Shown one piece after another: positions 1 through 64,000 of a DNA stretch of 64,000 bases. Below the pieces are notes generated by a model. That model was not told the origin of the DNA. It saw only the letters and a program-made list of their open reading frames with translations, and searched no databases. The position numbers and the translations under genes are program-made. Numbering within the stretch: the first letter of the stretch is position 1; every line of letters begins with the position of its first letter. The stretch is taken from assembly GCF_000756715.1 (NCBI RefSeq), contig NZ_CCSE01000001.1:1580001-1644000 (forward strand). Direction: 5' to 3'. The stretch is from Jeotgalicoccus saudimassiliensis. GTDB lineage: Bacteria > Bacillota > Bacilli > Staphylococcales > Salinicoccaceae.

Positions 1-556
1 CAGTTTCAAGCAGATGCTCGCGCGTCATTACCTGCGATTTGTGTTTAGCCAGGTACAGGAACAGCTCAAACTCGCGATGTGTCAAATCGATATCTTTACC
101 GAACTTTTTAATCGCGTAAGAGTCGGGGATAACAGTAATATCCCTGATATATATATTTTTATCTTCCGGCTCGTCTTCTTTCGTACTTACCGTATTATTG
201 CGTCTTAAATTCACTTTCACACGTGCGATTAATTCGCGCGTTGAGAAAGGTTTTGTTACATAATCATCTGCACCAAGTTCAAGACCCAGCACTTTATCTA
301 TTTCGGAATCTTTGGCAGTAAGCATAATAATCGGCATATCGTGTTTCTTACGAACTTCACGGCATACTTCCATACCGTCGATGCCCGGCAGCATAATGTC
401 CAGCAGAACAAGATCCGGCACTATGTCCAGTATCAGGTCCAGTGCATCATTACCGTCGTAGGCACAGTGAACTTCGTAACCTTCTTTTTCTAAATTAAAC
501 TCGAGTATATCTGCAATTGGTTTTTCATCATCAACAACAACTATTTTCTTGGCCAT
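1..556 (-). CDS. walR: Response regulator WalR (YycF), 3' end cut by the window edge
   Basis: First 185 residues of an OmpR-family response regulator. The receiver domain shows the acidic pair (VVVDDE), the phospho-acceptor Asp in [13 protein letters not shown] near residue 53 and the conserved Lys in VTKPFS near residue 102. The start of the winged-helix DNA-binding domain ([15 protein letters not shown]) follows, and the C-terminus lies outside the window. In the family, WalR is the essential regulator of cell-wall hydrolases, paired with the WalK kinase. WalK would lie further left and is not seen. The neighbouring tRNA-Asp/tRNA-Glu/purA order is the one found beside walR in staphylococci, which supports the assignment. 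Confidence 0.95.
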
Positions 557-675
557 TTAGATGTCCCTCATTTCGCGTGTACATATTTTGTACATAAACT
601 TATCCATCTTTAAATGTATCACTTTTTGGACAAATAAAAAAGTCTGCCAGCATAAATGCTGGAGACTTTATCAGA

Positions 676-748
676 CGGTCCCGACGGGAATCGAACCCGC
701 GATCTCCTGCGTGACAGGCAGGCATGTTAACCGCTACACCACGGGACC
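676..748 (-). tRNA. tRNA-Asp (GTC)
   Basis: The minus strand folds into a full cloverleaf. The acceptor pairs GGTCCCG with CGGGACC, the anticodon loop is CTGTCAC (anticodon GTC) on a CCTGC/GCAGG stem, and the T-loop GGTTCGATTCC is present. The discriminator base is G. The CCA end is not encoded; TCT follows. Confidence 0.96.
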
Positions 749-782
749 AGTTTATATACAATTGTAATGCTGAAAAGAAAAG

Positions 783-854
783 TGACCCGTACGGGACTCG
801 AACCCGTGTTACCGCCGTGAAAGGGCGGTGTCTTAACCGCTTGACCAACGGGCC
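783..854 (-). tRNA. tRNA-Glu (TTC)
   Basis: Cloverleaf on the minus strand. The acceptor GGCCCGT pairs with ACGGGTC (one G-U pair), the anticodon loop is CTTTCAC (anticodon TTC) on a CCGCC/GGCGG stem, and the T-loop GGTTCGAGTCC is present. It lies 34 bp from tRNA-Asp in the same orientation, so the two are probably one transcript. CCA is not encoded. Confidence 0.96.
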
Positions 855-966
855 ATAATGACTAATATGCGTTTTGCACAAGATTTATTATAACATGATT
901 GTGAATTTGAATACAAGACTTTTTTGCAATATTTGTCTGGTATGCAGAATTATGGGGAGTAGGGTG

Positions 967-1267
967 ATCATTGCGGAGAAACACGCGCTTGCTCGGGAAT
1001 GAGAGGCGCTCATTGCGGAGGAAACGCGCTTATCCGGGAATGAGGGGCGCTCATTGCGGACAAAACGCGCTTGCCCATGAATGAGGGGCGCTCATTGCGG
1101 AGAAACACGCGCTTATCCGGGAATGAGCAGCGTTCATTGCGGAGAAAAACGCGCTTGCCCGGGAATGAGAGGCGCTCATTGCGGACAAAACGCGCTTGCC
1201 CATGAATGAGGGGCGCTCATTGCGGAGAAAACGTGCTTGCTCGGGAATGACAACCGCTCATTGCGGA
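967..1267. repeat. Array A: eight tandem copies of a 41-42 bp repeat
   Basis: The motif TCATTGCGG recurs with its CATTG at 969, 1011, 1052, 1093, 1135, 1177, 1218 and 1259, a period of 41 or 42 bp. Each unit reads roughly CTCATTGCGGAGAAA, then CGCGCTTGCCCG, then GGAATGAGGGGCG. The period is not a multiple of 3 and units vary by 1 bp, so the array is not coding. AATGA and TCATT in adjacent units can pair into a small hairpin. The array fills the gap between tRNA-Glu and the purA terminator. The same family recurs at 18,708-19,337. Confidence 0.93.
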
Positions 1268-1285
1268 CAAAACGCACTGACCCGA

Positions 1286-1320
1286 CAAAAAAACACCGGA
1301 CATCAAAAATGTCCGGTGTT
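1286..1320 (-). terminator. Rho-independent terminator of purA
   Basis: Perfect 12-bp stem (AACACCGGACAT with ATGTCCGGTGTT) and a 5-nt loop. On the minus strand a run of T follows, 23 bp past the purA stop. Confidence 0.93.
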
Positions 1321-1342
1321 CCAATTGCCTCATGCAATAATA

Positions 1343-2635
1343 TTATTTTCCGTTCCAGAAATTCTTCAGCAGGTTTGTCTGGTTTCTGTCCGGTCCGACT
1401 GAGAAGATCGATGCTTTCACACCGCACAGCTTCTCAATTTCACGCAGGTAGTTATATGCGTTTTCCGGAAGTTCTTCGAGTGTTTTAACACCTGTGATGT
1501 CTTCTGACCAGCCGGGCATTTCTTTATAGATTGGCTTCGCGCGTTTTAAGTCTTCCAGCGTCGCCGGGTACTCTGTAATTTCCTTGCCGTCGATTTCATA
1601 AGCTGTACAGATTTTAACTGTTTTCAGTCCGCTCATTACATCGATTGAGTTCAGTGACAGGTCCGTAATTCCGCTTACGCGTCTTGAGTGGCGGACTACA
1701 ACTGAGTCAAACCAGCCGACACGTCTCGGCCGGCCTGTTGTCGTACCGTATTCGCGGCCGACTTCACGGATATGGTGACCGTCTTCGTCAAACAGTTCAG
1801 TAGGGAACGGGCCGTCTCCAACGCGTGATGTATATGCTTTACATACACCTACAACGTTTTTAACGTGTGACGGGCCGACACCGCAGCCGACAGTAACGTT
1901 TCCGGCTACCGGGTTGCTCGATGTAACGAACGGGTATGTTCCGTGGTCAACGTCCAGCATAACGCCCTGAGCGCCTTCAAACAGTACATTTTCGCCTGCT
2001 GTAAATGCATCATCCAGAAGTTTCGCAGTATCACACACATATGGTGCAAGACGTTCTGCAGCTGCTTTATACGGCTCGTAGATTTCATCGAATGTAAATC
2101 TTTCGTGATCGTATAATGCTTTCAGCATGTGATTTTTCAGTTTAAGGTTTTCTTCCAGACGTTCTCTGAACACTTTATCGTCAATAAGATCAGCCATGCG
2201 GATACCGATGCGCTGAACTTTGTCCACGTACGATGGACCGATTCCGCGTTTCGTCGTGCCGATTTTGTTATCGCCGCGTGCTTCTTCTTCGAGCTCATCC
2301 TGCGTAATGTGGTACGGCAGAATAACCTGTGCACGATTTGAAATGCGTAGGTTGTCCACTCTGATACCGCGTTCAAGCAGTCCGTCCAGCTCTTTGATCA
2401 GTGATAATGGGTCAACAACGACTCCGTTACCGATTAAAGAAAGTTTATCATCGTAGAAAATACCTGATGGTACGAGGTGTAATTTATATGTTTCCCCGCC
2501 GAATTGAATCGTATGACCTGCGTTGTTTCCACCTGAAAATCGTGCAATAACGTGTGCATCTTCCGAGAGGAAGTCTGTAATTTTACCTTTACCTTCGTCT
2601 CCCCATTGTGTTCCAACAACTACTGTTCCAGACAT
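1343..2635 (-). CDS. purA: Adenylosuccinate synthase PurA
   Basis: Joins IMP and aspartate using GTP to give adenylosuccinate, the first committed step from IMP to AMP. The 430 residues match the usual length. The N-terminal GTP-binding loop [11 protein letters not shown] follows the start directly, and the IMP/GTP motif [12 protein letters not shown] is present. The frame is open 23 codons further upstream, but MSGTVVVG is chosen because a GGGGG ribosome site lies just before it and the family begins there. It is monocistronic between a PurBox pair and its own terminator. PurR control is inferred from the boxes. Confidence 0.97.
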
Positions 2636-2704
2636 ATGATTGCCCCCAAATGATTGATTAATTTTACCGTTACCTATGTTACCAATAAACATTTCAAAAA
2701 TCAA

Positions 2705-2756
2705 TAAAAGTCCGAACGTTTTTCAAGGGGTGCTCGAAAAACATTCGGACTTTTAA
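2705..2756 (-). promoter_or_regulatory. PurBox pair (PurR operator) upstream of purA, overlapping the dnaB 3' end
   Basis: Two inverted copies of the PurBox core: GTCCGAACGTTTTT on the plus strand and GTCCGAATGTTTTT on the minus strand. The CGAA of one and the TTCG of the other are 27 bp apart. That corresponds to 14-bp boxes with a 17-bp spacer, the known PurR architecture. The arms also form a long hairpin that overlaps the dnaB stop codon, so the element may double as the dnaB terminator. The same design occurs ahead of purC at about 54,753. Confidence 0.75.
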
Positions 2757-4141
2757 GCCGGTGGTATATAATTATCGTCAAAATCACGTGTATCCTGGTC
2801 AAAAAAGCTGCTGTAGGATTTATTGAAGATTAATTTAACCGTCCCTGTCGGACCGTTACGGTGCTTCGCTAAAATAATCTCAATTTCATCCTGCACGCTC
2901 TGTGCGCCTTCTTCTTCCTCTTCGCCGTCGCCGCGGTTGTAATAGTCATCGCGGTACAGGAATGCCACGATATCGGCATCCTGCTCAATTGAGCCCGACT
3001 CACGCAGGTCACTCATCATCGGACGTTTGTCCTGACGGGATTCAACACTACGGGACAGCTGGCTCAGTGCGATTACCGGACACTGCATTTCACGTGCGAG
3101 CCCTTTCAGCATACGGGAAATTTCCGAAACTTCCTGCTGACGGTTTTCACCCTGACGGCTGCCCGAGCCCTGAATCAGCTGCAGGTAGTCAATGATAACC
3201 ATATCTAGCCCGTGTTCCTGCTTTAAGCGCAGACATTTCGCACGGATTTCGTTCACGCGGATACCTGCCGAGTCATCGATAAAAATCTTCGAGTTGGCAA
3301 GAGTTCCGATTGCTGTTGTAAAGTTATCCCAGTCCTGGTGGTCGAGCGAGCCCTGACGGAGCTTCGTTGCATCGATCATACCCTGACTGGAAATCATTCT
3401 GCTGACGAGCTGGTCGGCACCCATCTCAAGTGAGAAAACCGCTACAGTGTAGCCGTCCGGTGACGTGCCGACATGCCCGGCAATATTTAATGCAAATGCC
3501 GTCTTACCCATGGAAGGGCGGGCGGCTAATATAATTAAGTCGTTTCGTCCGAAGCCCGATGTCATATAATCGAGATCGCGGAAGCCGGTCGGAATGCCGG
3601 TAATACCCGTATCATTTCCGGCCAGTGCCTCAATTTGTTCGTAAACTTCGTGCACGACTTCTTTCATCGATTTAAAACCGTCGCTGCGGCGTCCTTCGGA
3701 CACGCCCATAATACGCGCTTCAGCTTCAGCAAGCAGCTCGTTAATGTCCACTTCGTTCTGGAAGCCGTCGCTCGCAATTTCATCAGCCACACCGATGAGT
3801 TTGCGGCGTAGCGACTGACGGGCGATAATGTCCGCGTAAAACTGCCAGTTGCGGCTCGTCGGTGTAACGTTCGACAGCTCCGCCAGATAGCGCGGGTTCA
3901 CCGTATTGTTGAGTTCGTCCATACTGCGGAGCCTGTCGGTAATCGTTACGACATCCAGTTCCGCGTTTTCTTCCGACAGGAGCATCATCGCACGGAAAAT
4001 CTGCTGATGTTCCGGACGATAAAAATCTTCAGGCGTAATAATTTCAGTGACACTTAAAAAAATGGAGGAATCGATAAAGATTGCCCCAAGTACCGATTGT
4101 TCTGCATCATTATCATGCGGCATTTGGCGATTCATTTCCAT
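2753..4141 (-). CDS. dnaB: Replicative DNA helicase DnaB (called DnaC in Bacillus/Staphylococcus)
   Basis: Hexameric 5'-3' helicase at the replication fork. The 462 residues are full length for the family. The N-terminal primase-interaction domain starts QMPHDNDAEQSVLGAI. The RecA-like domain has Walker A ARPSMGKTAFALN and the Walker B strand LDMVIIDYLQLI. An AGGAGG site lies 6-7 nt before the chosen ATG. It is the last gene of the yybS-gdpP-rplI-dnaB run, 24 bp past rplI, an arrangement conserved in Bacilli. Confidence 0.97.
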   Translation of the reverse strand: MEMNRQMPHDNDAEQSVLGAIFIDSSIFLSVTEIITPEDFYRPEHQQIFRAMMLLSEENAELDVVTITDRLRSMDELNNTVNPRYLAELSNVTPTSRNWQFYADIIARQSLRRKLIGVADEIASDGFQNEVDINELLAEAEARIMGVSEGRRSDGFKSMKEVVHEVYEQIEALAGNDTGITGIPTGFRDLDYMTSGFGRNDLIILAARPSMGKTAFALNIAGHVGTSPDGYTVAVFSLEMGADQLVSRMISSQGMIDATKLRQGSLDHQDWDNFTTAIGTLANSKIFIDDSAGIRVNEIRAKCLRLKQEHGLDMVIIDYLQLIQGSGSRQGENRQQEVSEISRMLKGLAREMQCPVIALSQLSRSVESRQDKRPMMSDLRESGSIEQDADIVAFLYRDDYYNRGDGEEEEEGAQSVQDEIEIILAKHRNGPTGTVKLIFNKSYSSFFDQDTRDFDDNYIPPA

Positions 4142-4165
4142 TATCGATTCCTCCTTCTATTAATA

Positions 4166-4612
4166 TTACTGTTCAACAACGTGTACTTTTAACTCAGCTT
4201 CTACTTCGTTGTGCAGCTTGATGGATACTTTGTGGTAACCGAGACTCTTAAATGTGTCCGGCATATCCATTTTGCGCTTATCGAGTTTAAGACCGTGCTG
4301 TTTCTGATACGCTTCGATAACCTGTTTCGAACTTACAGAACCGAACAGACGGCCGTCTTCGCCGGCTTTCGTTTTAATTTCCACTTCTTTGCCTTCAAGT
4401 TCAGCTTTTAAATCTTTCGCTGCCTGAAGATCGTCTGCTTCCTGCTGGCGCACTTCTTCTTTCTGTGCGTCAAGTTTTTTAAGGTTTACTGCATTCGCTT
4501 CCTCAGCAAGACCTTTTTTGAACAGGAAGTTTTGTGCATAACCTGATGCCACTTCTTTAACTTCGCCTTTTTTACCTTTATTCTTAACGTCTTTTAAAAA
4601 GATTACTTTCAT
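4166..4612 (-). CDS. rplI: 50S ribosomal protein L9
   Basis: A 148-residue protein with the L9 signature [18 protein letters not shown] at the N-terminus. A long charged connecting helix (about residues 40-75) and the C-terminal rRNA-binding domain ([12 protein letters not shown] onward) follow. Its ATG overlaps the gdpP stop by 4 nt, so translation is probably coupled. In the family L9 binds 23S rRNA and helps hold the reading frame. Length and domain order are normal. Confidence 0.98.
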
Positions 4613-6585
4613 TCTTCCACACTCCTATTATTGATAAAAGTATCGATTGCTTCTTTCAATTCGGTATATGCCTCATCGATGGACTTGCCTTCCATGCGTG
4701 TCGCGGCATTTGTTAAATGCCCGCCGCCGTTCAGCTGTTCCATTATAATCTGCACGTTGACTTTTCCGAGTGAACGCGCCGAGATGCCGATTGTCTCATC
4801 TTCTCTTAACGCCATCACGAACGATGCCTGCACCCCTTCAATCTGCAGCAGCTGATCCGCTGCCTGTGCCACTGTAACAGGGTGGTATGTCATCGTTTCA
4901 TCGGCTCTGACAATTGCGATGCCTTCATCGCTGATTTCCGCAGATTTAATTAAGTCACTGCGCGCGATAAATGTATCGATGTCGTCTTTTAAGAATGTCT
5001 GTGCTAGCACCGGATCGGCACCGTTTGAACGCAGATAACTTGCCGCATCAAACGTACGCGATCCCGTGCGAAGCGTATAGTTTCGGGTATCCACGATTAT
5101 ACCGGTCAGCATAATCGTCGATTCAATACGCGATAACTTGTTTTGTCTGTTCTGATACTCAAGCAGTTCGGCTACCAGCTCACTTGCACTTGAAGCATAC
5201 GGCTCCATATAGACGAGGAGGGGATTTGAGATCATTTCATCGGCACGTCTGTGGTGATCGATGACCACTTTACGCGTTGCCTTATTCAGAATATCCTCAT
5301 CCAGTACCATTGACGGACGGTGTGTATCCACGATAACTACCGTCGTCTTCGGCGTCATTTTATCCCATGCTTCTTCACTGCTGATAAACGTCTCGTAAAG
5401 CTCTTCGCGCGACTCGACTTCTTTCATCAGGCGCGACAGCGTATCGTCGATATCTTCATCATTCAGAATGATATGCGCTTCAATGCCGTTCGAGCTCGCA
5501 ATCTTCGCAACACCGATTGAAGAACCAATCGAGTCAACATCCGGGTTTTTATGCCCCATAATAATTACGTTGTCACCCTCGAGGAGAATGTCGCGGAGGG
5601 CGTGCGCCATTACGCGTGCTTTAACACGTGTACGTTTTTCCATCGGGTCGGTTTTACCCCCGTAGAAACGCGCACTGCCGTTAATCGTCTTAATAGCCAC
5701 CTGGTCACCGCCGCGTCCGAGCGCAAGGTCGAGACTTGACTGGGCAAGTTCACCGACTTCGATAAAGTCTGCCGATCCTTCACCGATACCCATACTTAAC
5801 GTAATCTGGGCACCGTGCTCTGCAGAGTTTTCACGCACCTGATCGAGCAGGACAAACTTCGTCTTTTCAATTACAGCAAGACTTTTCGCCGACATGACCA
5901 TCATAAAGCGGTCGTTTGAAAAGCGGCGCAGGTAAATATTGTGTTCCAGCGCCCAGTCGTTGATCGTGTTCGTCAGGCTGTTGTTTAAATCACTTTTCAG
6001 CGCTTCTGTCATATTCTGAGTCATGTCATCGTAGTTATCGAGGAACAGAATACCGATAACCGGGTCTTTGTCCTCAAGACGTTTTTCAAGCGTCTTCTCG
6101 GTTGTCGTATCGACGAGAAGAAGGGCGTTGTTTTCCTCGTAAAAATGAATCGTATAGTTTTTGTCGTTGTACGACGTATCGATCGACTGAATATTATTCG
6201 CCTTAAGTGTCGTCATAATATTCGGGAATACGCGGTTAATCGGTTCATGGTGGAATTCTTCCGGAATTTCTTCCGTCATAAATTTGTTCAGCCATGATAT
6301 CTCTTCGTCGTCATTCAGAAGAATCACGCCGAGAGGCAGATCATCAATCACATACTGCCTCGCACCGGCCATGTCTTTCGACAGTTCAATAATCCTGTTT
6401 TCACTCAATACAAGCCAGCGGTACAGGTAAATGTATACCAGTGCCAGAATGACAATGCTCACAATAATGCTGACAATGCCAAAGACAGTGTGATTAAGTA
6501 CGATAGCAATGCTAAGTATAGAAATATGGAATGCCAGTACAATAAACGGTATGAGCATCAATTTTTTATCTAAAACTTTAAACAT
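4609..6585 (-). CDS. gdpP: Cyclic-di-AMP phosphodiesterase GdpP
   Basis: A 658-residue membrane enzyme that hydrolyses c-di-AMP and so affects wall and osmotic balance. Two N-terminal transmembrane helices (residues ~8-55) are followed by a PAS-like segment ([14 protein letters not shown]) and a degenerate GGDEF domain. The DHH/DHHA1 unit follows, with metal motifs [12 protein letters not shown] near residue 343, VDTHRP, and DHHRR. The terminal [11 protein letters not shown] motif is intact. It sits between yybS and rplI, the usual neighbours. No truncation is visible. Confidence 0.96.
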
Positions 6586-6587
6586 CG

Positions 6588-7508
6588 CTATTTCCTCCTC
6601 AATGCCATAATTAGTCGAATTCTAAAGATCATTTCGAACAGTCCGATAAGGACGGTAATGGGCCTGAATAATACAAGCGGTATTAAAATGATGACTGCCA
6701 GCACTTTGTTCAGCTTCTTCGTCAGCATGAAGTAATATGCGAACGCAAGACCGTGAATAAACAGTGCCCACTCGAGTACGAGCGATACATTGCTGAACAG
6801 TGACACTGTGCTTTCTTCCCAGCTTCCGCTGAACAGCATGACTATAAATATTATTAAATATAAATATAACAGCATTCTCGGCATAATCCACTTATCAAAG
6901 CTGCGGTAATGCCACATTTTTCCGCCGTCCTGCGGCAGAATTCTGACCATCAGAATAATATAGAGTGCCAGGAAGAAACTCCCGATTATTAAAAAGGCGG
7001 GCAGGTTTCTGAAATACAGGTCGAGCGACTGAAGGATTATATCGGCATCCATGACGCCGGTCGTAAGGCCGCTGACCGTTTCAAGCTGCTCCTTATACCA
7101 GCTTCTGAAAGTCGAATATATGTCGGATAAAGGTCTTAAAAATCCAAGCATCTGCATTACTACAACTGTTGCCATCGTACTTAAGCCGATGCCGAACGTC
7201 GTGTAAAACAGTGTAATTTCCTGAGACATTTTCTTATCAAGCGTTGTCCCGAGGATGCTCGTAATGATGTATAAAATTATAAAACTGCCCGAAGCGAGCG
7301 GTGATAAAAACAGCATCGCCGGAATTAAAAAACTAAAGAATAATACTCTGTAGTTCAGTTTCGACTGCTGTCTGATTTTCAGCAGTAAATATACTGCGAA
7401 AGGCATCACGACAGTACCGAATATCAGGGTGATTTCCGTGAGCATAATATAGGCTACAACAGCGAGCAGTGTAAGCGTAAGTGTACCCGTTGATATTTTC
7501 TTGTTCAA
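6588..7508 (-). CDS. yybS: YybS family membrane protein (DUF2232)
   Basis: Hydrophobic protein of about 306 residues with roughly eight membrane segments, of the DUF2232/YybS type always found next to gdpP. Its function is not known. An upstream in-frame ATG at 7523 exists, but the AGGAG ribosome site overlaps it. The start is therefore more likely the TTG at 7508 (LNKKISTGT), 7 nt after AGGAG. It lies 2 bp from gdpP and is clearly co-transcribed with it. Confidence 0.85.
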   Translation of the reverse strand: MNKKISTGTLTLTLLAVVAYIMLTEITLIFGTVVMPFAVYLLLKIRQQSKLNYRVLFFSFLIPAMLFLSPLASGSFIILYIITSILGTTLDKKMSQEITLFYTTFGIGLSTMATVVVMQMLGFLRPLSDIYSTFRSWYKEQLETVSGLTTGVMDADIILQSLDLYFRNLPAFLIIGSFFLALYIILMVRILPQDGGKMWHYRSFDKWIMPRMLLYLYLIIFIVMLFSGSWEESTVSLFSNVSLVLEWALFIHGLAFAYYFMLTKKLNKVLAVIILIPLVLFRPITVLIGLFEMIFRIRLIMALRRK

Positions 7509-7583
7509 TGTTACACTCCTCATTTAGTACTTTTAAAAATGAATGCCCCTATTGATAGTGAATAGGAGCATCCGGTAATTATA

Positions 7584-9127
<1,544 letters not shown>

Positions 9128-9133
9128 GGTGCT

Positions 9134-9162
9134 ATTTTATAACGCAGCTGTTAAAAACGCAA
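9134..9162 (-). promoter_or_regulatory. SigA-type promoter of the serS T-box transcript
   Basis: On the minus strand TTGCGT and TAAAAT are separated by 17 bp and placed about 7 bp before the T-box RNA. Confidence 0.6.
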
Positions 9163-9164
9163 GT

Positions 9165-10397
9165 TTATAAGTTTAATCCCGGACGTTCAAAAATCAGTTT
9201 GCCGTCGGCAATAACTTTGTATGCATGGTTTACGCCGTAGTGGTAAGGAATGTACTCGTGGTTCGGTGCATCCCAGACAACGATATTTGCCGCATCGCCC
9301 GCATCAAGCGTCCCGCGGTCAGCGTCGATAGCATGCGCTGCGTTTACTGTTACCGCGTTCCATATTTCATTCGGTGTCATTTTAAGTTTCAATGCTGCGA
9401 TTGCCATAATCATCTGCAGATTGTCAGTTACACAGCTCCCCGGATTGTAGTCTGTCGCCAGCGATACTGCGCCGCCCTGATCAATCATACCGCGTGCATC
9501 CGCGAATTCATTTTTACCGAGGTAGAATGTCGTCCCCGGAAGCAGCACTGCCACTGTGTCTGAGTCCGCAAGCTGCTTTTTGCCTTCTTCACTCGCTGCA
9601 ACCAGGTGGTCGGCACTGATCGCGTCCTGCTCAATCGCAAGCTCCAGTCCGCCGAGCGGATCGATTTCATCGGCATGAATTTTCACGCGGAAGCCTTTGT
9701 CACGTGCCGCTTCCATATACTTTCTTGACTGCTCAACAGAGAATACACCTGTTTCCGTAAAGATATCCGCAAAGTCCGCATACTCTTTCGCTTCGTCGAG
9801 CAGGTCAGTCATTTCCTGCAGGAACTCTTCAGAATCCCGGCCTTTTGGAATAGCGTGCGGCCCGAGGTACGTGTGGCGCATCAGCACCGGGAATTTCTCT
9901 TCGAGTGCTCTCGATACTTTAAGCTGCTTTAATTCATTCTCGCGGTCGAGTCCGTAGCCGCTTTTGCTTTCAACAGTTAACACACCGTGCTGAATCATAC
10001 GCGTCATGTTAACTGATGCTTTATTTAACAGTTCATCGAATGATGCTTTTTTCGTCTGTTCAACCGTATTTAAAATACCGCCGCCCTGTTCCAGTATCTT
10101 CAGATAGTCGACACCCTGGCGTTTAAGCGACATCTCATGTTCGCGTGACCCGCCGTGAACGATGTGCGTGTGCGGTTCAACGAGGGCAGGTGAAACGATC
10201 CTGCCTTCAGCATCGATCGTTTCTTTTGCTTCGTACTCATCCGTTTTCGCACCGGCATAAACGACTTTACCGTCTTTAATAACGACAATTGCATCGTCGA
10301 CGATGTTCAGTTCGTCCATCTCTTTGCCTTTTAACGGTCCTTCGGTTTTCTTCGGTAAAATTAATGACTTTATATTTGTGATCATTACATCATTCAT
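9165..10397 (-). CDS. hutI: Imidazolonepropionase HutI
   Basis: Third enzyme of histidine breakdown, turning 4-imidazolone-5-propanoate into N-formimino-glutamate. The 410-residue amidohydrolase has metal motif [16 protein letters not shown], the [11 protein letters not shown] loop and [11 protein letters not shown]. The ATG overlaps the hutU stop (TAATG), with AGGAG 8 nt upstream, so the pair is co-translated. It is the last gene of the yjiH-yjiH-hutU-hutI transcript. No hutG or other FIGLU hydrolase gene follows in this window. Confidence 0.97.
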
Positions 10398-12055
10398 TAT
10401 TCATTCTCCTTTAACATTGGTATATTAACACCGCGTTCTTTTGCAGTATTGATTGCGATATCATATCCTGCATCTGCGTGTCTTGCTACTCCCATACCCG
10501 GATCTGAAGTCAGTACACGTTCAAGTCTTTTCGCAGCACGGTCGGAGCCGTCTGCTACGACTACCATACCGGCATGCAGTGAGTACCCCATGCCGACACC
10601 GCCGCCGTGGTGTACGCTGATCCATGACCCGCCTGCAGCTGTGTTAACCAGCGCATTCAGAATTGCCCAGTCGCCGACTGCATCACTGCCGTCCTTCATG
10701 CTTTCTGTTTCACGGTTCGGACTTGCTACTGAACCTGAATCCAGGTGGTCGCGTCCGATTACAACCGGTGCAGAGATTTCCCCAGACTTAACAAGTTCGT
10801 TCAGTGCAAGACCCATCTTCGCGCGTTCGCCGTATCCAAGCCATGCGATACGTGAAGGCAGACCCTGAAATGCAATTTTTTCTTCCGCCATGTCAAGCCA
10901 GCGCATCAGCTTCTCGTTATCAGGGAAGAGTTCGCGCATCTTCTTGTCCGCTACTGCAATATCGTTCGGGTCACCGCTTAATGCTGCAAAACGGAATGGT
11001 CCTTTACCTTCACAGAATAACGGTCTGATGTACGCCGGTACGAAGCCCGGGAAGTCAAATGCATTTTCAACACCTGTATCGAATGCCACCTGACGGATGT
11101 TGTTACCGTAGTCGAATACAACCGCACCGTTTTTCTGGAACTGAAGCATCGCTTCAACATGTTTCGCCATCGATGCACTCGACAGTTTCACATATTCTTC
11201 CGGATCCGCTTCACGTAGTTTCTTCGCTTCTGAAAGAGAGTAGCCCTCAGGTACATAACCGTTTAACGGGTCATGCGCAGAAGTCTGATCCGTCACGACA
11301 TCAATCTCAAAGCCGCGGTTTAAAATTTCATGGTGAACTTCAGCTGCGTTGCCGATCAGCCCGATTGATAACGGTTTGCCGTTGTCACGTGCTTCTTCTG
11401 CAATTTTTAATGCTTCATCAAGTGAATCTGTTTTAACATCCAGATAACGTGTTTCGATACGTTTGTCTATTCTTGTTTCATCGACGTCAATACACAGCGC
11501 AACCCCTTCGTTCATCGTTACCGCTAACGGCTGTGCACCGCCCATGCCTCCGAGACCGGCAGTCAGTGTAATCGTTCCGCGGAGTGTACCGTCGTAGTTC
11601 TGGTTCGCAAGCTCTGCGAATGTTTCATATGTCCCCTGAACAATACCCTGTGACCCGATGTAAATCCATGAACCGGCCGTCATCTGTCCGTACATCATGA
11701 GACCTTTTTTATCGAGTTCGTTAAAGTGTTCCCAGTTTGCCCATTTTGGCACAAGCACCGAGTTCGACAGCAGCACTCTAGGCGCATCTTCATGCGTTCT
11801 GAACACCGCGACAGGTTTCCCTGACTGTACAAGCATCGTCTCATCGGCTTCAAGATTTCTTAATGTATTTTCAATCGCTTCAAACGACTCCCAGTTACGC
11901 GCGGCTTTACCGATTCCTCCGTAGACAACTAAATCTTCCGGACGTTCGGCAACTTCGGGATCCAGGTTGTTGTATAACATGCGGAGTGCCGCTTCCTGTT
12001 CCCATCCTTTACATTCGATCTCCAAACCTGTTTTAGCAGTAATTTTTCTAGACAT
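10397..12055 (-). CDS. hutU: Urocanate hydratase HutU
   Basis: Second enzyme of histidine degradation, an NAD-dependent hydratase converting urocanate to imidazolone propionate. The 552 residues are full length. The family core [15 protein letters not shown] lies near the C-terminus and the NAD-binding stretch [12 protein letters not shown] near residues 165-180. It starts at an ATG after AAGGGGATG and follows the second YjiH-like gene by 12 bp, in one transcript with hutI. Confidence 0.97.
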
Positions 12056-12067
12056 ATTGTCATCCCC

Positions 12068-13384
12068 TTAAAATATTATTAATGCAAGCGGTATTACGAT
12101 TAACAGTGACAGCACCGTGCGGATAAACCACACTGCCAGCAGTTTCCATACCTGCAGATTTAAACTCGTGCTCAAAACCGCGGGCACCAGCCCGGATAAA
12201 AAAACAATCGCAGATATCGAACAGACGCCGACGATAAACCTGGTGACAATGTCTGCTTCCGCAACGAGCAGGGAAGGCAGGAACATTTCAACGATGGATA
12301 TCGTCACCGCTTCGGCAATCAGCGGTACGTTCTCAAGCGGGAACAGATAAAGCAGCGGGTAGTAAATATAGGACACCCACGTAATTACATCTGTGTACTC
12401 CGCAATAATCAGACCGAAGAGTCCGATGGACAGTACGGACGGTACGACTGAAGCGGTCATCTTCAACGCCTCCGTCAAGTTCATCCATATGTCCCGTGAT
12501 AACGGCCGCGAACTGTGAGACTGCTGTTTCGCTTTATACCATGCGTATTCCAGTATGTTTCCTTCGTAATCTTCTTCGGTAATTTGGTTTTTATCGTTAA
12601 AATAACTTTCTTTTTCGTTTCGTACCGGCGGCAGATAAGCTGTAATCGCCGTGACGGCAAATGTGACGAGCATAACGGTGATAAAAAACAGCACCCAGTA
12701 ATCCATTAAGTCCAGTGTGCGTGCGACAACGACCATAATCGTCACCGACACGGTGGAAAATCCGGTCGCAATAATCAGACCTTCTTTTTTGCTGTATAAA
12801 CCCTGCTGATATGTTCTGTTTGTAATCAGGAGCCCCACCGAATAGCTGCCGACGAGCGATGCCATCGCGTCCATTGCGGAACGGCCCGGAGTCTTAAACA
12901 GCTTTCTCATCAAAGGCTCCAGCAGCACCCCGATAAACACGAGAAATCCATAGCCGAGAATGAGACCGAGCGCTGCGCCGCCGAGCGGAATTAACAGGCT
13001 CAGGTTAACAGCGAGCGAGTAGTATAAAAACGGCCCCATATTGTCATCGAGTACGAATGCCGGTCCTATGCCGGACACGACCATCAGTCCGATAAACACA
13101 CCGAGCACTTTAAAACCAGTGAACAGCATATTGAATGCACTTTTGTTCCAGCTTTTGCTGATAAACGGAATCAGTGCACCGGCAATCACTACTGCCAATG
13201 TATAGTACTGAATGTTTTCTCCAAAAATCCTGTGAATCACAGTGACGATATGATCGAGCATTATCGATGTTGTGCCGGCTGCAGGAACCGGTACGAAAAA
13301 GAGAAACAGCCCGATTGCACTGTATACAAAGAAACGCCAGATCTTAAAGCCTTTTTCACGACGCATCTCATCTTGCGAGACCAT
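12068..13384 (-). CDS. YjiH-like membrane protein (nucleoside-recognition/Gate domain), copy 2
   Basis: A 438-residue protein with about ten hydrophobic segments, of the YjiH type with Gate domains. It is a clear tandem paralogue of the next gene: GPFLYYSLAVNLSLLIPLGG against GPFLFNSLAINLSLLIPLGG. Placement directly before hutU suggests uptake of histidine, urocanate or a related compound, but the substrate is not established for this family. It lies 26 bp after copy 1 and 12 bp before hutU. Confidence 0.75.
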   Translation of the reverse strand: MVSQDEMRREKGFKIWRFFVYSAIGLFLFFVPVPAAGTTSIMLDHIVTVIHRIFGENIQYYTLAVVIAGALIPFISKSWNKSAFNMLFTGFKVLGVFIGLMVVSGIGPAFVLDDNMGPFLYYSLAVNLSLLIPLGGAALGLILGYGFLVFIGVLLEPLMRKLFKTPGRSAMDAMASLVGSYSVGLLITNRTYQQGLYSKKEGLIIATGFSTVSVTIMVVVARTLDLMDYWVLFFITVMLVTFAVTAITAYLPPVRNEKESYFNDKNQITEEDYEGNILEYAWYKAKQQSHSSRPLSRDIWMNLTEALKMTASVVPSVLSIGLFGLIIAEYTDVITWVSYIYYPLLYLFPLENVPLIAEAVTISIVEMFLPSLLVAEADIVTRFIVGVCSISAIVFLSGLVPAVLSTSLNLQVWKLLAVWFIRTVLSLLIVIPLALIIF

Positions 13385-13410
13385 GACATGACCCCTTTAC
13401 TGAATTCCTT

Positions 13411-14751
13411 TTAAAACAGCAGCAGCGCAACAGGTGTAACGATAAGCAGTGTCAGTGCCACGCGGATAAACCATACAACGAGCAGTTTCCACAGCTTAAT
13501 ATTTAAATCTGTACTTAATATCGCAGGTACAAGTCCCGACAGGAAAATAATTGCCGATACACTTGTCACTCCGACGATAAATTTCGTCACGATGTCCGCC
13601 TCAACGACCAAGAGCGCCGGCAGGAACATCTCAACAACTGAAATCATTGCCGCTTCCGCAATCAGACCCGGATCTTCCAGCGGCCAGAAGAACAGGAACG
13701 GGTAGAACATGTACGACAGATAACCGATAATATCCGTATATTCTGCAATAACCAGACCGACAAAGCCGATTGACAGTATCGATGGAATAATCGATGTGGT
13801 CATCTTCATCGCATCTAAGAAGTTCACCGCAATATTCTTCAGAAGCGGTTCAAACTCAAACGATTCCTGTTTGGTTTTGCACCATGCATAGCTGAATCTG
13901 TTTCCTTCAAATCCTTCGTGCACAGTATTGTCCTTACCGCCGTAATACTTTTTCTTCTGAGTGCTGATCGGCGGTAAATGAACGGATATTGCTGTGACTA
14001 AAAATGTCACAATCAATGTAATCCAGAAATATAATAACCAGTGATCCATAAGCTCAAGCGTCCTTGCAACAACGACCATAAACGTGACTGAAACAGTCGA
14101 GAATCCGGTCGCCACAATCAGCGCTTCTTTTCTGCTGTACAGACCTTCTTTGTAAATCCGGTTTGTAATCAGCAGACCGACAGAATAGCTGCCGACAAAT
14201 GAAGCCACTGCATCGATCGCAGTACGTCCCGGTGTTTTGAAGACCGGTCTCATTACCGGTTCCATTAAAATACCAAGTAATGTTAACAGCCCGTATCCTA
14301 CGAGCAGCCCGAGTGCCGCTCCCCCAAGCGGAATCAGCAGGCTCAGGTTAATCGCCAGCGAGTTAAACAGAAACGGTCCGATATTTTCAGCCAGAACGAA
14401 TCCGGGCCCGAAATTAAAGACGACCATTGCACCGATGGCAACCCCTAAAATTTTAAACAGTGTGAAGAATAAATCGAAAGTCGTTTTCCGCCACGTTCCG
14501 TTAATAAACGGCAGCACCGCACCGATAATAATAATCAGCAGCGTGTAGTATTTGATATTGTCTCCAAATACTTTCTGTATTGCCGTTACCAGATGGTCGA
14601 GCAGAATAGAACTCCCGCCGAACATCGTTACAGGTATGAAGAAGATTAAAATCCCGAGACCGCTGTAGAGGAAAAACTTCCACATTGCAGTGCCTTTTTG
14701 ATTTTTAATCTGTTCCTTCGTTAAGTAATTTCCCTGCCTGTCCTTTTCCAT
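13411..14751 (-). CDS. YjiH-like membrane protein (nucleoside-recognition/Gate domain), copy 1
   Basis: First gene of the hutU-hutI transcript, 446 residues and about ten membrane segments. It matches its downstream paralogue along the full length, for example KTPGRTAIDAVASFVGSYSV against KTPGRSAMDAMASLVGSYSV. The cytoplasmic loop around residues 260-290 differs most. The start ATG follows GGGGTGAACGT. A near-consensus catabolite site lies 19 bp upstream and a LysR-type palindrome about 100 bp upstream. A transport role in the hut pathway is inferred from context only. Confidence 0.75.
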   Translation of the reverse strand: MEKDRQGNYLTKEQIKNQKGTAMWKFFLYSGLGILIFFIPVTMFGGSSILLDHLVTAIQKVFGDNIKYYTLLIIIIGAVLPFINGTWRKTTFDLFFTLFKILGVAIGAMVVFNFGPGFVLAENIGPFLFNSLAINLSLLIPLGGAALGLLVGYGLLTLLGILMEPVMRPVFKTPGRTAIDAVASFVGSYSVGLLITNRIYKEGLYSRKEALIVATGFSTVSVTFMVVVARTLELMDHWLLYFWITLIVTFLVTAISVHLPPISTQKKKYYGGKDNTVHEGFEGNRFSYAWCKTKQESFEFEPLLKNIAVNFLDAMKMTTSIIPSILSIGFVGLVIAEYTDIIGYLSYMFYPFLFFWPLEDPGLIAEAAMISVVEMFLPALLVVEADIVTKFIVGVTSVSAIIFLSGLVPAILSTDLNIKLWKLLVVWFIRVALTLLIVTPVALLLF

Positions 14752-14769
14752 ACGTTCACCCCTTTGTTT

Positions 14770-14783
14770 TGTAAGCGCTTCCT
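14770..14783. promoter_or_regulatory. cre-like catabolite-repression site in the hut leader
   Basis: TGTAAGCGCTTCCT agrees with the CcpA consensus WGWAANCGNTNWCW at all but one position. It lies between the YjiH copy 1 start and the promoter region. Catabolite repression of hut genes is known in Bacilli. Confidence 0.55.
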
Positions 14784-14847
14784 ACACGTATGGTTTAAGC
14801 TTATATAAAGTCTGAATATTTAACAAATACTTAAAAGTAATCATTCG

Positions 14848-14862
14848 ATAGCTTTTAGCTAT
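14848..14862. promoter_or_regulatory. LysR-type operator between the divergent lysR and yjiH-hutUI units
   Basis: Perfect palindrome ATAGCTTTTAGCTAT, containing the T-N11-A pattern typical of LysR-type regulators. It is centred in the divergent intergenic region 63 bp before the lysR start. Confidence 0.55.
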
Positions 14863-14917
14863 ACGACTGTAAATGGTAAAATATAAGTATCATTCATATA
14901 TAAAAGGAGTGCGGCAC

Positions 14918-15826
14918 ATGCAGATTAATCAGCTGATCCATTTTGCAACTATCGTGGACAAACAGTCGTTTACCATCGCAGCAAATGAATTACATATCGC
15001 CCAGCCGTCGTTAAGTGCATCGATTAAACGACTTGAAAACGAAATCGGCTTTACTTTAATCGACCGCTCATCGAGAACGTTTAAACTGACTGCCGAAGGC
15101 AGAAGCTTTTACGACGAAGCGAATAAGTTTGTTATGCATCACCGTCAGGTAACCGAAGCGGCAGAGCACTTAAAGACGAAAGGAATCAATCATATTTCCA
15201 TCAGCTTAATCGAAAGCGTGAAATCATGGTTCCCGGACATCGTCAAAGCCTACCGCGAGACGAATAACGAAACGCGGATTAAAATCAATCACGCACTCAG
15301 CATTGCCGAAATCGAAAAGTCGTTTAACGACTACGATGTGAACCTGGCAATTACGAATCAATTCATCGAGAACGATAAAATTATTTCCATACCGCTCTAT
15401 GATGAATCGCTCATCGTCGCATTCAAAAAAGACAATCCCTTCAGCGGACAAAAAGACGTTACACTGCACGACATCTCCGATATGCCGCTCATTATTTCGC
15501 ATGACGGCTATCAGACACGCACTGAAATTGTCCGCGCCTTTAACCGCATCGGCCTGCAGGCCAATATCAGCTTTGAAATCGAACGTTTCGAACTGACATC
15601 GGAATTCATCAGACAGGGGCTCGGCATTGCGATTCTTCCCGAAAAATATGCACTGACGCTCAATCCGGATGATGTAGATATTAAAGGCATCTCTGATTTG
15701 CCGTTTTACCGCATCGTTTATATTTCAATCGATAAAACCCGCTTCCTCTCGCCGTTAACCGAGTCTTTTATCAATCTTGTGCTCGATTACTTCGGCAAAG
15801 GAAAAGTCGGGGACTACTTTAATTAG
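14918..15826 (+). CDS. LysR-family transcriptional regulator of the hut locus
   Basis: A 302-residue regulator. The N-terminal winged HTH ([20 protein letters not shown], then [20 protein letters not shown]) occupies residues 1-60 and a periplasmic-binding-like effector domain follows. The start at 14918 is chosen because AAAGGAG lies 8 nt before it and family members begin MQINQL. It is divergent from the yjiH-yjiH-hutU-hutI unit and convergent with hutH, overlapping the hutH stop by 3 nt. Control of the hut transporter/hydratase unit is inferred from position; the effector is unknown. Confidence 0.85.
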
Positions 15827-17313
15827 TTAACTTCTGTTAATGCCTGTGCAAGTTCGTTAATTTCAATGCTGAAATTACGGTCATGGTCGATGAAGTCTGC
15901 AATCAGGCGGAACTCATCAAACTTTTTGCGTGTAGCAGGCGAAAGCTTGTCACTGCCTTTAATTTCCGCGGCGGTCATCGCGATAAACAGCTCTGTCGAA
16001 ACGACGTAGCGCGCGTTGTTAATAATGTCGCGGGCATGACGTGCACCTATCGTACCCATCGAGACGTGGTCCTCCTGGTTCGCAGATGAAGGAATTGAAT
16101 CGACACTCGCCGGATGTGCGAGTGTTTTATTTTCCGAGACGAGACTTGCTGCCGCATACTGTAAAATCATCGCACCGGACTGGAGACCTTCTTCCGGGCT
16201 CAGGAATGCCGGCAGATCGCCGTTTAACGCAGGATTCACGAGACGCTCGATACGGCGTTCGGTAATGTTAGCCACTTCAGCCACACCAATTTTTAACAGG
16301 TCCATCGCGATCGCAATCGGCTGACCGTGGAAGTTTCCGCCCGAATACACTTCATCTTCGCTGAAAATCAGCGGATTATCGTTTGCTGCGTTCATTTCAA
16401 TTTCCAGCTTTTCCTTCACGTACTTCAGCGTCTGCAGTGAAGCACCATGCACCTGCGGAATACATCTGATGGAATAGCCGTCCTGCACGCGGATTTCACC
16501 CTGACGTGTTGTCAGTTTGGAGCCTTCCAGATGCTCAAGCATTTTTTCTGCCACATAAATCTGCTCGGGATAACCGCGGGATTCGTGAATCTGACGATTG
16601 TATGCATCTGTAATACCGTTCAATGCCTGATGTGTCAGTGCTGCAATCCACAGACTGTCCTGCATGAGTTTATCTGCTTCAATATAGTTAACAACACCCT
16701 GTGCTGTCATCGGCTGTGTCCCGTTGATCAGCGCAAGTCCTTCTTTTGCCTGCAGTGTAATCGGCTCAATGCCCAGTGATTCCAGCACGTCGCGTGTATT
16801 TTTCCGTTCACCCCTAAAGAACACTTCGCCTTCACCGATCAGCGTCAGTGCCATATGAGACAGCGGTGCAAGGTCCCCCGAAGCACCGAGTGAACCCTGT
16901 TCCGGAACTACCGGAATAATGCGTTTGTTAATGTACAGCTTCAGCTGTTCCACAAGTTCTCTCGTCACACCCGAATGGCCTTTCAGCATCGTGTTTAAAC
17001 GGAAGACCATCATGAGGAGTGCCACCGGCTCGTCGAACGGCTTGCCGACACCGCAAGTATGCGAACGGATAAGATTCGTCTGCAGGTCTTCAACTTTCTC
17101 TTTTGAAATCAGTACATCACAGAACAATCCGAATCCTGTCGTAATACCGTAAATCGTTCTGCCTTCGTTAATAATATTTTCCACAATTCTGCGGGAAGCA
17201 TCGACGCGCTTATACGCATCTGTCGTTATTTCCACCGTACTTTCGGAATTTCCCAGGAAATCTCTCACCTGTTCAATCGTTAAATTATTACCGTCTAATT
17301 GTAAAACTGACAT
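15823..17313 (-). CDS. hutH: Histidine ammonia-lyase HutH
   Basis: First step of histidine catabolism: deaminates L-histidine to urocanate. The 496 residues are typical. The MIO cofactor forms from Ala-Ser-Gly in [15 protein letters not shown] near residue 141. The start at 17313 is preceded by AGGAGG at 7 nt; an upstream in-frame extension is ignored. It lies downstream of hutP with a terminator/antiterminator element between them. Its stop codon overlaps that of the convergent lysR gene. Confidence 0.97.
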
Positions 17314-17337
17314 GGTATCCCTCCTAAATTTACGTAC

Positions 17338-17391
17338 AAAAAAAGACACAAAAATCCCTTAGATTTTTATGTCCCTATCAGCTAATGTCTA
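17338..17391 (-). promoter_or_regulatory. HutP antitermination site: UAG triad plus terminator
   Basis: On the minus strand the RNA reads UAG-ACAU-UAG-CUGA-UAG (17375-17391), three UAG triplets with 4-nt spacers, the known HutP-binding pattern. It is followed at once by a terminator hairpin (GACATAAAAATC with GATTTTTGTGTC) and seven T. By the Bacillus model, histidine-bound HutP binds the triad, prevents the terminator and lets RNA polymerase into hutH. Confidence 0.88.
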
Positions 17392-17410
17392 TGACAATTT
17401 TTATAAAGTT

Positions 17411-17854
17411 TTAAATATGATTAATACCGAGTCCCAAAGCCTCGTGCTCTTTCCCTCTGATCGGCGCACCGATTGTTCCGTAGAAGCAAACAGCCAGCCA
17501 TTCGCCTTCATCACCGCTGTCGTATGGATTCCCTCTGACAATCGCAAATCTTAATCCGACAGTACGCATAATTTCGCCGACACTTAAGTCGCCGCGGGTT
17601 ACACCCTGAAGTGCTTCCAGTATTGCGTGGTATAAAGAATGAGTTTCACGATAAATGTTTCCATCGATGAGTCCACCGCGTTTTGCAGCAGTTTCAACCG
17701 AAGAGATGACTTTGCTCAGATCCATCGATCCGACCTTTCCCGTCATCACTTTAAAAGACTTAAAGTGGGGAAGTAAATCGAGTGCTGTTTTTTCATCAGT
17801 CAGTGCAACGAGTGTGGTGAATTTACCAAATTCACGATGTGTACTTTGAGTCAT
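17411..17854 (-). CDS. hutP: Hut operon positive regulator HutP (RNA-binding antiterminator)
   Basis: A 147-residue protein of HutP length. It matches the family in the C-terminal half (VGLRFAIVRGNPY, WLAVCFYGTIGAPIRGKEHEALGLGINHI region), where histidine and Mg bind. It forms a hexamer that binds UAG repeats in the hut leader. It is the first gene before hutH, and the UAG triad with terminator sits in the 97-bp gap. The promoter has a catabolite-repression site, so expression should be low with preferred sugars. Confidence 0.95.
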   Translation of the reverse strand: MTQSTHREFGKFTTLVALTDEKTALDLLPHFKSFKVMTGKVGSMDLSKVISSVETAAKRGGLIDGNIYRETHSLYHAILEALQGVTRGDLSVGEIMRTVGLRFAIVRGNPYDSGDEGEWLAVCFYGTIGAPIRGKEHEALGLGINHI

Positions 17855-17887
17855 AATATACCTGCCTAATCACTAATAACTGACTTC

Positions 17888-17916
17888 ATTATAGCGCTTT
17901 CATAAAATTAACACAA
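17888..17916 (-). promoter_or_regulatory. hutP promoter with overlapping cre site
   Basis: On the minus strand TTGTGT and TATAAT are 17 bp apart. A cre-like sequence TGAAAGCGCTATAA (17889-17902) agrees with the CcpA consensus at 13 of 14 positions and covers the -10 box. A CcpA-type repressor would block polymerase there. Confidence 0.7.
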
Positions 17917-18019
17917 GACGCGATGATTTTATTTTTTATCGATAAACGATATATATTTATTGTTTATGGGTGTATCGGGTGGTAAATTAAATTTATAAAA
18001 GTTGAAAGCGGGAAAAATT

Positions 18020-18487
18020 ATGTTTAAAAAAACACTGGTGCTGAGAATCACTCTGCTGATTACAGCAGCCGTAATGATACTCTTTGGATTTTTAATGGGC
18101 TTGCAGCTGTTCACATCTGAAGGTGAAATCCTTACAGTTATATATATTGCGGTCGGGGTCATATGGATCGATATGATTTTAGGGCTGTTTATCGTGTATG
18201 CTTTAAATAAGCTTCTGACACTCATAGACCGGAATGAGATTTTTTCTGATAAAACACTCAGAATCATGAGCCGTATTCAGAAACTGACACTCAGTATCGC
18301 TGTTGTGACAATCGGTCTGATGCCGTTCTTCTTTGCGGCGGGGCAGCTGGACGATGCACGCGGACTCGTATTATTCGGTGCAGGCGTTGTCTTCATACCA
18401 TTTGCGATACACGTTTTCGTTGTCGTGATGAAAGAAACACTGTCGAAAGCCGTATCAATCAAACAGGAAAATGAGCTGACAATATGA
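18020..18487 (+). CDS. DUF2975 membrane protein (YoaS-like)
   Basis: A 155-residue protein with four hydrophobic segments (about residues 8-28, 45-70, 95-115 and 123-145), matching DUF2975 in layout. The ATG at 18020 is preferred over a TTG six codons earlier. Its stop overlaps the start of a small XRE regulator (ATGA), the standard partner of DUF2975 proteins (YoaS/YozG in Bacillus). The function is unknown; the pair is often viewed as a membrane sensor with its regulator, which is an inference. Confidence 0.8.
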   Translation: MFKKTLVLRITLLITAAVMILFGFLMGLQLFTSEGEILTVIYIAVGVIWIDMILGLFIVYALNKLLTLIDRNEIFSDKTLRIMSRIQKLTLSIAVVTIGLMPFFFAAGQLDDARGLVLFGAGVVFIPFAIHVFVVVMKETLSKAVSIKQENELTI

Positions 18488-18690
18488 CGAAAATAATAGT
18501 GAACCTTGATGTAATGCTCGCAAAACGAAAAATGAGCATGACAGAACTCGCCAATGAAGTCGGCGTGACGATGGCGAATCTGTCCGTCTTAAAAAACAAT
18601 AAAGCAAAGGCAGTCCGCTTCTCGACACTTGAGAAAATATGCGAAGCGCTGGACTGCCAGCCCGGTGACATACTGGAATACAGGAAGTAG
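18484..18690 (+). CDS. Small XRE-family HTH regulator (YozG-like)
   Basis: A 68-residue protein that is almost entirely one helix-turn-helix domain (MTELANEVGVTMANLSVLKN) and ends in the characteristic CEALDCQPGDILEY. It overlaps the DUF2975 gene by 4 nt, so the two are translationally coupled. It probably controls its own operon. The stop codon lies only about 20 bp before the start of repeat array B, and no separate terminator is visible in between. Confidence 0.88.
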   Translation: MTKIIVNLDVMLAKRKMSMTELANEVGVTMANLSVLKNNKAKAVRFSTLEKICEALDCQPGDILEYRK

Positions 18691-18707
18691 GGGCGGGGTG
18701 GAAAGCG

Positions 18708-19337
18708 CTCATTGCGGTGGAAAGGCACGTTACTCGGGAATGACAACCGTTCATTGCGGAGAAAATGACTTTGCCCGGGAATGAGCACCGCTCATTGCGG
18801 AGAAAATGACTTTACTCGGGAATGAGCAGCGTTCATTGCGGAGAAAATGACTTTGCCCGGGAATGACGACCGCTCATTGCGGAGAAAATGACTTTGCCCG
18901 GGAATGACAACCGTTCATTGCGGAGAAAACGGCTTTGCTCGGGAATGACGACCGCTCATTGCGGTGGAAAGGCGCGTTGCCCGGGAATGACGACCGCTCA
19001 TTGCGGAGAAAACGACTTTGCTCGGGGATGAGCACCGCTCATTGCGGAGAAAACGACTTTGCTCGGGAATGACAACCGTTCATTGCGGAGGAAATGACTT
19101 TGCCCGGGAATGACGACCGCTCATTGCGGAGAAAACGACTTTGCTCGGGGATGAGCACCGCTCATTGCGGTGGAAAGGCGCGTTACTCGGGAATGACAAC
19201 CGTTCATTGCGGAGGAAATGACTTTGCCCGGGAATGACAACCGTTCATTGCGGAGAAAACGACTTTGCTCGGGAATGACAACCGTTCATTGCGGAGGAAA
19301 TGACTTTGCTCGAGAATGACGACCGCTCATTGCGGAG
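18708..19337. repeat. Array B: sixteen tandem copies of the 41-bp repeat
   Basis: TCATTGCGG recurs sixteen times, with CATTG at 18710, 18752, 18793 and then every 41 bp (twice 42) to 19328. A unit reads CGCTCATTGCGGAGAAAA, CGACTTTGCTCGG, GAATGACAAC. Variation is concentrated in the middle (GAGAAAATGACT, GTGGAAAGGCGCG) and at C/T in GCYCGGGAATGA. The 41-bp period rules out coding. It occupies the whole gap between the XRE gene and the gyrA terminator and belongs to the same family, in the same orientation, as the array at 967-1267. Confidence 0.95.
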
Positions 19338-19379
19338 AAAACACACAACGCCCAGAAAATGACAACCAGGCACACAACA

Positions 19380-19424
19380 AAAAGCACCGGACAGTCTCAC
19401 TAGCGAGTCTGTCCGGTGCTTTTT
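19380..19424 (-). terminator. gyrA terminator (possibly bidirectional)
   Basis: AAGCACCGGACAG pairs with CTGTCCGGTGCTT around a 14-nt region that can itself pair (ACTAGCGAGT). T-rich runs lie on both sides. It lies 10 bp past the gyrA stop. Confidence 0.9.
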
Positions 19425-19434
19425 ATATAAATAA

Positions 19435-21990
19435 TTATTCCTGTTCCGGATCGAGGTCTTCTTCGACTTCATCGGCTTCAACTGTCAGGTTGTCTTCCGA
19501 TTCCAGTGTTTCTTCTGCCTGTTCGGAACCGTCGTCTATCAGTTCTTCTTCGGCAATTTCATTTTTCACGACTGCAACTGTCGCAACGTCCTGCTCTTCG
19601 TCCAGGCGAATGAGTCTGACACCCTGCGTGTTACGGCTCGTAATTGAAATTGTATCGATTGTCAGGCGGATAATTACACCTTTATCCGTTACGATCATCA
19701 TGTCTTCATCACGGTCTACTGAAGCGATGTACACAAGTTTACCGTTCTTATCAGTCAGGTTCGCTGTCTTCACACCGAAGCCGCCCCGGTTAATCGAACG
19801 GTATTCTTTTTCGTGTGTCAGCTTGCCGTATCCTTTATCGGTAACGACAAGGACGTGCTGACCGGGATCGAGAACGTCTACGCCGACAACCTGGTCGTCG
19901 CCGCGGAGGTTAATCCCTTTAACACCGGCTGCTGTACGGCCCATGCTTCTGACCTGTTCTTCTTCAAAGCGCACGAGTGAGCCTTCGCGTGTTCCAAGGA
20001 TGACTTCTTTCGAGCCGTCCGTCAGGCGCACACCGAGGAGTTCATCTTCGCCTCTGAAGCTAATGGCAATTTTACCGTTTTTGTTGATCTGCTTAAAGTC
20101 GTCGAGCGGCGTGCGTTTCGCCAGTCCGTTCTTCGTTGCAAATAACAGGTGATAGCCTTCGGTTTCGTCTTTGTCCTTCACGCTGATCATCGTACTGATT
20201 TTCTCATCTTTTCCGATTTCAATCAGGTTAACGATCGGCAGTCCTTTCGACTGTCGGGACAGTTCAGGAATTTCATACCCTTTCAGACGATAAACACGTC
20301 CCGTGTTCGTAAAGAACAGAATGTAATCATGCGTGCTCATCGTTACAATCTGGCTGACAAAGTCATCGTCGATTGTATTCATACCCTGAATACCGCGTCC
20401 GCCGCGGTGCTGTGCACGGTATGTCGATGCCGGCAGGCGTTTGATGTAGTTGTTATGGCTCAGTGTCACAACAATCTGTTCTCTTGGAATTAAGTCTTCA
20501 TCTTCAATATCGTGAATGCTGCCGAGCGTGATTTCCGTGCGGCGCTCATCGCCGTAACGTTCACGGATGTCGATCAGCTCTTCTTTAATAACTTCGAGAA
20601 GTTTCTCTTCGTCGTTAAGAATGCTCTTCAGATATTCGATGTTTTTAAGAATTTCATCGTATTCGTTTTGAATCTTACCGCGTTCCAGACCTGTTAAACG
20701 GCGTAATCTCATATCGAGGATAGCCTGAGACTGGCGTTCCGATAAGTTAAATTGACTCATCAGGCTGTTTTTCGCTTCTTCATCCGTATCTGATGCACGG
20801 ATCGTTTTGATGATTTCATCGATGTGATCGAGTGCAATCAGCAATCCTTCAAGAATGTGCGCGCGGTCCTGTGCACGTTTTAATTCGTACTTCGTACGGC
20901 GCGTAACGACAACTTTCTGATGCTCAAGGTAATGATAAAGTACTTCTTTCAGGCTGAGCACTTTCGGTTCACCGTTAACAAGCGCCAGCATGTTCACACC
21001 AAATGATGTCTGCAGCGGCGTCTGTTTGTATAAGTTGTTTAAAATAACATTCGCATTTTTATCTTTGCGGATTTCGATAATGATGCGTACGCCTTCTTTA
21101 AGCGACGTTTCATCACGAAGGTCCGTAATACCTTCGATTTTCTTATCGCGCACGAGTTCTGCGATTTTCTCAACGAGACGGGCTTTGTTCACCTGATACG
21201 GGATTTCCGAAATAACGATACGTTCTTTACCGTTTTTCATCATTTCCACTTCACAGCGTGCACGCATAATAACAGAGCCGTGTCCTGTTTCATACGCGCG
21301 TTTAATGCCGCTCTTGCCGATAATTAAACCGGCAGTCGGGAAGTCCGGTCCCGTAACGTGTTCCATCAGGTCCATCGTCGTGACGTTCGGATTTTCCGCC
21401 AGTTCCAGTACTGCATTAATTACTTCAGTCAGGTTATGCGGCGGAATGTTTGTTGCCATACCGACTGCGATACCGCTTGTTCCGTTGACGAGCAGGTTCG
21501 GGAAGCGCGCCGGCAGTACAGACGGTTCGCGTTCGTTTTCATCGTAGTTCGGCTGGAAGTCCACAGTGTCCTTGTTTATGTCACGCATTAATTCCATCGA
21601 AATTTTACTCATTTTCGCTTCAGTGTAACGCATCGCTGCTGCACCGTCGCCGTCCATGGAACCGAAGTTCCCCTGACCGTGTACGAGAGGGTAGCGGTAA
21701 CTGAAGTCCTGAGCCATACGCACCATTGCATCGTAAATTGAGGAGTCACCGTGCGGGTGGTATTTACCCATAACATCCCCGACGATACGTGCTGATTTTT
21801 TAAACGGTTTGTCAGACGTCATACCGTTGTCGTGCATACCGTATAAAATTCTGCGGTGCACCGGTTTCATGCCGTCTCTGACATCGGGCAGTGCACGAGA
21901 TACGATAACACTCATGGCATAGCTTAAAAACGAGCTGCGCATCGTTTTCGTAATATTTATTTGCTGAAACTGTTCATCATGGTCCGCCAT
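19435..21990 (-). CDS. gyrA: DNA gyrase subunit A
   Basis: Breaks and rejoins DNA in the gyrase A2B2 complex. The 851 residues include the N-terminal winged-helix/tower domain with catalytic Tyr in [10 protein letters not shown] (near residue 123). The quinolone region is [14 protein letters not shown] six-bladed C-terminal domain with GyrA box QRRGGRGI-like sequence ([10 protein letters not shown]) follows, then a long acidic tail. The nearly universal VDGQGNFGS reads VHGQGNFGS here. AGGAG lies 8 nt before the ATG. It follows gyrB by 17 bp in the same operon. Confidence 0.97.
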
Positions 21991-22007
21991 AAATTATATC
22001 TCCTTTA

Positions 22008-25041
<3,034 letters not shown>

Positions 25042-25045
<4 letters not shown>

Positions 25046-25260
25046 TGCACCGGATACTTAAATTTATATTCGCCGACACCTGTAATGACTAATTCGTCAC
25101 CATTGTGCAGTTTTTTACCGCGTCGGTTTTCCGGTTCTCCGTTTAAAAACACTTCGTTTTCACTAAGGAACCATTTAGCTTCTCCGCCAGTGCCGATAAT
25201 ATTTTTATATTTTAAAAATTTACCGAGTGTTATCATGCCATCCAAATGAATCGTTTCCAT
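25042..25260 (-). CDS. yaaA: S4-domain protein YaaA
   Basis: Small RNA-binding S4 protein of 72 residues (LGKFLKYKNIIGTGGEAKWF, then GEPENRRGKKL), always found between dnaN and recF in Bacilli. In Bacillus it is linked to ribosome assembly. An ATG two codons upstream is only 2 nt from AGGAGG, so the second ATG, 8 nt away, is more likely. It overlaps recF by 4 nt. Confidence 0.93.
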
Positions 25261-25449
25261 AGACATAACCTCCTATACATACTCATTCATTATACTACAA
25301 TTTTCATATATTTTCATTATTTAAGGCCAAATAAAGCGTTTGACGGCTTTTACGGGTTAAAAGGCTTTTACCTACCGGTAAATAAAAAAAGAGACCAGAG
25401 GCCTGTTTTTTCTCAAAAAAGGCATGGTCCCAAAATATGTGCTTCGTGA

Positions 25450-26583
25450 TTAATACGTTCTGATCGGTAGAATCAGCTGTACAACTTCATTTGATTCACT
25501 CGGTGTAATAGTGAACGGTCTCATCGTTCCGAAAAATTCAATGGTAACTTCTTCATCCTGGATCGCACGCAGTGCTTCCATCATGTATTTCGAGTTAAAC
25601 GAAATCTTGATGCCTTCACCTTCGATAGCTGAAGCATTGATATCTTCATTTACCGTACCGACTTCCGGAGAGTTCGAAGTTAATTCGACGTTATTGTTTT
25701 CCACAGTCATACGGATTACGTTGTTGCCGCCTTCACGTGCAAGCAGTGATACACGGTCAATCGCATGGTAGAACTCCGAATTATTTACGCTGACTTTTGT
25801 CTCGTAGTTTTCAGGGAACAGGCGGGAAGTATCCGGATAGTTTCCTTCAAGTAAACGTGAGATAAAGCGCATGTTGCCGTAAGTGAACAGCACCTGGTTT
25901 TGCGACAGGTTAATTTCAACATCTTCATCAGAGTCAGAAAGAATTTTGCTCAGTTCCGATAATGATTTACCCGGAATAATCGCGTTGGAAATTTCCGTGT
26001 TAAATGTTTTATCAAGCAGTCTTCTTAATGCAAGACGATGAGAGTCTGTTGCTGTGAATGAAATATGGTCTTCGTTAAAGTTCCAGTTAACACCAGTTAA
26101 CACAGGTCGTGTTTCAGATAATGATACTGCGAAGTTCGTCTGGTTAATAATTGTTTTTAATACTGCTGAAGAAAGTACAAGACTGTCTGCGTTATTTACT
26201 TCAGGTAATAAAGGATACTGGTTTGAATCATTACCGCTTAAGTTGAACTCTGATTTTCCTGCGGTAATTTTAGTCTGGAAGTTTTCTGTTGTTTCCAGAT
26301 CTACAAAATCACCGGAAAGTTTTTTAATAATGTCTACAAAGAAACGGCCTGTCAGGACAACTGAACCTGGCTCTTTAATTTCAAGAATTTCCTCATTATC
26401 AATTTCAGTAGGAATTGTAATCTCAATAGATATTTCCGAGTCACTGCCCGTAAGTATCATCTGATCATCAGAGACATCGATTTTTATCCCGTTTAAAATA
26501 GGCAGGGTAGTTCTTGGTGAAATAGCTTTTAAACAATGATTTAATTGTTCGATAAAGTATTGTCTTTTAATACTGATTTTCAT
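25450..26583 (-). CDS. dnaN: DNA polymerase III beta subunit (sliding clamp)
   Basis: Forms the ring clamp that tethers polymerase to DNA. The 377 residues start MKISIKRQYFIEQLNH, with three repeats of the clamp fold and the C-terminal IRTY ending (LILPIRTY). The ATG at 26583 is chosen over a TTG two codons upstream; AAGGAG lies 10 nt before it. A 189-bp gap to yaaA is larger than the gaps in the following operon, and no clear promoter was identified in it. Confidence 0.97.
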   Translation of the reverse strand: MKISIKRQYFIEQLNHCLKAISPRTTLPILNGIKIDVSDDQMILTGSDSEISIEITIPTEIDNEEILEIKEPGSVVLTGRFFVDIIKKLSGDFVDLETTENFQTKITAGKSEFNLSGNDSNQYPLLPEVNNADSLVLSSAVLKTIINQTNFAVSLSETRPVLTGVNWNFNEDHISFTATDSHRLALRRLLDKTFNTEISNAIIPGKSLSELSKILSDSDEDVEINLSQNQVLFTYGNMRFISRLLEGNYPDTSRLFPENYETKVSVNNSEFYHAIDRVSLLAREGGNNVIRMTVENNNVELTSNSPEVGTVNEDINASAIEGEGIKISFNSKYMMEALRAIQDEEVTIEFFGTMRPFTITPSESNEVVQLILPIRTY

Positions 26584-26613
26584 AAGCAAAGTACTCCTTA
26601 TTTATTAGATATA

Positions 26614-26738
26614 TAGTATATAAAATAATAGTAATAATAGTAGGCCCTGTGGATATGTGGAAAACCTTACTGAGGCTATATGCACGAAGTTATCCACATG
26701 TGTACAAAGTGTTGACTACAGTGTAACATTTATCCACA
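26614..26738. other. oriC, dnaA-dnaN part: AT-rich DNA, DnaA-trios and DnaA boxes
   Basis: Reading the plus strand, an AT-rich run is followed by six consecutive DnaA-trios (TAA TAG TAA TAA TAG TAG, 26626-26643). A short GC block (GCCC) comes next, then two abutting DnaA boxes TGTGGATAT and TGTGGAAAA (26648-26664). Perfect boxes TTATCCACA follow at 26690-26698 and 26730-26738. The order trios, GC block, paired boxes is that of the basal unwinding system described for Bacillus oriC, so strand opening is expected here. Confidence 0.88.
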
Positions 26739-26753
26739 CTATTCACATTAAAA

Positions 26754-28097
26754 TTAATTGAGCTTGTTCTCGATTTCCTTCAGTTCATCCCTGAACAGCT
26801 CATCTTCCGATACAAGCTTCGAAATTTTTTCATGTGCGTGTATTACTGTCGTATGATCACGGCCACCGAAAACTTCACCGATTTTAGGCAGCGAGTTGTC
26901 TGTCAGTTCACGCGATAAATACATGGCGACGTGTCTCGGGAAAGCGATGGACTTCGTCCGTTTTTTAGATGCGAGCTCATCGATATGAATACCGTAGTAT
27001 TCGCTGACTGCGACCTGGATATCGTGGATAGTCATGCGTTTTGACTTCGTCGTAACTACGAGATCTTTTAATGCTTCGGATACGATTTCCGGCGTCATCG
27101 GCTGATTGGAAATTTTGGAATATGCTGCAACGCGCGTCAGGGCGCCTTCCAGTTCACGGATGTTCGTGTGAATATGGTTTGCAATATAGATCATTGCCTC
27201 GTTTGGAATTTCTACATTTTCCTCTTCACATTTTTTGCGCAGAATCGCAATTCTAGTTTCCAGGTCGGGCGGTGTCACGTCTGTCATCAGACCCCATTCA
27301 AAACGCGAACGGAGACGGTCTTCAAGCGTCGGTATTTCCTTCGGTGTCCGGTCGCTCGAGATGACAATCTGCTTATCATTTTCATGCAGCGAGTTAAACG
27401 TGTGGAAAAACTCTTCCTGCGTTGACTCTTTGCCTGCAAGGAACTGGATATCATCAATTAAAAGTACATCGACATTGCGGTACTTGTTACGGAATTCTTC
27501 AGTTTTGTTGTCGCGGATCGAGTTGATAAACTCATTCGTAAATTTCTCACTCGATAAATATACGACTTTCGCATTCGGACGGTGCTCGAGCACATAATTG
27601 CCGATTGCGTGCATCAGGTGGGTCTTTCCGAGCCCGACACCGCCGTATATAAACAGCGGATTATATGCTTTCGCCGGTGCTTCGGCAACAGCCAGTGAAG
27701 CGGCGTGTGAGAAGCGGTTGCCGTTTCCGATAACGAACGTATCGAAAGTATGCTGTTCATTTAATGCATGTTTAACAGGCACATCTGCGGATGTGTTTAT
27801 TTTTTCCGCTGAATTATTCTTCTCTTCAGGTGCTGTGTCGGTCAGCTTTTCATCCTGGAAGACGATTTTAACTGAAACTTTTTCACCGATTGCTTTGTAA
27901 ATACTGTCTTCAATCAATGTTAAATATTTCTCCGACAGCCATCCCTGCTGAAATTCGTTATCTGCTTTAACAATTGCATTCGTACTGTTTAAATCGATCA
28001 GTTTTGTATCTTTGAACCAGGTCTGAAAACTGACGGTCGCGAGATTTTCACTGATATTTTCAAGGACATTATCCCAAATACTGTTCAAGCTGCTCAT
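26754..28097 (-). CDS. dnaA: Chromosomal replication initiator DnaA
   Basis: A 447-residue AAA+ initiator. N-terminal domain I ([21 protein letters not shown]), a variable linker (residues ~85-115) and an ATPase follow, with Walker [16 protein letters not shown] and Walker [13 protein letters not shown]. The C-terminal DNA-binding helix carries the signature [15 protein letters not shown]. DnaA-box clusters lie on both sides of the gene, suggesting autoregulation as in Bacillus. Confidence 0.98.
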
Positions 28098-28130
28098 AAA
28101 ATATTCCTTTCTTATTCACAAATAACAGGC

Positions 28131-28389
28131 TGTGGATAACTGATATACACAAGTGTAGAAAAGTTATGCACAACTTATGCACATTCTGTGGATAACTATA
28201 GTGCGGATGTAACTTATCCACAACGATATGGGTAGAATTATAACTAATTCTGCTATATATATCAATAGCTTTAAGAGTTATGCACAGAATTAACACTTTT
28301 CCACAAAATATTACGGACAGGCTGTGGATTTGTGGGGATTTACGTTTTAAACCTGTTGATAACTTTATCTTGCAAATAAGTTATCCACA
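28131..28389. other. oriC, dnaA-rpmH part: DnaA-box cluster
   Basis: At least four perfect DnaA boxes occur: TGTGGATAA at 28131 and 28187, TTATCCACA at 28214 and 28381. Close variants are TTATGCACA at 28164, 28175 and 28278, TTTTCCACA at 28297, TGTGGATTT at 28323 and TGTTGATAA at 28354. Gene orientation flips here, from minus-strand dnaA to plus-strand rpmH, as expected at the origin. Together with the dnaA-dnaN element this makes a bipartite origin. Nothing coding is seen in 28,098-28,532. Confidence 0.92.
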
Positions 28390-28439
28390 TTTTATTATGG
28401 AATTACAGATATCTTATAGAAGGAAAATCAAATAAAAAG

Positions 28440-28468
28440 TTGAAAAGAGAGCCTGTTTTTGGTATTCT
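28440..28468 (+). promoter_or_regulatory. rpmH promoter
   Basis: TTGAAA and TATTCT are separated by 17 bp, 65 bp before the rpmH start. Confidence 0.55.
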
Positions 28469-28532
28469 TTAATAGTTGCAATTCTAAGAGAAGATATAAA
28501 CAGAGATATATATTTAAACGGAGGTGTCATTA

Positions 28533-28670
28533 ATGGTAAAACGTACCTATCAACCAAATAAACGTAAACGTGCAAAAGTACACGGTTTCCGTGAGAGAAT
28601 GAGTACTAAAAACGGTCGCAAAGTTCTTGCACGCCGTAGAAGAAAAGGAAGAAAAGTTCTTTCTGCATAA
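28533..28670 (+). CDS. rpmH: 50S ribosomal protein L34
   Basis: A 45-residue, very basic protein ([18 protein letters not shown], then [13 protein letters not shown]), the standard L34. GGAGG lies 9 nt before the ATG. It is the first gene right of the origin, followed by its own terminator, which normally leaves less transcription for rnpA. Confidence 0.98.
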
Positions 28671-28675
28671 CCATT

Positions 28676-28706
28676 AGATCATCTGACGAGGATGATCTTT
28701 TTTTTT
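28676..28706 (+). terminator. Terminator between rpmH and rnpA
   Basis: AGATCATC pairs with GATGATCT and is followed by nine T, 6 bp past the rpmH stop. Confidence 0.88.
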
Positions 28707-28781
28707 GCCTAATACCGGATGTTTTATAAAACAGGTGCTTTTTAGTATAATAATTAATCATAGATATGAAAGAGCGTAATA

Positions 28782-29120
28782 ATGATGAAAAAGCGATATA
28801 GAATAAAAAAAGAAAAAGATTTTAAACTTATGTTTAAACGCGGGAAATCGTATGCCAACAGGCAGTTTGTTGTCTATTTAAGACAGAACGATGAAATTCC
28901 GCATCTCCGCCTCGGCATCAGTGTGTCCAAACGCCTCGGCAATGCCGTGAAGAGAAACCAGATTAAGAGGCGTATCCGCGCATTTTACCAGCTCCATAAA
29001 ACAGAACTGAAACCGCGCGAATATGTAGTTATCGCACGAAATCCCGTCAAAGATATGAACTATCACGAGATGGAAAAATCATTATTGCATGTCTTAAAGA
29101 TCGCGAAATGTATTAAATAA
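28782..29120 (+). CDS. rnpA: Ribonuclease P protein component
   Basis: Protein subunit of RNase P, which trims tRNA 5' ends. The 112 residues start YRIKKEKDFKLMFKRGKSYAN. The RNR motif region LGNAVKRNQIKRRIRAFY is intact. Two adjacent ATG codons make the first residue uncertain. No yidC gene lies between it and jag, unlike the order in Bacillus. Confidence 0.97.
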   Translation: MMKKRYRIKKEKDFKLMFKRGKSYANRQFVVYLRQNDEIPHLRLGISVSKRLGNAVKRNQIKRRIRAFYQLHKTELKPREYVVIARNPVKDMNYHEMEKSLLHVLKIAKCIK

Positions 29121-29135
29121 TACGGGGGTAGTATT

Positions 29136-30035
29136 ATGTACAGAATTTATACTGAAAAGACAGTAGACGATGCAGTTGCAAAAGGATTAAACGAGCTTGG
29201 CGTAACTGAAGACGATATTAAGATTGAAGTAATCGACGGCGGGAGCGGCGGATTTTTAGGATTTGGGAAGCGCGATGCAGAAGTGCAGCTGACTGTAATC
29301 AACCCTGAACTGAAAACGTATGGTTCTATAGAAGAAATGATTGCACAGCGGAGCACACAGGCTGAAGTGAAGCACGAAGAGACACCGGTTGAACCTGAAA
29401 AAACTGAAACTGATTTTGAACAGGTTAAAGTACAGCCGGAACCTGAAGCTGTGCAACAGCCTGCAGATAAAGTGGAGGCAGCAGAAGCTCCCGGACAGAC
29501 AGCAGCGGAACCGCCGGCTGAAAAACCTGTTCAGGCAGAAGTCCCGGATGATACGGATGACGCTCATACAGTATATGAATCGCCGATCAACAGCGCGGCA
29601 GCTGACACAGCGGATTACATTTCCCGTGTTGTGCAGGAAATGAACATTCCAAACGACACAGAAGTGAGCATTAAAGATACGACGGTGACGATTGAATTTC
29701 ATGCACAGCTCGCAGCTAAAATTATCGGCAAGCGCGGCCAGACTTTAAACGCGCTGCAGGAACTCGCACAAAATTACTTTAATACTATATATAAGAGCTA
29801 CGGTACAGTATTTCTCGATGTTGAGAATTACCGTGAAAAACGCCGGGAAACGCTGGAAAGCCTCGCGATTAATATGTCAAAAAAAGCGATGCGTACGAAC
29901 GAGCCGGTTAAGATGGAGCCGATGCCTTCATTTGAACGTAAAATCATGCACCACGTTTTGAGCAGAATTAAAAATGTAGAAACGTATTCAGAAGGACGGG
30001 AACCTAACCGCTACCTCGTAATTATTAAGAAATAA
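29136..30035 (+). CDS. jag: RNA-binding protein Jag (KhpB/EloR)
   Basis: A 299-residue protein. The N-terminal Jag domain ([17 protein letters not shown]) has the conserved [16 protein letters not shown] near residue 35. A long Glu/Pro/Ala-rich linker (about residues 75-145) is followed by a KH domain ([20 protein letters not shown]) and an R3H domain ([15 protein letters not shown]). In the family it binds RNA with KhpA and affects cell elongation. The linker is long compared with Bacillus Jag. It is 15 bp after rnpA. Confidence 0.95.
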
Positions 30036-30049
30036 AAGGAGTTTTGAAC

Positions 30050-31426
30050 ATGCAATTTGAAACGATCTCAAGCATCTCCACACCGGTTGGTGAAGGGGCG
30101 ATTGCTATCGTTCGTTTATCAGGTGAAGATGCGATTGAAATTGCAGACCGTCTGTATAAAGGTGCGAAAAAATTAACTGACACAGATTCACATACGATTA
30201 ATTACGGACATATTGTCGATCCGAAAACCGGTGAAACGGTTGAGGAAGTTATGGTGGCCTTAATGCGTGCACCGAAGACATACACGAGAGAAGACATCGT
30301 GGAAATTAATTGCCACGGCGGTATTCATACTGTAAACCGCGTGCTGCAGCTGACATTAAATAACGGTGCCAGAATGGCGGAGCCGGGTGAATTTACAAAA
30401 CGTGCATTTCTGAACGGACGAGTGGACCTGTCACAGGCGGAAGCGGTTATGGATTTTATCCGTGCGAAGACGAACGAAGCATCGAAAGTGGCGAACCAGC
30501 AAGTTCAGGGACGTTTAAAAACGTATATCGAAGATTTGCGCCAGAGCATTTTAAACATTCTTGCGCAGGTTGAAGTGAACATCGACTATCCGGAATACGA
30601 TGACGTTGAAGAAGCGACGACGTCGTTCCTGCTGGACGAGGCGAGAATAGTCAGCACCAACATCGACAAGCTCCTGAAATCGAGCTCGGAAGGCCGTATT
30701 TTACGCGAAGGTTTAAGTACGGTAATCGTCGGTAAACCGAACGTCGGCAAGAGTTCGCTGTTAAACTATTTAATCCAGGATAACAAAGCGATTGTAACGG
30801 ATGTTGCCGGAACAACGCGCGATATTCTCGAGGAATACGTTAACGTCAACGGCATTCCGCTGAAGCTTGTCGATACGGCAGGTATCCGCGAAACGGATGA
30901 CATCGTAGAGAAAATCGGTGTGGAACGTTCCCGTGAAGCACTGAAAGGCGCAGAACTGATTTTATACGTCATGAACAACAACGATGAGCTGACACCGGAA
31001 GATCTCGAGCTTCTGGAAACGGTGGATGATAAAAAAGTTATCGGTATCGTGAATAAACTCGATCTTGAAAACAAACTGGATATTAATTATCTGGAAGAAC
31101 ACTTTAAAATTCCATTAATTAAAACATCCATTATTAAAGGTGAGGGTGTCGACGATCTGGAAAATGAAATCCAGAAAATGTTCTTTGACGGCAGCCTGTC
31201 ATCGACGGACTCGACATACGTATCGAACAACCGTCACATTAATCTTCTAGAACAGGCAAAAGTATCGATTGAAGATGCAATATCTTCGGCGGAAATAGAC
31301 GTGCCGGTTGATATTATTCAAATCGATCTCATTAAGACGTGGGAACTGCTCGGTGAAGTTATCGGAGAAGACGTATCGGAACAATTAATAGATAAACTCT
31401 TTAGTCAATTCTGTCTAGGGAAGTAA
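30050..31426 (+). CDS. mnmE: tRNA modification GTPase MnmE
   Basis: A 458-residue GTPase that, with MnmG, modifies wobble uridine in tRNA. G1 [15 protein letters not shown]2 DVAGTTRD, G3 [10 protein letters not shown] and G4 NKLD are present, and the C-terminal FCLGK gives the catalytic Cys. AAAGGAG lies 9 nt before the ATG; a TTG two codons earlier is less likely. It is followed by mnmG after 20 bp. Confidence 0.97.
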
Positions 31427-31446
31427 TAAATACAGGAGGTTAAATA

Positions 31447-33330
31447 ATGACCGGCAATATTAAATATGATGTGATAGTTATCGGAGCAGGTCACGCAGGT
31501 GTTGAAGCGGGACTTGCAGCAAGCCGCAAAGGACTAAAAACACTGATGCTGACGATTAATCTGGATAACATTGCATTTATGCCATGTAACCCTTCTGTCG
31601 GCGGACCGGCAAAAGGAATCGTTGTGCGTGAAGTGGATGCGCTCGGCGGACAGATGGCGAAAGTTATAGACAAAACACACATCCAGATGCGGATGCTTAA
31701 TACAGGTAAAGGACCTGCAGTGCGTGCACTCCGTGCACAGGCCGATAAAGTCCTTTATCAGCAGGAAATGAAATCACTGCTTGAACAGGAACCGAACCTC
31801 GACATTTTACAGGGGCTCGTTGACGAACTCATTATAGAAGATGATGTCGTGCGCGGTGTTAAAACGAATGTCGGCACAGTTTATGATGCTGATGCAGTTA
31901 TTATTACGACAGGCACATTCCTGCGCGGTGAAATTATTTTAGGCGATTTAAAATATTCGAGCGGACCGAATCACCAGATTCCGTCACTTGCACTTGCAGA
32001 TCAGCTGAAAGAGCTCGGCTTTGAAATTATCCGTTTTAAAACGGGTACACCGCCGCGTGTAAATGCAGATTCCATCGACTACAGCAAAACTGAAATTCAG
32101 CCGGGAGACGATGTGCCGCGTGCATTCAGTTTTGATACGACAGAATTCATCATGGATCAGCTGCCCTGCTGGTTAACATACACATCATCAGAAACACACG
32201 AAATTATTACAGCGAATCTGCACCTGTCAGCAATGTACTCAGGTGTTGTTCAGGGAACGGGTCCGAGATACTGTCCTTCAATCGAAGACAAGATCGTCCG
32301 TTTCAACGATAAACCGCGTCATCAGATCTTCCTTGAGCCGGAAGGCCGCAATACGAAGGAAGTTTACGTGCAGGGCTTATCGACGAGTATGCCGGAAAGC
32401 GTTCAGCGCGATATGGTAACGAGCATACCGGGACTTGAAAATGCACGTATGATGCGCGCAGGCTACGCAATAGAGTACGATGCACTGGTACCGACACAGC
32501 TGTGGCCGACACTTGAAACGAAGAAAATTAAAAACCTTTATACTGCCGGCCAGATTAACGGGACGAGCGGTTACGAAGAAGCTGCCGGTCAGGGGCTGAT
32601 TGCAGGTATTAACGCTGCGAACAACCTGCTTGGCAAAGAAGAATTAATTCTAAGCCGTACAGATGCATATATCGGCGTACTGATTGATGATCTTGTTACG
32701 AAAGGTACAAATGAACCGTACCGTCTGTTAACGTCACGTGCCGAACACAGACTGCTGCTCCGCCACGATAACGCGGATATCCGTCTGACTGAAATCGGTC
32801 ACGAACACGGTCTGATCAGCGACGAACGTCTGGCACGCTACCATAAGAAAAAAGAAAATATCGATGCTGAACTTGAGCGTCTGCAGAAAGTGCGCATTAA
32901 ACCGAATGAGCACACGCAGAACATCGTTGCCGAGCGCGGCGGTACAGCTCTGAAAGACGGTATTCTTGCAGCGGACTTATTACGCCGCCCGGAAATGGAC
33001 TACCAGTCGATTATGGAAATTCTGGAAGAAGAAATCACTCTGAACCAGGAAGAGTACGAGCAGGTTGAAGTACAGATTAAATACGATGGTTATATTAAAA
33101 AATCATTACAGCAGGTCGACAAGATGAAGCGTATGGAAGATAAAAAAATTCCTGAAAACATCGATTACGATGCAATACACTCGCTCGCGACAGAAGCGCG
33201 CATGAAACTGAAAGAAGTTAAGCCGCTTAACATCGCACAGGCGTCACGTATTTCAGGAGTAAATCCTGCAGACACTTCCATTCTGCTTGTCTATATCGAA
33301 CAGGGTAATGTGAAAAGGGTAGAATCATGA
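31447..33330 (+). CDS. mnmG: tRNA uridine-5-carboxymethylaminomethyl modification enzyme MnmG (GidA)
   Basis: FAD-dependent partner of MnmE, 627 residues. The dinucleotide-binding fold is [16 protein letters not shown] (residues ~10-25), with family motifs [14 protein letters not shown] and TGTPPRV. The C-terminal helical domain binds MnmE and tRNA. AGGAGG lies 7 nt before the ATG. The stop overlaps the rsmG start by 4 nt, so the mnmE-mnmG-rsmG-noc genes form one unit. Confidence 0.98.
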
Positions 33331-34046
33331 ACGAACAGGAATTCATAAATGCTTTAAAAGAACAGGGAATTGAACTGACTGACACACAGCTCGGCCAGTT
33401 CAAAACCTATTACGAGATGCTTGTTGAGTGGAACGAAAAGATTAATCTGACTGCTGTAACTGAAATAGAAGAAGTGTATTTAAAGCATTTCTACGATTCG
33501 ATTACACCGTTATTTTATGCAGATATCGATGAAGGTGCGAGCCTTTGCGACGTCGGTGCAGGTGCCGGATTCCCGAGCATCCCGATGAAGATTATCCGTC
33601 CGGATTTAAAAATTACAATCGTTGATTCTTTAAACAAACGCATTAACTTTCTGAATGAGCTCACTGCTGAGCTTGAACTGGATAAAATGCATCTGGTGCA
33701 TGACAGAGCGGAAACTTTCGGCAATCATAAAGCGGATGCGAGACATATGTTTGATGTAGTGACAGCACGTGCTGTTGCACAGCTGAATGTCTTATCCGAA
33801 CTGTGCCTGCCGCTCGTACGTACAGGCGGACAGTTTATCGTTATGAAAGGCAAAAAGGCGCAGGAGGAACTCGAAGAGAGTGAATTCGCGCTCGAGGTGC
33901 TCGGCGGGGAACTGAAAGAAGTTCACCAGCTGTCACTGCCGCAGGAAGAAAGCGACCGTTATATTATGATTATCGACAAAAAACGTAAAACACCTAAGAA
34001 GTATCCCCGCAAACCGGGTACGCCGAATAAATCCCCATTAAAATAA
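33327..34046 (+). CDS. rsmG: 16S rRNA (guanine527-N7)-methyltransferase RsmG
   Basis: A 239-residue SAM-dependent enzyme methylating G527 of 16S rRNA. The SAM site is [16 protein letters not shown] near residues 70-85. The C-terminus ends in a basic tail ([18 protein letters not shown]). It overlaps mnmG by 4 nt and precedes noc by 16 bp. Confidence 0.97.
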
Positions 34047-34062
34047 AAGGGTGGTGGAATGT

Positions 34063-34875
34063 GTGAAAAAGCCATTTTCAAAATTATTTAATCTCATAGA
34101 TAAAAGCGAAACGCGTTCTGATGATGATTCCCTCGTTACTGTGCAGATAGAGCACATCGTACCGAACCAGTACCAGCCGCGTACTGTATTTAATCATCAG
34201 CGCATTGAGGAACTCGCACATTCCATCAAAGCGCACGGGCTGCTGCAGCCGATTACACTGCGTCCGATTGAAGAGGGCATGTATGAAATCATTGCAGGCG
34301 AGCGCAGATTCAGAGCACTGAAACACCTCGGCTACGAAGATACTCAGGCTATCGTTAAATATTTAACAGATCAGGAATCGGCAGCGATTGCGCTGATTGA
34401 AAATATTCAGCGTGAGAATTTATCGAGTATCGAAGAAGCACGTGCATATAAACAGCTGCTCGCAATGGATGATATTACGCAGAAGGATCTTGCTGAAAGC
34501 ATCGGCAAAAGCCAGTCGTTTATCGCCAATAAATTACGCCTGTTAAAGCTGTCTAACGACGTTATAACGGCGCTCGAAAAAGATGATATTACAGAAAGAC
34601 ACGCGCGGGCACTGCTTATTCTGGATAACGATACCCAATGCGACGTGTTAAAAAATATCGTTAAGGATAACCTGACGGTTAAGGAAACGGAACTCGCTGT
34701 GAAGAACCGTCAGAAGGTCCGCATCGAGCAGATTAACTTTAATGATGATGTTGCGTTCATGCTGAATGACTTTGAACGCGATATTAAAAAACTGCAGGAC
34801 AGAGGTATTGATGTGAACATTGAGACATCGGAAACCGACGAGCTGCATGAAGTCACGATACGTATATACAAATAG
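34063..34875 (+). CDS. noc: Nucleoid occlusion protein Noc
   Basis: A 270-residue ParB-family protein that blocks division over the chromosome. The short amphipathic N-terminus (KKPFSKLFNL) is the expected membrane-targeting helix. CTP-binding motifs follow (IVPNQYQPR, GERRFRALKHLG), then the HTH (DLAESIGKSQSFIANKLRLL). The GTG at 34063 is chosen because Noc proteins begin MKKPFSKLF; an earlier GTG pair overlaps the ribosome site. It lies upstream of its paralogue parB. Confidence 0.95.
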   Translation: MKKPFSKLFNLIDKSETRSDDDSLVTVQIEHIVPNQYQPRTVFNHQRIEELAHSIKAHGLLQPITLRPIEEGMYEIIAGERRFRALKHLGYEDTQAIVKYLTDQESAAIALIENIQRENLSSIEEARAYKQLLAMDDITQKDLAESIGKSQSFIANKLRLLKLSNDVITALEKDDITERHARALLILDNDTQCDVLKNIVKDNLTVKETELAVKNRQKVRIEQINFNDDVAFMLNDFERDIKKLQDRGIDVNIETSETDELHEVTIRIYK

Positions 34876-34877
34876 TG

Positions 34878-34906
34878 CTCACACCTGACAGTGTGAGTTC
34901 TTTTTT
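34878..34906 (+). terminator. noc terminator
   Basis: CTCACAC pairs with GTGTGAG and is followed by TTCTTTTTT, directly after the noc stop. Confidence 0.85.
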
Positions 34907-34976
34907 GACTTACAAACGGTATTGATACTGTTATAATTAAACTGTATTTTAACTATGCAAAGTCGGTGAGATAACG

Positions 34977-35750
34977 GTGGAAATTATAGAGCTGCCTATT
35001 AAGGAAATCCGCAAAAATCCATATCAGCCGAGACAGACTTTTGATGAGGAAAAGCTGGAAGACTTAAAGAACAGCATTCTGATTCACGGTGTGATGCAGC
35101 CGGTCACAGTCAGGAAGTCTGTGAAAGGCTATACACTGGTTGCCGGTGAACGGCGGCTAAGGGCAAGTAAAAGAGCGGGCCTTGAAAAAATACCTGCGAT
35201 TATTACCGGCATGTCCGATAAGGAAATGATGGAACTTGCAATTATTGAAAACCTGCAGCGTGAAGATTTAAGTGCACTTGAAGAAGCGGAAAGCTATAAA
35301 GAACTGATGACAAAAGCGGACCTGACACAGGACGAGCTGTCACAGCGTCTCGGGAAATCGAGATCATACATCGCCAATATGCTCAGACTGTTAAATTTGC
35401 CGTCAGCGGTAAAACGGGCAATGAACGACCAGAAACTGAGCAGTGCACATGGCAGAACACTGCTGTCGTTAAAAGACCCGCTGTTAATGGAACAGGTGGC
35501 TGAAGAAACAATCGCGCAGAATATGAGCGTGCGTGCGCTTGAAGCTTACGTAAAAACTTTCGACAAGAAGAAAAAGATAAAGAAAACAGCAAAGAAGCTG
35601 AAGTTTTTACAGAGTTATGAAAATAAGCTGAAAGAGCATTACGGCACAAATGTGGAAATAAAAAAAGTAAAGAATAAAGGAATGATACAGCTGGAGTTTA
35701 CATCGGAAGAAGAATTTAAGAGAATTCTCGCGATGCTTCAGAAAAAATAA
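34977..35750 (+). CDS. parB: Chromosome partitioning protein ParB (Spo0J)
   Basis: A 257-residue CTP-dependent clamp that loads on parS DNA. Motifs are IRKNPYQPRQTF, AGERRLRASKRAG and the HTH ELSQRLGKSRSYIANMLRLL, followed by a basic C-terminal dimer domain. A GTG start with GGTGAG 6 nt upstream is used. No parA/soj gene accompanies it, as in staphylococci. Confidence 0.95.
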   Translation: MEIIELPIKEIRKNPYQPRQTFDEEKLEDLKNSILIHGVMQPVTVRKSVKGYTLVAGERRLRASKRAGLEKIPAIITGMSDKEMMELAIIENLQREDLSALEEAESYKELMTKADLTQDELSQRLGKSRSYIANMLRLLNLPSAVKRAMNDQKLSSAHGRTLLSLKDPLLMEQVAEETIAQNMSVRALEAYVKTFDKKKKIKKTAKKLKFLQSYENKLKEHYGTNVEIKKVKNKGMIQLEFTSEEEFKRILAMLQKK

Positions 35751-35768
35751 AGAAAGAGGATTTATTAT

Positions 35769-36692
35769 ATGCAGTTTTTAACTTTGCTTAATACAGCAGA
35801 CAGTGAAGATCCAATCGGATTTATACAGGAACTTGTGGACAGGGTAAAGGATCCGGATTTATGGATTATCATCGGGAGAAATGTCCTGATCGCAGTAATT
35901 CTTTTACTTGCAGGGTACGTTTTAACTAAAATTGCGAACCGCCTGATTGAGAATTTCTTCAAATATAAATCGAAATCCCGACTGAAAGGTTCTGACAAAC
36001 GCAATAATACACTGATTAATGTGCTGCAGAACAGTGCGACAATATTCATCTGGTTCTTCGTTGTCGTCGCAGTACTTGAATTGTTCAGTATTCCCGTAGC
36101 CACGCTGCTCGCCGGTGCCGGAGTTGTCGGTCTGGCAATCGGTTTTGGTGCACAGAGCTTAGTGAAAGACATGATTACCGGATTCTTTATCATTCTGGAA
36201 AACCAGTTTGATAAAGGTGATTTTGTCAGGGTAAATACGTCAGGTACTACTGTTGCCGAAGGTGAAGTGTTATCATTAGGATTGCGTTCTTCACGTATTC
36301 AGGGTTATGAAGGCGAATTATATATGATTCCAAACGGCACAATTAACGAAGTGATCAACTTCTCCCGTTATAATTCCGTATCTTTTCTCGATATGAAATT
36401 CTCTATTCAGGAAGATCTGGATAAGGTGGAGGAGACAATCGACCATTATTTCGAAAATCACTGGCGTGACGAAGCGGTGCTTGTCGAGCAGCCTGCAATA
36501 TTGGGTGTACAGGATATCCAGCAGGGTGAGGCGACCATCCGCATTATGCTGACTACCCAGCCGATGGAACATTTCGGTGCGACACGCCGCACGCGGAAGC
36601 GTTTGAAGCAGTATCTTGAATCACATGGAGTATTTGTATCTGTACCTACTATGGACATTAACGATTTCGATCAAAATGATGCCGAGGAGTAA
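35769..36692 (+). CDS. Small-conductance mechanosensitive channel (MscS family)
   Basis: A 307-residue protein with three N-terminal membrane helices (about residues 35-55, 85-110 and 115-130). The pore helix has the Gly/Ala pattern LLAGAGVVGLAIGFGAQSLV, and a cytoplasmic beta/alpha domain follows. MscS channels open on membrane stretch to release solutes after osmotic downshift. It is 18 bp after parB, with DUF951 and ychF next. The acidic C-terminus ends DINDFDQNDAEE. Confidence 0.93.
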   Translation: MQFLTLLNTADSEDPIGFIQELVDRVKDPDLWIIIGRNVLIAVILLLAGYVLTKIANRLIENFFKYKSKSRLKGSDKRNNTLINVLQNSATIFIWFFVVVAVLELFSIPVATLLAGAGVVGLAIGFGAQSLVKDMITGFFIILENQFDKGDFVRVNTSGTTVAEGEVLSLGLRSSRIQGYEGELYMIPNGTINEVINFSRYNSVSFLDMKFSIQEDLDKVEETIDHYFENHWRDEAVLVEQPAILGVQDIQQGEATIRIMLTTQPMEHFGATRRTRKRLKQYLESHGVFVSVPTMDINDFDQNDAEE

Positions 36693-36698
36693 GTAATT

Positions 36699-36881
36699 AT
36701 GGAGAAAAAATACGATTTAAATAACCTTGTAGAAATGAAAAAAGCGCATCCCTGCGGAACGAATCAGTTTCAGATTGTCCGGATGGGTGCGGATATAAAA
36801 ATCAGATGTACGAATTGCGACCGGACGATTATGATGCCGCGACGCGACTTTGATAAACGACTTAAAAAAGTAATTATATAA
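36699..36881 (+). CDS. DUF951 protein (YyzM-like)
   Basis: A 60-residue protein typical of DUF951, which almost always precedes ychF in Bacilli. It shows [20 protein letters not shown] and the Cys pair CTNC, suggesting a small metal-binding fold together with the earlier Cys. The function is unknown. It lies 6 bp after the MscS gene and 17 bp before ychF. Confidence 0.93.
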
Positions 36882-36898
36882 CTAAAGGAGCAACTATT

Positions 36899-37999
36899 AT
36901 GTCTTTAACTGCAGGAATTGTCGGATTGCCAAACGTTGGTAAATCAACACTTTTTAACGCAATAACAAAAGCAGGTGCACTCGCTGCCAACTACCCGTTC
37001 GCAACAATCGACCCGAACGTAGGAATCGTCGAGGTGCCGGACGAGCGTCTGAACGTTTTAACTCAAATTGTCGAGCCTAAGAAAACTGTGCCGACAGCAT
37101 TCGAATTTACGGATATTGCCGGAATCGTCAAAGGTGCTTCAAAAGGTGAAGGTCTCGGGAACAAGTTCCTTGCCAACATCCGCGAAGTAGATGCAATCTG
37201 TCAGGTTGTCCGCGCGTTTGATGATGAGAACGTGACTCACGTATCAGGGAAAGTAAATCCGCTTGATGATATTGAAGTTATCAACATGGAACTTATTCTT
37301 GCCGACCTTGAAAGTGTCGACAAGCGTTTGCCGAAAGTGGAAAAAATGGCGAAACAGAAAGATAAGGATGCAATGGCTGAAGCGAAAATTCTGACGAAAA
37401 TCAAAGAAGGACTGGAAGAAGGAAAACCGGTTCGTGCACTTGATTTCTCAACAGAAGAACTTAAATCAGTGAAACACTTCCACCTGCTGACTCAAAAACC
37501 GACACTGTATGTAGCGAACGTTTCGGAAGATGATCTGGCTTCTTTAGAAGACAACGAGCATCTTGCAGCAATTAAAAAATATGCTGAAGAAGAAGGTTCT
37601 GAAGTCATCGTTATTTCTGCGAAAGTTGAAGAGGAAATCGCAGTGCTTGATGATGATGAAAAAGAAATGTTCTTAGAAGAGCTTGGATTGAAAGAATCAG
37701 GTCTCGATAAGCTTGTCAGAGCTTCATACGACCTGCTTGGTCTTGCGACATACTTCACTGCAGGGGTGCAGGAAGTCAGAGCATGGACGTTCAAAAAAGG
37801 CATGACAGCGCCTGAGTGTGCGGGAATTATCCACACTGATTTCCAAAAAGGATTTATCCGTGCTGAAACAGTGGCATACGATGATCTTGTGGAAGCAGGC
37901 AGCGAAGCGAAAGCTAAAGAAGCGGGCAAAGTCCGTCTTGAAGGTAAAGAGTACATTATGAAAGACGGAGACGTCGTTCACTTCCGATTTAACGTTTAA
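36899..37999 (+). CDS. ychF: Ribosome-binding ATPase YchF
   Basis: A 366-residue Obg-family P-loop protein that prefers ATP. G1 is [15 protein letters not shown], then [15 protein letters not shown] and [21 protein letters not shown] coiled-coil insert (about residues 130-170) and a C-terminal TGS domain ([18 protein letters not shown]) complete the family layout. AAAGGAG lies 9 nt before the ATG. Confidence 0.98.
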
Positions 38000-38004
38000 A
38001 ATTT

Positions 38005-38043
38005 AAGCTGCGGGTTCTTTTTAAAGAATCCGCAGCTTTTTAA
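38005..38043 (+). terminator. ychF terminator
   Basis: AAGCTGCGGGTTCTTT pairs with AAAGAATCCGCAGCTT (one mismatch) around a 2-nt gap and is followed by TTTT. Confidence 0.9.
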
Positions 38044-38121
38044 ATTGCAGTACCGGGTCGGCTCCATGAGTGAACAGTGAAATTTCCGAAAAAATAAATC
38101 ATATTAATTACAGCGTAACTA

Positions 38122-38230
38122 TTGTAATTATGCGATTTTATTGCTATAATTCCTGATTGTGAGTAATGAAAATTATTCCTTGCTGAGAACGTGTGTTTTC
38201 GGCCGCAAAGACCATAAGGAGGTGTAGAAG
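38122..38230 (+). promoter_or_regulatory. rpsF promoter and leader RNA
   Basis: TTGTAA and TATAAT are 17 bp apart (38122-38150, with extended TGC before the -10). A leader of about 75 nt follows and contains GGCCGCAAAGACCATAAGG just before the ribosome site. In Bacilli the rpsF leader often binds the S6:S18 pair for feedback control, and the CCG-bearing segment fits that. The leader assignment is an inference. Confidence 0.55.
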
Positions 38231-38533
38231 ATGAGAGCATATGAAATTTTATATGTAATCCGCCCGGATATTGAAGAAGAAGCTAAATCAGCGTTAGTTA
38301 AACGTTTTGATGAGGTTCTTACTGGCAATGGTGCGGAAATCGTCGAATCTAAAGAGTGGGGTAAACGTCGTCTTGCTTATGAAATCGAAGATTTCAAAGA
38401 TGGATATTACCAAATCATCAAGTACAACGGTGACAGTGCCGCTGCTGATGAGTTTGACCGCTTAGCGAAGATCAACAATGACATTATTCGTCATATCGTT
38501 GTTCGCGACGAACAAGCAGAAGCTAAAAAATAA
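38231..38533 (+). CDS. rpsF: 30S ribosomal protein S6
   Basis: A 100-residue S6 ([17 protein letters not shown] at the start, [20 protein letters not shown] in the middle). AAGGAGG lies 8 nt before the ATG. S6 binds S18 on the 30S platform. It is followed by ssb after 26 bp; rpsR, which usually completes this operon, is displaced 2.9 kb downstream. Confidence 0.98.
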
Positions 38534-38559
38534 GTTAAATATTGAGTGGAGTTGATTAC

Positions 38560-39072
38560 ATGCTAAACCGTGTAGTTTTAGTGGGTCGCTTAACAAGAGA
38601 CCCTGAACTTAGAGTCAGTCAAAGCAATGTTGCTGTCGCTACTTTCAACTTAGCTGTGAATCGTCCATTTGCCGGCCAGAACGGTGAAAGAGGCGCTGAC
38701 TTTATCAACTGTGTTGTTTTCCGCAAACAGGCAGAGAACGTTAACCAGTATGTTAAAAAAGGCAGCTTAGTCGGAATCGACGGCAGAATTCAAACTCGTA
38801 ACTACGAGAATAAAGACGGGCAAAGAGTATATGTAACTGAAGTCGTGTGTGAAAGTGTTCAGTTCCTGGAGCCTAAAGGCAGCGGTAATCAATCTCAAGG
38901 CAATAATGATTATAACTCTGCTGACTCTTACCAGAATGCTTACGGCGGCAACCAGTCGACTGGAAATCAGTCAACGGGACGCAGTCAGCAGCGTCAGGAT
39001 AACGCAGAAGAAAATCCATTTGCAAACTCTAAGGGTCCAGTAGACATCAGCGATGATGATCTACCGTTCTAA
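38560..39072 (+). CDS. ssb: Single-stranded DNA-binding protein SSB
   Basis: A 170-residue SSB. The OB fold spans residues 1-110 ([18 protein letters not shown]), then a Gln/Asn/Ser-rich flexible linker and the acidic partner-binding tip DISDDDLPF. The ATG at 38560 follows GTGGAG; six upstream codons are open but not family-like. A strong terminator directly after ssb cuts it off from the genes that follow. Confidence 0.98.
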
Positions 39073-39136
39073 ATAAAATATAACAATCCAGACTTTGTTA
39101 TCGTGTGTTTTAAAAAATGTGTGTGAAATGTGTGAA

Positions 39137-39170
39137 AAACCTGAGATACCGTATCTCAGGTTTTTATTTT
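39137..39170 (+). terminator. ssb terminator
   Basis: AAACCTGAGATAC pairs perfectly with GTATCTCAGGTTT and is followed by TTATTTT. Confidence 0.93.
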
Positions 39171-39297
39171 AGTTTTTTAAAAACTCGTAATACATAAGCA
39201 ATGTTTATCGTCTTTATAAATTTATATTGGTGTAGTTTTTGATTTATAGTGTTTATAATGAAGTGTATATAATCTTTTAAGTAGGAGCGAAATCGCA

Positions 39298-40194
39298 ATG
39301 ATTAGAAAAAATGTCCTTGGATGGGCACTTTTACTATCGCTGTGCGTGATTCTGGCAGCTTGTAGTAATAATGACGAGTCTTCTGAAAACGAAAAAGAGC
39401 CTGACGAAACTCAGGAATCTGAAGAGACAACAGAAGAAGAAACTGAAGATGTATCTGATGAGGCAGAGGAATCTACCGAAGACGAACCGGCCGCAGAAGA
39501 GAGCGATGTCGTACATGTTACTGCCGAGCAGAGTCTCGAAGAGGTCATGGATAAGCTGGTTACTCTCTTTGAAGAGAATAATCCCGATATTCAGATCGAG
39601 GTTCAATACGGCCATACAGAAACGCTGACTGAAGATTTAATCGAAGGTAACGATGAAGATATGGATATTTACTTCTCAAGCTCTGACGAAGGATATGACT
39701 CGCTGGTAGATGCGGGAATACTCGACATGCTTGCGACGAAATATCTGCTGATAAATGAACTTGTTCTCGTGACAGGTTCAGACAATGAGGATATTACTAC
39801 ATACAATGATATTTTCAATAATGAAGAAGCGATATTGACAATCGTTGATCCGGAGCACTCTTTATCAGGCACTCATGCTGAAGAACTGCTTGCTCAGGAA
39901 GCGGAGCGGAATATGAATCCCGATAATGTAAAAACTGCGAAAGATACCGATGCCGCGGTTGAGAGTATTTCAGCAGGCGATACTGATGCAGGATTCCTTC
40001 TCAGAACAGATATTTCGGAAGCGGACGATATACGTATTGTTTCACGTGCACCGCGTTCGATGGTAGATCCGTTTGTATACGGGCTCGGTTTGTCGAATGG
40101 TGTGGATGACGGCAGTGCCGCAGATACTTTCTACAAATTCTTACAGTCGGAAGAAGCATTGGAAATCTTTACGAATTACGGCTATATCGTTTAA
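39298..40194 (+). CDS. Divergent ModA-like substrate-binding lipoprotein
   Basis: A 298-residue lipoprotein with lipobox LAAC (LSLCVILAACSNN). An extremely acidic Glu/Asp/Thr linker (about residues 25-70) precedes a ModA-like solute-binding domain. It aligns with the next gene (AEQSLEEVMDKLVTLFEENNPDIQIEVQYG against AAASLTDALQETAEMF), but the family's Ser/Ala ligand motifs (AAASL, GGSG) are not kept. It may bind another anion or serve as an accessory. It has its own terminator, so it is not simply co-transcribed with modA. Confidence 0.7.
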   Translation: MIRKNVLGWALLLSLCVILAACSNNDESSENEKEPDETQESEETTEEETEDVSDEAEESTEDEPAAEESDVVHVTAEQSLEEVMDKLVTLFEENNPDIQIEVQYGHTETLTEDLIEGNDEDMDIYFSSSDEGYDSLVDAGILDMLATKYLLINELVLVTGSDNEDITTYNDIFNNEEAILTIVDPEHSLSGTHAEELLAQEAERNMNPDNVKTAKDTDAAVESISAGDTDAGFLLRTDISEADDIRIVSRAPRSMVDPFVYGLGLSNGVDDGSAADTFYKFLQSEEALEIFTNYGYIV

Positions 40195-40206
40195 CATATA
40201 ACATTC

Positions 40207-40242
40207 AGACAGACCCTTTAGAATAGAGGTTCTGTCTTTTTT
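40207..40242 (+). terminator. Terminator after the first ModA-like gene
   Basis: AGACAGACCC pairs with GGTTCTGTCT (imperfect centre) and is followed by TTTTTT. Confidence 0.8.
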
Positions 40243-40311
40243 AATGCGTTTACTTTTATAAAGTAAAAGACTAAGATTAATTTAAATAAAGGTTTTGAGA
40301 GGATAATCGAT

Positions 40312-41100
40312 ATGACTCATCTGAATAAATCGAAAAGGGTGCTGCTCGTGTGTCTGTCCGCTGTTGTGACTGTGCTGACGGCATGCGGCGGTGACAAAGC
40401 GGACAGTGGGGATGAATCTGTTACGCTGACAGTATCCGCTGCTGCGAGTTTGACAGATGCGCTGCAGGAGACAGCGGAAATGTTCCATGAGGAACATCCG
40501 GAGATTAAAGTCGATTTTAACTTCGGGGGTTCCGGTGCACTGCAGCAGCAGATCTCTAATGGCGCACCTGCAGATATGTTCTTTTCCGCTTCGTCAGACG
40601 ACTTTAAAGTGCTGCTTGAGAACGGCAGTATTGCAAAAGAAAATTCGGTGAGTCTGCTGCACAATGAACTGGTGCTGATCACACCAAAAGATAATGAGAC
40701 TGTGACTTCATTCGATGACATTGAAGACGCATCGCGTATTGCGGTCGGGACGCCGGATTCGGTGCCGGCAGGACAATACAGTATGCAGACAATCGATACT
40801 CTCGGCCTGACGGCGGACCTTGAACAGAAACTCGTTTATGCAGAAGATGTTCGTGCTGTATTAACTTACGTGGAACGCGGTGAAGTTGATGCAGGACTGG
40901 TGTACAGAACGGATGCGTTAACGAGTGACTCGGTCGGGATAGCGGACACGGCACCAGCCGGTGCGCATGAACCGATCGTCTATCCTGTCGGACTAATTCA
41001 GGAATCGGATAATGCTGAAGCGGCGGAAACATTTTATGAATATCTGCAGTCTGCCGACGCCTTAGCAGTGTTTGAGAAATATGGCTTCACTGCTGAATAA
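40312..41100 (+). CDS. modA: Molybdate ABC transporter substrate-binding lipoprotein ModA
   Basis: A 262-residue lipoprotein with lipobox LTAC. The mature domain has classic ModA motifs: VSAAASLTDALQETAEMF, FGGSGALQQQISNGAPADMFFSAS, AVGTPDSVPAGQY, and VERGEVDAGLVYRTDA. These residues coordinate the oxyanion by Ser/Ala backbone and side chains. The 3' end overlaps modB. No ATPase gene (modC) follows, so the transporter must borrow one or be encoded in pieces. Confidence 0.92.
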   Translation: MTHLNKSKRVLLVCLSAVVTVLTACGGDKADSGDESVTLTVSAAASLTDALQETAEMFHEEHPEIKVDFNFGGSGALQQQISNGAPADMFFSASSDDFKVLLENGSIAKENSVSLLHNELVLITPKDNETVTSFDDIEDASRIAVGTPDSVPAGQYSMQTIDTLGLTADLEQKLVYAEDVRAVLTYVERGEVDAGLVYRTDALTSDSVGIADTAPAGAHEPIVYPVGLIQESDNAEAAETFYEYLQSADALAVFEKYGFTAE

Positions 41101-41770
41101 CTACGGCATTACGGCAGAAGAATTTCTGACACCGGTTCTTCTGTCTCTGAGAGTCGCATTTATTGCGCTGATATTATCGTTTATTTTCGGCACGTTAATC
41201 GCACGCTTTATGACACAGAAACAATTTAAAGGAAAAATCATACTCGAAACGATTATTATGCTGCCGATAGTGCTGCCGCCGACGGTAGTCGGTTTTATTC
41301 TTATTGTAATATTCGGCAATAACGGCTTTGCCGGTAATATCGTTGAATGGATATTCAGTCAGTCGATTATATTTACCTGGTATGCAGCAGTGCTTGCGAG
41401 TACGGTCGTATCATTTCCGCTCATGTACCAGGCGGCGAAAACCGGATTTTTAAGTATCGATAAAGACATTGAAGATGCAGCGAGAGTAGACGGGGCAAGT
41501 AATTTTCAGGTATTCATGAAAATTACGCTGCCTCTTGCCGCGGTGCCGCTGATGACCGGTGCGATACTGAGCTTTGCACGTGCACTGGGAGAATTCGGGG
41601 CAACGCTGATGATCGCAGGGAATATCCCGGGACGGACACAGACACTGCCGACCGCGATATATGTTGCCCTGCAATCCGGTAATATAGAACTCGCATGGCT
41701 CTGGGTGATTACGATTATCGTGATTTCGTTTATTATGCTGCTGTTTGTGAGAACAAAATCAGCGGACTAG
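41081..41770 (+). CDS. modB: Molybdate ABC transporter permease ModB
   Basis: A 229-residue permease with five membrane segments. The EAA coupling loop EDAARVDGASNFQVFMKITLPLA, which docks the ATPase, is in the normal place. It then reads ALGEFGATLMIAGNIPGRTQTLP, typical of ModB. The ATG at 41081 overlaps the last 20 nt of modA, implying translational coupling, though no strong ribosome site is seen. The gene is followed directly by the rpsR promoter; modC is absent here. Confidence 0.92.
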   Translation: MASLLNNYGITAEEFLTPVLLSLRVAFIALILSFIFGTLIARFMTQKQFKGKIILETIIMLPIVLPPTVVGFILIVIFGNNGFAGNIVEWIFSQSIIFTWYAAVLASTVVSFPLMYQAAKTGFLSIDKDIEDAARVDGASNFQVFMKITLPLAAVPLMTGAILSFARALGEFGATLMIAGNIPGRTQTLPTAIYVALQSGNIELAWLWVITIIVISFIMLLFVRTKSAD

Positions 41771-41846
41771 ATATAGCGGAGTAGATATTGTGTAGAGAAC
41801 CCATCATCAACAATCGCAAGAAAGATGAAGGAACTAATATTAATAA

Positions 41847-41875
41847 TTGACTTTTTACCATAAAAGTTGTAATAT
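41847..41875 (+). promoter_or_regulatory. Separate rpsR promoter
   Basis: TTGACT and TAATAT are 17 bp apart, 114 bp upstream of rpsR. This is needed because the ssb terminator and the mod genes cut rpsR off from the rpsF promoter. The 5' leader of about 105 nt shows no clear terminator. Confidence 0.75.
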
Positions 41876-41988
41876 ATATCGTGCACATACACACATTATA
41901 AAACACACGTTTAGTAAATAACTAAGTTATGGATTACAAGATTCGATCCACACAGTCGAATTAACTAATCTGTAGAGGAGGGCTTACT

Positions 41989-42228
41989 ATGGCAGGTCCA
42001 AGAAGAGGCGGTCGTCGTCGTAAAAAAGTTTGTTATTTCACAGCAAACGGTATTACGCACATCGACTACAAAGAAGTAGAACTTCTTAAAAAGTTCATTT
42101 CTGAACGTGGGAAAATTCTTCCTAGACGTGTTACAGGTACTTCAGCGAAGTATCAGCGTCAGTTAACTGGTGCTATCAAACGTGCACGTCACATGGCATT
42201 ATTACCATATGTTAAAGAAGAACAGTAA
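41989..42228 (+). CDS. rpsR: 30S ribosomal protein S18
   Basis: A 79-residue S18 ([20 protein letters not shown] at the N-terminus, [20 protein letters not shown] later), partner of S6. GGAGGG lies 7 nt before the ATG. It is normally the third gene of rpsF-ssb-rpsR; here about 2.9 kb of mod genes intervenes. Confidence 0.98.
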
Positions 42229-42238
42229 GAAATTACTG

Positions 42239-42273
42239 AACTCCTGATATCTTAGATATCAGGAGTTTTTCGT
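42239..42273 (+). terminator. rpsR terminator
   Basis: AACTCCTGATATC pairs perfectly with GATATCAGGAGTT around a 3-nt loop and is followed by TTTCGTTTTT. Confidence 0.93.
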
Positions 42274-42408
42274 TTTTCTAATTATCTTCCCTGTAAAATT
42301 TTAATTGGATTATCAATCCGGACATCATAGTAGTTATTAATATTGATTGCATATTTCTTCAGTTATACTTAAAGGGAAAGGCTCATTCAATTTAAAGGAG
42401 ATGACAGT

Positions 42409-43317
42409 GTGAACTATCAAAAAATTGTCCCGCATTTATGGTTTGATAAAAAAGCTGTTGAAGCCGCGCAGTGGTACACTTCGATTTTCCCGAATTCTGA
42501 AATTATCAGGAAAGATACTTTTAAAGATACGCCGTCAGGTCAAGCGACACAGGTTGTGTTTAAACTGATGGGCTACGAATTTATGGCACTGAGTGCCGGG
42601 CCGTACGCAACGAAAAATCCATCGATTTCTTTTATCGTTCAAGTTAATAGAAATAATGCAGAGCTGGTCGATAAGTTATATAAAAAACTGAAACAGGACG
42701 GTAAAGTATTAATGCCGCTGGATAAGTATCCGTTTAACGATAAATATGCCTGGGTCGAAGATAAATACGGCACATCCTGGCAGCTGTGGCTGCGTGATCA
42801 CCGAAGTAATAAAAATAATATCGTACCGTCACTGATGTTCGCGAACGATAATAAGGGCAAGGCAAAAGAAGCAACGGAGCTTTATGTTGACACGTTTAAA
42901 AAAAGTGAACATCTCGCATCGTTAAATTACCCGCCGGGTATGGAGCCTGATACAGAAGATATGATTATGCACGGTGAAGCCCGGCTGTTTAATAAGCGTT
43001 TTTCGTTTAACGACAGCGGACATAAGCATGATTTTGATTTCTCAGAAGGTGTTTCACTGCTTGTAAAATGCGATAATCAAAAAGAAATTGATAAATACTG
43101 GGAAAAATTATCGGCAGTGCCGGAAGCAGAAGAGTGCGGCTGGCTGAAAGATAAGTTTGGAGTGTCGTGGCAAATCGTCCCGAAAGTGATGGATGAGATG
43201 CTGGAAGAAGGTACTCCCGAACAGATAGCACGTGTCACACAGGCATTTCTTAAAATGAAAAAATTTGATATTGAGACGCTTGAAGAAGCATATAACTTAG
43301 ATAAAAAGAACTTATAA
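42409..43317 (+). CDS. Two-domain VOC-superfamily protein (PhnB/YdeN type)
   Basis: A 302-residue protein with two copies of the PhnB-like glyoxalase/VOC fold. The first (residues ~3-125) reads KIVPHLWFDKKAVEAAQWYTSIF and the second (about 135-270) reads NIVPSLMFANDNKGKAKEATELY. Both show the WQL/WQI strand (YGTSWQLW, FGVSWQIVPK) where such proteins end a domain. The substrate is not known. A GTG start with AAAGGAG 8 nt upstream is used. Its terminator has been split by the IS element downstream. Confidence 0.85.
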   Translation: MNYQKIVPHLWFDKKAVEAAQWYTSIFPNSEIIRKDTFKDTPSGQATQVVFKLMGYEFMALSAGPYATKNPSISFIVQVNRNNAELVDKLYKKLKQDGKVLMPLDKYPFNDKYAWVEDKYGTSWQLWLRDHRSNKNNIVPSLMFANDNKGKAKEATELYVDTFKKSEHLASLNYPPGMEPDTEDMIMHGEARLFNKRFSFNDSGHKHDFDFSEGVSLLVKCDNQKEIDKYWEKLSAVPEAEECGWLKDKFGVSWQIVPKVMDEMLEEGTPEQIARVTQAFLKMKKFDIETLEEAYNLDKKNL

Positions 43318-43343
43318 GTTGTATTAGACTCAGAAAAGATAAA

Positions 43344-43360
43344 AGGCACCCGGAGTATAA
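43344..43360. terminator. Left half of a bidirectional terminator interrupted by the IS
   Basis: AAAAGGCACCCGGA ends 6 bp before the IS. Its partner TCCGGGTGCCTTTT resumes 6 bp after the right IS end (45045-45058). Removing the element and one copy of the 4-bp duplication ATAA restores a perfect hairpin between the convergent VOC and lipoprotein genes. Confidence 0.85.
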
Positions 43361-43367
43361 TGATATG

Positions 43368-43418
43368 CTCCCCCTAAAGTAGACACTTAAAAAAGTGAAC
43401 TACTTTAGGGGGAGCTTT
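43368..43418 (+). promoter_or_regulatory. IS left-end hairpin covering the transposase ribosome site
   Basis: GCTCCCCCTAAAGTAG (43368-43383) is an exact inverted copy of CTACTTTAGGGGGAGC (43401-43416). CACTT and AAGTG can pair inside it. In RNA read in from outside, this hairpin would hide the AGGGGGAG ribosome site of orfA. Confidence 0.75.
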
Positions 43419-43421
43419 GTC

Positions 43422-44153
43422 TTGAAATCGAATATAAAATATTCAACGAATGAACTATTGAAATATATCGAATTATATTTAGAGGGTGTCTCTTTACGAG
43501 AGCTACGTGATAATTATCAGTTTGATTTAGATCCATCGACTTTTCGGCAGTATGTCAGGAAATATTTAGAACATGGAGTGAACGGTTTACTTAGACAACA
43601 CAATAATCGACATTATTCAGATCAATTTAAATATAAAGTGATTCAAGAATATCTTCGCAGTGATACGAGTTATAAAACGTTGGCTGTTAAATATAATATT
43701 CCTAGTCATCATACGGTGCGACAATGGGTGATACGATATACTGAAGGCAAAGAGAATCGAACGTATTCTCCAAAACCGGAGGTCTATCAAATGAAAAGCA
43801 GAAAAACAACATATGAGGAACGTATCGAGATTGTGGAAACCGTCATAAATAACCAATTATCTTATAAGGATGCGGCAGAAAAATTTAAGGTCAGCTACAA
43901 TAACGTCTATTCATGGACGCAAAAATATAAGAAATTTGGACCGAAAGCACTCGAAGATAATCGGGGTAAGAAGAAACCATCCGAAGCTCAAACCAGCGAA
44001 GAACAACTGAGAACTGAGATTGAAGCGCTCAGAGTCCGGAATCAGTGGTTAGAAATGGAAAATGAAACGTTAAAAAAGCAGGAACAAATGGAAAGAGAGT
44101 TGATCAGACAAGAATTCGCCAAAAAGCGTCGTACCAAACGATCGAAGCGTTAA
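43422..44153 (+). CDS. IS3-family OrfA (helix-turn-helix part of the transposase)
   Basis: About 243 residues with two HTH segments: one near residues 20-60 (VSLRELRDNYQ) and one near 65-115 (SDTSYKTLAVKYNI). A third HTH-like segment (QLSYKDAAEKFKVSYNNVYSW) and a C-terminal leucine-zipper coiled coil (LRTEIEALRVRNQWLEMENE) follow. The TTG at 43422 is chosen because AGGGGGAG lies 7-8 nt before it. The slippery A AAA AAG at 44072-44078 is in the correct phase for -1 frameshifting into orfB. Confidence 0.9.
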   Translation: MKSNIKYSTNELLKYIELYLEGVSLRELRDNYQFDLDPSTFRQYVRKYLEHGVNGLLRQHNNRHYSDQFKYKVIQEYLRSDTSYKTLAVKYNIPSHHTVRQWVIRYTEGKENRTYSPKPEVYQMKSRKTTYEERIEIVETVINNQLSYKDAAEKFKVSYNNVYSWTQKYKKFGPKALEDNRGKKKPSEAQTSEEQLRTEIEALRVRNQWLEMENETLKKQEQMERELIRQEFAKKRRTKRSKR

Positions 44154-44959
44154 AACATAAATACCCGATTGTCCATCTTTGCCAGTTTCTGGAAATTTAT
44201 CGAGCCAGCTATTATAAATGGCTCAATCGAAAACCCGCACAGTATGAAAAACGGGATCAAACATTGATGGCAATGATGTCAGACACCTATGAAGCATTAG
44301 AAGGCATATACGGTTATCGTCGAATGACGATATACCTGAATCATTACAGACAGGCCAAGGTGAATCACAAACATGTATATCGACTGATGAAAGTGATGAA
44401 CTTGAAATCGGTGATTCGTCGAAAGAAACGTCGATACAAAACAGTCCAACCAGACTATGTTGCTGCGAATATACTGAATCGCAAATTTCATGCAGCTAAA
44501 CCCATGCAGAAACTGGTGACTGATATTACTGAATTCAGTACGACCGATGGTCGCAAAGTCTATTTAAGTGCCGTGCTGGATCTCTGCACGAATAAAATCA
44601 TTGCGCATCACATAGATACACATAGCGATCAATCTCTGGTGACTCAGACCTTTAAACAAATAGAGCCACAGTTAATTGAAGGTCAAACCATCATCCACAC
44701 GGACCGTGGTTCCCAATACACGTCTCATGCGTTTCATCATTTTATTAAACAGACCCAATCGATTCATAGTATGTCGCGTCCTGGAAAATGTATTGATAAC
44801 GGACCGATTGAGAATGTATGGGGCATTATTAAATCTGAGAAGTATTACTTAAATAGATACGATACTATCACTGACCTAAAACAAGACATCACTGACTATA
44901 TTAAGTTCTACAATACACAGCGTGTCACATTGAAGATGGGCTTAAAGATACCTGCATAA
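44075..44959 (+). CDS. IS3-family OrfB (DDE integrase part), made by -1 frameshift from orfA
   Basis: The -1 frame is open from a TGA at 44063 to 44959 and has no ATG until 44264. The conserved N-terminal part (ALKHKYPIVHLCQFLE, YRASYYKW) lies before that ATG, so orfB is read as an OrfAB fusion of about 512 residues. The rve integrase core shows TDITEF (first Asp), HTDRGSQYTS (second Asp) and GPIENVWGIIKSE (Glu). Translation as a fusion is the normal mode for IS3 elements. Confidence 0.9.
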   Translation, partial: KAGTNGKRVDQTRIRQKASYQTIEALKHKYPIVHLCQFLEIYRASYYKWLNRKPAQYEKRDQTLMAMMSDTYEALEGIYGYRRMTIYLNHYRQAKVNHKHVYRLMKVMNLKSVIRRKKRRYKTVQPDYVAANILNRKFHAAKPMQKLVTDITEFSTTDGRKVYLSAVLDLCTNKIIAHHIDTHSDQSLVTQTFKQIEPQLIEGQTIIHTDRGSQYTSHAFHHFIKQTQSIHSMSRPGKCIDNGPIENVWGIIKSEKYYLNRYDTITDLKQDITDYIKFYNTQRVTLKMGLKIPA

Positions 44960-45077
44960 AAAATGCACACGACAATCGTCGTGTGCGTACAAAACACTAT
45001 TTGTTTTTTTACCTGTCTACTTGACGGGGGGCACATCAATAAATTCCGGGTGCCTTTTATTCGACTGTAAGCAGGTG

Positions 45078-45701
45078 TTAATCTCGCATTTCTTCATCCA
45101 AAATAGTCCACGACACTTCGTTTATTGATAATGCAGCAGGCATGCTGGTACCGAAATAATATTCATCTGCAGTTTTTATATCAGAAATGAATTGAGCATC
45201 TCTGGACTCTCCCGGTTCAAGCGAGCCTTCAAAGTTTTCTATACTGTCAAAGGAAGCGGCTGCATTGGTGTTGTCGCCTCCCTCGGGATCAGTTTTGATT
45301 CCGAGATAAAGCATGATGTCTTCTGCAGGAATCGGTTCATCGTCTACGTTTTTAAATGTCATATTTAATATAACTATTTCATCGATCAATGGTTCCAGTC
45401 CGTCTATTGTTTCTGTCGTCAATTCTCCGGAGTGAACAGTCAGCTCGTAATTCCCGAGTGTTGTCTGCACAAGTCCCGTCTCACCCAGTTTTAAACCAGT
45501 CTGATCATCAATATCTTCGTCTCCGCTGTCGTTATCTTCCTCGACAGACTCCTCTTCCTCAACATCAGCTTCTTCGGTCTCAGCCTCTGCTTCAGCAGTG
45601 TCATTTTCCTCAGCCATCGGCTCTTCCTCTTCATTGCCGCAGGCTGCCAGCAATGTGAGTGACAGAGCGCCTGTTGCAAACAAAGCAATTAATTTTTTCA
45701 T
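45078..45701 (-). CDS. Lipoprotein with acidic linker, DUF4352/DUF5067-like
   Basis: A 207-residue lipoprotein with lipobox LAAC (SLTLLAACGNEEEE). A Glu/Asp/Ala-rich linker spans about residues 25-60. The C-terminal beta-rich domain reads like an Ig-fold DUF4352/DUF5067 type (IVILNMTFKNVDDEPIPAED, then GSLEPGESRDAQF). This family match is tentative and no function is known. It is convergent with the VOC gene, and the terminator they shared is split by the IS about 20 bp past its stop. Confidence 0.65.
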   Translation of the reverse strand: MKKLIALFATGALSLTLLAACGNEEEEPMAEENDTAEAEAETEEADVEEEESVEEDNDSGDEDIDDQTGLKLGETGLVQTTLGNYELTVHSGELTTETIDGLEPLIDEIVILNMTFKNVDDEPIPAEDIMLYLGIKTDPEGGDNTNAAASFDSIENFEGSLEPGESRDAQFISDIKTADEYYFGTSMPAALSINEVSWTILDEEMRD

Positions 45702-45828
45702 AGGTGCATCCCCTGTTTATTAAATTTGCTGCCAGTCAGTTGCCGGCTGCCTTTACTATAATATTCCATTTCAAGGAGCATTATGCAAGTGCAATTTTAA
45801 TATAATGTCATAATTGCCATACTAGAGG

Positions 45829-46566
45829 TTATTTTTCTTTACGGCACTTTACCAGTAGAAACGGCGGAAATGTCTGCAGCTTATGTATTCGTTCATCGGG
45901 ATAGTGCTCAAATACTTCAGCTGAGTCGCCGAGTTCTTTTACTGCTTCTATTGTCAGCCCGTTTTGTATCAGCGAGTTAAGGATGGTATCCATTTTATGA
46001 TGATATTTTTTAATGACAATGTTATCGCGCCACGGGGAGTCCCGAACGCTTTCATCAAAATAATGATCGACACGGGCATACATACCCTGCTCATCTTCCA
46101 ACACGAGATTCTTTTCCACCGTCGCCGTCTGAATAGGGTGTTCTGCCGTAAACAGCAGCCGGCCTTCTCTGTTCAGCAATCCGGATAATTTCTTAGCCAG
46201 CGCATCAAAATCCTCAATATAGTGAAACACGAGTGACGAGACGATGAAATCATATTTACTTAAATCTGAGGCTGATAAAATACCATCATGAATCAAAGTA
46301 ACATCTTTTAGTTCATCATCTTCACGGCAGTGAGTAATCATATTGGCTGACGAATCCAGTCCTGTCATCGATGCCGGCTTAAACTGCAGCATATATTTTA
46401 AAAGATGACCGAATCCGCAGCCGATATCCAGCACGTCCATATTTTTTAAATTCGGCATGTGCTTTTTAATTTCAGGAAACTCAACAATCTCGTTGTAGCT
46501 CATCGGCATATGGCGGATTTCCTTATACATATTAAAGAAATTATCTTCATCGTACTGCTTTTCCAT
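45829..46566 (-). CDS. Class I SAM-dependent methyltransferase
   Basis: A 245-residue enzyme. SAM motif I is VLDIGCGFGHLLKYM near residue 41. Motif II/III stretches are GLDSSANMITHCRE and KYDFIVSSLVFHYIEDF. The substrate is not apparent; it resembles small-molecule (UbiE/Tam-like) methyltransferases. The ATG follows GGGGGAGTCATA. It lies alone on the minus strand, downstream of the stress gene and its terminator. Confidence 0.85.
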   Translation of the reverse strand: MEKQYDEDNFFNMYKEIRHMPMSYNEIVEFPEIKKHMPNLKNMDVLDIGCGFGHLLKYMLQFKPASMTGLDSSANMITHCREDDELKDVTLIHDGILSASDLSKYDFIVSSLVFHYIEDFDALAKKLSGLLNREGRLLFTAEHPIQTATVEKNLVLEDEQGMYARVDHYFDESVRDSPWRDNIVIKKYHHKMDTILNSLIQNGLTIEAVKELGDSAEVFEHYPDERIHKLQTFPPFLLVKCRKEK

Positions 46567-46586
46567 TATGACTCCCCCTGATAAAA

Positions 46587-46616
46587 GAATCTCCTATAAA
46601 TACATTATAGGAGATT
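46587..46616 (-). terminator. Terminator of the stress-protein gene
   Basis: GAATCTCCTATAA pairs with TTATAGGAGATTC and is followed on the minus strand by TTTTAT, 12 bp past the stop. Confidence 0.75.
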
Positions 46617-46627
46617 CATACCATATC

Positions 46628-47215
46628 TTATTTGCTGTTATCCGTATCTTTCAGCTCTTTTTTCATATTAACAATCGTAAATGAATTGCCGTCATGTTTA
46701 ACGGTACGTCTGCTGCCGTCTTCGTGAATAATTTCCGCGGCATCCATATAGCTGTCATGTTTCTTTTTCGCTTTGGCTCTGTCTGAACCTGCATCATGAG
46801 AAATCTGAAGAGGCTGGGACGGTGTTGCCGCTGCTGCTTTCATTGCCTCATCCTGTGTTTCAGGGCTGCCTGATGCGGCTTCATCCTGTTTAACTTTATC
46901 TTCTTCGGAACGGACAAGCAGTAAAATATTGCCGCTGTCAATCGCTTCTCTGAACCTGGAATAATCTTCACCGGTTAAATTTAACTGCTCTGCAACGCGT
47001 TCTTTGGAATCTTCATCTAAAAATTTCGCTGCGACCTTGTCCCACATCGTACCGTCTGCTTTTCTGAACGGCACACGCGTATATCTTAAAAACGTTGCTT
47101 TAAAACGATCTTTGGAAACGACCGTCATATTGGAATCCTTCACGCCTTCTGCACGCAGGCTGTAAATTTTATCACTGAGTTCATCGGCATTTGAATATAT
47201 TTCAATTGTTGTCAT
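46628..47215 (-). CDS. General stress protein 17M-like (YflT) protein
   Basis: A 195-residue soluble protein. The N-terminal 100 residues resemble the general stress protein 17M/YflT fold (IEIYSNADELSDKIYSL, then GNILLLVRSEED). The C-terminal half is low-complexity and charged. The ATG at 47215 is 7 nt after GGAGG; a TTG two codons earlier is ignored. A strong SigB-type promoter lies upstream, which agrees with a role in the general stress response. The molecular function is unknown. Confidence 0.75.
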   Translation of the reverse strand: MTTIEIYSNADELSDKIYSLRAEGVKDSNMTVVSKDRFKATFLRYTRVPFRKADGTMWDKVAAKFLDEDSKERVAEQLNLTGEDYSRFREAIDSGNILLLVRSEEDKVKQDEAASGSPETQDEAMKAAAATPSQPLQISHDAGSDRAKAKKKHDSYMDAAEIIHEDGSRRTVKHDGNSFTIVNMKKELKDTDNSK

Positions 47216-47249
47216 ACTCAATCCTCCATCACGTTCTTTTATCTTAATT

Positions 47250-47274
47250 ATACCCTAAATCATTCTGATAAAAC
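47250..47274 (-). promoter_or_regulatory. SigB-type promoter
   Basis: On the minus strand GTTTTA and GGGTAT are 13 bp apart, close to the SigB consensus GTTTAA/GGGTAT, 35 bp before the stress-protein start. Confidence 0.75.
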
Positions 47275-47292
47275 GCGTACGTATATTTGTGA

Positions 47293-47321
47293 TTGACAAA
47301 TATTTCTAATTTACTTTATAT
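47293..47321 (+). promoter_or_regulatory. Promoter of the HTH-TPR regulator gene
   Basis: A perfect TTGACA and a TTATAT -10 are 17 bp apart, 20 bp before the start codon. The transcript therefore begins very close to the gene. Confidence 0.7.
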
Positions 47322-47341
47322 TCTAAATAAGGGGGAAAGCC

Positions 47342-48094
47342 ATGAAAATAAATAACTCAGCAATTATATCCCGCCGTAAGGAATACGGTGTGTCCCAATC
47401 ATCGCTGTCACTGAAAACGGGAGTATCAGTGTCGACAATCAGCCGGCTGGAAAAAGGGGAGAATGTCGGCTTTGTTTATGTGGTAAAAATAATGACAGCA
47501 CTGGATTTGACACTGGAAGATGTGATTATCAGACTGACTCCGGCAGTGGATATGAAAATAACAGAAGAACTCGATTTAATCAGGGAGCAGTCCAGACTGG
47601 ACCTTCTGGAAAAGACGCTGAATAAGATAACGTTGAACGAGTGGCGGAGCAACAATAAATTGTCAGTGTATTATGACTGGCACAGAGCGATTGTTTTAAA
47701 GATGCAGAATGATTCTGCCGGTGCACTGAAGTGTCTGGACAATGCATTTAAACGAATAGAAGATAAAAGCTCGCTCGAATATTTAAAAGCCGGTTTGTAT
47801 ATGGCAAAGGGAAATGTACTGTACGGTGACGGCAGCGAGGGTCTGTACTATTATACTCAGGCGGCTCATGTCTACAGCAGTAATTCCGACAAAGTATACT
47901 ACCGGACAGCTGTTAAACTGTATATTAACCTGATGAGAGGATATGGAAGTACGAAAGAGTACAGTAAAATTCTGCAGTGTGCAAAAAGAGCAAAGAACCT
48001 CCTGCAGAAGAATGAATCGACTTTTCTGCTCAAAAAGATTGAATGGCTGGAGAAGAAAGCACTCGAAGCGTTAAATGAACCGCAAATTGTTTGA
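47342..48094 (+). CDS. HTH-TPR transcriptional regulator, candidate RRNPP-type peptide receptor
   Basis: A 250-residue protein. An XRE helix-turn-helix lies at residues ~5-62 (GVSQSSLSLKTGVSVSTISR, LEKGENVG). An all-helical region with TPR-like repeats follows: YYDWHRAIVLKMQNDSAGAL, then LKAGLYMAKGNVLYGDGSEG, then AVKLYINLMRGYGSTKEYSK. This is the layout of Rap/Rgg/NprR/PlcR/PrgX regulators, although it is shorter than PlcR. A secreted pre-peptide gene lies 136 bp downstream in the same direction. A peptide-sensing role is inferred; no known orthologue was recognised. Confidence 0.75.
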   Translation: MKINNSAIISRRKEYGVSQSSLSLKTGVSVSTISRLEKGENVGFVYVVKIMTALDLTLEDVIIRLTPAVDMKITEELDLIREQSRLDLLEKTLNKITLNEWRSNNKLSVYYDWHRAIVLKMQNDSAGALKCLDNAFKRIEDKSSLEYLKAGLYMAKGNVLYGDGSEGLYYYTQAAHVYSSNSDKVYYRTAVKLYINLMRGYGSTKEYSKILQCAKRAKNLLQKNESTFLLKKIEWLEKKALEALNEPQIV

Positions 48095-48128
48095 GAAACA
48101 CAAACAATTTATCATATATGAGAAATTG
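48084..48128. promoter_or_regulatory. Inverted repeats between regulator and peptide gene
   Basis: AAATTGTTTG (48084-48093) is an exact inverted copy of CAAACAATTT (48101-48110). A third copy AAATTG (48123-48128) can pair with the CAATTT of the second. The first arm overlaps the regulator stop. No T-run follows, so this is less like a terminator and more like an operator or a switchable RNA structure. Confidence 0.5.
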
Positions 48129-48230
48129 CTGAAATAGAGTTGGTTATTTGACAATCGGATTGATTATAATAAAAATACTCTGATACATATAAAAGAATCC
48201 AGAGAAAAAAATATTAAAGAGGTTATGTAC

Positions 48231-48362
48231 ATGAAGAGTATTTTAAAAAAGACACTTTTGTCGCTCGGCTTAATCGCACTTTTATTTTTTTCAAATACGG
48301 CAGCAGATGCAGAGGAAATACCCGTGCATAATTTAAGTGACTGTCACATTCAGGTATTTTAA
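48231..48362 (+). CDS. Secreted 43-residue pre-peptide, candidate signalling peptide
   Basis: A basic N-terminus (KSILKKTLL), a hydrophobic core (LGLIALLFFS) and an AxA site (ADA before EEIPVH) make a typical signal peptide. It leaves a 16-residue mature peptide ending SDCHIQVF. AAAGAGG lies 9-10 nt before the ATG. The gene sits directly after an HTH-TPR regulator and its TAA abuts the ATG of the next gene. This arrangement is that of receptor/peptide pairs such as PlcR-PapR. No named family was recognised. Confidence 0.65.
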   Translation: MKSILKKTLLSLGLIALLFFSNTAADAEEIPVHNLSDCHIQVF

Positions 48363-48923
48363 ATGAGCAGCGTTATGCCGCCCGACAGCGTGGACTTTAT
48401 CAATCTGTCTGGAAAAATACAGCTGATCAGTTTATTGGAAAACATGCAGCAAAAAAGCACGGTTCAGGAATACATCGATTACTGCGAATACTGTCTCCAT
48501 ATTGTGAGACACGGCATTGAGATAAGTTACTGCGAAGTGATGGATTTTATCGGTGTTGGAAATGACACCGTACCGGCTGAAATCTCAATTGAAGTCAGAT
48601 TTTTATTGGAAATGTTCGACCATATCTCGATGTCGCTTGCGAAACTGCCGAAAGCGGACGCACAAAATACAGTACTCGAATGTTATACGAATTTCTGCGG
48701 ATTTGAAACGGCGTTAAATTTTCACCTGTCTGCCTACATATTTCTCGTAAGAACGTACCAGACCCGTGTACCGATTTTTAAAGAATCCCTTCCGATAACA
48801 TTGAGACATTACAGGGAGATGATGTTGAAATATGAACGCTATAAGCGAAATGAATATTTAACGGATGAGATGATCAAAGATATTTGTGTCCGCCGTGATC
48901 AGCAGATTCAATTTGCACTGTAA
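48363..48923 (+). CDS. YfbU-like protein of unknown function
   Basis: A 186-residue, mostly helical protein. The spacing of residues in the C-terminal half (CYTNFCGFETALNF, then LPITLRHYREMMLKYERY, then LTDEMIKDI) resembles YfbU domains (GFDGN, LP..YRRM). The match is weak and the name is tentative. The ATG directly follows the stop of the pre-peptide gene with only a weak ribosome site, so it is probably co-translated with it. It may be the effector or a modifier in the peptide system. Confidence 0.6.
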   Translation: MSSVMPPDSVDFINLSGKIQLISLLENMQQKSTVQEYIDYCEYCLHIVRHGIEISYCEVMDFIGVGNDTVPAEISIEVRFLLEMFDHISMSLAKLPKADAQNTVLECYTNFCGFETALNFHLSAYIFLVRTYQTRVPIFKESLPITLRHYREMMLKYERYKRNEYLTDEMIKDICVRRDQQIQFAL

Positions 48924-48926
48924 AAA

Positions 48927-48968
48927 AACCGGGGATAATTATAAATTATCTCCCGGTCCTTTTTCTAT
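48927..48968. terminator. Bidirectional terminator between convergent genes
   Basis: CCGGGGATAATT pairs with AATTATCTCCCGG, with A-run on the left and TTTTTC on the right. It serves the YfbU-like gene (+) and the small stress-type gene (-). Confidence 0.85.
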
Positions 48969-49319
48969 TTCTGCTTCAACACTGTCGCGATCGATATCAC
49001 GTTTCAATGCATCATCATTAAATACCAGCAGAAACTTTCCTTCTTCCAGCGTGTTTAAATGTGTCTGTACAAGATTAGCATTGAGTCCCAGGTCGTACAG
49101 ATAATCCTCTGCTTTAATATTCTTAGTAAAAAAGTCTTTAAAGGAAATATTATTGGAATGAGGATTATACGTGCAGCCCATATAATCTGTCCAGTCAGGT
49201 TCAAGATCCTCAAGCCCGAGAATATGAAAGTCTTCCTCATAATAATTTTCTTCCTGTTTCAGCAGGTCAATTCTTTCTAAAATGTCGTCCAATGAAGTAT
49301 ACTTTTCAATGTATTGCAT
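48939..49319 (-). CDS. Small acidic protein with a SigB-like promoter
   Basis: A 126-residue acidic protein (starts MQYIEKYTSLDDILERIDLL, later EEDFHILGLEDLEPDW). The pattern of an N-terminal helix followed by DFHILG-type strand is reminiscent of the 17M/YflT stress fold seen at 46.6 kb, but similarity is not strong enough to name it. The ATG at 49319 is 6 nt after GAGGTG; a GTG inside that site is rejected. A SigB-like promoter upstream supports stress expression. Confidence 0.7.
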   Translation of the reverse strand: MQYIEKYTSLDDILERIDLLKQEENYYEEDFHILGLEDLEPDWTDYMGCTYNPHSNNISFKDFFTKNIKAEDYLYDLGLNANLVQTHLNTLEEGKFLLVFNDDALKRDIDRDSVEAEIEKGPGDNL

Positions 49320-49356
49320 TATGTTCACCTCAAAATAAAGATTGTATTACTCATCT

Positions 49357-49381
49357 ATTCCCCGCGAAGGATTTCTCAAAC
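49357..49381 (-). promoter_or_regulatory. SigB-like promoter
   Basis: On the minus strand GTTTGA and GGGAAT are 13 bp apart, each one base off the SigB consensus, 38 bp before the gene start. Confidence 0.55.
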
Positions 49382-49465
49382 TTACACCACGACATTAAAT
49401 TCTTAAAATTCCGAACATTAAGAGAGTCTTTCATATCTTTCGATTGTGTTTTATAATAAGAATAA

Positions 49466-51049
<1,584 letters not shown>

Positions 51050-51063
51050 GGAGTAATTCTTTC

Positions 51064-52608
51064 ATGGAAATGGCTAAAGAGCAGGAACTTATTTTAGTAA
51101 TAGATTACGGCAGTCAGTATAACCAGTTAATTACACGCCGTATTCGTGAACTTGGCGTGTACAGTGAGCTGCACAACCCGAGCATCACACTTGAAGAAAT
51201 TAAAGAACTTGAACCAAAAGGAATTATTCTTTCAGGCGGACCGCGTTCTGTTTATGCAGAAGATGCATTTACAGTAGACCCGGGAGTATTCGACCTGGGT
51301 GTTCCTGTACTGGGTATCTGCTACGGTATGCAGCTGATGATGCAGCTGAACGGCGGTGAAGTTGTGAACTCGGATCAGAAGGAATCGGGCGCAACTGAAA
51401 TGAACCTGAACAACGAAGTGGATATCTTTAAGGGCTGGGACAAAATTGAAACAGTATTAATGAGCCACGGAGATAAAGTCACTCAGCTTGGTGAAGGATT
51501 CTCTGTGATTGCACAGACACACCTGTGTCCGAATGCTGCAGTTAAACACGAAGAAAAACCATTTTACGGTGTGCAGTTCCACCCGGAATCAAAACACACG
51601 CAAAACGGCGAGCAGTTCCTGAAGAACTTTATCCGTGATATTTGTGACTGCACAGGCGAGTGGACGATGGATAATTTTATCGATATCGAAATCGATAAAA
51701 TCCGTGAAACAGTCGGTGACAAAAAAGTATTATGTGCGATGAGCGGCGGTGTTGACTCATCAGTAACAGCAGTACTTCTTCATAAAGCAATCGGTGACCA
51801 GCTGACTTGTATTTTTGTAGACCACGGACTTCTTCGTAAAGGCGAAGGGGACATGGTGATGGAGCAGTTTGGTGAAGGCTTCAACATGAACATTATCAGA
51901 GTAGATGCAAAAGACCGTTTTATGTCTAAGCTGAAAGGTGTATCAGATCCGGAGCAGAAACGTAAAATTATCGGTAACGAATTTATTTACGTATTCGATG
52001 ACGAAGCATCCAAACTTACAGATGTGGACTATCTTGCGCAGGGTACACTGTACACTGATATTATTGAGTCGGGTACGGAAACAGCAACGACAATCAAGTC
52101 GCACCACAACGTGGGCGGACTGCCTGAAGACATGCAGTTTGAATTGATTGAACCGTTAAACACGCTGTTCAAAGATGAAGTACGTGAACTTGGTATTGAA
52201 CTGGGAATTCCTGAACACTTAGTATGGAGACAGCCGTTCCCTGGTCCGGGACTCGGTATCCGTGTGCTTGGTGAAATCACGGAAGAAAAACTTGAAATCG
52301 TCAGAGAAAGTGACTGGATTTTAAGAGATGAAATTGCAAAAGCAGGACTCGACAGAGATATCTGGCAGTACTTCACGGTACTTCCGAATATCCGTTCAGT
52401 TGGTGTGACAGGGGATTACAGAACGTATGACTATACGATTGGAATCAGAGCTGTAACGAGCATCGACGGCATGACGAGTGACTTCGCGAGAATCGACTGG
52501 GATGTGCTGGAGAAAATCTCTAAACGTCTGGTAAATGAATCTAAACATATCAACCGCGTGGTTTATGATATTACGAGCAAGCCGCCGGCAACAATTGAGT
52601 GGGAATAA
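51064..52608 (+). CDS. guaA: GMP synthase (glutamine-hydrolysing) GuaA
   Basis: Converts XMP to GMP. The N-terminal class I amidotransferase has catalytic Cys in GICYGMQLM (near residue 90) and His/Glu in QFHPESKHT. The ATP pyrophosphatase has the SGGVDSSV P-loop. The C-terminal dimer domain ends [18 protein letters not shown]. The 514 residues are full length. AAGGAG lies 9-10 nt upstream. It forms the guaB-guaA operon, closed by a strong terminator. Confidence 0.98.
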
Positions 52609-52618
52609 CGTCCACAGT

Positions 52619-52662
52619 TTAAAACACCCTTTAGCCTTTTGAGGTTAAAGGGTGTTTTATTT
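52619..52662 (+). terminator. guaA terminator
   Basis: AAAACACCCTTTA pairs with TAAAGGGTGTTTT and is followed by a T-rich stretch, 13 bp past guaA. Confidence 0.9.
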
Positions 52663-52709
52663 GTTATAGTGATGGAAAGATCATATTAAAAGTGAAAAGG
52701 AAAATGATT

Positions 52710-53138
52710 ATGATAGTGACTATGGAATTGGAACAGGATGCTCATCAGGCAAAAGAAACAGCACCGTTGAAACTGACAGAGGTTGTTTTCAAAGTGAAGC
52801 CTGAAGTTTATGAACGAAAAAGATTGTTCAGAAAACCGTTGTATGAATTAACTGTTGCTGCCGAAGCGAATAACCAGATTTATGAGTTTAAGGGCAATGA
52901 TCTTGACAATAAACTTGTTTCTCAGCTGGAACGTAATCCTTCAAGCTTTCTTGTCGAAGGTGAACAGCTGTTTTTATGCGGTACAAATTGGCCGGACAGC
53001 TCGATAGCTGAAGTCATCAAAGAAAATGATGTGCCGCTGGACGCCTTGTTTATTACGGATGGCCGGAAGGTTTTGGCGATAATATATAATGATGAGATAC
53101 CGGATTTGATTCACTGGATGAAAAGTTTACTTAAATAA
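52710..53138 (+). CDS. Protein of unknown function, about 142 residues
   Basis: Not recognised. A mixed alpha/beta, soluble protein without signal peptide or membrane segment. It shows ERKRLFRKPLYELTVAAEAN near residues 30-50 and ends in DEIPDLIHWMKSLLK. The start is uncertain: ATG codons at 52704 and 52710 and a GTG at 52692 all fall near an AAAAGG ribosome site, and 52710 gives the best spacing. It stands alone between guaA and nhaC with its own terminator. Confidence 0.6.
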   Translation: MIVTMELEQDAHQAKETAPLKLTEVVFKVKPEVYERKRLFRKPLYELTVAAEANNQIYEFKGNDLDNKLVSQLERNPSSFLVEGEQLFLCGTNWPDSSIAEVIKENDVPLDALFITDGRKVLAIIYNDEIPDLIHWMKSLLK

Positions 53139-53145
53139 CCAAATG

Positions 53146-53181
53146 AAAAAGCTCTCAGAAATTTTTCTGAGAGCTTTTTTT
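53146..53181. terminator. Bidirectional terminator between the unknown gene and nhaC
   Basis: AAAAAGCTCTCAGAAA pairs with TTTCTGAGAGCTTTTT with a very small loop. It has T-runs both ways and serves the two convergent genes. Confidence 0.93.
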
Positions 53182-54654
53182 CTATGCCGTTGCAGGTTTT
53201 TCCTGCTGTTCATCGGGATAATATTCCGCCAGGTAAGCGTCGCGTTCTTCTGCCGTTATTTTAGCGATACCAAATCCAGTGGCCGCTAAAATTAATGCGA
53301 TTACAGGGACTGTGAAGTTCAGAATCGCAAATGGTGCGTATTCAAGTGCAGAGACACCGAGTGTTCCGTAAATGAATACCCCGCATGTATTCCATGGAAT
53401 AAATACGGATGTCAGTGTCCCGCCGTCTTCCAGCGATCTCGACAGGTTTTTCGAGTGCAGTCTGTTTTCAATATATGTTCTTAAAAACATTCTTGAAGGG
53501 ACAACAACCGAAATGTACTGTTCCGAACATGTTGCATTCGTTGCGAAACATGAAACGATTGTCGCTGAGATAATCCCGAATGTGCCTTTGGCAATTTTAA
53601 GTATCTGGTTCATAATCGCACTCAGCATCCCTGTATACTCGAGAATTCCTGCGAATGTCATTGCAACAATTGTCATGGAAATTGTGTACATCATATCCAT
53701 GAGTCCGCCGCGGTTAAACAGCGTATCGACCATTTCGTTGTTTGATTCAAGAACGAAGCCGTTCATTAAAAATGATGCAGAGTCCGCAAGTGTCTCTCCC
53801 TGTACTAAAATAGAGCAGATGAAGCCGAGAAATACACCAACAGCAAGTGCAGGTACTGCTTTTACTTTCATTATAATGCATAGAATGACCAGTACAGGCA
53901 CTGCGAGAAGCCACGGACTGATAACAAAGTTTTCATCCATCGATGCCAGCATGACCTGGATATCTTCAGGCGAAGCTGTATTTGTACCGATAACGTTGAT
54001 TCCAATAAAGAAAAACACCGTCAGAGCGACGATTAAGCCCGGTACAGTTGTATAGAGCATGTGCTTAATATGGACAAATAAGTCTGTGTTCGTCAGACCG
54101 GATGCAAGGTTTGTCGTATCCGACAACGGCGACATTTTATCTCCGAAGTAAGCACCTGAAATTACAGCACCTGCAATCATTGCAGGGTTGATTCCCATAC
54201 TTACGCCAATCCCCATTCCTGCAACACCGATAGTAGCCATCGTAGACCATGAGCTGCCGATTGCGAGTGAGACTATACCGCAGATCAGACATATTGTTAC
54301 GAGGAAGTACTGCGGGTTAATAATCATCAGCCCGTAATATATCATCGTGGCAACAACACCGCCGCCAATCCATGATCCGATAATCAGACCGACGAGCATG
54401 ATGATAACGACTGCAGGAAGTGCCAGCCTGATCCCCTTGTACATCATCTCTTCCAGATCATCGAACTTAAATCCATTGATAAATGCGACGACCGCTGCTG
54501 TAACCGTTCCGATAATTAACGGCAGATGCGGGTCTGTCTCAAGGACAACAATCGCATAAAGCATAGTGATGACCATAACAGCCAGAGGTATTATTGCCAT
54601 AAAAAAATTAAATTCTTTTTTTGTTTCATGTTCAAACAAATCATTCTTCGCCAT
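53182..54654 (-). CDS. nhaC: Na+/H+ antiporter NhaC family
   Basis: A 490-residue membrane protein with about twelve segments. Family stretches include AIGSSWSTMATIGVAGMGIG, AYFGDKMSPLSDTTNLASGL and NATCSEQYISVVVPSRMF. It exchanges Na+ for H+ (some members use malate/lactate), and the substrate cannot be fixed from sequence. The ATG at 54654 follows GGGGGAG; upstream codons are not family-like. Its promoter overlaps a perfect cre site, so CcpA repression is likely. Confidence 0.9.
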   Translation of the reverse strand: MAKNDLFEHETKKEFNFFMAIIPLAVMVITMLYAIVVLETDPHLPLIIGTVTAAVVAFINGFKFDDLEEMMYKGIRLALPAVVIIMLVGLIIGSWIGGGVVATMIYYGLMIINPQYFLVTICLICGIVSLAIGSSWSTMATIGVAGMGIGVSMGINPAMIAGAVISGAYFGDKMSPLSDTTNLASGLTNTDLFVHIKHMLYTTVPGLIVALTVFFFIGINVIGTNTASPEDIQVMLASMDENFVISPWLLAVPVLVILCIIMKVKAVPALAVGVFLGFICSILVQGETLADSASFLMNGFVLESNNEMVDTLFNRGGLMDMMYTISMTIVAMTFAGILEYTGMLSAIMNQILKIAKGTFGIISATIVSCFATNATCSEQYISVVVPSRMFLRTYIENRLHSKNLSRSLEDGGTLTSVFIPWNTCGVFIYGTLGVSALEYAPFAILNFTVPVIALILAATGFGIAKITAEERDAYLAEYYPDEQQEKPATA

Positions 54655-54676
54655 ATTGCTCCCCCTTTTTTGCTTA

Positions 54677-54704
54677 ATTATACATAAAGTAACCGCTTTC
54701 TCAA
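54677..54704 (-). promoter_or_regulatory. nhaC promoter with perfect cre site
   Basis: On the minus strand TTGAGA and TATAAT are 16 bp apart. The sequence AGTAACCGCTTTCT (54688-54701) matches the cre consensus WGWAANCGNTNWCW at every position and overlaps the -35 box. Confidence 0.75.
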
Positions 54705-54752
54705 GTGTTATTTGCATAAAAAACCATTTACCGGATAAAAGTGGTATTTATA

Positions 54753-54796
54753 TAATCCGAACTTTAAACCGTTATTCATAATAAATTTTCGGCAAA
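54753..54796 (+). promoter_or_regulatory. PurBox pair (PurR operator) upstream of purC
   Basis: AATCCGAACTTTAA and its inverted partner (TTTTCGGCAA on the plus strand) have CGAA and TTCG 26 bp apart, which is two 14-bp boxes with a 16-bp spacer. It is the same design as ahead of purA. It lies about 155 bp before the purC start. Confidence 0.75.
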
Positions 54797-54949
54797 AAAC
54801 GATTTTAAATATAAATATAGACATAATACCTTAGGATATTGTAGAATTTAGTAGTAATCAGTCAAAAGTAGTAATAGTCAAAACATTTATAAAAATGTTT
54901 GAGTATTCATAGAATTAGATTCATAAATAATCTGACGGGGTGTCTACAA

Positions 54950-55639
54950 ATGGAACTTGTTTACAAAGGCAAAACTAAAGATGTATATCTGGATGAAAAC
55001 GGACAGACGGTACTTTATTTTAAAGATGACATGACAGGTAAGGACGGAGTGTTTGATCCGGGAGAAAACCAGGTTGGCTTAAAAGTTGAGGGTTCTGGTA
55101 AAGCAGGTCTTAAAATGACAAGCTTTTTCTTTGAAAAGTTAAACTCAGCTGACATTCCAACACATTATGTTGATTCAGATGTAGAAAAACGTGAGATGCG
55201 TGTTAAGAAAATTAATATCTTCGGAGAAGGGCTGGAAGTCATCTGCAGATACAAAGCAGTAGGAAGCTTTATCCGTCGTTATAGCAGCTACATTGAAGAA
55301 GGTGCAGAACTGCCGGCATATGTTGAAGTGACGTTAAAAGATGATGAGAAACAGGATCCGTTCATTACTAAAGATGCACTGGAAGCACTGAACATATTAA
55401 CAGCGGATGAATACAGCGAAATTGCAGATCTGACTGTTAAAATCAGTGAAGTGGTTAAAGAAGAACTGGCACAAAAAGGACTGGACCTGTATGACATCAA
55501 GCTGGAATTCGGACGGGACCAGGATACAGGAGAAGTTCTGCTGATCGATGAAATTTCAGGCGGCAATATGCGTGTATATAAAGACGGGGAGAATATTGAA
55601 CCGTTGAAGATAGTTGATTATTTGTTTGATAATAAGTAA
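54950..55639 (+). CDS. purC: Phosphoribosylaminoimidazole-succinocarboxamide synthase PurC (clostridial type)
   Basis: Couples CAIR with aspartate in purine synthesis. The 229 residues start MELVYKGKTKDVY. They show KDDMTGKDGVFDPGENQVGL and CRYKAVGSFIRRYSSYIEEG and end IDEISGGNMRVYKDGENIEP. These belong to the divergent PurC subfamily common in clostridia. The usual staphylococcal type has VVRNIASGS in the same place. The ATG follows GGGGTG by 7 nt. It stands apart from any other de novo purine gene here but has PurBoxes. Confidence 0.88.
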   Translation: MELVYKGKTKDVYLDENGQTVLYFKDDMTGKDGVFDPGENQVGLKVEGSGKAGLKMTSFFFEKLNSADIPTHYVDSDVEKREMRVKKINIFGEGLEVICRYKAVGSFIRRYSSYIEEGAELPAYVEVTLKDDEKQDPFITKDALEALNILTADEYSEIADLTVKISEVVKEELAQKGLDLYDIKLEFGRDQDTGEVLLIDEISGGNMRVYKDGENIEPLKIVDYLFDNK

Positions 55640-55660
55640 TAAATTTCAGGATAGTATATC

Positions 55661-55712
55661 ATAAAAACCCTCCGGTAATTACTAAAATCAGTGATTGCCG
55701 GAGGGTTGTTTT
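55661..55712. terminator. Bidirectional terminator between purC and topB
   Basis: AACCCTCCGGTAATTAC pairs with GTGATTGCCGGAGGGTT (one mismatch) with A-rich and T-rich flanks, serving both convergent genes. Confidence 0.9.
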
Positions 55713-55723
55713 AATGTTAGGTA

Positions 55724-57868
55724 TTATTTATCCAGATTTAATTTCTTCAGCTGTTCTGCCAAAGCATTGTTAATCGGTTCTTCTTTTTGATTGATATATT
55801 TATTAACAGTTTTCTTATCCACGCGTCCGCGATTCTCTTTCTTCTTACGTGCTTCAAAGCTCGACATCTTCTCGCGGTGGCCGCATTTACATCTGAATAC
55901 CTGTCCGTCGCCTGATCCGCTGAGCGTCATTTTCTTCTTACATTTCGGACATCTCGCATTCGTTATCTTTTCAACGTTGCGTTTATATCCGCATTCTCTG
56001 TCCTGACATACATGCATCGTGCCTTTTTTACCTTTAACTTCAAGTAACGGCTTACCGCATTCCGGGCAGTCTCTGCCTGTCAGGTTATCGTGCTTGAATG
56101 TTTTCTCACTCTGTTTAATTTCAGAGACAATATCTTTCGTATGTTTCTTCATATCTTCGATAAATTTCTGTCTGTTCATTTTGCCTTTTTCGATCTGTTC
56201 AAGCTGTGTTTCCCATTCTGCAGTCGTTACAGGTGATTTCAGAATTTCAGGTGCAAGGTCCAACAGCTGCCGGCCTTTTGAAGTCAGGCTGATTGCCTGC
56301 CCGTTTTTCTCAAGATAAAACGTATTAAACAGCTTATCTATAATATCAGCCCTCGTTGCGACTGTACCCAACCCGCCGGATTCTGCGAGTGTCTTTTTAT
56401 GTTCTTTATCCATCTGGAAATATTTCGCAGGGTTTTCCATTGCCTGAAGGAGTGATGCTTCTGTGAATCGTGCAGGGGGTGATGTTTCACCTGTCGTCTG
56501 TTTCACGTTATTCACTTTTAAAGTATCGCCTTTATGGACTTCAGCTGTAATATCCGATGACTCTTCTTTATAGACAATTTTGAAGCCCTGATTTAATACC
56601 CGGTTGTATTTCGCTTCCAGCTGTTCACCGTTAATTTCAACAGTTACCGTAGTGACTTCATATTCATAGGGCGGTAAAAGCACACTCATAAATCTTTGCA
56701 CTACAAGTTCATAAATACGCTTCTCACGTTCAGTGAAATCAGTAAAGAAGACCGGACTTTCTGTTGGGATAATCGCGTGGTGATCACTGACTTTGCTGTT
56801 GTTCACGAAAGAACTGTTCGTTTTAAGCGGTGCTCTTAAAATACGTGCTGCCACTTTGCTGAACTGTCCGATACCACTCACTTCAACACGTTCTTTCAGC
56901 GTTTCAACGATATCCTCGGAGATGAACTTAGAGTCTGTTCTCGGATACGTCAGTACTTTATGGCGTTCATATAAGTTCTGCATTGTCTGCAGAGTTTCTT
57001 TCGCTGACATGCCGAAAATCTTATTGGCATCTCTCTGCAGCTCTGTCAGATCGTACAGACCCGGAGCAAATTGTTTCTTTTCTTTTTTCTGAACATCTTT
57101 AACGGTTAATGAATCAGCATTCAGTTTTTTACTGACGTTATCGATTTTCGCTTCATCGAAAGTAGAGTAGTTATTGCCGTCTGTCCATTTGAATGTCAGT
57201 TTGTCAGTAATAACATCCATGCCGTAAAATGTTTTCGGTTTAAAGTTTTTAATTAACTCTTCACGCGCCTGAATTATTGCGAGTGTCGGTGTCTGGACAC
57301 GGCCGCAGTTCAGCTGGGCGTTGTATTTCGTCGTTAATGCACGTGTGGCGTTTAACCCGACGTACCAGTCGGCTTCGCTTCTTGCAGCTGCAGCCTGATA
57401 CAGATTGATGTATTTATTTCCCGGCTGAAGGTTTTTAAAGCCGTTCGCAATCGCTTTGTCTGTTACGGAAGAGATCCACAGACGTTTTACAGGCTTGTTT
57501 ACTTTCGCATAATCGAGAATCCAGCGGGCGACCAGTTCACCTTCACGTCCGGCATCTGTAGCGATGATGACTTCTTCCACATCTTTACGTTTCAGCTGTG
57601 ACTGAACCGCTTTAAATTGTTTCGTTGTTTTCGGGATATGCGTCAGCTTCAACGGAGCCGGCATCATCGGTAGGTCATTCATATTCCATTTTTGATATTT
57701 CGTATCATATTTTTCAGGGTCCTGAAGTGTCACCAGGTGTCCAAGCGCCCATGTCACAATATATTTACTGCCTTCTAAATAACCATTACCTTTTTTACTG
57801 CAGTTCAGTACGCGTGCAATATCACGTGCCACTGAAGGTTTTTCAGCAAGTACAAGACTTTTTGCCAA
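55724..57868 (-). CDS. topB: DNA topoisomerase III TopB
   Basis: A 714-residue type IA topoisomerase. The Toprim domain starts AEKPSVARDIARVL and has ATDAGREGELVARWI. The catalytic Tyr is in LTYPRTDSKFI near residue 310. The C-terminus carries two Cys4 zinc ribbons (CPECGKPLL.., CPKCKKKMT..) and a basic tail. It relaxes or decatenates DNA. It is transcribed alone, convergent with purC. No mobile-element context is seen, so it is probably the chromosomal housekeeping copy. Confidence 0.95.
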   Translation of the reverse strand: MAKSLVLAEKPSVARDIARVLNCSKKGNGYLEGSKYIVTWALGHLVTLQDPEKYDTKYQKWNMNDLPMMPAPLKLTHIPKTTKQFKAVQSQLKRKDVEEVIIATDAGREGELVARWILDYAKVNKPVKRLWISSVTDKAIANGFKNLQPGNKYINLYQAAAARSEADWYVGLNATRALTTKYNAQLNCGRVQTPTLAIIQAREELIKNFKPKTFYGMDVITDKLTFKWTDGNNYSTFDEAKIDNVSKKLNADSLTVKDVQKKEKKQFAPGLYDLTELQRDANKIFGMSAKETLQTMQNLYERHKVLTYPRTDSKFISEDIVETLKERVEVSGIGQFSKVAARILRAPLKTNSSFVNNSKVSDHHAIIPTESPVFFTDFTEREKRIYELVVQRFMSVLLPPYEYEVTTVTVEINGEQLEAKYNRVLNQGFKIVYKEESSDITAEVHKGDTLKVNNVKQTTGETSPPARFTEASLLQAMENPAKYFQMDKEHKKTLAESGGLGTVATRADIIDKLFNTFYLEKNGQAISLTSKGRQLLDLAPEILKSPVTTAEWETQLEQIEKGKMNRQKFIEDMKKHTKDIVSEIKQSEKTFKHDNLTGRDCPECGKPLLEVKGKKGTMHVCQDRECGYKRNVEKITNARCPKCKKKMTLSGSGDGQVFRCKCGHREKMSSFEARKKKENRGRVDKKTVNKYINQKEEPINNALAEQLKKLNLDK

Positions 57869-57922
57869 AAATATTCATCCTCTCGTTCATTCAGTATATT
57901 TGTTAATTATACTGGTTTTATG

Positions 57923-57960
57923 CAAAAAAAACATACCTCAGGCAGCTGCCTGAGGTATGT
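57923..57960 (-). terminator. Terminator after the secreted paralogue pair
   Basis: A perfect 30-bp palindrome (ACATACCTCAGGCAG then its reverse complement) followed on the minus strand by eight T. Confidence 0.92.
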
Positions 57961-57973
57961 CTCTTGTCCAGTG

Positions 57974-58693
57974 TTATTTCGGTTCATAGACCCATGTCCA
58001 TTCATAACCATCTGATTGGAAATGGTAGACATAATTATCATCGTACAGTTTAAAGTCATATTTTCCTGCTTTTGCCGGGTACTTGTTCAGCATTGCCGGA
58101 TTATTATGAGCGAGATAGATTAAATCGGCTTCACTAAAGTCAGGTTTTAACTCATCATATGACCATTTCCAGTACGTACCGTCATATGAAAAGTGGAAGC
58201 CGTAATCGCCGTACACAAAATTATAGTTGTACGGCTCTTCCTGCAATGGTGCTGCATTCAGTACATCCGGAGAATTGAGTGCCAGATCAGCCAGGTGTGC
58301 TCTGTCCACATCAGTACTCATTTGTCCGGCATCCTGATGACCCTCAGCTGGATGTCCGGTGCTCTCCGAAACATCACCATCTGCGAGCTCCTGCTCAATT
58401 TTAAAAACTTCTGCGACTGCTTCATTATATTCAACCTGTGATAATTCTCCGTTGTCTTTAGACTCTGACAAGTCCGCTACACGGTTCTGACCTTCCTGTG
58501 ACATCCAGTCGACATCGAAGCCTGTATTCGCCCAGCCGTCACCATCAGGGTCAGCGTCTGATGGGAGTACCTCACCCCAGACTGTTTTCGCGCCTTCTTC
58601 TTCAACATCATCCGCCGCGGCGTGTCCGTTCACTCCTGTAAACGTTAATGCACCTGCGACCAATACGGAACCTAATAAAGTTACTTTCTTCAT
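57974..58693 (-). CDS. Secreted protein with two aromatic repeat domains, unknown function (larger paralogue)
   Basis: A 239-residue exported protein. The signal peptide is VTLLGSVLVAGALTF with an AxA-type site at HAAA-DD. After an N-terminal region shared with the next gene (GAKTVWGEVLPSDADPDGDG, like EF-hand-style Asp-rich text) come two copies of a Tyr/Trp-rich repeat. These are EPYNYNFVYGDYGFHFSYDG then WKWSY, and AGKYDFKLYDDNYVYHFQSD then WTWVYE. No catalytic motif is visible. It lies 70 bp after its smaller paralogue and is probably co-transcribed with it. Confidence 0.75.
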   Translation of the reverse strand: MKKVTLLGSVLVAGALTFTGVNGHAAADDVEEEGAKTVWGEVLPSDADPDGDGWANTGFDVDWMSQEGQNRVADLSESKDNGELSQVEYNEAVAEVFKIEQELADGDVSESTGHPAEGHQDAGQMSTDVDRAHLADLALNSPDVLNAAPLQEEPYNYNFVYGDYGFHFSYDGTYWKWSYDELKPDFSEADLIYLAHNNPAMLNKYPAKAGKYDFKLYDDNYVYHFQSDGYEWTWVYEPK

Positions 58694-58763
58694 TGGAATT
58701 CACCTTCCTGAAAATTTAACCTGCTAATGTCCGGTAATGTCGGAATCACTGTTGTTAATTCGC

Positions 58764-59285
58764 TTATTCGCCGCCTGTGTAATAGTATGACCAATTCCAG
58801 TACGTGCCGTCATAAGAAAAGTTAAACTGATATCCGTCGCGTACAAAGCTGTAATTGTATGGTTCGTCTTTGAGCGGTGTCTTATCTAACGTCTTCGGCG
58901 CATACTGTGCCATCGCAATTAAACTGTCTTCATCCGTTTTAATTCCACCGTAACCATTATGACCTGGACGTTCGATCAGAGCGTACTCCCCGTCAAAAAT
59001 CGGTGCGATTCGTTCGTTATATTCCGCCTGGGTCATTTCCCCGGCTAATTGCTCATCTTTTAATTCAAAAATTCTGTCCTGCTGGACCTGCGGCATCCAA
59101 TCGTAAGAGTATCCTGCATCTGACCATCCGTCGCCGTCAAAGTCTGATTCTTCGTCTACTACTGCTGCCCAGGGTGTTTTCGCGCCATTTACTTCAACTT
59201 CATCCGCCTGTGCTGTGCCATTTACTCCTGTAAACGCTGCTGCTCCTGCGACTAATAATGAACTTAATAAAGTTACTTTCTTCAT
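58764..59285 (-). CDS. Secreted protein with one aromatic repeat domain, unknown function (smaller paralogue)
   Basis: A 173-residue exported protein, with signal peptide VTLLSSLLVAGAAAFTGV and an AQA-DE cleavage site. The N-terminal region (GAKTPWAAVVDEESDFDGDG, then MPQVQQDRIFEL) matches its paralogue. There is a single aromatic repeat (EPYNYSFVRDGYQFNFSYDG then WNWSYYY). A tandem duplication with gain or loss of a repeat is likely. The upstream region holds palindromic TGTTAC elements. AGGAGG lies about 10 nt before the ATG. The role is unknown. Confidence 0.75.
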   Translation of the reverse strand: MKKVTLLSSLLVAGAAAFTGVNGTAQADEVEVNGAKTPWAAVVDEESDFDGDGWSDAGYSYDWMPQVQQDRIFELKDEQLAGEMTQAEYNERIAPIFDGEYALIERPGHNGYGGIKTDEDSLIAMAQYAPKTLDKTPLKDEPYNYSFVRDGYQFNFSYDGTYWNWSYYYTGGE

Positions 59286-59339
59286 AAAATAAATCCTCCT
59301 GAATATCTAACTTTATTTTTAATTGGCTTGTTGTGGACA

Positions 59340-59378
59340 ACGTAACATGGCTGATTAATTATTGCAATTATGTTACGT
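59340..59378. promoter_or_regulatory. Widely spaced 9-bp inverted repeat upstream of the secreted paralogues
   Basis: ACGTAACAT (59340-59348) is repeated in inverted form as ATGTTACGT (59370-59378), spaced by 21 bp. A related CATTACATAACG lies about 15 bp further. The centres are 30 bp apart, about three helix turns. The bound regulator is not known. Confidence 0.5.
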
Positions 59379-59460
59379 ATATTTCGAAAACATTACATAA
59401 CGAGATATCAAATATAAATTAATATACTATGTATTGTATTATTACCCTTAGGGAAAACAT

Positions 59461-60453
59461 TTACTCATTGAGACTTGCGAAAGCGTCACTTTCTTTCAGT
59501 GATACGGCGAGCTGTATACTGTTTTTAAACATGGTTGAACCCGCAGCACCGTGTGTAATGACAACCGGTTTTTGAACACCGAGAACAAATCCGCCTCCTG
59601 CGTCGACATTTGTGTAGCGGTTAATACCTGCATGGACCGACTTTTCAATAATATGAAGGGATTCCTTACTTAAAGCTCCGTCAGTATTAATATTTTCCAG
59701 GAGTTCATTTAAAATCCCTGCAGCCATACCTTCCATCGATTTCAGCATAATATTTCCCGTAAAGCCGTCGGTAAGAAGAATGTGATGCGATCCCTGCATT
59801 ATTGTGTGAGGTTCCACATTTCCTCTAAAGTTTATTGTTTCGTCTTCTGAGAGTAACTGGAATGTTTCTTTCGTAAATTCATTGCCCTTGGAATCTTCTT
59901 CACCGATGTTCAGTAAACCGATTGTCGGATTTTCAACGTTCATCATCTGTCTTGCAAGTACAGTACCGAGCCTTCCGTATTGTGCCAGGTGCTCCGGTTT
60001 CGCAGCGATATTTGCACCGGTATCGATCATAAGACAGTGGGGTGATGTTTTTGACATCGTCGGCATAAATCCGACCGATGCAGGGCGTTTAATCCCGGGA
60101 AGTTTACCGACAATAGAAAGGCTGCCCGCGAAAATTGCACCGCTGCTCCCTGCAGAAACGAACGCATCGGCTTCATCATTAGCGACTGCTTTTAATGCCT
60201 GCACCAGAGCAGACTCCGGTTTTCTTTTAATAGATTTTAACGGATGGTCAGTATTTGTAATCTCATCTTCGGATGCAAAAATTTCTACTCTGTTTCTGTC
60301 GGTTCCGGCAGTGATCTCCGGTTCAATCATTGACGGATTTCCATACAGCATAACGTGCAGGTTGTCATTTTCAGCTAATGCATTACATACTCCGGCCACA
60401 GTGATTTCAGGACCAAAATCTCCGCGCATACAGTCGATTGCAATTTTAATCAT
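59461..60453 (-). CDS. plsX: Phosphate acyltransferase PlsX, stand-alone and divergent
   Basis: A 330-residue PlsX-type enzyme that makes acyl-phosphate from acyl-ACP for phospholipid synthesis. Family stretches are VSAGSSGAIFAGSLSIVGKL, KPEHLAQYGRLGTVLA and LLTDGFTGNIMLKSMEG. The strongly conserved N-terminal DAMGGD reads DCMRGD here. It is not next to fapR, fabD, fabG or acpP, the usual neighbours. It may therefore be a second copy or a moved and altered main copy. Confidence 0.88.
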   Translation of the reverse strand: MIKIAIDCMRGDFGPEITVAGVCNALAENDNLHVMLYGNPSMIEPEITAGTDRNRVEIFASEDEITNTDHPLKSIKRKPESALVQALKAVANDEADAFVSAGSSGAIFAGSLSIVGKLPGIKRPASVGFMPTMSKTSPHCLMIDTGANIAAKPEHLAQYGRLGTVLARQMMNVENPTIGLLNIGEEDSKGNEFTKETFQLLSEDETINFRGNVEPHTIMQGSHHILLTDGFTGNIMLKSMEGMAAGILNELLENINTDGALSKESLHIIEKSVHAGINRYTNVDAGGGFVLGVQKPVVITHGAAGSTMFKNSIQLAVSLKESDAFASLNE

Positions 60454-60645
60454 CGTAATAGTTACTCCTTCAATATTTTATAATTACTTTACCATATGCA
60501 GGATAATGTTCTTCTGCTAATTTTTATAAATTAAATATTATATAAGAAGAAAAAAGTCTGATTAATAGGGTATGTACTCTGTATGACAGTACTGTAGTCA
60601 TAAAATATTCTCATTTAAAGTATTTTTTATAATTATTGGGCAATT

Positions 60646-60674
60646 TTGACAACTTTGTGAAAGCGTATTAAACT
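60646..60674 (+). promoter_or_regulatory. Promoter of the gluconate-dehydrogenase-like pair with cre-like site
   Basis: TTGACA and TAAACT are 17 bp apart. TGAAAGCGTATTAA inside the spacer agrees with the cre consensus at 12 of 14 positions. Confidence 0.55.
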
Positions 60675-60727
60675 CGGTGTAAGCACGATTTTTTAATTTA
60701 ATCAAAGTAAAGAGGGGGATGGCTTTC

Positions 60728-61537
60728 ATGGTTAAAGAAGAAACAGGTAACAACAGTGATGAAAAAGTGTTTTCGCGGCGCGATTTTCTTAAAACGACTG
60801 GTGTTGCAGCCGGAGGTATTGCCGGAGGTGCACTTTTAGGCGGATTTACAGGATTCCAGTTCGGCTCCGAACAGGATTCTGAGTCTGCTGAAACAGATAC
60901 CGGAGGTGAGACAGCAGACGGCGGCGAAGGTGGTGCGGACGCACAGGAGTTTGCAGCACGGACGTATATCAGCAGACAGGAAGACTTCGCAGCACTCGCG
61001 GCAGCGACGGAAAGAATTTACCCGGAAGATGATAACGGACCGGGAGCAATTGAACTGGGTGTGCCGTACTTTATCGATAATCAGCTTTACGGAACATGGG
61101 GTTCAAACGGTACGGATTACCGGATGGGCCCATATGAACCGATGGCTTCCGATACACACGGCCGTCAGGAAAAATTAAACCGGGGTGAAATTTTTGTACT
61201 CGGTATCAGGCGTTTGCGTGAATATGCGGTAGAAGAGCATGATACTGAATTTGTAGATCTTGAACCGGATGTACAGGATGAAGTATTAAGAGCGTTTGAA
61301 TCGGGAGAAGTGGATGTTCCGGGAATGCGTTCTGAAGCATTCTTCTCGCTGCTTCGCAATACGACAATTGAAGGTGTATATGCCGACCCGGTTTACGGCG
61401 GCAATAAGAACATGGAAGGCTGGAAGATGATTAAATATCCTGGACCGCGCATGGGCTGGATGGATCAGATTCTGTCGGAAGAATTCGTTGAGCTTGAACC
61501 TGAAAGTCTGAGATCTTACCAAGGGGGCGGTATTTAA
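60728..61537 (+). CDS. Gluconate 2-dehydrogenase subunit 3 family protein, Tat substrate
   Basis: A 269-residue small subunit. The N-terminus carries a twin-arginine signal (FSRRDFLKTTG, then VAAGGIAGGALLGG). The mature part has a Gly/Glu-rich spacer, then the family domain (LAAATERIYPEDDNGPGAIE, and PGPRMGWMDQILSEEF near the end). It helps fold and export the FAD subunit. An ATG three codons upstream touches the GAGGGGG site, so the second ATG is used. TAATG overlap couples it to the large subunit. Confidence 0.9.
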   Translation: MVKEETGNNSDEKVFSRRDFLKTTGVAAGGIAGGALLGGFTGFQFGSEQDSESAETDTGGETADGGEGGADAQEFAARTYISRQEDFAALAAATERIYPEDDNGPGAIELGVPYFIDNQLYGTWGSNGTDYRMGPYEPMASDTHGRQEKLNRGEIFVLGIRRLREYAVEEHDTEFVDLEPDVQDEVLRAFESGEVDVPGMRSEAFFSLLRNTTIEGVYADPVYGGNKNMEGWKMIKYPGPRMGWMDQILSEEFVELEPESLRSYQGGGI

Positions 61538-63291
61538 TGGCTGAAGTACTTGATAAAGTAGATGCGGTTGTTGTCGGTATGGGCTGGGCTGGCGGTATTG
61601 TCAGTGCAGAACTTGCCAAAGCAGGTAAGAATGTAGTCGGTCTTGAAAAAGGTAACCACGCGACGAGAAGTGACTACATCGGCGTAAAAGATGAGCTTCG
61701 TTTTGATAACCGTTATGAGATTATGCAGAGTTTAAAAGGGGACACAGTCACATCGAGAAACGAAATTGACGAAACAGCCCTGCCTGTCCGAACGATGAAA
61801 GACAATCAGCTCGGAACAGACCTCGGCGGTGCGAGTGTTCACTGGGCAGGTGCGACATACAGATACTGGCCGTATGAATTTGAAATACGCAGTCAGACAA
61901 TCGAACGTTACGGTGAAGATAAGATTCCTGACGATATGAGCCTTCAGGACTGGGGGATTACATATGAGGAAATGGAACCTTATTATGAGAAGTGGGAAGA
62001 CACGGCAGGTATTTCGGGGGAGCAGGACCCGCTTGCCCCTGAACGCAACAAACCGTGGCCGAACCCGCCCCTGAATGAAACGCCGTCATTAAAAATGTTT
62101 AAGGATGCTGCGTCAAACCTAGGACTGCACCCGTTCCAGGTGGCTGCAGGCAATATGTCGCAGAACTACGAAAATCCGGACGGGGAAAAACTGAATGCAT
62201 GTATGTACTGTTCATTCTGTACGAGAGCAGGGTGTGACTTTGATGCGAAATCGGATCCTTTGGCAACGGTAATTCCGACGGCGATGAGGCACGATAACTT
62301 TGAACTCCGTACACGTGCGAACGTGCGCCGTGTGCTTTACGATGAGGACAGCAGTGAAGCAACAGGTGTTATGTACGTGGATGAAACGACAGGTCAGGAA
62401 TACGAGCAGCCGGCGGACGTTGTCGTACTTGCGGCATTCGCATTTACGAACAACAGACTGTTGATGCTTTCTGAAATCGGTGAGCAGTATGATCCGGAAA
62501 CACGTGAAGGGCTGATCGGCCGTAACTTTAACGGGCAGTACAACTCGGCGTTCCACGGCGTTCGCGGATTCTTTGAAAATGAGAAGTTTAACCTGTATAT
62601 GGGGGCTGGCGCGTTAGGTGCAGCGGTAAACGACTATGCAGCGGATAACTTCGACCATTCAGACCTCGACTTTATCGGCGGCGGTGCGATTGAATTAAGA
62701 CAGTATGGTTTCGGGGCAATCTCGAGCAGTAACAACTATACGAGAGAAGTACCGAGCTGGGGTGCGGATTATAAAGCTGAATCGCTGAAATACGCGTACA
62801 GCGCACTTCGCATCTGGTATACAAATATCGCGATGTCATACTGGCATAACTATGTGGATCTCGATCCGACATATAAAGATGAGTACGGTGATCCGTTACT
62901 CCGCATCACGTATAAATTTGGTTCAAATGAAAAACCGATTGCCCAATTCGGTATCGACCGATGCCGTGAAATCATGGAAGAAATGGGCGCTGACATTATT
63001 GAAGAAGATGAAGTGGCCGAAGAGTTTAACCATGTATTTTCAGGTGGACACTACACAGGCGGTGTAGTGATGGGGGATGACCCGGAAACATCGGTAGTAA
63101 ACAACTATCTTCAGATGTGGGATGTCGACAACCTGTTTGTCGTCGGCGGCTCTGCATTCCCGCAGTTCGGCGGACACCACCCGACACCGACAATCGGTGC
63201 ACTGGCATACAGAGCAGCCGAAGGTGTTGAACGATTCTTAGATGAAGGTGGTCAGCTTGCAACAGCGAAAAGTAAGACGATGAGAGCATAA
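61537..63291 (+). CDS. GMC-family FAD oxidoreductase (gluconate 2-dehydrogenase-like large subunit)
   Basis: A 584-residue flavoprotein. The FAD fold is VVVGMGWAGGIVSAELAKAG, and GGASVHWAGATYRYW is the substrate-face motif. The C-terminal GMC stretch is FPQFGGHHPTPTIGALAYRA. A Cys cluster (CMYCSFCTRAGC) near residues 215-227 may bind a metal centre. It has no signal peptide and would leave the cell by hitch-hiking with the Tat-tagged small subunit. The cytochrome c subunit of the proteobacterial complex is missing. The sugar-acid substrate is inferred. Confidence 0.9.
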   Translation: MAEVLDKVDAVVVGMGWAGGIVSAELAKAGKNVVGLEKGNHATRSDYIGVKDELRFDNRYEIMQSLKGDTVTSRNEIDETALPVRTMKDNQLGTDLGGASVHWAGATYRYWPYEFEIRSQTIERYGEDKIPDDMSLQDWGITYEEMEPYYEKWEDTAGISGEQDPLAPERNKPWPNPPLNETPSLKMFKDAASNLGLHPFQVAAGNMSQNYENPDGEKLNACMYCSFCTRAGCDFDAKSDPLATVIPTAMRHDNFELRTRANVRRVLYDEDSSEATGVMYVDETTGQEYEQPADVVVLAAFAFTNNRLLMLSEIGEQYDPETREGLIGRNFNGQYNSAFHGVRGFFENEKFNLYMGAGALGAAVNDYAADNFDHSDLDFIGGGAIELRQYGFGAISSSNNYTREVPSWGADYKAESLKYAYSALRIWYTNIAMSYWHNYVDLDPTYKDEYGDPLLRITYKFGSNEKPIAQFGIDRCREIMEEMGADIIEEDEVAEEFNHVFSGGHYTGGVVMGDDPETSVVNNYLQMWDVDNLFVVGGSAFPQFGGHHPTPTIGALAYRAAEGVERFLDEGGQLATAKSKTMRA

Positions 63292-63301
63292 AATTAAATT
63301 T

Positions 63302-63338
63302 TGAGCCTCTTCCGATATTATTCGGGGGAGGCTTTATT
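63302..63338 (+). terminator. Terminator after the GMC oxidoreductase
   Basis: GAGCCTCTTCCGA pairs with CGGGGGAGGCTT with one mismatch and is followed by TATTTTAT. Confidence 0.8.
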
Positions 63339-63452
63339 TTATGTGATTTAATAAAATCAATACATTTTAATCAAATTTTAATTTTCTGATAACTGTTACT
63401 TAACTATCCGGGGGCATTATAGAGTTAACACAAGCGAAGGGAGGAGAAATCC

Positions 63453-63557
63453 ATGAACTATTTCGAGGAAATTGAACCGGCAGTATCAAATGATTTCTCA
63501 ACAGATTCTTATTCAAGTGAATCAAGTGCTTCAGAGAGCAGCGTTTCATCTGACTAA
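63453..63557 (+). CDS. 34-residue Ser-rich acidic peptide, candidate small gene
   Basis: An excellent ribosome site (GGGAGGAG) lies 7 nt before the ATG. The product is MNYFEEIEPAVSNDF followed by a tail in which 11 of 19 residues are Ser (YSSESSASESSVSSD at the end). There is no Cys, signal peptide or membrane segment. It precedes an ABC transporter gene by 102 bp with an imperfect hairpin between them. A transporter-associated peptide precursor is possible; no known family was recognised. It could also be a leader peptide. Confidence 0.5.
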   Translation: MNYFEEIEPAVSNDFSTDSYSSESSASESSVSSD

Positions 63558-63601
63558 GATTCACAGTATACGCGGGTAAACATTTCAATATATCTTTGAA
63601 A

Positions 63602-63632
63602 CAGGCGGCCCGTGTGAGATGCGGTCCGCCTG
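63602..63632 (+). terminator. Imperfect hairpin between the peptide ORF and the ABC transporter gene
   Basis: CAGGCGGCCC pairs with GGTCCGCCTG with one mismatch; only a short TTTT follows 6 nt later. It may act as a partial terminator that keeps peptide output above transporter output. Confidence 0.5.
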
Positions 63633-63659
63633 CCTGCGTTTTGAAAGGATGAGGAACAA

Positions 63660-64000
63660 ATGCAAAGGTCAAATAAATACGACACGAATGAATCACTGTT
63701 TCAAAAGATCAACCGATTTTTTACTATGGAAGAAACTAAAGGGAACATTATCGGCAAAGCACCACCGGTTCCTGTAAAAGAAGTATTCCGCCGTTTTTGG
63801 CCGTACACAAAACATTACCGTAAATGGATTTTTGTCGGACTGATATTTATTGCACTGCAGCCGATGGCATTATCGGGTACAGTATGGCTGCTTCAAATAT
63901 TTATAGATAACGTGCTGGACGCGAGGAACTTAAGTCCGCTCTACTGGATTGTACTGCTCTATTTCGGGCTCAGCCTTGCTGCCGGAATATTTTCATTCTG
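63660..64000 (+). CDS. ABC transporter, fused membrane/ATPase type, 5' part only
   Basis: First 113 residues of an exporter. A soluble start (MQRSNKYDTNESLFQKINRF) leads into FRRFWPYTKHYRKWIFVG and two membrane helices with the ABC membrane-domain pattern (LQIFIDNVLDARNLSPL between them). The ATPase half would lie beyond the window. GAGG lies 6-7 nt before the ATG. The gene follows a 34-residue Ser-rich peptide ORF, so peptide or drug export is possible, but the substrate cannot be told. Confidence 0.85.
   Translation, partial: MQRSNKYDTNESLFQKINRFFTMEETKGNIIGKAPPVPVKEVFRRFWPYTKHYRKWIFVGLIFIALQPMALSGTVWLLQIFIDNVLDARNLSPLYWIVLLYFGLSLAAGIFSF

Follow-up and report, generated by a model that had tools for sequence, protein, structure and literature searches.

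An insertion sequence that lies exactly in the loop of a transcription terminator raises the question of whether the hairpin attracted it. The element considered here resides in Jeotgalicoccus saudimassiliensis, within a stretch of 64,000 nucleotides (contig NZ_CCSE01000001.1, positions 1,580,001 to 1,644,000) that is called the window below and from whose first letter coordinates are counted. Target choice in the IS3 family is usually described as weak. However, the sites occupied by this element and its relatives lead to a reading that we hold with considerable confidence: ISSau2-like IS3 elements aim insertion at the loops of DNA palindromes, mostly terminator hairpins, or REP-like repeats in genomes rich in them, by shape and not by sequence.

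A terminator hairpin split by an IS3-family element

The IS3-family insertion sequence of 1,678 bp (43361-45038) occupies the loop of the hairpin of an intrinsic terminator, and the ATAA target duplication at this site is the 4-nt hairpin loop itself. Flanks joined with one copy of ATAA pair in an 18-19-bp stem that includes one G-T pair. As RNA, the joined hairpin has a minimum free energy (MFE) of -32.6 kcal/mol. As DNA, it folds at -20.1 kcal/mol compared to a shuffle mean of -5.1 (z = -6.9), and none of 200 shuffles is as good. The joined site, AAAAGGCACCCGGA..TCCGGGTGCCTTTT, reads as a GC-rich stem followed by a T-tract, which is the arrangement expected of a putative intrinsic (rho-independent) terminator.

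Most of what an initial annotation had said of this locus holds. It gave the stem arms correctly as AAAAGGCACCCGGA and TCCGGGTGCCTTTT, the IS3-family identity that it proposed is borne out by matches of orfB to Pfam rve and NCBIfam transpos_IS3, the insertion is in the loop, and the neighbouring genes (42409-43317 on the plus strand and 45078-45701 on the minus strand) are convergent. Joining the flanks restores the hairpin that it called perfect, but the stem contains the G-T pair and is longer than had been described (43339-43356 with 45043-45060). Its span of 43344-45058 contains the element but takes in the stem arms as well.

The window's genome, a single contig of 2.19 Mb, carries one full copy of the element, and the closest named relatives found with it are Jeotgalicoccus records. 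An Rfam search of positions 42000-46600 gave no match. The downstream gene has no Pfam match, and its match to PplA is weak and below the cut-off. No empty allele of the site was found among the genomes of eight other species of the genus. The upstream gene is found in three of these eight, with a different hairpin after each.

Table 1. Features of the insertion site and of the element, in window coordinates
Feature	Position	Strand	Evidence or remark
Upstream gene, 302 aa, 3-demethylubiquinone-9 3-methyltransferase / glyoxalase-like family	42409..43317	+	ORF; Pfam PF06983, E 3.5e-62
Left arm of split terminator hairpin, ATAAAAGGCACCCGGAGT	43339..43356	.	Joined-flank fold, stem score
ATAA target duplication, copy 1 (hairpin loop)	43357..43360	.	
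IS3-family insertion sequence, 1678 bp, ISSau2-like clade	43361..45038	+	Ends, target duplication, NCBIfam transpos_IS3, tree
Left terminal inverted repeat (IRL), TGATATGCTCCCCCTAAAGTAGACA	43361..43385	+	
-10-like TATGCT in left end	43364..43369	+	TATGCT in 90/111 left ends
Left-end hairpin, terminal repeat pairs with orfA ribosome-binding site	43367..43415	+	Fold z = -9.8
Putative Shine-Dalgarno AGGGGGAG, 7 nt before TTG 43422	43407..43414	+	Sequence
orfA, 243 aa from TTG, helix-turn-helix	43422..44153	+	Pfam HTH_28, HTH_Tnp_1
orfB, DDE (rve) transposase, open in -1 frame	44066..44959	+	Pfam rve, NCBIfam transpos_IS3
Slippery heptamer A AAA AAG in frame with orfA, where a -1 frameshift is expected	44072..44078	+	Sequence; mechanism by analogy with the IS3 family
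Terminator-like hairpin with ATTTTTTATG tail, facing transcription of the right-hand (leftward) gene	44965..44986	-	Terminator scan
Right terminal inverted repeat (IRR), reverse complement TGATGTGCCCCCCGTCAAGTAGACA	45014..45038	-	
-35-like TTGACG in right end	45021..45026	+	TTGACA or TTGACG in 109/111 right ends
ATAA target duplication, copy 2	45039..45042	.	
Right arm of split terminator hairpin, ATTCCGGGTGCCTTTTAT	45043..45060	.	Joined-flank fold, stem score
Downstream convergent gene, putative lipoprotein, 207 aa	45078..45701	-	ORF

The coding content and ends of the element are those of an IS3-family member. Its orfB matches Pfam rve with 78.7 bits (E 4.4e-22) and NCBIfam transpos_IS3 with 283.8 bits against a cut-off of 160. 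The DD(35)E spacing of the catalytic domain is present, with D152, D212 and E248 invariant in a three-row alignment and 35 residues between the last two. A candidate A AAA AAG heptamer lies in the right register where the -1 reading frame of orfB becomes open. The terminal repeats are 25 bp long and imperfect, and the TG...CA ends and 3-5 bp duplications that mark the family are found in the element and among its relatives. In a maximum-likelihood tree of 61 OrfB proteins, made by a quick search without bootstrap, one branch with 98% SH-aLRT unites the window element, ISSau2 and 43 others (a clade of 45 rows). IS150, ISKpn8 and ISEnfa3, the nearest named classical relatives with about 36% OrfB identity to the window element, fall outside this clade, and IS150 is a sister lineage in the tree. 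Judged from its sequence, the element looks intact and belongs to an ISSau2-like clade of the IS3 family that lies either beside the IS150 group or inside it.

Target sites of related elements

Relatives were collected from nine genomes of the genus, from 157 genomes of the order (10 with matches at E <= 1e-70) and from a class-wide sample of 398 genomes (matches at E <= 1e-60 in 41). Because no more than six candidates were scored per genome in the class-wide search, copy numbers should be read as minima. Element ends were set by end motifs in 115/115 loci, with L041, which is cut at a contig end, left out; copies from E. faecium, Listeria and a P. larvae plasmid stand outside the counts. The main measure is a dyad-centred stem score, computed for the 112 sites with 60-nt flanks (L039, L148 and L149 are left out). 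Its strong cut of 10.5 is the 99th percentile of 5,737 nearby flank positions. Identical flanks were collapsed for column-composition counts and for counts based on the MFE criterion.

A matching target site duplication (TSD) of at least 3 bp is present at 89 of the 115 loci, and 82 of the 88 distinct ones are 3 bp long. Stem scores of at least 10.5 occur at 54/88 TSD-bearing sites (61%) and at 58/112 sites with both flanks, compared to 1.1% of the 5,737 flank positions. Of 3,000 pairs of swapped flanks, 3.5% score as high. With a looser cut of 7.5, the numbers rise to 66/88 TSD-bearing sites and 77/112 of all sites, against 6.9% of flank positions and 11.7% of swaps. The pattern is spread over many genomes: 31 of the 37 having TSD-bearing sites carry at least one strong hairpin site, and 49/66 sites pass the strong cut when repeat-targeting lineages are left out. 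An MFE-based criterion gives a weaker contrast (47/89 TSD-bearing sites, 325/3,659 controls and 359/2,000 swapped flanks). Used alone, it was rejected as the main measure because it is too permissive, with 8.9% of controls and 18% of swaps passing. A criterion that combines the fold with an A- or T-tract is satisfied at 42/89 TSD-bearing sites and at 105/3,659 controls.

The duplications are centred on the hairpins that they interrupt. At the 54 strong sites, the TSD centre minus the hairpin centre is -0.18 +/- 2.4 nt, the median stem is 15 and the median loop is 6. The 88 distinct sites share no sequence consensus, and none of 50 flanking columns exceeds 0.36 bits. Columns are A-rich from -25 to -14 and T-rich from +12 to +25, and A and T are slightly favoured within the duplication itself. 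A common target consists of an A-tract, a stem, a loop, a second stem and a T-tract. With no consensus in sequence, and with A-rich columns to the left and T-rich columns to the right, what these targets share is a shape, that of an intrinsic terminator facing both ways.

The initial annotation had suggested that hairpin structure might be the target signal and had named copies in unstructured sites as evidence to the contrary. The strong sites of the relatives, together with the ISSau2 empty site described below, favour the suggestion. Such contrary copies do exist as a minority, although most sites are structured. Among TSD-bearing sites, 34/88 score under 10.5 and 22/88 under 7.5; some of those below threshold are longer-looped hairpins by eye, and others, such as L123, L144 and L150, are without visible structure. 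Because these 22 sites score below 7.5, the hairpin preference is strong but not absolute.

Jeotgalicoccus sites and an empty site for ISSau2

Draft genome G003, from the same genus, is broken at its copies, leaving seven broken left ends and as many right ends. These ends re-pair one to one, and every pair has a TSD of at least 3 bp and a score of at least 9.5 (15.0, 10.5, 9.5, 17.0, 11.5, 12.0 and 16.5). The pairing is inferred across contig ends, not within one contig, and two rows had an alternative partner. Two further copies in the genus are also in hairpins: L038 scores 15.0, and L039 is a hairpin by the fold criterion. Thus, counting the window site, these two and the G003 pairs, 10/10 Jeotgalicoccus sites are hairpins, with short remnants and the fragment L012 left out of the count.

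Two loci hold mini-elements that consist of only the two ends. L009 (G001:C1, ~652,070-652,190) is ~120 bp long and L031 (G003:C6, ~63,139-63,200) is ~60 bp long. Both also sit between palindrome arms, and they are likely to be non-autonomous derivatives with the same target. A repeat scan found no inverted repeat of at least 12 around the G001 mini-element, though its flank arms are readable by eye.

An empty-site strain, one of the checks that had been proposed for the window site, is available for the relative ISSau2. A copy of ISSau2 on S. aureus plasmid NZ_CP094802.1 is inside a 20-bp terminator stem with a 3-bp TSD. The joined site has 83 matches in plasmid records, 72 of them covering at least 80%, and 8 of the 15 matches listed, from sister plasmids, carry the uninterrupted hairpin with 100% identity over 175 nt. 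A search for an empty record of the Macrococcoides site found none.

Repeat palindromes as targets

In genus g12 (G067, G069 and G071), most copies are located in one class of intergenic palindromes, CGCACGATATCT...SGTGCG. G069 carries a 27-bp palindrome 326 times, which amounts to ~0.3% of its genome. All of its copies (6/6) are in this palindrome, and both orientations relative to the palindrome are equally represented (three copies each). The palindrome often occurs in tandem arrays with a period of ~40 bp, for example, at contig 3 504724-505190 (L044, L048 and L058). In G067 (L046-L069), 10/16 copies lack a matching 3-bp duplication, though most of their flanks are half palindromes. These mismatched duplications suggest recombination between copies. 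G071 also contains another IS lineage (L055), which lies within a terminator. Copies from G411 and G323 (L084, L091, L107-L111) lie beside a small hairpin, at nearly one point of an intergenic repeat that has two such hairpins.

Other elements in the same genomes

Other elements with rve transposases were dropped as a negative control, since 31/77 of them also sit in hairpins, and some of their boundaries are a few bases off. IS256-family copies were taken as the control for this reason. In three of the same genomes, only 1/23 IS256-family copies reaches the strong score (Fisher p = 5e-7 compared to 54/88). DDE_Tnp_1 elements were left out, as that family may include IS1182 hairpin-targeters.

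The other IS3-type groups range from one extreme to the other. Hairpin shares are high in G327c (8/9), G429a (5/6) and G466b (5/5), so that 18/20 copies of these groups (L202-L216, L226-L230), which lie outside the clade, are in terminator-like hairpins. None are found in G067c (0/10), G454c (0/5) and G351c (0/4). The trait is therefore not confined to the clade of the window element, and many IS3-type elements of these bacteria, though by no means all, land in terminators.

Alternative explanations

The window's genome has one full copy, and a single insertion could have happened on a terminator by chance. This account has negligible probability given the hairpin enrichment across the clade, and it is refuted by the 54/88 strong sites, by the dyad centring at these sites and by the end pairing of the G003 copies. 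It is also highly improbable that elements insert anywhere and that the copies in terminators remain because they harm no gene. All of the sites are long-established in assembled genomes, where selection would leave intergenic landings. However, IS256-family copies experience similar selection in the same genomes and seldom occupy hairpins, and selection for intergenic positions explains neither centring on the dyad within ~2 nt nor the presence of every G069 copy in one short palindrome family. Survivorship was rejected on these three grounds.

The remaining alternatives accept that targets are chosen and differ in what is recognized. The A- and T-tracts ~15-25 bp to either side are the strongest column signal, and bent or flexible DNA at these tracts, rather than the stem, might guide insertion. 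Yet swapped flanks keep the tracts and lose the hairpin, and the drop from 61% to 3.5% means that true flank partners are matched far beyond their tracts. REP-like palindromes of G069 also hold copies without having tracts, and we regard tract recognition as quite improbable. Termination itself could be the signal, whether through pausing of RNA polymerase, the hairpin in the nascent RNA or local supercoiling, leaving the DNA hairpin only a correlate. Most target hairpins do carry A- and T-tracts, and the genes that flank the window site converge. Copies in G069 and G071, in contrast, occupy tandem intergenic palindromes that have no U-tracts, and dyad centring fits DNA symmetry better than it fits a polymerase that stops at the 3' end of a tract. 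Termination as the signal is consequently unlikely, and recognition of palindrome shape in the DNA is the reading that is carried forward here.

Hairpins and promoter-like sequences within the element

The initial annotation had also suggested that the insertion may let transcripts run on past the split terminator. The element brings hairpins of its own, of which one, near the right end (44986-44965 on the minus strand), is terminator-like with a T-tail and faces the leftward gene. The left end forms another, very stable hairpin (-37.7 kcal/mol), in which the left terminal repeat pairs with the sequence presumed to be the orfA ribosome-binding site. The tail of this left hairpin is not a clear T-tract, and a terminator scan of the element does not list it. 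When left ends of the clade are folded one by one, 56 of 57 distinct sequences fold at -10 kcal/mol or lower. The arms of this hairpin differ together, for example, as CCCCCTAAAGTAG/CTACTTTAGGGGG and CCCTATAGAGT/ACTCTATAGGG. RNAalifold applied to a MAFFT alignment of the 57 left ends returned only four pairs and no consensus left-end hairpin. The two outer ends carry promoter-like hexamers, and TATGCT (43364-43369) and TTGACG (45021-45026) would form a putative promoter at the junction of a circle.

A model for insertion can be assembled from these parts. In the IS3 family, a frameshifted OrfAB protein makes an excised circle, and OrfAB produced by -1 frameshifting would do the same here. The abutted ends of the circle would then attack a hairpin-forming site at points staggered by 3-4 bp around its dyad axis, perhaps while the site is in cruciform form or unwound during transcription. 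An insertion in the loop would split the terminator and spare coding sequence. In messages that read into the element from outside, the left terminal repeat could fold away the ribosome-binding site of the transposase, while messages begun at the circle junction would start inside the 5' arm and presumably lack this seal. Recognition of the folded form, the circle promoter, translational shielding and the effect on termination are all proposed by inference.

Relation to known hairpin-targeting elements

Several other elements use similar targets. Group IIC introns prefer terminator hairpins, and they differ from the window element in that they move by RNA-based retrohoming and have no transposase. 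ISSau2, an IS3-family element of Staphylococcus aureus, is alike in its OrfB clade, its similar ends (TGAAATGCTCCC..) and its terminator-loop copy. It differs in host and target sequences, and its OrfB is 42% identical to that of the window element. IS1397 and ISKpn1, also of the IS3 family, reportedly insert at the palindrome loop. Their target is a repeat family with a defined sequence, whereas the clade of the window element uses any terminator hairpin, with no consensus. The window element and most of its relatives do not show such specificity for a single repeat family; only the g12 genomes use a repeat. One report describes IS1397 and ISKpn1 as inserting specifically in REP or palindromic extragenic sequences of enterobacteria, with specificity that resides in the transposase (PMC1525189).

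Shape without sequence has been described for another family. The staphylococcal element IS1272/TnSha1 of the IS1182 family is reported to target hairpins, several of them confirmed terminators, with no primary sequence consensus; it inserts bluntly, removes part of the stem and leaves no target duplication (PMC4923244). The window element has a transposase of another family, duplicates 4 bp and keeps the full stem. Likewise, the empty-site match of ISSau2 shows that nothing was lost. IS1447, an IS3 element of Firmicutes, is described without a hairpin target in the section of its report that concerns it (PMC6211511). No report of terminator targeting by the IS3 family was found in a search of open-access papers, which leave out most subscription journals.

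Implications for IS3-family elements

Among IS150-type IS3 elements of the Bacilli, insertion into terminator loops by shape may be widespread and perhaps even ancestral, although it could equally prove to be narrower. On this broader proposal, a complex of transposase and circle would read the extruded hairpin, and the element would be built for life in a broken terminator, with a repeat complementary to the ribosome-binding site that silences read-through and a junction promoter that starts transcription past the arm.

IS3-family elements rank with the most common mobile DNAs of bacteria. Their spread with little harm would be explained if a large fraction of them homes on terminators by shape. 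A shape rule would predict IS3 positions in any genome and would constitute a sequence-free safe-harbour rule for insertion, and IS3 elements could serve as probes for palindromes that extrude in living cells. It would also suggest that insertion sequences steadily edit the boundaries of transcription.
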